A stretch of DNA of 32,029 bases from Chlorobiaceae bacterium (GTDB lineage Bacteria; Bacteroidota; Ignavibacteria; Ignavibacteriales; Ignavibacteriaceae), in NCBI GenBank assembly GCA_013824085.1, contig PNNF01000025.1, forward strand, positions 1 through 32,029, read 5' to 3'. How positions within the stretch are numbered: position 1 is the first letter of the stretch; each line of letters starts with the position of its first letter. Positions 1 through 32,029 of this stretch are shown in pieces. The notes beneath the pieces were generated by a model. The model ran no database searches. It was not told the origin of the DNA and saw only the letters and a program-made list of their open reading frames with translations. A program made the translations under genes and the position numbers.

Positions 1-1
1 T

Positions 2-2509
2 GCTTGGGATGTTAAAGGAAAATTTCTTGGTAAACAGGAAATTATTGGAGCTAAAAATCTTCCATTAACGTCTTTCACTCAATATATGCAGAGTCACCCG
101 TCACACGGTGATCCTGATAATATTTTTGAGTTAAGAAATTATATAAAAGGGGGTCGTGGTAAACTCGGAGATTTGGTAAACGTTTGTACCTGGACTTTTG
201 GAAATGGTGCATCACTTCCAAATTGCGCTGCTATTGATCCTAAATTTATGTATTCAGGTGATCCTGAAACACGGACAGGTTGGATCAATACACAGCCAAT
301 TGATCAAAGACAAATGTCAAACACTGGTCCTTTTGCTTTAGAAAAAGGGAAACCTATTGATATAGTTGCAGTTTATATTGCTGGTCGTGGAACAAATCCA
401 CTTAATAGCGTTACTGTCGCTAAAGAATACTCAAGAACTGCTCAATTAGTTTTTGATAATAATTTCCCTTCACCTCCTCCACCTCCTCCAGTTAATGTTG
501 CATTAACTACTGGTGCTAATTTTATTGATTTAGATTGGCCAACCGCTGATTTAATCAAATATAGAGCAAGAGATACAGTCCTTGACGTTGATAGAAGATT
601 CCAAGGATTTTTTGTAACTCAGTATTTAACTAATGCAAAAACCTCTTCTATTCAAGGAGTTGAAGCGGCTAAAATTGTTGCTCACTATCAGATTCATAAT
701 CAGGTTAGAGGCGTCTTTCAACGAAAAGGTAATGGCGGAATAGATCTTGTCATAGAAGATTTAGCGTCAGAATTTAAGCTCGACAGTCTATTGTATTCTA
801 ATCCTTCCACAGGAAGAATAAAAGTTAGATTGAACAAAGATGCATTCACTGCTACTCCTTTTATTAAAGGACGAGATTATTATTATACAATTACAACCTA
901 TACATTAAATCATTCTGTAATTGTAAATCGTGCAACTAATACTTACGGTGGAATTGGCGAATATATCGATATGACAGGTGCAGGAATAGATTATTATGAA
1001 AGCCCTATCTATCCTATCACATTTGGAGAAAATTTATATACTCCAGCATTAGCTCCAACGCCTTCAACCCAAACTTCTGGAAAATCAAAAGGCAATGTAA
1101 AGCTATTAGTTGTTGATAAAGCTGCTTTAACTGGTGATGAATATGTAGTAGAATTTTTCCCTGATACAACAGCAATTCCTTACGCTCCGTTCTGGAGATT
1201 AAGAAATGTTACTCGTGGCACAACATTAATCGATTCTTCTAAAGTTTACGATTTTGACACGACAAGTTATTCAGGAAAAGTTTTCCAAGGTTTCATACCT
1301 AAAGTAGAACCACAATTACCAGTTTACCCAACAAATAATAACGTTCAGATTCAGTACATTTCACCAAACCCAAGATGGTTCTCTGATTTTAGTGATCCAG
1401 GAGGGCTTGGAGTATTCTATGCAGGACAAGACCTTTTGCAACAACCTGCAGGAGGACTACCAACAGCAGTTAATCTAAATTTAAAATCTAATGTTATCAC
1501 TGCAGATAGATTGAGAACAATCGAAATTAGATTCGGTACTCCTGGCAAAGCTTATAGATTCCTAAGAGGATACAAAGGCGCAGGCATTGGTAGAAGAGCA
1601 ACAGTAGTTTATGCTGGTGTTGTTACTGCTGCTGATACAACCCGAAATGCTTTCGGTGGTGGTACTGTCGGAAAATTAGGTGAAGGTTTCGTAGATGTGC
1701 CATTCACTGCTTGGGTAAAAGACACAGTGTTCGGTGAAGAAAGACAATTAGAAGTTGCTTTCATTGAACATAGTGTGGCTGCTCGTGGAAGACCTGACGG
1801 AATTTGGGATACTGACACAGCTTTATTGAATACTCAAGAATATATTATTGTATTTGATTCTCCTTATAGCGCTACTCCGACCAATAAAATTATTACTGGA
1901 TCAGGAAGTACAAACTGGTCAGATATTAGAGGTTATATCAACAATGATGCGACCCTAACACCTTTCCAAGTAAGAACTGCAAGATCCCCTTGGTTTAATG
2001 CGCTTTACATTGTTGGATTACAACAAAGAACTTCAACTTCATATCCAACTGCAGGTGATATTTTAAGAATTCCGATGAGAGTTTATCCTTATACAGATTT
2101 GGATAAATTTACATTTAGGACTTTGGCTCAAGGACAAATTTCTGAAGCTCAGGAAAGAGAGATTTTTGAGAATGTCAATGTTTTCCCAAATCCACTCTTT
2201 GCGTTTAATCCTGCTACAAGTTTTGATGCAACAGCAAATCCTGATGATCCGTTTGTAACCTTTACCAATCTTCCTACTGAAGTTACAGTAAAGATTTACA
2301 CATTAGGTGGTCAGTTAATCAGAACACTAAACGAATCTGATAAAATTGGTGGAGTAAATTCACCATTTTTAAGATGGGATATTGAAAATGAAGCTGGATT
2401 GAGAGCTGCATCAGGTATGTATTTGGCGATAGTGAGTTCACCAAAGTATGGTGAAAAGATATTGAAGTTGGCTATCATAATGCCACAAAAGCAATTACCA
2501 AGATTTTAA
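2..2509 (+). CDS. T9SS-sorted surface/secreted protein, 5' end outside window
   Basis: The reading frame is open from base 2 (first residues AWDVKGKFLG), so the first Met at 86 is internal and the true start lies before the window; 835 residues are visible. A proline run (nt about 467-490) acts as a linker, followed by a beta-rich segment that may be fibronectin-III-like. The last ~110 residues start near nt 2168 with NVNVFPNP, then a strand-rich module containing VKIYTLGGQLIRTL and SGMYLAIVSS. That is the pattern of the type A T9SS C-terminal sorting domain, which directs export across the outer membrane. Compared with usual family ends, about 10 residues (IIMPQKQLPRF) follow the lysine-containing last strand. 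The passenger function is not recognisable. A PorV/PorQ-family gene follows, consistent with a role at the outer membrane. Confidence is high for a real gene and moderate for the sorting domain. Confidence 0.85.
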   Translation, partial: AWDVKGKFLGKQEIIGAKNLPLTSFTQYMQSHPSHGDPDNIFELRNYIKGGRGKLGDLVNVCTWTFGNGASLPNCAAIDPKFMYSGDPETRTGWINTQPIDQRQMSNTGPFALEKGKPIDIVAVYIAGRGTNPLNSVTVAKEYSRTAQLVFDNNFPSPPPPPPVNVALTTGANFIDLDWPTADLIKYRARDTVLDVDRRFQGFFVTQYLTNAKTSSIQGVEAAKIVAHYQIHNQVRGVFQRKGNGGIDLVIEDLASEFKLDSLLYSNPSTGRIKVRLNKDAFTATPFIKGRDYYYTITTYTLNHSVIVNRATNTYGGIGEYIDMTGAGIDYYESPIYPITFGENLYTPALAPTPSTQTSGKSKGNVKLLVVDKAALTGDEYVVEFFPDTTAIPYAPFWRLRNVTRGTTLIDSSKVYDFDTTSYSGKVFQGFIPKVEPQLPVYPTNNNVQIQYISPNPRWFSDFSDPGGLGVFYAGQDLLQQPAGGLPTAVNLNLKSNVITADRLRTIEIRFGTPGKAYRFLRGYKGAGIGRRATVVYAGVVTAADTTRNAFGGGTVGKLGEGFVDVPFTAWVKDTVFGEERQLEVAFIEHSVAARGRPDGIWDTDTALLNTQEYIIVFDSPYSATPTNKIITGSGSTNWSDIRGYINNDATLTPFQVRTARSPWFNALYIVGLQQRTSTSYPTAGDILRIPMRVYPYTDLDKFTFRTLAQGQISEAQEREIFENVNVFPNPLFAFNPATSFDATANPDDPFVTFTNLPTEVTVKIYTLGGQLIRTLNESDKIGGVNSPFLRWDIENEAGLRAASGMYLAIVSSPKYGEKILKLAIIMPQKQLPRF

Positions 2510-2533
2510 TGAATCTGTTAAAGGTAAGATATT

Positions 2534-2555
2534 GGGTGGAGTTAAATCTTCACCC
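2534..2555 (+). terminator. Intercistronic hairpin (attenuator or weak terminator)
   Basis: GGGTGGAG and CTTCACCC form an 8-bp stem (one G-U pair) around TTAAAT, followed by the weak U run TTTATT. It lies between the surface-protein gene and the PorV-like gene, so it may partly terminate transcription or separate the expression of the two genes. The poor U tract makes full termination doubtful. Confidence 0.45.
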
Positions 2556-2584
2556 TTTATTAAACAAATAAAGAAAGGTTTATT

Positions 2585-3604
2585 ATGAAAAAAATTAATT
2601 TATTAGTACTGATATTATTTTTAGCAGTTCAAACATTTGCTGGAGATGTGTCAAGAAAAGGAACTACAGGAGCTGATCAGCTTTTGGTTCCTGTTGGAGC
2701 TAGAAGTATTGCTACAGCCGGTGCTTTCTTAGCCAACACAACAGGAGTTGAAGCTATTTATTTTAATCCAGCTGGTGTCTGCCTCTCACAAAATTCTGAA
2801 GTCATGTTTTCTTATATGACATATATCGCAGATATCAACGTCTCTTATTTTGCTGCAGCAGCAAACTTAGGGGAAATAGGAACTTTTGGATTAAGCTTTA
2901 AAGGCTTTGATTTCGGTGAAATTCCTGTTACAACGAATGATGCTCCAGATGGAACAGGTGCTACATTCTCTCCTGCGTTTTATACTGTTGGTTTGACTTA
3001 TTCAAAAATAGTTACTGATAGAGTAGCGATTGGCGTTAATGCAAAATTAATTCACGAAGGAATTATGAGCACTTCTGCTAATGGTGCTGCTTTTGACTTC
3101 GGCGTTCAATATCGTTTTTCACCTGTCCTCTCACTTGGTGTAACCTTAAAGAACCTCGGTAGCAATATGTCATACTCTGGTCAAGATTTACAACAAAAAA
3201 CAGTTGTTCCGGGTGCACTGCCTGGAACACGTTTAGGTTCGTTTATGCCAGTTACTGAAGAATTTCAATTGCCAAGTTATTTTGAACTTAGCTTAGCATA
3301 TGATTATGAAATTAATGAACAAAACAACATCTTAGTTGGTAGCACTTTCAGAAGCAATAATGCTATGGAAGACCAAATATTATTAGGTTTGGAATATAAT
3401 TTCATGAACAATTTCTTCTTGAGATCTGGCTATAATATGTTAGTAGAAAACCAAGCACAATCGATTTATGGCCTCAATTTCGGTGCTGGTGTTAAATATG
3501 ATTTCCAAGAAGGAATGAACATCGCTATTGATTATGCTTTCAGAGATGTTAAAGATTTCCCTACAGCAAATCATATCTTCACAGTAAAACTTGGTTTCAG
3601 GTAA
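2585..3604 (+). CDS. PorV/PorQ-family outer-membrane barrel protein
   Basis: The 339-residue protein has an N-terminal signal peptide (hydrophobic core LLVLILFLAVQTFA, cleavage likely after residue 19). The mature start contains LLVPVGARSIATAGA and AIYFNPAG, the typical opening of the PorV/PorQ (FadL-like) family. Repeated amphipathic strands follow to a C-terminal aromatic end (FTVKLGFR), as expected for an outer-membrane beta-barrel. PorV shuttles T9SS cargo to the attachment complex, and many paralogues exist in Ignavibacteria and Bacteroidota, so which paralogue this is remains open. The AAAGG before the ATG is a plausible ribosome binding site. Its position just downstream of a T9SS cargo gene fits a cargo/partner pair, and a strong terminator follows. 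Confidence 0.85.
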   Translation: MKKINLLVLILFLAVQTFAGDVSRKGTTGADQLLVPVGARSIATAGAFLANTTGVEAIYFNPAGVCLSQNSEVMFSYMTYIADINVSYFAAAANLGEIGTFGLSFKGFDFGEIPVTTNDAPDGTGATFSPAFYTVGLTYSKIVTDRVAIGVNAKLIHEGIMSTSANGAAFDFGVQYRFSPVLSLGVTLKNLGSNMSYSGQDLQQKTVVPGALPGTRLGSFMPVTEEFQLPSYFELSLAYDYEINEQNNILVGSTFRSNNAMEDQILLGLEYNFMNNFFLRSGYNMLVENQAQSIYGLNFGAGVKYDFQEGMNIAIDYAFRDVKDFPTANHIFTVKLGFR

Positions 3605-3624
3605 TATTTTCTCCCTATGGGAAT

Positions 3625-3659
3625 AAAAAAAGGCATCCTAGAAATGGGATGCCTTTTTC
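3625..3659 (+). terminator. Rho-independent terminator after the PorV-like gene
   Basis: GGCATCC (3632-3638) pairs with GGATGCC (3647-3653), followed by TTTTT. A run of A precedes the stem, so it could also work on the opposite strand. It closes the T9SS pair and separates it from the long operon beginning at 3723. Confidence 0.9.
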
Positions 3660-3662
3660 ATT

Positions 3663-3670
3663 TATATTTG
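3663..3670 (+). promoter_or_regulatory. Candidate -7 element TATATTTG
   Basis: TATATTTG matches the Bacteroidota -7 consensus TAnnTTTG. It sits just after a terminator and about 50 nt before the GWxTD gene, where a promoter for the following run is expected. No TTTG is visible about 20 nt upstream, since that stretch is the terminator hairpin. This is therefore a half-supported call. Confidence 0.35.
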
Positions 3671-3722
3671 ATTTTTATTTGTGTAATTTTTCTTAATCAT
3701 TAATTTTTTTTTGAGTTATCGA

Positions 3723-5096
3723 ATGAAAAGATATTTGGCGCTATTTATTTTTTTTCTTCTTTCAACAAACATTTTTACACAAAATAAAAATTTTGGGTTT
3801 GAATTTGACTATGCACTTTTTAGACACGATTCAACATCAAACTATTTAGAATTGTATTACTCTTTCAATCAAAAAGATTTGACAATTCAATCTAATGATA
3901 CAATGATGTTTGTCGAAGGAATTTTGAAAGTCACTATTATGGATAGTTCAGAACAAAATGTTTTTATCGATAGAGAGTGGAAAGTTCGCGGGACGCATAA
4001 AGACACTACTGACCTTTATAAATCGTTAATCGGTCAAATCGGATTTCTTCTCCCAGAAGGCACTTACAGAGCTATTGTAGGCGGAAAAGATGCAGTTGAT
4101 ACTTCCTTCTCAAGATTTTATTCTGAATTGTTTAGAGTGAATATCTATCCAAAAAATAGATTATCAATTAGTGATTTGCAAATAGCGTCTCGAATTGTTC
4201 AAGAAAGTCCAAATGTTAATTCTATCTTCTACAAAAATTCTTTAGAGATTACTCCATTGCCAAGCTCAATTTTTGGAATTAATCAACCAGTTTTATTTTA
4301 CTACACAGAGCTTTATAATCTCTTACTGAAAGAAAATCCTGATCCATATAAAATTACAACTGTTGTTTTGAATAGTCGTGGCAGAGTTATTTATAATAGA
4401 ACAAAAAAAATATTGCCCAATGTTGACTCACGCGTTGAGATGGGTGCGATTACACTTACAAAATATCCAACTGATACTTACAGTCTCGTAGTATCGTTAA
4501 TCGATAGTGCAGCAAATTATAATGTTTCATCGTTCAAGAAATTTTTTGTTTACAATCCTGACATAATTGATTCAACAACGTTTGCTTCATCATCAAGAGA
4601 TTTTTTAAGTTCGCAATTTGGCGTTATGTCAGTTGAAGAGTGTGATGAAATTTTTGAAAAATCAAAATACATTGCAACAACTGCAGACATCGCAAAATAT
4701 TTAGAATTAACTGCCGTTGAATCTAAACGAGAATTCTTATTCAATTTCTGGAGTAATAGAGATGATCCTTTTCAAGCTGATGATAAAGATTATTTCACAG
4801 AATATTTTAAAAGAATCGACTTAGCAAATGTTAGATACAATACACTAGCAAAGCAAGGTTGGAAAACTGATAGAGGCAGAATATTTACAATCTATGGTGA
4901 CCCAAGCGAGATTGACAGATATCCAAATCAAATAGATTCTAAGCCGTATGAAATTTGGCAATTTAATAGCATAGAAGGTGGAGTAATTTTTATTTTTGCT
5001 GATCTTACCGGCTTTTCAGATTACCGATTGATTCATTCAACTAAGAGGGGCGAGCTTAGAGATGAAAATTGGCAGAGAAGATTATTGCATTTTTAG
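3723..5096 (+). CDS. GWxTD domain-containing secreted protein
   Basis: The start is set at ATG 3723 rather than the in-frame TTG at 3711, because this gives a compact signal peptide (MKRYLALFIFFLLSTNIFT). The protein has 457 residues. Near the C-terminus, GWKTDRGRIFTIYGDP (from residue 379) is the signature of the GWxTD family, found mainly in Bacteroidota, Ignavibacteria and relatives. The molecular role of that family is not established. The upstream part is probably beta-rich and does not resemble an enzyme I know. Export to the periplasm or envelope is inferred from the signal peptide. The gene is followed after 11 nt by an acyltransferase and heads a run of envelope genes, so an envelope role is likely but unproven. 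Confidence 0.85.
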   Translation: MKRYLALFIFFLLSTNIFTQNKNFGFEFDYALFRHDSTSNYLELYYSFNQKDLTIQSNDTMMFVEGILKVTIMDSSEQNVFIDREWKVRGTHKDTTDLYKSLIGQIGFLLPEGTYRAIVGGKDAVDTSFSRFYSELFRVNIYPKNRLSISDLQIASRIVQESPNVNSIFYKNSLEITPLPSSIFGINQPVLFYYTELYNLLLKENPDPYKITTVVLNSRGRVIYNRTKKILPNVDSRVEMGAITLTKYPTDTYSLVVSLIDSAANYNVSSFKKFFVYNPDIIDSTTFASSSRDFLSSQFGVMSVEECDEIFEKSKYIATTADIAKYLELTAVESKREFLFNFWSNRDDPFQADDKDYFTEYFKRIDLANVRYNTLAKQGWKTDRGRIFTIYGDPSEIDRYPNQIDSKPYEIWQFNSIEGGVIFIFADLTGFSDYRLIHSTKRGELRDENWQRRLLHF

Positions 5097-5107
5097 AATA
5101 ACATAAA

Positions 5108-5977
5108 TTGAAAAATCAATTTGAATATTTTCTCTTTATTATTTTTAGTAAATTATTTTGTTTTATAGGGCTAAAAAAATCTCGAAAATTTGTGAATTTT
5201 TTAGTCCTAATTTTTTATAGAATATTGAAATTAAGAAGACGTGTAACAGAAGAGAATTTACAAAAAGCTTTCCCGAATTTATCCAAAAAAGAAATTGATG
5301 AACTAACTTTAAAGTCTTATCAAAATTTTGCTATCTGTCTGATCGAAATTTTATCAATGCCAGCAGTTACATCTGAATCAATTAAAGAGATAGTAAAAAT
5401 TGCGAACATTGAATTGCTAAATAAAAAATATGATGAAGGAAAAGGTGTAATACTTTTATCGGCTCATTTTAACAATTGGGAATATGCAGCACTTGCAGCG
5501 GGATTTTATGCTAAAGAAAATATTAATGTTGTTGTCAAACATTTACGAAATCCTTTCGTTGACAAGTGGATGAATGATTGTAGAACAAAATTTAATAACA
5601 AAACAATTCCTCTCGGTGTTTCTATTCGACATATTTTTGCTGCTATTAAAGAAAAAAAAATTGTAGGTATTATCGCTGATCAACGCGGACCTAAAGAAGG
5701 AATAAAAATTAATTTTTTTAATAACAATACTTCAGTTTATTCAGGCCCAGCAGTGTTGGCATTAAAAATGGGAGCGCCTTTAATTATGGGTTTACCAGTA
5801 AGGCAACCAGATTACTCATATTTAGTCGAGCTTGCTGAAATCAACCAAGAGAATTTACCAGAAGATGAGAATGAAAAAATAAAAGAAATTTGTCAAAGAC
5901 AATTTAATAATTTAGAAATGATGATTAAAAAAAATCCTGCAAGTTGGTTTTGGATGCATAATATTTGGAAGTATTGA
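5108..5977 (+). CDS. LpxL/HtrB-type lysophospholipid acyltransferase
   Basis: The 289-residue protein belongs to the lipid A (Kdo2-lipid IVA) acyltransferase family, membrane-bound enzymes that transfer an acyl chain from acyl-ACP to the lipid A precursor. The N-terminus has hydrophobic anchor segments, then RRVTEENLQKAFPN, typical of the family. The catalytic HX4E motif is HFNNWE (H120, E125). IADQRG near residue 189 and GPAVLALKMGAPLI are the next conserved blocks. The start is TTG (5108): no ATG lies nearby and the N-terminus fits the family. The stop codon overlaps the next start (TGATG), suggesting translational coupling with the GT9 gene. The exact acceptor cannot be told from sequence. 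Confidence 0.88.
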   Translation: MKNQFEYFLFIIFSKLFCFIGLKKSRKFVNFLVLIFYRILKLRRRVTEENLQKAFPNLSKKEIDELTLKSYQNFAICLIEILSMPAVTSESIKEIVKIANIELLNKKYDEGKGVILLSAHFNNWEYAALAAGFYAKENINVVVKHLRNPFVDKWMNDCRTKFNNKTIPLGVSIRHIFAAIKEKKIVGIIADQRGPKEGIKINFFNNNTSVYSGPAVLALKMGAPLIMGLPVRQPDYSYLVELAEINQENLPEDENEKIKEICQRQFNNLEMMIKKNPASWFWMHNIWKY

Positions 5978-6993
5978 TGAATAGAATTTTAGTAATTCAA
6001 TCAGCGTTTATTGGTGATGCAATTTTAAGTTTACCGATGATTCAAGAATTAAAAAAAAGAGATGAGAATTTATTAATCGACGTAATCTGTATTGAAAAAA
6101 CTTTTGAAATTTTTTCTTCATCACCATTTGTTAATGAAGTTTTTATTTTAGATAAAAAGAAAAAACATAACTCTATTTTTTCCTTAAATAAATTTGCTAA
6201 AGAAATTTCAGAAAAAAATTATTCCGAAATAATTACTCCGCATCGTTCAATCAGAACTTGCTTGTTGGTTATGTTGATTAACGCACCGAGAAAAATTGGT
6301 TTTACGAATAGTGCAATTCCATTTGTATTTACAGAAGTTAAAAAATATAATTACGATTTCCATGAAGTGAAAAGAAATTTATGCCTAATTAATTATTCAT
6401 TTGAAAATGAAAATTGGAAAATTCAGCCATTAATAAATTCTGAAAAAGCAGTAAAAGAAAAAATTGATATTCTTATTTCAGAAAATAAATTAAATGAGTT
6501 CATCGCAATTGCTCCAGGTACAGAATGGGAAACTAAGCAATACCCAAGTGAGAATTTTTCACTACTGATTGAAGAGCTTTCTAAAAATCATAAGATTATT
6601 TTAATCGGTAGCGAAAAAGAGACTGAATTATGTGAAGAAATAATTTCAAAAAGTTCTAGTTCGGTTATAAATTTGGCAGGTAAATTATCGATAGTTGAAA
6701 CTATTGAATTGTTAAGAAAAACTAAATTGCTAATTTCAAATGATAGTGCACCAACTCACTTTGCTATGGCTGCAGATATTAAAGTATTAACAATTTATTG
6801 TTCAACGTCTCCTAAGTTTGGATTTTATCCTTATAATTCAAAAAGTAGATTTTTGAGTTTGGATAATTTGAGATGTAAGCCCTGTGGTATTCACGGTTAC
6901 AAAGAATGTCCATTAAATAATTTTGAGTGTGGCAATAAGTTAGAAGTGAAAGATGTTTTGAGAACAGCAAATGAGATGTTAAATGAAAAATAA
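5977..6993 (+). CDS. Glycosyltransferase family 9 (heptosyltransferase-like)
   Basis: The start is set at ATG 5977, which overlaps the previous stop as TGATG; an in-frame TTG at 5965 would add four unconserved residues. The 338-residue product opens with MNRILVIQSAFIGDAILSLP, the GT9 N-terminal Rossmann start. APGTEWETKQYP and SNDSAPTHFAMA are the C-domain motifs for the nucleotide-sugar site. Family members add heptose or related sugars to the LPS inner core on the cytoplasmic side. A Cys-rich segment (CKPCGIHGYKECP) near the C-terminus matches the CxxC...C seen in many GT9 enzymes. Next to a lipid A-type acyltransferase, an LPS or glycolipid core role is likely; the sugar is unknown. Confidence 0.88.
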   Translation: MNRILVIQSAFIGDAILSLPMIQELKKRDENLLIDVICIEKTFEIFSSSPFVNEVFILDKKKKHNSIFSLNKFAKEISEKNYSEIITPHRSIRTCLLVMLINAPRKIGFTNSAIPFVFTEVKKYNYDFHEVKRNLCLINYSFENENWKIQPLINSEKAVKEKIDILISENKLNEFIAIAPGTEWETKQYPSENFSLLIEELSKNHKIILIGSEKETELCEEIISKSSSSVINLAGKLSIVETIELLRKTKLLISNDSAPTHFAMAADIKVLTIYCSTSPKFGFYPYNSKSRFLSLDNLRCKPCGIHGYKECPLNNFECGNKLEVKDVLRTANEMLNEK

Positions 6994-7627
6994 TTTAGCT
7001 ACAAAAACATTGTTAGTCGATGACGCTAATGCGAATTCAGTAGTTGAAGCAGTATCTATTCTGAAGAATGGTGGAATATTTATTTCTACTTCTGATACTG
7101 GTTATCGATTTTTTTTGGACTCGAAAAAAGAAACTTACGACCAATTTTTTAGAATCACTCGAAAAAAAATAGATGAAGAAGCAATTTATTTTGTTGGGAG
7201 CATTGAAATTCTAAGAAAAAATATTTTATTGTTCGATGACAAAATGTTTGATTTCTTAATTTCAGTTTGGCCAAATCCAATTTCAATAAAATTTAATTTA
7301 AGTAAAGATGGGAAAAAAAATCTCAACAAAGAGAGTGCATTTTTTAGAATTCCCAATAATAATTTTTGTCTTAAATTTTTATCAGCTTATGATTCGCCCG
7401 TATTGACAAGCGATGCTGTTCGGAAAAATGAACCAATTCATAATGACTTCACATTTTTGAATGAAGAATTTAATAGCGAAGTGGAAGCAATCTTTTATAC
7501 AAAGAAAAAAATTTTCGACCAGTTCCCAACTACAATTGACTTGACAACAGACCGACCAATATTGGTAAATGAAGGCAAGTATAAATTTTCTACAATTGAA
7601 AAAAAATTTATAGAGTGTTATGGATAA
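6983..7627 (+). CDS. Degenerate Sua5/YciO-like protein
   Basis: The 214-residue product follows the Sua5/YciO/TsaC fold order: GGIFISTSDTGYRF (residues 30-43) in place of the usual PTDTVYG block, FLISVWPNPISI in place of the WPGP block, FRIPN in place of VRVP, SPVLTSDAVRKNEP in place of the S-x-SAN-x-SGEP block, and TTIDLTTDRPILVNEG in place of the STIVDL...REG end. Several residues that bind substrate in TsaC are changed: the KRP...PL block reads RKKIDEEAIYF and SAN reads SDA. Normal threonylcarbamoyl-AMP synthesis for tRNA t6A is therefore doubtful. It may be a YciO-like paralogue or an inactive relative. It overlaps both neighbours by about 10 nt, so it is translated within the envelope operon. 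Confidence 0.7.
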   Translation: MKNNLATKTLLVDDANANSVVEAVSILKNGGIFISTSDTGYRFFLDSKKETYDQFFRITRKKIDEEAIYFVGSIEILRKNILLFDDKMFDFLISVWPNPISIKFNLSKDGKKNLNKESAFFRIPNNNFCLKFLSAYDSPVLTSDAVRKNEPIHNDFTFLNEEFNSEVEAIFYTKKKIFDQFPTTIDLTTDRPILVNEGKYKFSTIEKKFIECYG

Positions 7628-8456
7628 AATATCTGTCACATTAGAATATTTCAAAAAAAAAATAAAACGACTTTTCGATATTTTTAGTTTCTCACTTTTA
7701 GTAGTTCCAGAGTCATCTACTTCGTTGGTAAGAAGTAAAAAAATTAATTCAAAAAAAATATCGCTTTTATTTTTTTTCTTTTTTGTTTCAATTTTTTTAG
7801 TCTCATTTCTCTTCTTCAAATATACTCCAGCAAATTCTATGTTGGGAAATGTTGACCGCGAATTTTCTACATCAGAAGAAGAAATGATTCACAATCTTAA
7901 TCAGAGAGTATTGACCTTGTTGAATGAATTAGATCAGCTAAAAAAATCTAATGAAAATTTGAGGAAGGCAATCGAGTTAGCAGACCCAACTTTATTGAAT
8001 AATAAAAAAGATACGCCTAAAGTTGGTGGTAATGTTCAGAGAGTCTTTTTTGATTTTATCGAAAAATATTTTTTTGATTCCGAAAATGTAATTTTTCATA
8101 GACCGATGCAAGGCTTTAGAAGTAGAGGATTTGAACCAACTAAAGGACATTTTGGAATCGACTATTCAGCAAAAGAAGGAACTCCAATTTTTGCAACGAC
8201 AAATGGATATGTCATATTTTCAGATTATACTGTGGATGATGGGTTTATGATAATTCTTGCTCACGCAGAAGGTTATCTCTCATTTTACAAACATTGTTCG
8301 CAGTTACTAAAAAAAGAAAGAGATATTGTTACGCAGGGAGAAATAATTGCTTTAAGTGGTAATTCAGGATATCAAACTTCTGGTCCACATTTGCATTTTG
8401 AAATTTGGAAAGATGGTATGCCAATTGATCCAGAAAAAATTTTAGTTAAATTTTAG
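7620..8456 (+). CDS. M23 (LytM-type) peptidase, membrane-anchored
   Basis: The 278-residue protein has a cytoplasmic N-terminus rich in Lys, a single very hydrophobic transmembrane segment (about residues 47-67), a predicted short coiled coil (about 82-110) and a C-terminal M23 domain. The zinc site is intact: HFGID gives H177 and D181, and PHLHFE gives H257 and H259. M23 enzymes cut peptide cross-links in peptidoglycan, here facing the periplasm. The gene overlaps the previous stop by 8 nt and is followed within 9 nt by a bactofilin gene. M23-bactofilin pairs are known from other bacteria, where they shape the cell, so a morphogenesis role is the best inference. Confidence 0.88.
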   Translation: MDKISVTLEYFKKKIKRLFDIFSFSLLVVPESSTSLVRSKKINSKKISLLFFFFFVSIFLVSFLFFKYTPANSMLGNVDREFSTSEEEMIHNLNQRVLTLLNELDQLKKSNENLRKAIELADPTLLNNKKDTPKVGGNVQRVFFDFIEKYFFDSENVIFHRPMQGFRSRGFEPTKGHFGIDYSAKEGTPIFATTNGYVIFSDYTVDDGFMIILAHAEGYLSFYKHCSQLLKKERDIVTQGEIIALSGNSGYQTSGPHLHFEIWKDGMPIDPEKILVKF

Positions 8457-8465
8457 AGGTATAGA

Positions 8466-8834
8466 ATGAAGTTAATCGGAAGTAACGCACCATTAGATGG
8501 AATCAGTATTATCAGTGTTGGCGTGGATATCGAAGGGAACATAAGCGCAAATAGTGATATCAGAATTGATGGAAAAGTCAAAGGAAACGTTGCATCGACA
8601 GGAAATATTATTCTTGGAGATAAGGGAGTAATTATCGGTGACATCAGAGGGAAGAATGTAACAATCGCGGGACAAGTGCAAGGGACTGTTCACTCGGATT
8701 CAAAAATTATGTTAGAAGCGACTTCTGCTTTAAAGGGAGATATTATTTCCAAAATACTCGTCGTTCAAGAAGGAGCTAGGTTTGAAGGAAAAAGTGAAGT
8801 GACCAAAGGCTCAGAAAATGTTAAGCCCAAATGA
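8466..8834 (+). CDS. Bactofilin (polymer-forming cytoskeletal protein)
   Basis: The 122-residue protein is a run of short beta turns with regular hydrophobic/glycine spacing (IEGNISANSDIRIDGKVKG, then GDIRGKNVTIAGQVQGTV), the bactofilin right-handed beta-helix pattern. Bactofilins polymerise without nucleotides into membrane-associated filaments and recruit cell-wall enzymes. The N-terminal tail is short and the protein is near the lower end of family length. GAGG 8-12 nt upstream is a plausible ribosome binding site. The 3' end overlaps the AtpZ-like start by 17 nt, so it is co-translated with the ATP synthase cluster. Its likely partner is the M23 peptidase immediately upstream. Confidence 0.88.
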   Translation: MKLIGSNAPLDGISIISVGVDIEGNISANSDIRIDGKVKGNVASTGNIILGDKGVIIGDIRGKNVTIAGQVQGTVHSDSKIMLEATSALKGDIISKILVVQEGARFEGKSEVTKGSENVKPK

Positions 8835-9087
8835 TAAGAAAAAAGATGATAACCTTGAAAAAACTTTTAGAGAAGTTTCTCCATATTTAGGCTTGGGGTT
8901 GCAATTAGCGGTTACAATAGTTGCAGCAGTTTTTTTTGGAGATTGGTTAGATAAAAAATATTTAACCTCACCTTTGTACACTATCATCTTTGCTATCTTA
9001 GGAGTTTTTGTTGGACTCTATAGTCTAATAAAAACTGTTCTTTACAACGAAAAAAAAAATTCAAATGAAAAAAACAAGTTATCTTAA
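8818..9087 (+). CDS. AtpZ/AtpI-family small membrane protein
   Basis: The 89-residue protein has two transmembrane helices (about residues 28-44 and 52-72). PYLGLGLQLAVTIVAAVFFG followed by DWLDKKY is typical of the AtpZ/AtpI family, encoded at the front of many atp operons and linked to c-ring assembly or Mg2+ handling. It starts inside the bactofilin gene and overlaps the next gene by 23 nt. Co-transcription with the ATP synthase genes supports the call. Confidence 0.82.
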   Translation: MLSPNDKKKDDNLEKTFREVSPYLGLGLQLAVTIVAAVFFGDWLDKKYLTSPLYTIIFAILGVFVGLYSLIKTVLYNEKKNSNEKNKLS

Positions 9088-9451
9088 AATAATTTTTTTG
9101 CCTTCAGCAATTTTATTATTGTTAGTTCCACTCCTATTTTTGCAATGGTTTGATGCAAAAATTTTGCAATCAATTTTTTTTGGTGCAGCTTTATGCTTTG
9201 TTAATTATGCTGTTGGAGTCTCTTTAATAAAATATTCTATCGACAAAAGAGAAAAAACTTTCCAAATCATGGTTTTTGGCGGTATGGTGGTAAGATTATT
9301 TTTTTCATTAATACTTATTTTTCTCTTCTTAAATTTCTTGAAACTTAACCAGAATTACTTTATCTTTACAATCTTTATTTGTTACACTTATTATTTAATT
9401 GTTGAAATTTATTATTTACACATAACTGACGTAAATCCTAAAACTGAATGA
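9065..9451 (+). CDS. AtpI-like ATP synthase accessory membrane protein
   Basis: The 128-residue product has about four transmembrane helices in two hairpins, with little soluble sequence. That topology and the position between an AtpZ-like gene and atpB match the AtpI/ATP synthase I chain family, thought to help c-ring assembly. Similarity is by topology and context rather than clear motifs. It starts within the preceding gene and its stop overlaps the atpB start (ATGA), which indicates coupled translation. Confidence 0.6.
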   Translation: MKKTSYLKIIFLPSAILLLLVPLLFLQWFDAKILQSIFFGAALCFVNYAVGVSLIKYSIDKREKTFQIMVFGGMVVRLFFSLILIFLFLNFLKLNQNYFIFTIFICYTYYLIVEIYYLHITDVNPKTE

Positions 9452-10287
9452 ACGATACTTTACAAACTGCGGTTGACAGCGTAAAAAATACAGCGGACAA
9501 AAGTGCTGACAACAGCTGGATACTACTACATATTATGGATGGGAACTATCTGGATTTTTCTCCTTTCGGAAAAATTTATCTTCCTGAAATCCAATTTATG
9601 GGAATCGATATTTCAATTACTCGGCACGTAGTTTTTTTATGGATTGCTGCGTTAATAGTTTTTTTTCTATTCAGAATGATTTCAAAAAGTTATACGAAAT
9701 CATTAGTGCCAAAAGGTGTTACAAATTTCTTTGAAGTTTTTATAATTTTTGTTAGAGATGAAATTGCTAAACCTACTATAGGAAAAGGATACGAAAAGTT
9801 TTTACCTTATTTATTATCGGTATTCTTTTTTATTCTCATTTCAAATTTTTTAGGATTAGTTCCATTCTCAGCAACGATAACGAGCAATATTTCAGTGACT
9901 GCAGTTCTGGCAATTTTTTCATTTGGAGTTATTCAAATTGGTGGAATAAAAAAGAATGGGTTCTTTGGATATTTTAAGGGATTGATTCCGCATGGCGTAC
10001 CAGTTTTTCTACTGCCGATTATGATGATAGTTGAATTTTTAGGATTATTCACAAAGCCATTTGCGCTTGCGATTCGTCTTTTTGCAAATTTAACTGCAGG
10101 ACACATCATAATTTATGCACTCATAAGTTTAATATTTGTTATGCAAACTTTTGCTGTTGTGCCAATTTCTATTGGTATGGCTTTGTTTATTTATACACTT
10201 GAACTATTAGTCTGTTTATTGCAGGCATTTATTTTTACAATGCTCTCATCTCTATTTATTGGGATGGCAGTTCATCAAGATCATTAA
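9448..10287 (+). CDS. atpB: ATP synthase F0 subunit a
   Basis: The 279-residue polytopic protein forms the proton half-channels of F0. ALAIRLFANLTAGH carries the essential arginine (R210) that faces the c-ring carboxylate. Upstream blocks SNFLGLVPFSA and the C-terminal hydrophobic helices ending LSSLFIGMAVHQ are family-typical. The N-terminal ~55 residues form a long soluble/periplasmic stretch, as in the longer a subunits of Bacteroidota and Chlorobi. The start overlaps the AtpI-like stop (ATGA). Confidence 0.95.
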   Translation: MNDTLQTAVDSVKNTADKSADNSWILLHIMDGNYLDFSPFGKIYLPEIQFMGIDISITRHVVFLWIAALIVFFLFRMISKSYTKSLVPKGVTNFFEVFIIFVRDEIAKPTIGKGYEKFLPYLLSVFFFILISNFLGLVPFSATITSNISVTAVLAIFSFGVIQIGGIKKNGFFGYFKGLIPHGVPVFLLPIMMIVEFLGLFTKPFALAIRLFANLTAGHIIIYALISLIFVMQTFAVVPISIGMALFIYTLELLVCLLQAFIFTMLSSLFIGMAVHQDH

Positions 10288-10314
10288 TCAATATATAAAA
10301 TAAGGAAATCTAAT

Positions 10315-10539
10315 ATGGAACTTGGATTAGCATATTTAGCAGCTGGATTAGGCGCAGGATTAACAATTTTAGGCGGCGCTTTTGGAATTGGCAAACTCGC
10401 TAGTGCGGCTATGGAAGCAAGCGGAAGACAACCTGAAGCAGCGGGCGCAATCAGAACTTCAATGATTATTGCAGCAGCTCTAATTGAAGGTATTGCTCTC
10501 TTCGCTTTAGTAGTTTGCTTTTTATTAGCAGGTAAATAA
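10315..10539 (+). CDS. atpE: ATP synthase F0 subunit c
   Basis: The 74-residue helical hairpin forms the rotor ring. Helix 1 has the glycine-rich packing pattern (AGLGAG...GGAFGIG), the polar loop is SGRQPEA, and helix 2 carries the ion-binding glutamate E58 in LIEGIALF. The residue after E58 is Gly, and I do not see the Gln and Ser/Thr ligands expected for a Na+ site, so proton coupling is likely (inference). TAAGGA upstream is a reasonable ribosome binding site. A hairpin lies just downstream, before atpF. Confidence 0.95.
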   Translation: MELGLAYLAAGLGAGLTILGGAFGIGKLASAAMEASGRQPEAAGAIRTSMIIAAALIEGIALFALVVCFLLAGK

Positions 10540-10547
10540 TTTAAATC

Positions 10548-10563
10548 TGAGCATTATTGCTCA
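10548..10563 (+). promoter_or_regulatory. Intercistronic hairpin between atpE and atpF
   Basis: TGAGCA and TGCTCA form a perfect 6-bp stem with loop TTAT, 9 nt after the atpE stop. No U run follows at once, so it is unlikely to be a full terminator. It could stabilise the atpE 3' end or lower read-through, helping make many c subunits per enzyme. Confidence 0.5.
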
Positions 10564-10595
10564 AATAAAAAATTTTTCTATTAGGATTTATTTTT

Positions 10596-11147
10596 ATGCT
10601 TACGAATATTTTAGCTTTTTCGATGATGTATGCCGAAACTGAATCGGGTGGCAGCGGAGGTTTGCTCTCTGTTAACGCTGGTTTAGCTTTTTGGACTACA
10701 TTAACTTTTTTGATTCTGCTTTTCCTACTCAAAAAATTTGCTTGGAAACCAATTCTTAAAGCACTTGATGAGAGAGAAAAAAAGATTAAAGAATCTCTTG
10801 AGCTTGCACAGAGAGCCAAAGAAGATGCTGAAAAAATGATGCTCGAAAATAAATCTAATCTTCTGAGAGCTGAAGAAGAGTCAAAGAAAATTATTGAACA
10901 GAGTAAAGAATTTGCTGAAAAATTAAAAAATCAGATTATAGACGAAAGTAAAGATCAAGCCAAAAAATTGATCGAGAACGCTTCTGCTGAAATCGACCGA
11001 AAGAAGTTGGAAACATTTGAAGAATTAAAAATTCAAGTGGCAAATCTTTCTATCGAAATTGCTGAAAAAGTGATCAGAAAAAATCTTGACAGAGAGACAC
11101 AAAATAAAATTGTTAGCAATTATATAGATGAAATTCAGAAAAATTAA
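10596..11147 (+). CDS. atpF: ATP synthase F0 subunit b
   Basis: The 183-residue protein has one N-terminal transmembrane helix (about residues 30-48, LAFWTTLTFLILLFLLKKFAW) followed by a long charged helix (ALDEREKKIKESLELAQRAK onward), the peripheral stalk that holds F1 to F0. KFAWKPILKALDERE is the family hallmark. ATG 10596 has AGGA about 13 nt upstream. A later in-frame ATG near residue 10 is possible and would shorten the N-terminus. Confidence 0.93.
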   Translation: MLTNILAFSMMYAETESGGSGGLLSVNAGLAFWTTLTFLILLFLLKKFAWKPILKALDEREKKIKESLELAQRAKEDAEKMMLENKSNLLRAEEESKKIIEQSKEFAEKLKNQIIDESKDQAKKLIENASAEIDRKKLETFEELKIQVANLSIEIAEKVIRKNLDRETQNKIVSNYIDEIQKN

Positions 11148-11149
11148 CT

Positions 11150-11704
11150 ATGTCAATTAGAAAAGTTTCTGTAAAATATGCCGACTCGCTTGTTGATGTA
11201 TCTTTTGAAAAAAAAATCATCGACAAAATTGCAACAGATGTCCGATTTGTCTTGAAAACTTTTGACGATAATCAAGAACTTTTAAGAATTATGGAAAATC
11301 CGATCTTAAAGTCGGATAAGAAATTAGCTATCTTTAATGAAATTTTTGTTAATCATCTATCAGAAGATTTTCAAAAATTTGTTCAGTTTATTTTTGATAA
11401 AAAAAGAGAAGAAATAATTTATTCGATATTGAAAACATTCCTTGAACGCAAAAATGTAAAAATGGGAATTGCAAGAGTTGAGGTTTTTACTTCAGTTGAA
11501 TTTTCAGTTGAACAAAAAAAATTATTTGAATCGCAGTTAGAAAAAATACTAAACAAAAAATTAGAACTTGAATTTCATTTAGATGACAAAATAATTGGAG
11601 GCTTCGTCGCAAAAGTAGATGACCTCGTTATTGACGCTTCATTAAAACACCAGTTAGATTTGTTGAAGAAACAATTTTTGCAAGGTGGAGTTAATCTAAA
11701 TTAA
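11150..11704 (+). CDS. atpH: ATP synthase F1 subunit delta
   Basis: The 184-residue protein joins the b stalk to the top of F1. The N-terminal helical domain begins VSVKYADSLVDVSFEK, and the C-terminal end IIGGFVAKVDDLVIDASLKHQL is the family signature (GGxxxxxxDxxxDxSxxxxL). The gene starts 2 nt after the atpF stop, so the two are probably coupled. Confidence 0.93.
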   Translation: MSIRKVSVKYADSLVDVSFEKKIIDKIATDVRFVLKTFDDNQELLRIMENPILKSDKKLAIFNEIFVNHLSEDFQKFVQFIFDKKREEIIYSILKTFLERKNVKMGIARVEVFTSVEFSVEQKKLFESQLEKILNKKLELEFHLDDKIIGGFVAKVDDLVIDASLKHQLDLLKKQFLQGGVNLN

Positions 11705-11724
11705 TATTTATGAGGAACTAGGAA

Positions 11725-13275
11725 ATGGTAGAAATTAGACCCGACGAAATAACAAAAATTATCCGGAAACAACTTTCTGGTTATGAAAACGAAATTGATG
11801 TCTATGACGTTGGCACTGTACTTCAGGTAGGTGATGGTATCGCTAAAGTTTATGGCTTGTCTAATGTTATGGCTAACGAACTCGTCGAGTTTCCAAACGA
11901 TGTTTTTGGAATGGTGTTAAATCTTGACGAAGATAGCGTTGGATGTGTTTTGTTTGGCGAGTCGAGATTAGTTAAAGAAGGCGATACTGTAAGACGTACA
12001 AAGCGAGTTACTTCAATTCCTGTTGGTGATGAAATGCTCGGAAGAGTTATTTCACCGCTCGGAATTCCAGTTGATGGAAAAGGAAGTATTAACACTTCCA
12101 AGTTTCTCCCAATCGAAAGAAAAGCACTTGGAGTTATTCAACGCCAACCCGTAAAAGAGCCACTTCAAACGGGAATTACTGCAATCGATTCGATGATTCC
12201 GATTGGTAGAGGACAAAGAGAATTAATTATTGGTGATAGGCAGACGGGAAAAACCGCTGTTGCTGTTGATACAATTATTAATCAGAAATTTACACACACT
12301 GAAGAAGCAAAAAGACTTGGCGTAAAACCAGTTTATTGTATCTATGTTGCTATCGGACAAAAGCAATCGACAGTTGCTCAAGTAGTTGCAAAACTGCGCG
12401 AGAGCGATGCAATGGATTACACTATTGTTATTATTGCCGCAGCTTCTGATCCTGCACCACTACAATTTATTGCTCCTTATTCAGGCGCAACTCTTGGTGA
12501 ATTTTTTAGAGATAACGGAAAACATGCTCTTTGTATTTATGATGATCTTTCTAAACAAGCAGCTTCTTATCGCGAGCTTTCTTTATTATTGAGAAGACCT
12601 CCAGGACGTGAAGCATATCCCGGTGACGTTTTTTATCTTCACTCACGTCTGCTCGAAAGAGCTTCTAAGCTTAGTGATGATTTAGGAGGCGGAAGTTTAA
12701 CCGCTCTACCAATTATCGAAACACAACAAGGCGACGTTTCGGCTTACATTCCAACCAACGTAATTTCTATTACGGATGGACAGATTTATCTTGAGTCGAG
12801 CTTATTTAATGCGGGTGTTAGACCTGCAATTAACGTTGGTATTTCTGTTTCTCGTGTAGGTGGATCTGCTCAAATAAAAGCAATGAAAAAAGTTGCTGGC
12901 AGTTTGAAATTAGGTTTAGCTCAATTTAGAGAGCTTGAAGCTTTCTCAAAATTTGGTTCTGATCTGGATGCCTCAACTCAAAAAACTCTTGCTCGTGGAA
13001 TTAGACTTGTAGAATTATTGAAGCAAGGACAATATGCCCCTGTAACAGTTTATCGGCAAGTAGTTTCTATTTTTGTTGGCACAAATGGTTTCCTTGATAC
13101 GCTCCCAATTATGGATGTAAAAAGATTTGAAAAAGAATTGCTGGAATTTATCGACTTAAAATATCCACAAATATTTGTTTCGATTCAAGAGACAAAAGAC
13201 CTTCTAGCTGATAATGCAGAATTAATAAATAAAGCTTGTCAAGAATATTTACAAATTTTCAAACGTAGTAATTAG
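11725..13275 (+). CDS. atpA: ATP synthase F1 subunit alpha
   Basis: The 516-residue non-catalytic nucleotide-binding subunit of F1 has Walker A GDRQTGKT at residues 170-177. [19 protein letters not shown] and the arginine-containing block [19 protein letters not shown] are the conserved alpha-subunit regions. Length is normal. GAGGAA upstream is a plausible ribosome binding site. The beta subunit (atpD) does not follow and must be encoded elsewhere. Confidence 0.97.
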
Positions 13276-13287
13276 TGAATTAAGATA

Positions 13288-14163
13288 ATGCCAACTTTAA
13301 GAGATTTACGAATCAGGATAAAAGGTGTTCAAAGCACTCAGAAAATTACGAGTGCAATGAAAATGGTTGCAGCATCAAGATTAAAGCGTGCTCAGGAGAG
13401 TATTGTTAATGCTCGTCCTTATGCAAGAAAAGTTTTTGAAATGCTCAATCATCTTGTGATTGAAAGTGATAGATTAAATAATCCCTTGATTTTAAAAAGA
13501 GAAGTGCTTAAAGTAGCTCTTGTTGTTGTTACTTCTGATAGAGGTTTATGCGGAGCATTTAATACAAATATTTTGCGTGAAGCAAATAATTTTATTAAAA
13601 ATGAATGTGAAGCTAATTCTATTGTTCCTTCAATTTTTTGTGTCGGTCGCAAGAGTTATGATTTTTTTAAGAAAAGACCCTATCCAATTGTTAACTACAT
13701 AAGTGGTATTTTTGGAAAACTAAAATTTGAAAATGCTTTAACTATCTCAAATTTTTTGGTTACGAATTATTTGAAGGGCGACTTTGATGAAGTTGTAATA
13801 ATTTATAATGAATTTAAGTCTGTCATTCAGCAAAAAGTTGTAAGAGAAACTTTTCTTCCAATACCATTTGAGTATAAAAAAGAAGTTGAATTGAAGGCAG
13901 ATAATTATATCTTTGAACCTGACAAAATAATGATTTTTGAAAGAATGTTGCAAAAACATTTAAGAGCACATATTTGGAGAATATTACTTGAATCAAATGC
14001 TGCTGAGTTTGGAGCAAGAATGACCGCTATGGACAATGCTACAACGAATGCTAAAGAATTAATTAGAGTATTGAAATTAAATTATAACAAGGCAAGACAA
14101 GCAGCAATTACAAAAGAGTTACTCGAAGTTGTTTCAGGTGCAAATGCTCTTAGAGCAAATTAG
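13288..14163 (+). CDS. atpG: ATP synthase F1 subunit gamma
   Basis: The 291-residue rotor shaft opens LRDLRIRIKGVQSTQKITSA and continues MKMVAASRLKRAQ, the N-terminal coiled-coil helix. SDRGLCGAFNTN is the central signature. MTAMDNATTNAKELI followed by NKARQAAITKELLEVVSGANAL is the C-terminal helix. It is the last atp gene here: the next gene is ffh, with no atpD or atpC. Confidence 0.96.
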   Translation: MPTLRDLRIRIKGVQSTQKITSAMKMVAASRLKRAQESIVNARPYARKVFEMLNHLVIESDRLNNPLILKREVLKVALVVVTSDRGLCGAFNTNILREANNFIKNECEANSIVPSIFCVGRKSYDFFKKRPYPIVNYISGIFGKLKFENALTISNFLVTNYLKGDFDEVVIIYNEFKSVIQQKVVRETFLPIPFEYKKEVELKADNYIFEPDKIMIFERMLQKHLRAHIWRILLESNAAEFGARMTAMDNATTNAKELIRVLKLNYNKARQAAITKELLEVVSGANALRAN

Positions 14164-14195
14164 ATTTTATAATTAGGAATTGATAACGAAATAAT

Positions 14196-15527
14196 ATGTT
14201 AGAAGATATTTCTCAAAAACTTGAATCTGCTTTAAAAAAAATTAGAGGTCAAGGAAAACTTTCTGAAAAAAATATCTCCGATTCAATTAGAGAGATTCGC
14301 CGTGTTCTTCTTGATGCTGATGTAAATTATAAAGTAGCCAAAGACTTCATCGAAAAAGTTTCGCAAAAAGCACTTGGGACTGATGTCCTAAGTTCAATTA
14401 CTCCGGGACAATTAATTACTAAAATTATTTATGATGAATTAACTGAACTACTCGGAAGTTCAAATCAAGAACTTAAACTTAATCCGAATGGACCAACAAT
14501 AATTTTAGTTGTTGGACTTCAAGGTTCAGGTAAGACAACTTTTTGTGGTAAGTTAGCAAAGAAGTTTTTAGCAAATGGCAGAAAGCCGTTGCTTGTTGCG
14601 TGCGATATTTATAGGCCTGCTGCTATTCAACAATTGAAAATTCTGGGTGAGCAAGTTAAAGTGCCTGTCTTTTCGATTGAAGAAAAAGATGCAAGAAAAA
14701 TTGCTAAAGATTCGATTCAATTCGCAAAAGAAAAAAATTGCGACACTATAATTATTGATACCGCCGGAAGACTTCACGTTGATGAAGAGATGATGGTTGA
14801 AGTTGTTGACATTAAGCAGATTGTAAATCCAACTGAAATTCTTTTTGTTGTTGATTCGATGACGGGACAAGATGCAGTGAACTCTGCTAAAGCGTTTAAT
14901 GATAAAGTAAATTTTGATGGAATAGTATTAACGAAGCTGGATGGCGATTCTAAAGGTGGATGTGCGCTGTCGATTAGAGCTGTTGTTGGTAAACCAATTA
15001 AGTATAGTAGCAACGGAGAAAAACTCGATTCAATTGAGGCATTTTTTCCCGAGCGTTTAGCTTCAAGAATCCTTGGCAAAGGTGATGTGATTAGTCTTGT
15101 TGAAAAAGCACAAGCTAACTTTGATGAAGATGAAGCTACTAAGCTGGAAGAAAAACTTAAGAAAAATAAATTTGATTTTGATGATTTTCTTCGACAGATT
15201 CGGATGATAAAAAAAATGGGTTCTTTGTCTTCTTTACTTTCTATGATGCCGGGAGTAGGAAATAACATGAAAAATGCTAATATTGATGACAAAGCCTTAG
15301 TAAAAGTTGAAGCAATAATTAGTTCGATGACTATGAAGGAACGTAGAGATCCCAAAGTATTGAATGGAAGTAGAAGATTAAGAATTGCAAAAGGAAGTGG
15401 CACTTCAATCCAAGACGTTAATAGACTCTTAAAACAGTTTGGTGAAATGCAGTCGATGGTGAAGAAGATGAACCAAAAAGGATTTTTTAATAACATGTTA
15501 AACAATAAAAAATTAAATTTTAATTGA
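14196..15527 (+). CDS. ffh: Signal recognition particle GTPase Ffh (SRP54)
   Basis: The 443-residue protein targets ribosomes making membrane or secreted proteins to the Sec machinery, with 4.5S RNA and FtsY. An N domain is followed by the G domain: GLQGSGKT (108-115), DIYRPAAIQQL, DTAGRLHVD (189-196) and TKLDGDSKGG (246-255). The C-terminal methionine-rich M domain begins near FDDFLRQIRMIKKMG and ends with MQSMVKKMNQKGFFNNML. Length is usual. It follows atpG by 32 nt and precedes rpsP, the common ffh-rpsP-rimM-trmD-rplS order. Confidence 0.97.
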   Translation: MLEDISQKLESALKKIRGQGKLSEKNISDSIREIRRVLLDADVNYKVAKDFIEKVSQKALGTDVLSSITPGQLITKIIYDELTELLGSSNQELKLNPNGPTIILVVGLQGSGKTTFCGKLAKKFLANGRKPLLVACDIYRPAAIQQLKILGEQVKVPVFSIEEKDARKIAKDSIQFAKEKNCDTIIIDTAGRLHVDEEMMVEVVDIKQIVNPTEILFVVDSMTGQDAVNSAKAFNDKVNFDGIVLTKLDGDSKGGCALSIRAVVGKPIKYSSNGEKLDSIEAFFPERLASRILGKGDVISLVEKAQANFDEDEATKLEEKLKKNKFDFDDFLRQIRMIKKMGSLSSLLSMMPGVGNNMKNANIDDKALVKVEAIISSMTMKERRDPKVLNGSRRLRIAKGSGTSIQDVNRLLKQFGEMQSMVKKMNQKGFFNNMLNNKKLNFN

Positions 15528-15536
15528 TAATTATTT

Positions 15537-15541
15537 GGAGG
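15537..15541 (+). promoter_or_regulatory. Shine-Dalgarno site fixing the rpsP TTG start
   Basis: GGAGG lies 8 nt before TTG 15550. It decides the start, because the product then begins MAVRLRLRRMG exactly as S16 proteins do. Confidence 0.8.
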
Positions 15542-15549
15542 CTATTTAA

Positions 15550-15972
15550 TTGGCGGTTAGATTAAGACTGAGAAGAATGGGAAAGAAGAAGCAACCTATT
15601 TACAAAATTGTTGCTGCAGATGCTCGTTCACCAAGAGATGGTAAATATTTAGAATCGATCGGTTTGTATAATCCTAAAACCGAGCCACTCACACTTGAAC
15701 TAAATGAATTGAGAGTGATGTATTGGCTTGGCGTTGGAGCACAACCGACTGAAACTGTGAAAAGCTTGCTTAGACAAAAAGGAATAACCTTAAAGCAAGA
15801 ACTTCAGAGACGAGGCTTCAGTGAAGAGAGAGTCAATGAAGAATTAGATAAATGGCAAAAATCAAAAGATGCAAAAGTTCTTAGAAAATCATCTTTGCTA
15901 AAAGGTAAGAAAAAGCAAACAGTTTCTTCAGAAGAAAAGGGAGCTGCTTCTGAAGTTAAATCTGAAGAGTAA
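15550..15972 (+). CDS. rpsP: 30S ribosomal protein S16
   Basis: The 140-residue protein starts at TTG. The S16 core is residues ~1-80 (MAVRLRLRRMGKKKQPIYKI, SPRDGKYLESIGLYNPKTEP, WLGVGAQPTETVKSLL), which binds 16S rRNA during 30S assembly. A charged Lys/Ser/Glu tail of about 50 residues follows; extended S16 tails are common in Bacteroidota and Chlorobi. The stop codon falls at the edge of a 14-bp palindrome. Confidence 0.96.
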   Translation: MAVRLRLRRMGKKKQPIYKIVAADARSPRDGKYLESIGLYNPKTEPLTLELNELRVMYWLGVGAQPTETVKSLLRQKGITLKQELQRRGFSEERVNEELDKWQKSKDAKVLRKSSLLKGKKKQTVSSEEKGAASEVKSEE

Positions 15973-15984
15973 GTAAATTTACTT
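15971..15984. other. Perfect 14-bp palindrome after rpsP
   Basis: AAGTAAATTTACTT is perfectly palindromic and begins inside the rpsP stop codon, in the 64-nt gap before khpA. It could be a binding site for a dimeric protein or chance in AT-rich DNA; no loop separates the arms, so it is a poor hairpin. Confidence 0.4.
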
Positions 15985-16022
15985 CTCTTTAGCTTATTTT
16001 GTCAGCTCTTAGTTCTAATTGT

Positions 16023-16029
16023 AGGAGGT
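16023..16029 (+). promoter_or_regulatory. Strong Shine-Dalgarno site for khpA
   Basis: AGGAGGT lies 7 nt before ATG 16037, one of the best matches to the anti-Shine-Dalgarno in the window. Confidence 0.8.
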
Positions 16030-16036
16030 ATCTTTC

Positions 16037-16294
16037 ATGAAAGAATTCATTGAATACATTGCTCGACACCTTGTTGACAATCCTGACGGAGTTGTCGTCG
16101 CAGTTAAAGTTGAAGAGGATAAAAAAATTGTCCTTACTTTAGATGTGAATGAAAAAGATATCGGTAAAGTTATCGGGCGACAAGGAAGAACTGCGCAAGC
16201 TTTGCGGACTCTCTTGACAGCGATTGCTGCGAAGGAAGGAAAAAAAGCTTTTCTTGAAATTGCTGATAAAAGACCTAAACCACCAAGTGAATGA
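16037..16294 (+). CDS. khpA: KH-domain RNA-binding protein KhpA
   Basis: The 85-residue single KH-domain protein has its GxxG loop in IGRQGRTAQALRTLL. KhpA proteins bind RNA, often together with KhpB/Jag, and influence ribosome maturation, cell division and elongation. The rpsP-khpA-rimM-trmD-rplS setting is the classical location. The 3' end overlaps the rimM GTG start by 8 nt. Confidence 0.93.
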   Translation: MKEFIEYIARHLVDNPDGVVVAVKVEEDKKIVLTLDVNEKDIGKVIGRQGRTAQALRTLLTAIAAKEGKKAFLEIADKRPKPPSE

Positions 16295-16793
16295 TTATTT
16301 CTTAATTGGAATTATTCACTCAATTTTTAATAATGAAGGTTGGTTAAGAGTTATTTCTTTTTCAGACTTTCCGGAAAGATTCAGTAATCTGAAATTTGTT
16401 TACATGGATTTTTTTGGAGAAAAGAAAAAAATTAAAGTCATTGAAAGTAAATGGCATAAAAATTCTTTACTCTTGAAATTGGAAAATTTTTTAGATTCTG
16501 ATAATTGTTCTTTATTAATTGGCAAAGAGCTATTTGTTGATTCGGACAATCTAGTGAAACTTCCGAAAGGTTATAACTTTATTCATGACCTTATCGGCTT
16601 AGAAGTTTTTCAAGTTGATAGAAGACTTGGAGTAGTGAAAGATGTTATGCAGTTTCCTGCAAATGATATCTATGTGGTTGAAAGTCTTGACGGAAAAGAA
16701 ATTTTAATACCTGTAGTAAAAAGTTTGATTGAAAAAATTGATCTTACTAATAAAAAGATTTTGCTGAATAATTCAATAAGTTTTGATGATTAG
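16287..16793 (+). CDS. rimM: Ribosome maturation factor RimM
   Basis: The start is set at GTG 16287, overlapping the khpA stop. It gives a 168-residue protein beginning VNDYFLIGIIHSIFNNEGWL, aligned with the family start (YFLIGKI..HGLKGELRV). An upstream in-frame ATG at 16224 lies inside khpA and adds an unconserved tail. The N-terminal barrel is followed by a PRC-barrel domain (HDLIGLEVFQVDRRLGVVKD, then KEILIPVVKSLI) that binds S19 during assembly of the 30S head. The N-terminal motif is more divergent than in many RimM proteins (NNEG for HGLKG). Confidence 0.88.
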   Translation: MNDYFLIGIIHSIFNNEGWLRVISFSDFPERFSNLKFVYMDFFGEKKKIKVIESKWHKNSLLLKLENFLDSDNCSLLIGKELFVDSDNLVKLPKGYNFIHDLIGLEVFQVDRRLGVVKDVMQFPANDIYVVESLDGKEILIPVVKSLIEKIDLTNKKILLNNSISFDD

Positions 16794-17472
16794 AATTGAT
16801 ATCATTAGTGCTGTTCCTGAGTTGATAGTTAGTCCGCTTAATACAAGTATAATTAAACGAAGTCAACAAAAAGAAAAAGTTGAAATCTATATTCATAATC
16901 TGAGAGATTATGCGTTTGATAAACATAGAATGATAGATGATAGACCATTTGGGGGTGAACCCGGAATGGTATTAAAACCTGAACCGTTTTTTGAATGTAT
17001 TGGAAAATTAAAAAGTGAAAGAGAATATGATGAAATAATTTTTCCTTCTCCTAAAGGGAAATTATTTAATCAAGCTGATGCAAACAAACTTTCGCTTTGT
17101 AAAAATTTATTGTTTGTCGCAGGACATTACAAAGGAATAGACGAAAGAGTTGTTGAGACATTCGCAACTGCTGAGTATTCGATTGGAAATTTTATTTTAA
17201 GTGGTGGCGAATTACCCGCATTAATTATTATTGATGCTATCATCAGAGTAATTCCGGGTGTTCTTAATGATAGTGAGTCTGCGTTGAATGACTCATTTCA
17301 AGATGGTGAAATGATTGCTGCACCAACTTATACAAGGCCAGCAGAGTATAACGGACAAAGAGTTCCTGATATACTACTTACTGGAAATCATGGCGAAATA
17401 AAAAAATGGAAACAAGAGCAATCAAAAGAGTTAACTAAAAATTGGAAAAGAATTAATAAAATTTCGGAGTAA
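16786..17472 (+). CDS. trmD: tRNA (guanine37-N1)-methyltransferase TrmD
   Basis: The start is set at ATG 16786, inside the rimM end; an in-frame TTG one codon earlier is less likely. The 228-residue SPOUT methyltransferase methylates G37 of tRNAs to prevent frameshifting. [27 protein letters not shown] and [15 protein letters not shown] form the AdoMet trefoil knot. [19 protein letters not shown] and [10 protein letters not shown] are the C-terminal tRNA-binding region. Length is slightly short but complete. Confidence 0.96.
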
Positions 17473-17477
17473 GAAAA

Positions 17478-17822
17478 ATGTTTAGCTTGAATGAAATATT
17501 AACTGATATGCACAAAAATGAATTTCCTTCATTTAGAGCGGGCGATCATATTAAAGTTCATGTTAGAGTTATTGAAGGCGATAAAGAAAGAATTCAGCCT
17601 TTTGAAGGACACGTCATTAGTATTCGTGGCAGTAAAGAGAATAGAACTTTTACTGTAAGAAAAATTTCAGGCGGTGTTGGCGTTGAAAGAATTTTTCCTT
17701 ATGACTCTCCTAAAATTGCTAAGGTAGAAGTATTAAAAGAAGGTGAAGTTAGAAGAGCAAAACTTTATTATCTAAGAAATCTTTCCGGTAAAGCCGCAAA
17801 GATTAAAGCTAAAAAAAGATAA
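17478..17822 (+). CDS. rplS: 50S ribosomal protein L19
   Basis: The 114-residue protein contains [32 protein letters not shown] and [19 protein letters not shown], all standard L19 blocks at the subunit interface. It begins 5 nt after trmD and closes the cluster, with a terminator 6 nt after the stop. Confidence 0.97.
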
Positions 17823-17828
17823 TTTTAT

Positions 17829-17854
17829 AACCGTCTTTAATGACGGTTTTTTTA
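17829..17854 (+). terminator. Rho-independent terminator after rplS
   Basis: AACCGTC (17829-17835) pairs with GACGGTT (17842-17848) around TTTAAT and continues into TTTTT. It ends the long unit that starts near 3723. Confidence 0.92.
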
Positions 17855-17915
17855 TTTTGGTAACACAAAGAATTCATTCTTAATCTAATTTTTTTTACAC
17901 TTTTTCGTTTTTACC

Positions 17916-18386
17916 ATGAAACTCTGCGAATTACTTGATGAAAATCACATCATACCTCAGCTTCAAAATAGAAGCAAGGAGGGAGTAATTGACGAATTAA
18001 TAAATCTGTTCCAAGATGACCCACGAATTATTGATCTCTCAAAAGCTAAGACAATTGTTTTAGGAAGAGAAAAAATAATGTCAACTGGAGTTGGAAAAAA
18101 TTTCGCCATTCCTCACGGCAAAACTGATGCAGTTAAAGATATTATCTGCGCTTTCGGTCGTTCTACTCTTCCTATCGATTTCAATTCACTCGATGGTCAA
18201 CCTGTGTTTTTAGTTGTCCTACTTATTGGTACAGATGAAATGGTTAACACTCATATAAAATTACTAAGTAGAATATCAAGAATGATGACAAAAGATGATT
18301 TTAGAGAATCTCTGTTGAAAGCTGAAACTACAAAAGAGATAATTAACGTATTTATTAAAGAAGAAGAATCTTATTTCGATTTATAA
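17916..18386 (+). CDS. PTS EIIA (fructose/Ntr-type) domain protein
   Basis: The 156-residue PTS_EIIA type-2 domain protein carries its phosphorylatable histidine in VGKNFAIPHGKT (H67), with STGVG just before. These domains accept phosphate from HPr or NPr. No EIIB/EIIC permease or PTS enzyme lies nearby, so a regulatory PtsN-like role is more likely than sugar uptake. It lies 93 nt after the rplS terminator. hisS starts 8 nt after its stop, so the two are probably co-transcribed. I see no consensus promoter in the gap. Confidence 0.9.
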   Translation: MKLCELLDENHIIPQLQNRSKEGVIDELINLFQDDPRIIDLSKAKTIVLGREKIMSTGVGKNFAIPHGKTDAVKDIICAFGRSTLPIDFNSLDGQPVFLVVLLIGTDEMVNTHIKLLSRISRMMTKDDFRESLLKAETTKEIINVFIKEEESYFDL

Positions 18387-18394
18387 GAGAAAAA

Positions 18395-19657
18395 ATGATT
18401 AAGGCAGTTACTGGTACAAAAGATGTTCTCCCATCAGAAATAAAAAATTGGTATTATGTTGAGTCGCTCGTAAAAGAAATTTTTACAAATTTTAATTATA
18501 GAGAAATTCGCACTCCAATTTTTGAAGAGACTTCTTTGTTTGGAAGGGGAATTGGAGAAGAGACAGATATTGTTTCTAAAGAGATGTACACTTTCGTTGA
18601 TCGTGGAAATACAAGTCTAACACTAAAACCTGAAATGACCGCCGCAGTTGTAAGAGCATTCATTGAACATTCGCTCGGTGCACAGCAATCGATAAATAAA
18701 CTTTTTTATATTTCACAAATGTTCCGACAAGAAAGACCACAAGCGGGGCGGCTCAGACAATTTCATCAATTCGGTGCAGAAGCCATTGGAAGCGTTTCAC
18801 CCTTTATTGATGCGGAAATAATTGTTATCGCTTATGATATTTTGTCTAAACTTGGACTGAAAGATTTAACTGTAAAAATAAATTCCCTCGGTACTCCTGC
18901 CATTCGAGAAAAATATAAAACTGAATTAAAAAATTATCTCAGCGACAAATCTGATTTACTCTCTCAAGAAAGTAAAGTTAGATTAGAAAAAAATATTCTT
19001 CGCTTGTTCGATAGCAAATCAGAAAATGATATTGCTGTAATGTCTAACGCTCCTCTTCTAATCGATTTTTTAGACGAAGAAAGTTTGCTCCATTTCAATT
19101 CAGTTAAAGTCGCGTTGGTAGAAAATTCTGTTCCATTTGAAGTAGATCCAAAACTTGTGCGTGGATTAGATTATTACACACACACCGCATTTGAAATTAT
19201 TAGTGGCAAAGTGGGTTCACAATCTGCTTTGTGCGGTGGTGGAAGATATGATAACTTGATTGAAGAGTTAGGTGGTAAACCTACTCCCGGAGTTGGATTT
19301 GCGGCAGGAATTGAACGCATCCTTTTGGCGATGGAAAATGAAAATGTAATTACAAAAAATTATGATGTCATTGATTTTTATTTAATAAGAATTGAGAGCG
19401 ACTTAGAAAGTAAGGCGTTTGAACTCGCAACTCTCTTACGACGAAATAATTATTTAGTTGAAATGGATTATTCAAACAGAAGTGTAAAAGCTCAAATGCG
19501 CGAAGCAAATAGACTCAATGCAAAGTTTACTCTTTGGGTTGGGGGCGATGAATACAAAGATGACTCAGTGATGGTTAAAAATATGTCCGGTGGAGAACAA
19601 TCAAAAATAAGTTTGAAAAATTTTTCTTCTGAAATTAAAAAGATTTTGGAGAAATAA
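18395..19657 (+). CDS. hisS: Histidyl-tRNA synthetase
   Basis: The 420-residue class II synthetase has motif 1 in the N-terminal third, motif 2 in FRQERPQAGRLRQFHQFGAE, the histidine-specific block LVRGLDYYTHTAFEI and motif 3 in GVGFAAGIERILLAM. A C-terminal anticodon-binding domain follows (about residues 330-420). Length is normal. The stop abuts the next start directly. Confidence 0.97.
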   Translation: MIKAVTGTKDVLPSEIKNWYYVESLVKEIFTNFNYREIRTPIFEETSLFGRGIGEETDIVSKEMYTFVDRGNTSLTLKPEMTAAVVRAFIEHSLGAQQSINKLFYISQMFRQERPQAGRLRQFHQFGAEAIGSVSPFIDAEIIVIAYDILSKLGLKDLTVKINSLGTPAIREKYKTELKNYLSDKSDLLSQESKVRLEKNILRLFDSKSENDIAVMSNAPLLIDFLDEESLLHFNSVKVALVENSVPFEVDPKLVRGLDYYTHTAFEIISGKVGSQSALCGGGRYDNLIEELGGKPTPGVGFAAGIERILLAMENENVITKNYDVIDFYLIRIESDLESKAFELATLLRRNNYLVEMDYSNRSVKAQMREANRLNAKFTLWVGGDEYKDDSVMVKNMSGGEQSKISLKNFSSEIKKILEK

Positions 19658-20173
19658 ATGGCTTTAAGAAAAGTAACAGAAATCCCAAAAATTCCTAAAG
19701 CAAGAGTAAAAACAATTGATTCACAATTTGACGCTACTCCTGCTAAAAAAAAGAGTGAAATCGAATATCGTGTTGTTGCGTTTTATAATTATGATGTATT
19801 GCAAAAAAAACAATTTTATGTGGTCTCTCTTTCTACAATAAAAGAATTTTCGCAACTCAATTATGAACTTTCTGTTGATGTTAGAAAAAATAAAGATTCC
19901 ATAGACATTAGCATTTTAGGGCTGAACACAAAACAATCTTATCTTGTAAAACCATCTGCTGCTGTTACGGATTTATTCTTTGAAGAACTTTTTGGAAATT
20001 TTAAAATAAATGTAATAAAGCAAGACGGTAGCATTAATACTGGGATTTATTATTTTAATGTCTTCAAAAAAGAATTAAGATTGGTTGAAGAAATTCTTCC
20101 AAAGAAAAAATTTAATCGTAAGTTTTGTAAGTTCGGAGTAGATAATAATTTAAATACATTTTTGGAAGTTTAA
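19658..20173 (+). CDS. Protein of unknown function between hisS and lgt
   Basis: I do not recognise this 171-residue protein. It has no signal peptide or transmembrane helix. The first ~35 residues are basic and proline/lysine rich (VTEIPKIPKARVKTID), probably flexible. The rest alternates beta-type and charged segments (IEYRVVAFYNYDVLQKKQFY, then YELSVDVRKNKDSIDISIL) and may be a small beta-sandwich or barrel. It starts immediately after the hisS stop, and its stop overlaps the lgt start as TAATG. It is therefore translated with both, and its base composition and frame use match the neighbours. Confidence 0.8.
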   Translation: MALRKVTEIPKIPKARVKTIDSQFDATPAKKKSEIEYRVVAFYNYDVLQKKQFYVVSLSTIKEFSQLNYELSVDVRKNKDSIDISILGLNTKQSYLVKPSAAVTDLFFEELFGNFKINVIKQDGSINTGIYYFNVFKKELRLVEEILPKKKFNRKFCKFGVDNNLNTFLEV

Positions 20174-21039
20174 TGGTACAACCAGAACTTTTTAGTATTG
20201 GTCCTTTTACAATTTACAGCTATGGTCTGATGCTCGGGATAGCCTTTATTACTGGCTCTTATCTGCTGTCAAAAGAATTTGAAAGAAAAAAACTTCCTAC
20301 AAATTTTGCAACAGAAATTACTCTGCTTGCAATTATTTTTGGAATAATTGGAAGTAAACTTTTTCATCTTTTTGAAAATTGGGATGCTTTTTTGAGAGAT
20401 CCAATTCAAATGTCGCTCTCTCCTGGTGGACTTACTTTTTACGGCGGACTTATCGTTGCAACTTTTGTTATTGCAATTTATCTAAAAATTAAAAAAATTT
20501 CTTTTCTTTACATTGCAGATGCAGCAGCACCAGCATTGATGCTTGGTTACGGCATTGGTAGAACGGGCTGCCATTTTTCTGGCGATGGTGATTATGGAAT
20601 TCCAACCTCGCTTCCTTGGGGAGTAAATTATGAGAATGGAATTGTAAAACCATCTGAAGCTTTTCTAAATACTGAAATTGCTTTGGGATTTGAAAATGGA
20701 ATTGTTCCAGACAATACGCCACTTCATCCAACACCAATTTATGAATTTCTTTTTGCTGCAATAGCGTTTTATTTTTTATGGAAATTAAGAAAAAAAGAGA
20801 CGCCTGATGGAATGCTTTTTATGTTTTATCTGATTGGTACTGGAGTTCCAAGATTTCTAATCGAAATAATTCGAATTAATCCACGCTATGTTTTTGGTCT
20901 ATCCGAAGCGCAAATAATTTCTGTAATTCTTATTCTTATTGGAATTGTTGGAATAATTTATCTCCGCAAAAATTCCAATCGCCCGAAGTATGTGCCTGCA
21001 CCAATTATTATTACAACTGCAAAGAAGAAACCTAAATGA
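20173..21039 (+). CDS. lgt: Prolipoprotein diacylglyceryl transferase
   Basis: The 288-residue integral membrane enzyme moves a diacylglyceryl group from phosphatidylglycerol to the lipobox cysteine of prolipoproteins, the first step of lipoprotein maturation. PGGLTFYGGLI and GYGIGRTGCHFSGDGDYG are the family blocks, and RFLIEIIRINPR near the C-terminus carries the conserved arginine. About seven transmembrane helices are visible. Where the E. coli enzyme has His in the FHGG block, this one has Tyr (FYGG). A Lys-rich tail ends the protein. It starts within the previous stop (TAATG). Confidence 0.93.
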   Translation: MVQPELFSIGPFTIYSYGLMLGIAFITGSYLLSKEFERKKLPTNFATEITLLAIIFGIIGSKLFHLFENWDAFLRDPIQMSLSPGGLTFYGGLIVATFVIAIYLKIKKISFLYIADAAAPALMLGYGIGRTGCHFSGDGDYGIPTSLPWGVNYENGIVKPSEAFLNTEIALGFENGIVPDNTPLHPTPIYEFLFAAIAFYFLWKLRKKETPDGMLFMFYLIGTGVPRFLIEIIRINPRYVFGLSEAQIISVILILIGIVGIIYLRKNSNRPKYVPAPIIITTAKKKPK

Positions 21040-21767
21040 ATTTAATTATCGGTCGCAAACCGGTTTTAGAAGCATTAAATTCTAACACAGTTATCGATAA
21101 TGTTTTTATTCTTTATGGACAACAAGGCGGAATAATTGAGGTTATCAGAATCGCTGCAAAAAAACGTGGAATAAAATGCTCACTTGTTGATCAAGCTAAA
21201 TTTTCTTCAATCACAACCAACACTAATACACAAGGCGTTGTTGCGGTTAGAACTGAACAAAAATTTTCATCGATGGAAGAAATTTTATCGAAGTGCAAAC
21301 AGAAAAAACTTCCACTGATTTTAATTCTCGACTCAATTCAAGATACACACAACTTTGGTGCAATATTAAGAACTGCAGAATGTGCAGGAGTTGATGGAGT
21401 AATTTTTTCAAAACATAACAACGCACCAATTAACGAAACTGTAGTTAAAACATCTGCAGGAGCTGTTTCACATATCAAGCTCGTTCAAGTGAGTAACATT
21501 ATTCCAACAATTGAAGAACTGAAGAAAAATGGATTTTGGATTGTTGGTTCATCGCTGCAAGATTCAAAAGAAATTTATGATGTCGATTACAACTCGCCAA
21601 TTGCACTCGTCGTTGGTAATGAAGAGAAGGGGATTAGAAAACTCGTTCTTGAAAAGTGTGATTTCTTAGTTAGGATTCCAATGCTTGGCTCAATCGGTTC
21701 GCTCAACGTTTCTGTTGCAAGTGGAATAATTCTCTTCGAAATAAATCGACAAAGAAAACAAAGTTAA
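21036..21767 (+). CDS. rlmB: 23S rRNA 2'-O-methyltransferase RlmB / TrmH family
   Basis: The 243-residue protein has an N-terminal substrate-binding domain (LIIGRKPVLEAL onward) and a SPOUT domain: DSIQDTHNFGAILRTAECAG, LVVGNEEKGI and IPMLGSIGSLNVSVASGI, the three knot motifs. The family methylates ribose 2'-OH groups; G2251 of 23S rRNA is the RlmB target, but other TrmH-family targets are possible. The start overlaps the lgt stop (ATGA). No clear terminator follows. Confidence 0.92.
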   Translation: MNLIIGRKPVLEALNSNTVIDNVFILYGQQGGIIEVIRIAAKKRGIKCSLVDQAKFSSITTNTNTQGVVAVRTEQKFSSMEEILSKCKQKKLPLILILDSIQDTHNFGAILRTAECAGVDGVIFSKHNNAPINETVVKTSAGAVSHIKLVQVSNIIPTIEELKKNGFWIVGSSLQDSKEIYDVDYNSPIALVVGNEEKGIRKLVLEKCDFLVRIPMLGSIGSLNVSVASGIILFEINRQRKQS

Positions 21768-21779
21768 ATTTTCTTTCTA

Positions 21780-21810
21780 TTTGATTTCCCGTTTTATATC
21801 AATAATTTTG
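21780..21810 (+). promoter_or_regulatory. Bacteroidota-type promoter for the aminotransferase gene
   Basis: TTTG (21780-21783), 19 nt, then TAATTTTG (21803-21810) matches TTTG-N(19-21)-TAnnTTTG. The Shine-Dalgarno AAGGAG and the GTG start follow within 25 nt, giving a short leader. Confidence 0.6.
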
Positions 21811-21821
21811 ATAATGTAAAA

Positions 21822-21827
21822 AAGGAG
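21822..21827 (+). promoter_or_regulatory. Shine-Dalgarno fixing the GTG start of the aminotransferase
   Basis: AAGGAG lies 5 nt before GTG 21833. The start gives an N-terminus typical of the family (KRTEGIIYAIRDIV). Confidence 0.75.
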
Positions 21828-21832
21828 TTTTT

Positions 21833-23065
21833 GTGCATTTGAATAAAATAAAACCAGCCAAGAGAACTGAAGGAATAATTTACGCAATTAGAGATATTGT
21901 CGTTCTTGCTAACGAGACTGCAAAGAGTGGAAAAGAGATGTTGTACTTAAATATTGGTGACCCAAATATTTATGATTTTGAACCTCCTCGCCATATGATA
22001 GAAGCTACTTACGATGCAATGTTAAAAAATAAAAATGGTTATTCGCCATCGTCAGGCATTCCGCAAGCAATAAAATCAATAGAAAATGAAGCTACACAAA
22101 AAGGAATTAAAAGTATTCAAGATATTTTTGTTACAACGGGAGCAAGTGAAGCGATTGATATCTGTCTTACTGCACTTGTTAATGAAGGCGAAAATGTCTT
22201 AACACCAACACCGGGTTATCCGCTTTATTCGGCAATTCAAAGTAAACTTGCTGCAATTGAGAACCCTTATTTCTTAGATGAAAAAAATAATTGGCAACCA
22301 GATATTGAAGACATCAAGAGTAAGATAAATGAGAAGACAAGAGGAATTATTTTAATCAATCCAAATAATCCTACTGGCTCTCTCTACTCAAAAGAAATTT
22401 TACAACAGATAATTGATTTAGCAGTTGAACATAATCTTATAATTTTTGCTGACGAGATTTACGATAAAATTTTGTTCGATGAAAATGCACACATCTCAAT
22501 TGCGAGTATGAACAAAGATGTTTCGTGTATTACTTTCGGCGGACTTTCAAAAAATTATATGGTGCCCGGATTTAGAATTGGTTGGGGAATAGTGAGTGGA
22601 CGTATTGAAATTCTAAAAGATTATATCGATGCTATCAATCGCATTCTTCGTGCTAGACTTTCTGCAAATCATCCAGAACAATATGGCATTGTTGCTGCAC
22701 TGGATGGAGATCAATCTCACATTACTGAAGCAATAAATAAATTGACAAAGCGAAGAGACTTGACTGTGCAAATGATGAATCAGATTCCCGGAATTTCTTG
22801 TGTAAAACCTGAAGGAGCATTTTACGCTTTTCCGAAATTAGAAAATGTTACGAATGATGCGCATTGGGTTGCTGAACTTATTAAAGAAACCGGCGTTGTT
22901 GTTGTGCACGGCAGTGGCTTTGGACAAGTTCCAGGAACATCTCATTTTAGAATTGTCTTTTTACCAAATGAAAATATTTTAGAAAAAGCGTATAGACAAA
23001 TTTCGATTTTTAATGAAAAATATTTAGAGAAGTTTGAAAAGAAAAATGACTTGGTAAATCATTAA
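21833..23065 (+). CDS. PLP-dependent aminotransferase, class I (alanine/AlaT-like)
   Basis: The 410-residue fold-type I aminotransferase starts at GTG. KRTEGIIYAIRDIVVLANE and YLNIGDPNIYDFEPP resemble alanine aminotransferases of the AlaT/archaeal group. The PLP lysine is K240 in FGGLSKNYMVPGFRIGWG. NPNNPTGSLYSKE (from N176), with D207 and Y210 in FADEIYDKILFD, are cofactor contacts. FRIVFLP near the C-terminus carries the carboxylate-binding arginine. The substrate is inferred from subgroup resemblance only. It has its own promoter and an AT-rich inverted repeat at its stop, so it is likely monocistronic. Confidence 0.9.
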   Translation: MHLNKIKPAKRTEGIIYAIRDIVVLANETAKSGKEMLYLNIGDPNIYDFEPPRHMIEATYDAMLKNKNGYSPSSGIPQAIKSIENEATQKGIKSIQDIFVTTGASEAIDICLTALVNEGENVLTPTPGYPLYSAIQSKLAAIENPYFLDEKNNWQPDIEDIKSKINEKTRGIILINPNNPTGSLYSKEILQQIIDLAVEHNLIIFADEIYDKILFDENAHISIASMNKDVSCITFGGLSKNYMVPGFRIGWGIVSGRIEILKDYIDAINRILRARLSANHPEQYGIVAALDGDQSHITEAINKLTKRRDLTVQMMNQIPGISCVKPEGAFYAFPKLENVTNDAHWVAELIKETGVVVVHGSGFGQVPGTSHFRIVFLPNENILEKAYRQISIFNEKYLEKFEKKNDLVNH

Positions 23066-23095
23066 AAAAATTTTCCTTAAAAATATTTTTTTAAT
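23061..23095 (+). terminator. AT-only inverted repeat, possible weak terminator
   Basis: ATTAAAAAAAT (23061-23071) and ATTTTTTTAAT (23085-23095) are perfect 11-nt inverted arms around a 13-nt loop, overlapping the aminotransferase stop. All pairs are A-T, so the hairpin is weak, but the descending arm is a U tract. It could end the aminotransferase transcript just before the next promoter. Confidence 0.45.
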
Positions 23096-23103
23096 CCCTT
23101 TGG

Positions 23104-23135
23104 TTTGAATACTAAGAGGGCTTTATCTATATTTG
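23104..23135 (+). promoter_or_regulatory. Bacteroidota-type promoter for the M16-nuoGHI unit
   Basis: TTTG (23104-23107), 20 nt, then TATATTTG (23128-23135) is a full match to TTTG-N(19-21)-TAnnTTTG. It lies about 34 nt before the M16 start, just after the aminotransferase, where a new unit should begin. Confidence 0.65.
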
Positions 23136-23168
23136 CCATTTATATTTAATTAAAGCAAAAAATTTAGA

Positions 23169-24419
23169 TTGAATAATTTCAAAATTACAAAATTACAGAA
23201 CAATGTTACTTTAATCTCTGAGAATCTGCCTTATGTGCAATCTTTCTCACTTGGTTTTTGGTTCAATGTTGGAACAAGAGATGAGTCGTTTGAAGAGAAC
23301 GGAATTTCTCATTTCTATGAGCATATGCTTTTTAAGGGAACAATAAATCGTTCTTCAAAAAAAATTTCTGAAGAGATTGAATCGCTCGGTGGTTACTTAA
23401 ATGCATTCACTTCAAAAGAGCAAATTTGTTTTTATGGACGTGGCTTAGCAAAAAATGTTGAGAAAACTTTTGAAGTAATTTCTGATATGATTCAAAACCC
23501 ACTCTTCAAAGAGACTGATATTAAAAAAGAATCGCGTGTTGTTATTGATGAGTTGAATGATATTAATGATAATCCTGAGGATTTAATTTTCGATAAGTTT
23601 GAAGAAGTCTTGTACAAAGGAAAATCTTTAGCTCAACCAATAATTGGTAGAGAAGAAGTTATTAAAAATTTTTCGCGTCAACAGTTGATTGAATTTCATG
23701 AAAATAAAATAAAATTCAATCAGCCATTGATTGTAGCAAGCGGAAACATTGATCATGATTTTCTCTGCTCACTTGCAGAAAAATATTTTAAGAAAAATTT
23801 AAATCCATTGCACGTGCGAGAAAATTTAATCTTAAATAATTCTTCAACGGAATTAATTGTTGATAAAGAAATACAGCAAGTTTATTGTATAGTTGGTAAA
23901 GCAAGTTATGGCTACAACGATGAGCGCAGAATTCCATTGAATTTGTTATCGAATATTATTGGTGACGGAAGTAGCTCGAGAATCTTCCAACAAATTCGTG
24001 AGAAGCATGGAATTGCTTATCAGATAAATAGTTTTGTAAACTCTTATTACGATACTTCTGTATTTGGAATTTATTTTTCAACGAGTGAAAAACAATTGGA
24101 CAAAGTGTTGCGACTAATCTCAACAGAGTTTAAAAAATTGATTGATACAAATGTTAGCAAAAAAGAATTGATGCGCGTGAAAGAATATATTAAAGGCAGC
24201 ATCACACTGGGACTAGAAAACACAACCAACAGAATGATTAGAGCTGCTAATTCATATCTCTATTTTGGTAGAGTTATTTCAATTGATGAGATAATTTCTC
24301 AAATAGATATTGTTAATGAAGAACAGATTCAACAAATTTCATCTGAATTGTTTGATGAAAAAAATATGACAAAAGTAATTATTAAATCTAATTCCAAACT
24401 AATAAAGAAAGCTGCATAA
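23169..24419 (+). CDS. M16 family zinc peptidase (inverzincin)
   Basis: The 416-residue protein starts at TTG, with no nearby ATG. The inverted zinc motif HxxEH is HFYEH (H48, E51, H52). The third ligand is E128 in VVIDELN, 76 residues later, the usual distance. The second, inactive-like half follows (VYCIVGKASYGYNDERRIPL, then the SSSRIFQQIREKHGIAYQIN block). Bacterial M16 peptidases of this size process peptides in the cytoplasm or periplasm. No signal peptide is seen, so it is probably cytoplasmic. It leads a unit with Complex I genes, spaced 11 nt from nuoG. Confidence 0.93.
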   Translation: MNNFKITKLQNNVTLISENLPYVQSFSLGFWFNVGTRDESFEENGISHFYEHMLFKGTINRSSKKISEEIESLGGYLNAFTSKEQICFYGRGLAKNVEKTFEVISDMIQNPLFKETDIKKESRVVIDELNDINDNPEDLIFDKFEEVLYKGKSLAQPIIGREEVIKNFSRQQLIEFHENKIKFNQPLIVASGNIDHDFLCSLAEKYFKKNLNPLHVRENLILNNSSTELIVDKEIQQVYCIVGKASYGYNDERRIPLNLLSNIIGDGSSSRIFQQIREKHGIAYQINSFVNSYYDTSVFGIYFSTSEKQLDKVLRLISTEFKKLIDTNVSKKELMRVKEYIKGSITLGLENTTNRMIRAANSYLYFGRVISIDEIISQIDIVNEEQIQQISSELFDEKNMTKVIIKSNSKLIKKAA

Positions 24420-24430
24420 AGGATCTTACA

Positions 24431-26113
24431 ATGCCACATTTTATTCTTGATGGAAAAGAAATTCAATTTATTCAGGGACAAACAATAATTGAAGCGGCTG
24501 CAAAAGTTGGAATAGATATTCCACATTTTTGTTGGCATCCATCACTAACAGTTTCTGGAAACTGTCGTGTATGTTTAGTTGAAATTGAAAAAATGCCAAA
24601 GTTAGCAATCGCTTGTTCAACATTAGCATCTGACGGAATGGTAGTAAATACAAATTCCGTAAAAGCACTCTCAGCGCGCAATGCAGTTATGGAATTTTTG
24701 TTAATCAATCATCCACTTGATTGTCCAATTTGTGATGAAGCTGGTGAATGTAAATTACAAGATTACGCTTTTGATCATAGTGTTGGTGAAAGTCGTTTTG
24801 TTGAAAATAAAGTTCATAAAGAGAAAAGAGTTTCATTAGGAACTCATGTTATGTTTGATGGTGAAAGATGTATCTCTTGCTCACGTTGCATAAGATTTTG
24901 CGATGAGATTGCAGGAGTGAATGAACTTACTTTTATTAACCGAGGTGACAAAGTAACAATCGACACATTCCCTGGCAAAGAACTCAGCAATCCTTATTCA
25001 TTATGCGTAACAGACATTTGTCCAGTTGGAGCTTTAACGAGTAAAGATTTTAGATTTAAGTCACGCGTATGGGATATGTCGTCAACAAAGACAATTTGTA
25101 GCGGCTGTTCACGCGGTTGTAACGTTGAGATGTGGGTTCGCAACAATGAAATATTAAGATTAACTCCTCGCTACAATGAAGAAGTAAATTCTTATTGGAT
25201 GTGCGATGAAGGTAGATTAAACACTTTCAAATCTGTAAACGCTGATATAAGAGTAAATGGTCCACACATCAAACGTGATGGAACCCTTGTAAAAGCTGGG
25301 TGGGATGAAGTATTTGCATTGGCGACATCAGAATTGAAGAGCTACAACAAAAGTGAAATTGCTGTGCTCGGTTCTGCTTTTGCAACGTGTGAAGAAAATT
25401 TTGTGCTCGCTAAATTCGCTAAGTCTGTGCTCGGAATTAAGAATATCGATTTTGCAAAACATGAAAAACCAAATTCTGGTGACGATATTTTAATTAGAGA
25501 TGATAAATCTCCAAATTCTTTCGGTGCTGAATTAGCGGGGATTCATCCTTTGAAAGATGGATTAAATTTCCAAAATATTATGCGTGCAATTGATGAGAAA
25601 AAAATTAAAGCTTTGTATTTAGTCGAAGATGATCTCGTTTCACTTGATGAAGATTATAAAAAAATATTGTCAAAGCTTGAATTATTTATTGTACATTCAT
25701 CAAACTTTAATTCGACAACTGAATTAGCTGACATAGTATTTCCCGCGGCAACTTATGCTGAAAAAAATGGAACTTGGATAAATTTTCAAGGAAGAATACA
25801 GAAATTACTTCCTGCGGTTATGACAGTTGAAATGGATAGATCTTTAGATGGAATGGCGATGAGTCGATTAGATAAATTTGGGACAGAATTTGATAGATGG
25901 GGTAAATCAAAAAAAATGAATGCTCGTCCGATTTGGAAAATAATTACGAGCTTAGCCAATGCACTTGGCACAAAATATAAATATCAAACGTCAGAAGAAA
26001 TTTTTGATGAGATGTCAAAAACAATAGACCTCTTCAAAGGTTTGGATTATCAACGTGTCGGTGAGTTGGGTGTAAAACTAAATGTTACTACTTTAGCTAA
26101 AGTAAAAGTTTAA
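24431..26113 (+). CDS. nuoG: NADH-quinone oxidoreductase subunit G
   Basis: The 560-residue iron-sulfur subunit belongs to the Complex I peripheral arm. Cluster ligands are visible in order: 2Fe-2S (C34, C45, C48, C62), N5-type (H94, C98, C101, C107), N4-type (C147, C150, C153 with C197) and a fourth CxxCxxxC...C set (C223, C226, C230, C258) like N7 of E. coli and Thermus. The C-terminal molybdopterin-oxidoreductase-like region is short compared with longer NuoG proteins. The cofactor is not expected there, as in other NuoG. It is followed by nuoH and nuoI. Confidence 0.94.
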   Translation: MPHFILDGKEIQFIQGQTIIEAAAKVGIDIPHFCWHPSLTVSGNCRVCLVEIEKMPKLAIACSTLASDGMVVNTNSVKALSARNAVMEFLLINHPLDCPICDEAGECKLQDYAFDHSVGESRFVENKVHKEKRVSLGTHVMFDGERCISCSRCIRFCDEIAGVNELTFINRGDKVTIDTFPGKELSNPYSLCVTDICPVGALTSKDFRFKSRVWDMSSTKTICSGCSRGCNVEMWVRNNEILRLTPRYNEEVNSYWMCDEGRLNTFKSVNADIRVNGPHIKRDGTLVKAGWDEVFALATSELKSYNKSEIAVLGSAFATCEENFVLAKFAKSVLGIKNIDFAKHEKPNSGDDILIRDDKSPNSFGAELAGIHPLKDGLNFQNIMRAIDEKKIKALYLVEDDLVSLDEDYKKILSKLELFIVHSSNFNSTTELADIVFPAATYAEKNGTWINFQGRIQKLLPAVMTVEMDRSLDGMAMSRLDKFGTEFDRWGKSKKMNARPIWKIITSLANALGTKYKYQTSEEIFDEMSKTIDLFKGLDYQRVGELGVKLNVTTLAKVKV

Positions 26114-26128
26114 TGGAGAATTAATTGC

Positions 26129-27157
26129 ATGTCAATCTGGTTACAAATATTAATTTCATTAGTTCAAATATTGTTCACTGCGAGCATAATTTTAGTAACT
26201 GTTGCTTACCTTGTTTACTTTGAACGAAAGATATCGGCTTGGGCACAAAATAGAATTGGTCCAAATCGTGTTGGTCCTTATGGTCTGTTACAACCATTTG
26301 CGGATGTTCTAAAATTATTTTTCAAAGAAGATATTGTTCCTCATGCAGCAAACAAACCAATCCACACATTAGCCCCAATATTAGCGCTTGTAATTGCTCT
26401 TAGCACATTTGCGGTAATTCCAATAGGTCCTCCAATTTATATATTCGACTTAAAAATTCCTTTGGTAGTTGCTGATGTGAATATGGGAATTTTATACATC
26501 CTTGCACTAACTTCAGTTGGAGTTTATGCGATTACATTTTCTGGATGGTCCTCTGGCAGCAAGTATTCGTTATTAGGTGGCATTCGATCTTCAGCTCAAA
26601 TGATTTCCTACGAAATATCGATGGGTTTTTCGATTGCGGGAGTTTTGATTTTTTCTGAATCATTAAGACCGATGGAAATTGTAAACTCGCAAGCTGGCTT
26701 TATGTGGAATGCTTTTGTTCAGCCGATTGGATTTATTACTTTTGTTGTTGCTGCTTTTGCTGAGACGAACAGATTACCATTTGATCTTCCCGAAGCTGAG
26801 CCCGAATTAGTTGGTGGATATCATACAGAATATAGCAGCATGAAATTTGCGGCTTTTTTCTTGGCGGAATATGCAAACATGATAATCGCAGCAGGTTTAA
26901 TCGTTACTCTCTATCTCGGCGGTTGGCAAATTCCTTATATCGAAAATCTCGGACTTTCATATACCTTAACAACGTCGCTTCAGATTTTAGGATTTTTTGT
27001 GAAGATGGCAGCAGTTCTGTTTTTTATAATTTGGGTGAGATGGAGTTTACCAAGATTTCGTTATGATCAATTAATGAATATTGGTTGGAAAGTTATGTTC
27101 CCTCTTTCATTATTAAATTTAATTTGGGTTGCAATTTTAGTTATGTTGATGAATTAA
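26129..27157 (+). CDS. nuoH: NADH-quinone oxidoreductase subunit H
   Basis: The 342-residue polytopic subunit forms the quinone cavity and joins the peripheral arm to the membrane arm. ERKISAWAQNRIGPNRVGPY and the C-terminal-half block FAETNRLPFDLPEAEPELVG, with GYHTEYSSMKFA after it, are invariant family motifs. About eight transmembrane helices are visible. GGAG about 12 nt upstream fits the ATG start. Confidence 0.97.
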   Translation: MSIWLQILISLVQILFTASIILVTVAYLVYFERKISAWAQNRIGPNRVGPYGLLQPFADVLKLFFKEDIVPHAANKPIHTLAPILALVIALSTFAVIPIGPPIYIFDLKIPLVVADVNMGILYILALTSVGVYAITFSGWSSGSKYSLLGGIRSSAQMISYEISMGFSIAGVLIFSESLRPMEIVNSQAGFMWNAFVQPIGFITFVVAAFAETNRLPFDLPEAEPELVGGYHTEYSSMKFAAFFLAEYANMIIAAGLIVTLYLGGWQIPYIENLGLSYTLTTSLQILGFFVKMAAVLFFIIWVRWSLPRFRYDQLMNIGWKVMFPLSLLNLIWVAILVMLMN

Positions 27158-27174
27158 TTCAGGAAATTCAGAAA

Positions 27175-27669
27175 ATGGCAAAGAAAAAAAGATTAAAAGA
27201 TTTATCCTTATTAGAACAAATTTATCTCCCTGAAATTGTTAAAGGATTGGCATTGACGATGAAGAATATGTTCAAGCCAAGTTTTACGATGGAGTATCCG
27301 GAAGTAAAGTTTGAACCGGGAGCTTCATATAGAGGACGCCCAGTTTTAGTGATGGAAGAAAATGGTGATGAGAGATGCGTAGCTTGTGGTTTGTGCTCGA
27401 GAGTTTGCCCTGCAATAGCAATAGAAGTGCAAGCAAACGATACTGATAAAGAAAAAGAAAGATATCCCGAAAGATTTGAAATAAATATGTTGAGATGCAT
27501 CTTCTGCGGTTTCTGTGAAGAAGTCTGCCCTGAAGAAGCAATTATTATGAGTAAAGATTATGAACTCGCATATACGAATAGGGAAGATGGAATTTTAGGT
27601 TTAGATAAATTATTAGTTCCTGTTTCAGAACTTCAAGAAAGAATTCAGTTTTTAAGAAAATATAAATAA
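27175..27669 (+). CDS. nuoI: NADH-quinone oxidoreductase subunit I
   Basis: The start is set at ATG 27175 (MAKKKRLKDLSLLEQIYLPE). An in-frame ATG at 27085 lies inside nuoH and adds unconserved residues. The 164-residue protein carries two 4Fe-4S clusters (N6a/N6b): RCVACGLCSRVCPAIAIEV and RCIFCGFCEEVCPEEAII. It passes electrons toward the quinone site. No nuoJ follows; the next gene is a ComM-like ATPase, so the remaining Complex I genes are elsewhere. Confidence 0.95.
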   Translation: MAKKKRLKDLSLLEQIYLPEIVKGLALTMKNMFKPSFTMEYPEVKFEPGASYRGRPVLVMEENGDERCVACGLCSRVCPAIAIEVQANDTDKEKERYPERFEINMLRCIFCGFCEEVCPEEAIIMSKDYELAYTNREDGILGLDKLLVPVSELQERIQFLRKYK

Positions 27670-27695
27670 CTCTTAATCTTGTTGATGAGGGAAAA

Positions 27696-29234
27696 ATGCT
27701 TTCAAAAGTTTTCGCGTCCTCTACCTACGGAATCGATGCTCTTTTAGTTGAAGTAGAAACACATGTTGAAAAAGGCATCCCTCTCTTTTCGATTGTTGGA
27801 CTACCAGACAGTGCAATCAAAGAAAGCAAAGAACGAGTAGCCGCTGCAATAAAAAATTCTGGTTATGAATTCCCCATAAAAAAAATTACCATTAACCTCG
27901 CGCCCGCTGATTTCAAAAAAGAGGGAAGTGCATTTGATCTTTCGATTGCTATCGGAATATTGGCGAGTCTTGAAAAAATTCCACTTGATACACTTCAGTC
28001 AACAGTTATACTTGGTGAACTTGCATTAGACGGAATGTTGCGACCAATAAAAGGAGCGCTCCCAATTGCAGTTGAATGTAAAAAAAATAATATCAATAAA
28101 TTAATTCTTCCTCTCGAGTGTGCAAAAGAAGCCGCTATTGTTGATGGTGTTGATGTCTTCGGTTTTGAAAATCTTGGGGAAGTAATAGATTTCTTAAATG
28201 GGACAATAAAAAAAGAAAAAATTTATGTTGATCTCAAAGAAGTATTTTCAATCGCAAATAAATATCAACTTGATTTTGCAGATGTAAAAGGACAAGAAAA
28301 TGTAAAGAGAGCATTGGAAGTTGCAGCTGCTGGTGGTCATAACATTATTATGATTGGTCCTCCCGGCTCAGGAAAGACAATGCTCGCTAAAAGATTGCCT
28401 TCAATACTTCCTCCACTCACATTTGAAGAAGCATTGCACACCACAAAAATTCACTCCGTCGCCGGCATACTTCAGAAGAACCAAGCGTTAATTACAGAGC
28501 GTCCATTTCGATCACCACATCACACTGTATCTGATGCTGCTCTCGTTGGTGGTGGCTCTTTTCCCCGACCGGGCGAAGTCTCTTTTGCAAATCATGGAGT
28601 TTTGTTTCTTGATGAGTTACCAGAGTTCAAAAAAAATGTTCTTGAAGTATTGCGACAACCATTGGAAGATGGCAGAGTTACAGTATCTCGTTCAAAAATG
28701 TCTTTGGAGTTTCCCGCAAATGTTATGCTTGCTGCAGCTATGAATCCTTGTCCTTGCGGCTTTTTTACTGACCCAACTCGAGAGTGTAGTTGTAACTCAA
28801 TACAGATTCAAAAATATATGTCTAAAATTTCCGGACCACTTTTAGACAGGATTGATATTCATATCGAAGTGCCCGCGGTAAAGTATAAAGAATTGTCCTC
28901 TGAAAATAAGAGCGAAAATTCGGAACAAATTAGAGAACGAGTTGTAAAAGCAAGAGAGATTCAACAGAGCCGTTTTAAGAGTAACGCACATATTTTTAGT
29001 AATTCTGGAATGGGCTCAAAAGAAGTCAGAAATTATTGCAAGCTTGACAACACTTGCTCAGAGTTATTAAAAATGGCGATGAATAAATTTGGACTATCTG
29101 CAAGAGCTTATGATAGAATATTAAAAGTGAGTAGAACAATTGCAGACTTAGAATCTTCAGATTCAATTTTACCTCATCATATAAGCGAAGCAATTCAGTA
29201 TCGGAGTTTGGATAGAGAACTTTGGAAACGGTAA
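27696..29234 (+). CDS. ComM/YifB-family AAA+ protein (Mg-chelatase-like)
   Basis: The 512-residue protein has an N-terminal Lon-C-like domain (SIVGLPDSAIKESKERVAAA, NLAPADFKKEGSAFDLSIAI). The central AAA+ domain has Walker A GPPGSGKT (221-228) and Walker B VLFLDE (302-307). NPCPCG plus a later CSC (C352, C354, C364, C366) is the family zinc-like cluster. ComM is a hexameric helicase that drives branch migration in natural transformation, so competence is possible here but not shown. Older names call it Mg chelatase, which it is not likely to be. GAGGG precedes the ATG. Confidence 0.93.
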   Translation: MLSKVFASSTYGIDALLVEVETHVEKGIPLFSIVGLPDSAIKESKERVAAAIKNSGYEFPIKKITINLAPADFKKEGSAFDLSIAIGILASLEKIPLDTLQSTVILGELALDGMLRPIKGALPIAVECKKNNINKLILPLECAKEAAIVDGVDVFGFENLGEVIDFLNGTIKKEKIYVDLKEVFSIANKYQLDFADVKGQENVKRALEVAAAGGHNIIMIGPPGSGKTMLAKRLPSILPPLTFEEALHTTKIHSVAGILQKNQALITERPFRSPHHTVSDAALVGGGSFPRPGEVSFANHGVLFLDELPEFKKNVLEVLRQPLEDGRVTVSRSKMSLEFPANVMLAAAMNPCPCGFFTDPTRECSCNSIQIQKYMSKISGPLLDRIDIHIEVPAVKYKELSSENKSENSEQIRERVVKAREIQQSRFKSNAHIFSNSGMGSKEVRNYCKLDNTCSELLKMAMNKFGLSARAYDRILKVSRTIADLESSDSILPHHISEAIQYRSLDRELWKR

Positions 29235-29284
29235 TCAGATAAACTGCAGATTCTATTTGTTCACCAATTTTGGGAGAGAATAAA

Positions 29285-29695
29285 ATGAAAAATTCATGGA
29301 TAAAAACCGTAGAGCGTGATGTTCTTGCACTTGGAGGAGTTGTTTTTTATTTCCTTGTAATTGGGCGCGCATTAATTGAACCATATTTATTGCTACTTAT
29401 TCAACTTGGCTCAGCTGCTTTAATATTGGCAGCAGTTTATTTCTTCTACAAAAATTTTGACACATACTTAGCAAGAGCAATAATCCTAATTGTCGGCACT
29501 GGACTTTTTTATAATAGTATTGCTTACAGCTCTTTCACTCTGTTGATATTTGTTTTCATGATTTTTGCGAGTATAGATCTTGGAACTGAAAAGAAGAAAG
29601 TTATAGCGGGGATTGTGGTTGGTGTAATCGCTACAATATTTGCAGTTTTGATTGGACAATTTGCTGAAATAAACTATGCTGTAAAAAATTATTAA
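29285..29695 (+). CDS. Small integral membrane protein of unknown function
   Basis: The start is set at ATG 29285 with GGGAGAG 7-13 nt upstream; a TTG at 29270 would sit within the binding site. The 136-residue product begins MKNSWIKTVERDVLALG, then shows about four hydrophobic helices with few charges between them, ending with an extramembrane tail (FAEINYAVKNY). No motif identifies a function. It follows comM by 50 nt in the same direction and is the last gene before the repeat-bearing spacer. Confidence 0.75.
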   Translation: MKNSWIKTVERDVLALGGVVFYFLVIGRALIEPYLLLLIQLGSAALILAAVYFFYKNFDTYLARAIILIVGTGLFYNSIAYSSFTLLIFVFMIFASIDLGTEKKKVIAGIVVGVIATIFAVLIGQFAEINYAVKNY

Positions 29696-29786
29696 ACCAA
29701 TTACCAATTGAAATTGCTCGAGAAGATGCTAAGTGTATTTGTTGAATCGTGTAGTTGTTTATTTGTGGAATTGTCCCAAGTGTCAC

Positions 29787-29832
29787 CAGCGTCCCAAAAC
29801 AAAAAAAGCAATGGAACGCGGATAAAGCGGAT
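29787..29832 (+). repeat. Direct repeat A, copy 1
   Basis: It opens with CAGCGTCCCAA and closes with GAACGCGGATAAAGCGGAT, with an A-rich middle. Copy 2 is at 30115-30156 in the same orientation, with near-identical ends. CGGAT recurs at 29819, 29828 and 29839, spaced 9-11 nt, and continues past the repeat. Confidence 0.75.
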
Positions 29833-29874
29833 TGAATACGGATAATCGCTGATAGAAAAAAAACAGAACAACTG

Positions 29875-29907
29875 TCATTCTGAAGGAGCGCCGCGACTGA
29901 AGAATCT
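29875..29907 (+). repeat. Repeat B, copy 1
   Basis: The stretch from TCATTCTGA to GAAGAATCT has a GC-rich middle. Its reverse complement, with a diverged middle, is at 30009-30044. Conserved ends with variable centre suggest a dispersed small element. Confidence 0.65.
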
Positions 29908-30008
29908 CTGCCTACACTAGTCATTCATAAAAAGCTTACTACTGTTTCCCTAAAGTGAAATAAAAAGAATCTCAACAAAGCTAAAAGAGTTTATTACCTT
30001 AAGAAAAT

Positions 30009-30044
30009 AGATTCTTCCTACGAATGCTTTCGGAGTCAGAATGA
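30009..30044 (-). repeat. Repeat B, copy 2 (inverted)
   Basis: It reads AGATTCTTC ... TCAGAATGA on the plus strand, so its complement matches the ends of copy 1 at 29875-29907. The two copies face each other across about 100 nt. Confidence 0.65.
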
Positions 30045-30114
30045 AAAAAAATAGCACACTGCTGATGCGGAAATTAATAATTAACAATTACTAATCTCCA
30101 ATCACCAATAGTCC

Positions 30115-30156
30115 CAGCGTCCCAACACAAAAAAATAGAACGCGGATAAAGCGGAT
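30115..30156 (+). repeat. Direct repeat A, copy 2
   Basis: CAGCGTCCCAA ... AGAACGCGGATAAAGCGGAT matches copy 1 apart from a few changes and a 4-nt shorter middle. Confidence 0.75.
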
Positions 30157-30240
30157 GCTACGCAACTCGGATTTATTCAGTATCTCACAAAATCAGTAAT
30201 GTCACGAATAAGATATTTTTATGAATTGAAGTTATAGAAA

Positions 30241-30270
30241 AAAAAAGCGAGTCTCGCGACTCGCCTTTTT
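30241..30270. terminator. Bidirectional Rho-independent terminator
   Basis: GCGAGTC (30247-30253) pairs with GACTCGC (30258-30264) around TCGC, with a run of A before and T after. It can end the minus-strand T9SS gene (stop at 30294-30296) and any plus-strand transcript coming from 29695. Confidence 0.92.
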
Positions 30271-30293
30271 CTGATAAAGCAAATTAAAGAAAA

Positions 30294-31547
30294 TTATTTT
30301 GTTAAGATCATTTTCTTTGTAGATGTGAATCCTTCAGCATTAAGAGTATAGAAATAAATTCCACTCGTTAATTCAGAAGCATCAAAATTAATAGAGTAAC
30401 TTCCTTCTTTTTGGAATCCAGAATAAAGTGTAGCTACCGCTTGTCCAATTACATTATAAACCTTCAACGTAACAATACCATCTTTTGGAATTGAATAGTT
30501 AATTCCTGTTACAGGATTAAATGGGTTTGGATAATTTTGTTCAAGTGAAAATGTTGCTGGTTTAACTATATCTAAATTGACAACTTTGGAATAGTTAGAA
30601 CTACCATCAAAATCAATTTGTCTTAATCTGTATTGATATTGACCAGATAAAACATTTCTATCAACAAAAGAATATTGCTGAGCTAATGTTGTTGTTCCTC
30701 TACCTGTTACGTAACCAATTGTAGCGAATTCGCCATCTAAATATTTTCTTTGAACTTCAAAGCCTTGATTGTTTTTTTCTGTCTTTGTTTCCCAAGTAAG
30801 TACCACATTATTTTGGTTGTGGATTGCATTAAATGAAGACAACTCTACTGGTATTGCTTGCGGTCCAACATTCACTAAATCCAGACAAAAAGCTGCGCCA
30901 TTATTCCAATTATCTTCCACTCTTTGTCTAAATCCAATAAAAATATTAGAACCAGCGGGCACTAAACTTCCAAGACTAATTCTTCTGAAAACCCAAGCGG
31001 TATCTGTTCCACCAGTACCAAAACCAAGTGTTCTTGCATTTATGGTAAAAGAAGCAAGTGCATTTGTAGTAGTTGAAATTCTGATATCAATCGTATCCGC
31101 AAATGCTGTTGTGAATTTTCTGAGCCAGAAATAAAGTGAATCGTTGGCTTGTACGTTTTGAATTTGAGGAGTAATTAACCACTCGTCATTGCTAGCAGCA
31201 ACGGAATCATAAGTTACGTAAGCCATAGCTGAACCTGATGAAAACCCATTAATAGTTGGAGGAGCAGTTATTGTTCCCGATGTCCAACCTGGCAAAGGTG
31301 TTGTTCCAACTGTAATTCTGCGCCACATATTTACGCCACCAACGGTTGTGTTAACCCATCCCGTAGGAGGGAAAGTAACGCCTTCAAAAGATTCGAAGAA
31401 TGAAGCGAAAGCAATAGAATTGCTATTGCCGACAGATAAGACAGTATTGCTATTGGGATCTAAACGAGATTGATTAATTTTTTCTTGTGTGAAAGAAAAA
31501 GATGCTAATCCGCAAACCAAGAGAAAGGAAAAGAAAATTTGTTTCAT
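30294..31547 (-). CDS. Secreted T9SS protein with cleaved-adhesin-like domain
   Basis: The 417-residue protein has a signal peptide (MKQIFFSFLLVCGLASFSFT, about residues 1-20). Residues about 50-230 resemble the cleaved-adhesin/choice-of-anchor J fold (SFEGVTFPPTGW, ASNDEWLITPQI). A short fibronectin-like stretch follows (VELSSFNAIHNQNNVVLTWE). The C-terminal ~85 residues are a textbook type A sorting domain (FSLEQNYPNPFNPVTGINY, VKVYN-type strand, LTSGIYFYTLNA, last strand STKKMILTK). It is exported by Sec, then across the outer membrane by T9SS, and binds ligand or matrix by inference. An AGGAG-type Shine-Dalgarno (31552-31558) precedes ATG 31547. It is the only protein gene here on the minus strand. 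Confidence 0.9.
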   Translation of the reverse strand: MKQIFFSFLLVCGLASFSFTQEKINQSRLDPNSNTVLSVGNSNSIAFASFFESFEGVTFPPTGWVNTTVGGVNMWRRITVGTTPLPGWTSGTITAPPTINGFSSGSAMAYVTYDSVAASNDEWLITPQIQNVQANDSLYFWLRKFTTAFADTIDIRISTTTNALASFTINARTLGFGTGGTDTAWVFRRISLGSLVPAGSNIFIGFRQRVEDNWNNGAAFCLDLVNVGPQAIPVELSSFNAIHNQNNVVLTWETKTEKNNQGFEVQRKYLDGEFATIGYVTGRGTTTLAQQYSFVDRNVLSGQYQYRLRQIDFDGSSNYSKVVNLDIVKPATFSLEQNYPNPFNPVTGINYSIPKDGIVTLKVYNVIGQAVATLYSGFQKEGSYSINFDASELTSGIYFYTLNAEGFTSTKKMILTK

Positions 31548-31551
31548 TATG

Positions 31552-31558
31552 ACTCCTG
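31552..31558 (-). promoter_or_regulatory. Shine-Dalgarno of the minus-strand T9SS gene
   Basis: On the minus strand CAGGAGT precedes the ATG at 31547 by about 4 nt, supporting this start. Confidence 0.7.
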
Positions 31559-31573
31559 AGTTATTAATTGATA

Positions 31574-31588
31574 AATGGCTCGGCCATT
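31574..31588. promoter_or_regulatory. Inverted repeat upstream of the T9SS gene
   Basis: AATGGC, TCG, GCCATT: a perfect 6-bp inverted repeat in otherwise AT-rich DNA, about 30 nt upstream of the minus-strand start. It may be an operator or a leader hairpin; there is no direct evidence for either. Confidence 0.35.
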
Positions 31589-31693
31589 ACTTTAAATATA
31601 ATATTATTTTTATTAATACAACAATTATTTCAGAGAAATTTTTAAAAAAACAATTATTCTTTTGGATAAAAACTTAAAAATAGAAAAATTTTG

Positions 31694-31726
31694 TTGCTGT
31701 GCGTAAAAAATAATTGATTATATTTG
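31694..31726 (+). promoter_or_regulatory. Candidate promoter for the tRNA genes
   Basis: TATATTTG (31719-31726) matches TAnnTTTG, with TTG (31694-31696) 22 nt upstream. That is slightly longer spacing than the other two promoter calls, and the site lies about 160 nt before tRNA-Tyr, so confidence is limited. Confidence 0.4.
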
Positions 31727-31883
31727 CGGTTCACGTTTTTAAAATGTAATTGAATTAAGTAAAAAAAGCAATAAAAGAAGAAAAATTTTTATATTCAAAA
31801 ATTAGTTTATTAAATAAAAAAGTTTTAATTTGCGTTTCTTGAATAAAAGTGATAATTTTCTTTGCTTGTTCAAAAAAAATTTT

Positions 31884-31967
31884 GGGCGGACGCCGGAGTT
31901 GGAGAGCCGGGGCGGACTGTAAATCCGTTGGTGTATACCTTTGTGGGTTCGAATCCCTCGCCGCCCA
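31884..31967 (+). tRNA. tRNA-Tyr (anticodon GTA)
   Basis: The 84-nt class II tRNA has anticodon GTA at 31919-31921 in loop CTGTAAA, D arm CCGG/CCGG with GG in the loop, a long variable arm with the GGT...ACC stem, T loop TTCGAAT and discriminator A. CCA is not encoded. Departures from usual form: C in place of U8, an A-G mismatch at the last acceptor pair (31890/31960) and a T-T mismatch in the T stem (31944/31958). Confidence 0.92.
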
Positions 31968-31984
31968 CAGTTCTTTTTTTTAAT

Positions 31985-32029
31985 GCGGGAGTAACTCAGT
32001 TGGCTAGAGTCACAGCCTTCCAAGCTGTT
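31985..32029 (+). tRNA. tRNA-Gly (anticodon TCC), cut by window end
   Basis: It begins GCGGGAG, D arm ACTC/GAGT with AGTTGGCTA loop, anticodon arm ACAGC-CTTCCAA-GCTGT with anticodon TCC. The variable loop, T arm and 3' acceptor lie outside the window. It is 17 nt after tRNA-Tyr, likely on one transcript. Confidence 0.88.

What the first reader, a model, noticed from the sequence alone, without database searches (positions are those of the whole stretch)
6983..7627. Sua5/YciO-like protein with nearly every nucleotide-binding motif altered
The fold order is kept but PTDTVYG reads STSDTGYR, the KRP...PL block reads RKKIDEEAIYF and SAN reads SDA. It is fixed in frame inside an LPS/cell-wall operon, overlapping both neighbours. 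A retained but non-canonical TsaC relative may have a new ligand or a structural role.
Basis: partly seen in the sequence, partly recalled or inferred. Interest (0 to 1): 0.5.

Follow-up and report, generated by a model that had tools for sequence, protein, structure and literature searches.

The report
Disabled tRNA-modification enzyme kept in operon
This gene is the leftover of an enzyme needed to modify tRNAs: its catalytic residues are gone and a replacement gene from elsewhere has apparently taken over the job, yet it still reads as an intact protein inside a cell-envelope operon, which makes it a snapshot of one essential enzyme displacing another.

Summary
ORF 6983-7627 (214 aa) is a TsaC/YrdC-fold protein whose KxR/SxN catalytic tetrad reads T-x-K / D-x-V, and it overlaps both neighbours in an envelope operon. 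It is the syntenic orthologue of the TsaC of its family (Ignavibacteriaceae, inferred from named relatives). In genomes without a detected long-form Sua5, 73 of 73 operon copies keep the ten catalytic-site positions compared (67 KxR, 6 KxK). The window genome has a complete long-form Sua5 (contig C26, 335 aa), foreign by phylogeny and placed beside a native ETF operon, plus YciO and TsaB/D/E genes. Relatives with Sua5 show other stages: both intact (3 genomes), operon TsaC damaged (1), operon TsaC absent (2), unknown (1). Four genomes of another genus carry an extra TsaC copy that lost most of the tetrad yet is conserved (dN/dS 0.08-0.17) in a polysaccharide cluster. Best reading: a catalytically dead TsaC, made redundant by an acquired Sua5, still open and predicted to fold. 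Whether it has a new role is open: its frame is kept beyond chance, but its residue pattern cannot be told from drift in an open frame. New variant of a known kind (TsaC/Sua5 displacement).

The parts
6983..7627 (+). tsaC orthologue with a lost KxR/SxN tetrad (catalytically dead TsaC)
   Evidence: model
7085..7108 (+). STSDTGYR (residues 35-42), where typical operon copies read YPTDTIYG
7157..7165 (+). T59-R60-K61 in place of KxR (EcTsaC K50, R52)
7409..7420 (+). S143-D144-A145-V146 in place of T-S-x-N (EcTsaC T138, S139, N141)
7568..7570 (+). N196 in place of the invariant Arg (EcTsaC R188)
5108..5977 (+). lipid A acyltransferase (LpxL family), operon member
5965..6993 (+). heptosyltransferase (GT9), overlaps the ORF by 11 nt
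7620..8456 (+). M23 peptidase, overlaps the ORF by 8 nt
8466..8834 (+). bactofilin-like protein, conserved downstream neighbour (name from recall; conservation by BLAST)

Best explanation
The ORF is the operon-encoded TsaC (L-threonylcarbamoyl-AMP synthase) of this bacterial family after it was made redundant. The lineage acquired a long-form Sua5 (contig C26), which now makes TC-AMP for TsaB/D/E. Freed of that constraint, the operon copy lost the residues at the positions that hold ATP, threonine and TC-AMP (K50T, S139D, N141V, R188N, P26T, G32R and the tolerated R52K, EcTsaC numbering) and can no longer make TC-AMP, while the reading frame, and by prediction the fold, is kept and translated within the envelope operon. 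Shown: orthology, loss of the tetrad, an intact Sua5 and TsaB/D/E genes, foreign ancestry and position of that Sua5, and the series of stages in relatives. Inferred: loss of activity, and Sua5 having taken over. Undecided (about even): passive relict kept open by operon coupling, or folded non-catalytic protein with its own use.
For: Synteny: Hept directly before TsaC in 29 of 29 relative loci and M23 after it in 26 of 29 (of the 3 others one ends at the contig end, L014 and L032 show no M23); Hept and M23 in 18 of 18 further loci. At 10 positions 73 of 73 operon copies from genomes without detected long Sua5 read PTGK[R/K]RTSNR; the window reads TSRTKRSDVN and the own Sua5 PTGKRRPSNR; absence of Sua5_C in those genomes was checked. 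Own Sua5 has PF01300 + PF03481 and a PGM...HY stretch. TsaD, a TsaB-like second match and TsaE present. Own Sua5 groups with families outside its class (SH-aLRT 99), and one clade of the family's Sua5 is rejected (AU p 2.9e-52). It sits directly 5' of an ETF operon that the 5 relatives fetched carry without Sua5 (5 of the 15 genomes with the dehydrogenase at 65-79%), and the 79% identity to G008 speaks for a native contig. Other stages: G002, G004, G052 both intact; G040 damaged; G008 and G033 have Hept directly followed by M23. Excess divergence against the neighbour gene.
Against: No biochemistry: catalysis with an altered tetrad is not excluded, and one of the four tetrad changes (R to K) occurs in 6 sole copies. 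The frame is intact although drift to this divergence would meet about 10 stops, so it is not simply rotting. G002, G004 and G052 keep both enzymes intact, so Sua5 does not always bring loss. The order of Sua5 gain and TsaC loss is not dated. The host lineage is itself long: end branch 0.75 against a median of 0.23 on the neighbour-protein tree, so part of the TsaC divergence (2.09 against 0.31) is general. The model was built with canonical relatives in the alignment, so its confidence says little about whether this very sequence folds.
Confidence: 0.82

Rival explanations
1. Retained pseudoenzyme (a sub-reading of the best explanation): after losing catalysis the protein keeps a selected, non-catalytic role (binding a partner, an RNA or an envelope-precursor enzyme) in the envelope operon, as the extra copies of genus g4 seem to do in a polysaccharide cluster.
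For: Open frame although drift would meet about 10 stops, 0 of 348 simulations with none; one 1-aa gap and no insertion against the family. Four g4 genomes keep an extra copy lacking most of the tetrad, 52-71% identical to each other, dN/dS 0.08-0.17 in the 4 of 6 pairs with an estimate, with the same five neighbours in all four stretches. Over the four degenerate copies compared, family-specific conserved columns are kept 43 of 48 and pan-family columns 53 of 92 (counts, Fisher p 9.5e-5).
Against: For the window protein alone the retention does not exceed frame-open drift: family-specific 9 of 12 (P 0.15), hydrophobic 50 of 59 (P 0.55), BLOSUM similarity (P 0.10); Fisher alone p 0.28. The same holds for G040 (similarity P 0.09). 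The gene is absent from the same operon in G008 and G033. The copies in the pooled test are partly related to each other.
Confidence: 0.4
2. Passive relict (the other sub-reading): the protein has no use; the frame stays open only because translation through it is needed for the overlapping M23 gene (translational coupling, polarity).
For: Overlaps of 11 and 8 nt with both neighbours. Residue pattern as in frame-open drift. Excess divergence: median identity to the other operon copies 34.3% against 48.0% for the heptosyltransferase, difference -13.7; 74 others mean +0.8, sd 3.7, lowest -9.55.
Against: Codon-position GC 34.6/29.0/22.9 keeps the order seen in the neighbours, though this is weak. 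G008 and G033 show that the operon can drop the gene. Conserved dead copies in genus g4.
Confidence: 0.42
3. Divergent but still active TsaC.
For: Fold predicted intact, best structural match TsaC2 with substrates. R-to-K in the tetrad occurs in 6 sole copies. D38, T39 and R122 are kept.
Against: K50, S139 and N141 all replaced, plus R188, P26, T27, G32 and T138, none of which varies in the 73 sole copies; a complete Sua5 is present.
Confidence: 0.06
4. New catalytic specificity (another adenylate or carbamoyl chemistry, as in HypF or TobZ).
For: YrdC domains do serve other carbamoyl adenylations (PMC9654439, passage seen); envelope-sugar neighbourhood.
Against: TobZ and HypF keep the KxR/SxN centre (same passage); here it is lost. 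None of the 81 other copies compared shares the altered residues as a set.
Confidence: 0.04

Closest known systems
TsaC (YrdC), L-threonylcarbamoyl-AMP synthase, single-domain form
   Same: Fold, length, operon orthology to canonical copies
   Different: KxR/SxN tetrad and the P26, T27, G32, T138, R188 positions changed
Sua5 / TsaC2 (PF01300 + PF03481)
   Same: Shared catalytic-domain fold; T. maritima TsaC2 9dsv Z 24.4, rmsd 2.4, 203 aligned
   Different: No SUA5 domain listed for the ORF; the genome's own Sua5 is on C26
YciO
   Same: YciO too is a TsaC paralogue described as inactive (PMC10321239, passage); 1k7j Z 23.3
   Different: The genome has its own YciO (188 bits to E. coli YciO) while the window ORF scores 49 bits
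TsaC/Sua5 displacement by horizontal transfer (PMC10321239; sections 13 and 14 read, other passages seen)
   Same: Acquired Sua5 in a TsaC lineage
   Different: The paper tells of loss of the endogenous gene and of few species with both; here the old gene persists as an open, tetrad-less ORF, with related genomes at other stages

Membership tests
PF01300 Sua5/YciO/YrdC domain | Pfam gathering score 25.1 | tested here: met
   51.4 bits
TsaC, TC-AMP synthase | NCBIfam TIGR00057 cut-off 123.2 | tested here: not met
   64.4 bits
TsaC, TC-AMP synthase | KxR/SxN catalytic tetrad (PMC10321239, PMC9654439) | tested here: not met
   T-x-K and D-x-V
TsaC, TC-AMP synthase | Orthology and synteny with canonical copies | tested here: met
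TsaC, TC-AMP synthase | TC-AMP formation | not testable with these tools
   needs an assay
Sua5 / TsaC2 | C-terminal SUA5 domain PF03481 | tested here: not met
   not listed for the ORF at E up to 1; in the own genome the one match lies in the C26 gene
YciO | Groups with YciO rather than with operon TsaC | tested here: not met
   49 bits to EcYciO against 167-196 for complete YciO loci (two partial copies, L097 139 and L099 88); YciO, Sua5 and E. coli rows separate from the rest at SH-aLRT 99

The most novel reading that the evidence does not exclude
In this family the TsaC fold carries a second, non-catalytic role in envelope or polysaccharide synthesis, so that when TC-AMP synthesis is covered by another gene the active site may be lost while the protein is kept: three times (window genome, G040, and the extra copies of genus g4).
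Probability: 0.3. Interest if true: 0.68.

Novelty: new variant of a known kind. Interest (0 to 1): 0.45.

Why it matters
TC-AMP synthesis serves the universal t6A modification of tRNA. How one isofunctional enzyme replaces another is usually seen only after the old gene has gone. Here one bacterial family shows both-intact, damaged and deleted stages at a fixed operon position, so the order of events and the cost of keeping both enzymes become testable. The tetrad-less copies kept under purifying selection in genus g4 are candidate TsaC pseudoenzymes.

Tried and rejected
The idea that the window's scaffold residues are preserved beyond drift was tested and not shown. The YN00 method failed on every pair, and NG86 gave no dS for 2 of 6 degenerate and 4 of 6 canonical pairs, so the ratios rest on the rest and on large dS. 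In one search one row (G120_f19) was wrongly counted with the family because of its name; its clade test is discarded and one search replaces it. Sequencing artefact: the differences are spread over the protein with one 1-aa gap, unlike a frameshift error. Contamination of C26: judged unlikely. YciO identity: rejected. Rows dropped: L099 (119 aa) and identical duplicates; 3 of 78 loci for missing or short genes. In 7 of the 80 family genomes no full-length operon copy was recovered: G008 and G033 have the locus without the gene; in G058 it is broken after about 144 codons; in G114, G024, G042 and G051 neither it nor the operon heptosyltransferase was found, state unknown. The list was capped, so the presence of long Sua5 was checked again with PF03481. 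Papers looked at without use: PMC7102964 (passages).

Full report
What is there. The ORF at 6983-7627 is real: 214 codons, start overlapping the heptosyltransferase end by 11 nt, end overlapping the M23 start by 8 nt. Neighbours are a lipid A acyltransferase, a GT9 heptosyltransferase and an M23 peptidase, then a bactofilin-like gene and ATP synthase genes (these names from recall). The protein meets PF01300 (51.4 bits) but fails the TC-AMP synthase model TIGR00057 (64.4 against 123.2 bits). AlphaFold gives pLDDT 93.9, and the best structural matches are T. maritima TsaC2 complexes, Z 24.4, rmsd 2.4 over 203 residues. The alignment held canonical relatives, so this says little about the stability of this very sequence.

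Whose orthologue it is. Searched with the ORF, 94 of 97 genomes have some match at E up to 1e-5; only the better-scoring class is orthologous. Around those hits Hept directly precedes TsaC in 29 of 29 relative loci and M23 follows in 26 of 29 (one of the three others ends at the contig end, L014 and L032 show no M23); Hept and M23 flank it in 18 of 18 further loci. By bits to E. coli proteins there are three classes: YciO (167-196 bits to EcYciO for complete loci; partial copies L097 139 and L099 88), long Sua5, and operon TsaC. YciO, Sua5 and E. coli rows separate from the operon class at SH-aLRT 99.

What is lost. At ten positions (EcTsaC 26, 27, 32, 50, 52, 117, 138, 139, 141, 188) 73 of 73 operon copies from genomes without a detected long Sua5 read PTGK[R/K]RTSNR, 67 with R and 6 (one genus, g26) with K at 52. 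These 73 include two copies of one genome with 8% contamination (G035) and four genomes of a sister family (f3). Absence of the Sua5_C domain was checked: it is found in 8 of 80 family genomes and in none of the four f3 genomes used. Some assemblies are incomplete, so absence is not proof. The window reads TSRTKRSDVN. That the tetrad is the catalytic centre is from PMC10321239 (sections 13 and 14 read, other passages seen) and PMC9654439 (two passages seen). Of 47 columns conserved in 58 typical copies the window keeps 25; typical copies keep 42-47.

Why it could be lost. The own genome holds two more PF01300 genes: a YciO on C15 and a 335-aa Sua5 on C26 with PF03481, an intact tetrad and a PGM...HY stretch. 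TsaD, a second, TsaB-like match and TsaE are present. Long Sua5 occurs in 152 of 198 genomes drawn from the phylum, but in the family only in G000, G002, G004, G008, G033, G040, G052 and G114 (the G114 gene is cut by its contig end). These eight do not form a clade (AU p 2.9e-52; five label changes forced by well-supported branches); the window genome's copy groups at SH-aLRT 99 with families of the phylum outside its class (kinship). On a tree of five operon proteins (81 rows) the seven Sua5-positive rows need six changes, at least five forced. In the window genome Sua5 lies immediately 5' of ETF-beta/ETF-alpha/acyl-CoA dehydrogenase; the five relatives fetched for that block lack Sua5 there, five of the 15 others with the dehydrogenase at 65-79% identity. 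The dehydrogenase is 79% identical to G008, so the contig fits this family.

Stages. With Sua5 present the operon copy is intact at the ten positions in G002, G004 and G052, damaged in G040 (PSVKIRESNS), heavily damaged in the window, and absent in G008 and G033, where Hept is followed directly by M23; G114 is unknown. Counting also the four extra copies of genus g4, 6 of 9 redundant copies and 0 of 73 sole copies depart from the pattern (Fisher p 2.4e-7). The rows are related: the six stand for three separate losses, and the grouping was made after seeing the data.

The extra copies. G048, G056, G103 and G105 have an intact operon TsaC and a second copy that lost K, R and S of the tetrad and keeps the N. 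The four are 52-71% identical, with dN/dS 0.08-0.17 in the four pairs that gave an estimate and two pairs saturated. They stand in one conserved cluster: sigma-54 activator, CheW, DegT/DnrJ aminotransferase, the TsaC-like copy, sugar transferase, GFO/IDH/MocA oxidoreductase in all four stretches; a hexapeptide transferase in three and an SLBB/export gene in two, as far as the fetched stretches reach (Pfam names from G105 and, for SLBB, G048). So tetrad-less TsaC proteins can be kept by selection in this family.

Is the window copy kept for use? It has diverged far more than its neighbour gene (difference -13.7 points; 74 others mean +0.8, sd 3.7, lowest -9.55). The host lineage is long as well, 0.75 against a median of 0.23, but less than TsaC, 2.09 against 0.31. 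Simulated drift to the same divergence meets about 10 stops, and 0 of 348 runs meet none; the real protein has no stop, one 1-aa gap and no insertion. So the frame is held open. But which residues stayed is what open-frame drift gives: pan-family columns 12 of 23 (simulated mean 13.7), family-specific 9 of 12 (6.8, P 0.15), hydrophobic 50 of 59 (P 0.55), similarity P 0.10. G040 is likewise not distinguishable (similarity P 0.09; 66 of 324 runs meet no stop), while the two g4 copies simulated, L059 and L063, are more conservative than drift in similarity (P 0.017 and 0.014). The window protein therefore remains undecided between passive relict and pseudoenzyme.

Print. Searches for TsaC + pseudoenzyme, Ignavibacter + Sua5, and threonylcarbamoyladenylate synthase + paralog + inactive gave one, one and no papers: PMC12506659, of which I saw passages on YciO, and PMC7203096, seen in the listing only. 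Neither that, nor the listings, shows this case; the library is open-access only. Transfer of sua5 with loss of the old gene, and the rarity of both together, are known (PMC10321239). New here is the persisting, tetrad-less, still open old gene and the conserved extra copies of genus g4.

Noticed in passing
L161:3189-3845, L162:2891-3559, L165:3683-4324, L166:4012-4680: Second TsaC copy that lost K, R and S of the tetrad, conserved in four genomes of one genus inside a polysaccharide-type cluster with a sigma-54 activator and CheW upstream; dN/dS 0.08-0.17 where estimable.
   Followed up: partly
L022, L026, L029, L156-L158 (genus g26): In six operon TsaC copies of genomes without detected Sua5 the Arg of KxR is Lys, so KxK seems tolerated in an apparently working TsaC.
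   Followed up: no
L125:1475-1489, L126:2525-2529: In G008 and G033 the tsaC gene is missing from the operon; the heptosyltransferase is directly followed by M23.
   Followed up: yes
L124:2510-3206: In G058 (one contig, 80% complete) the operon tsaC is broken after about 144 codons and no long Sua5 was found; possibly a read error of that assembly.
   Followed up: no
L019:1459-2121 with L168:4825-5814: G040 has a half-damaged operon TsaC (R52 to I, T138 to E, R188 to S, G32 to V) together with a long Sua5; an intermediate stage.
   Followed up: partly
L014, L032: In these two loci no M23 gene was recognised after tsaC, unlike most relatives.
   Followed up: no
window:7382-7819 (-): A 145-aa reverse-strand ORF overlaps the end of the TsaC ORF; no evidence that it is a gene.
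   Followed up: no
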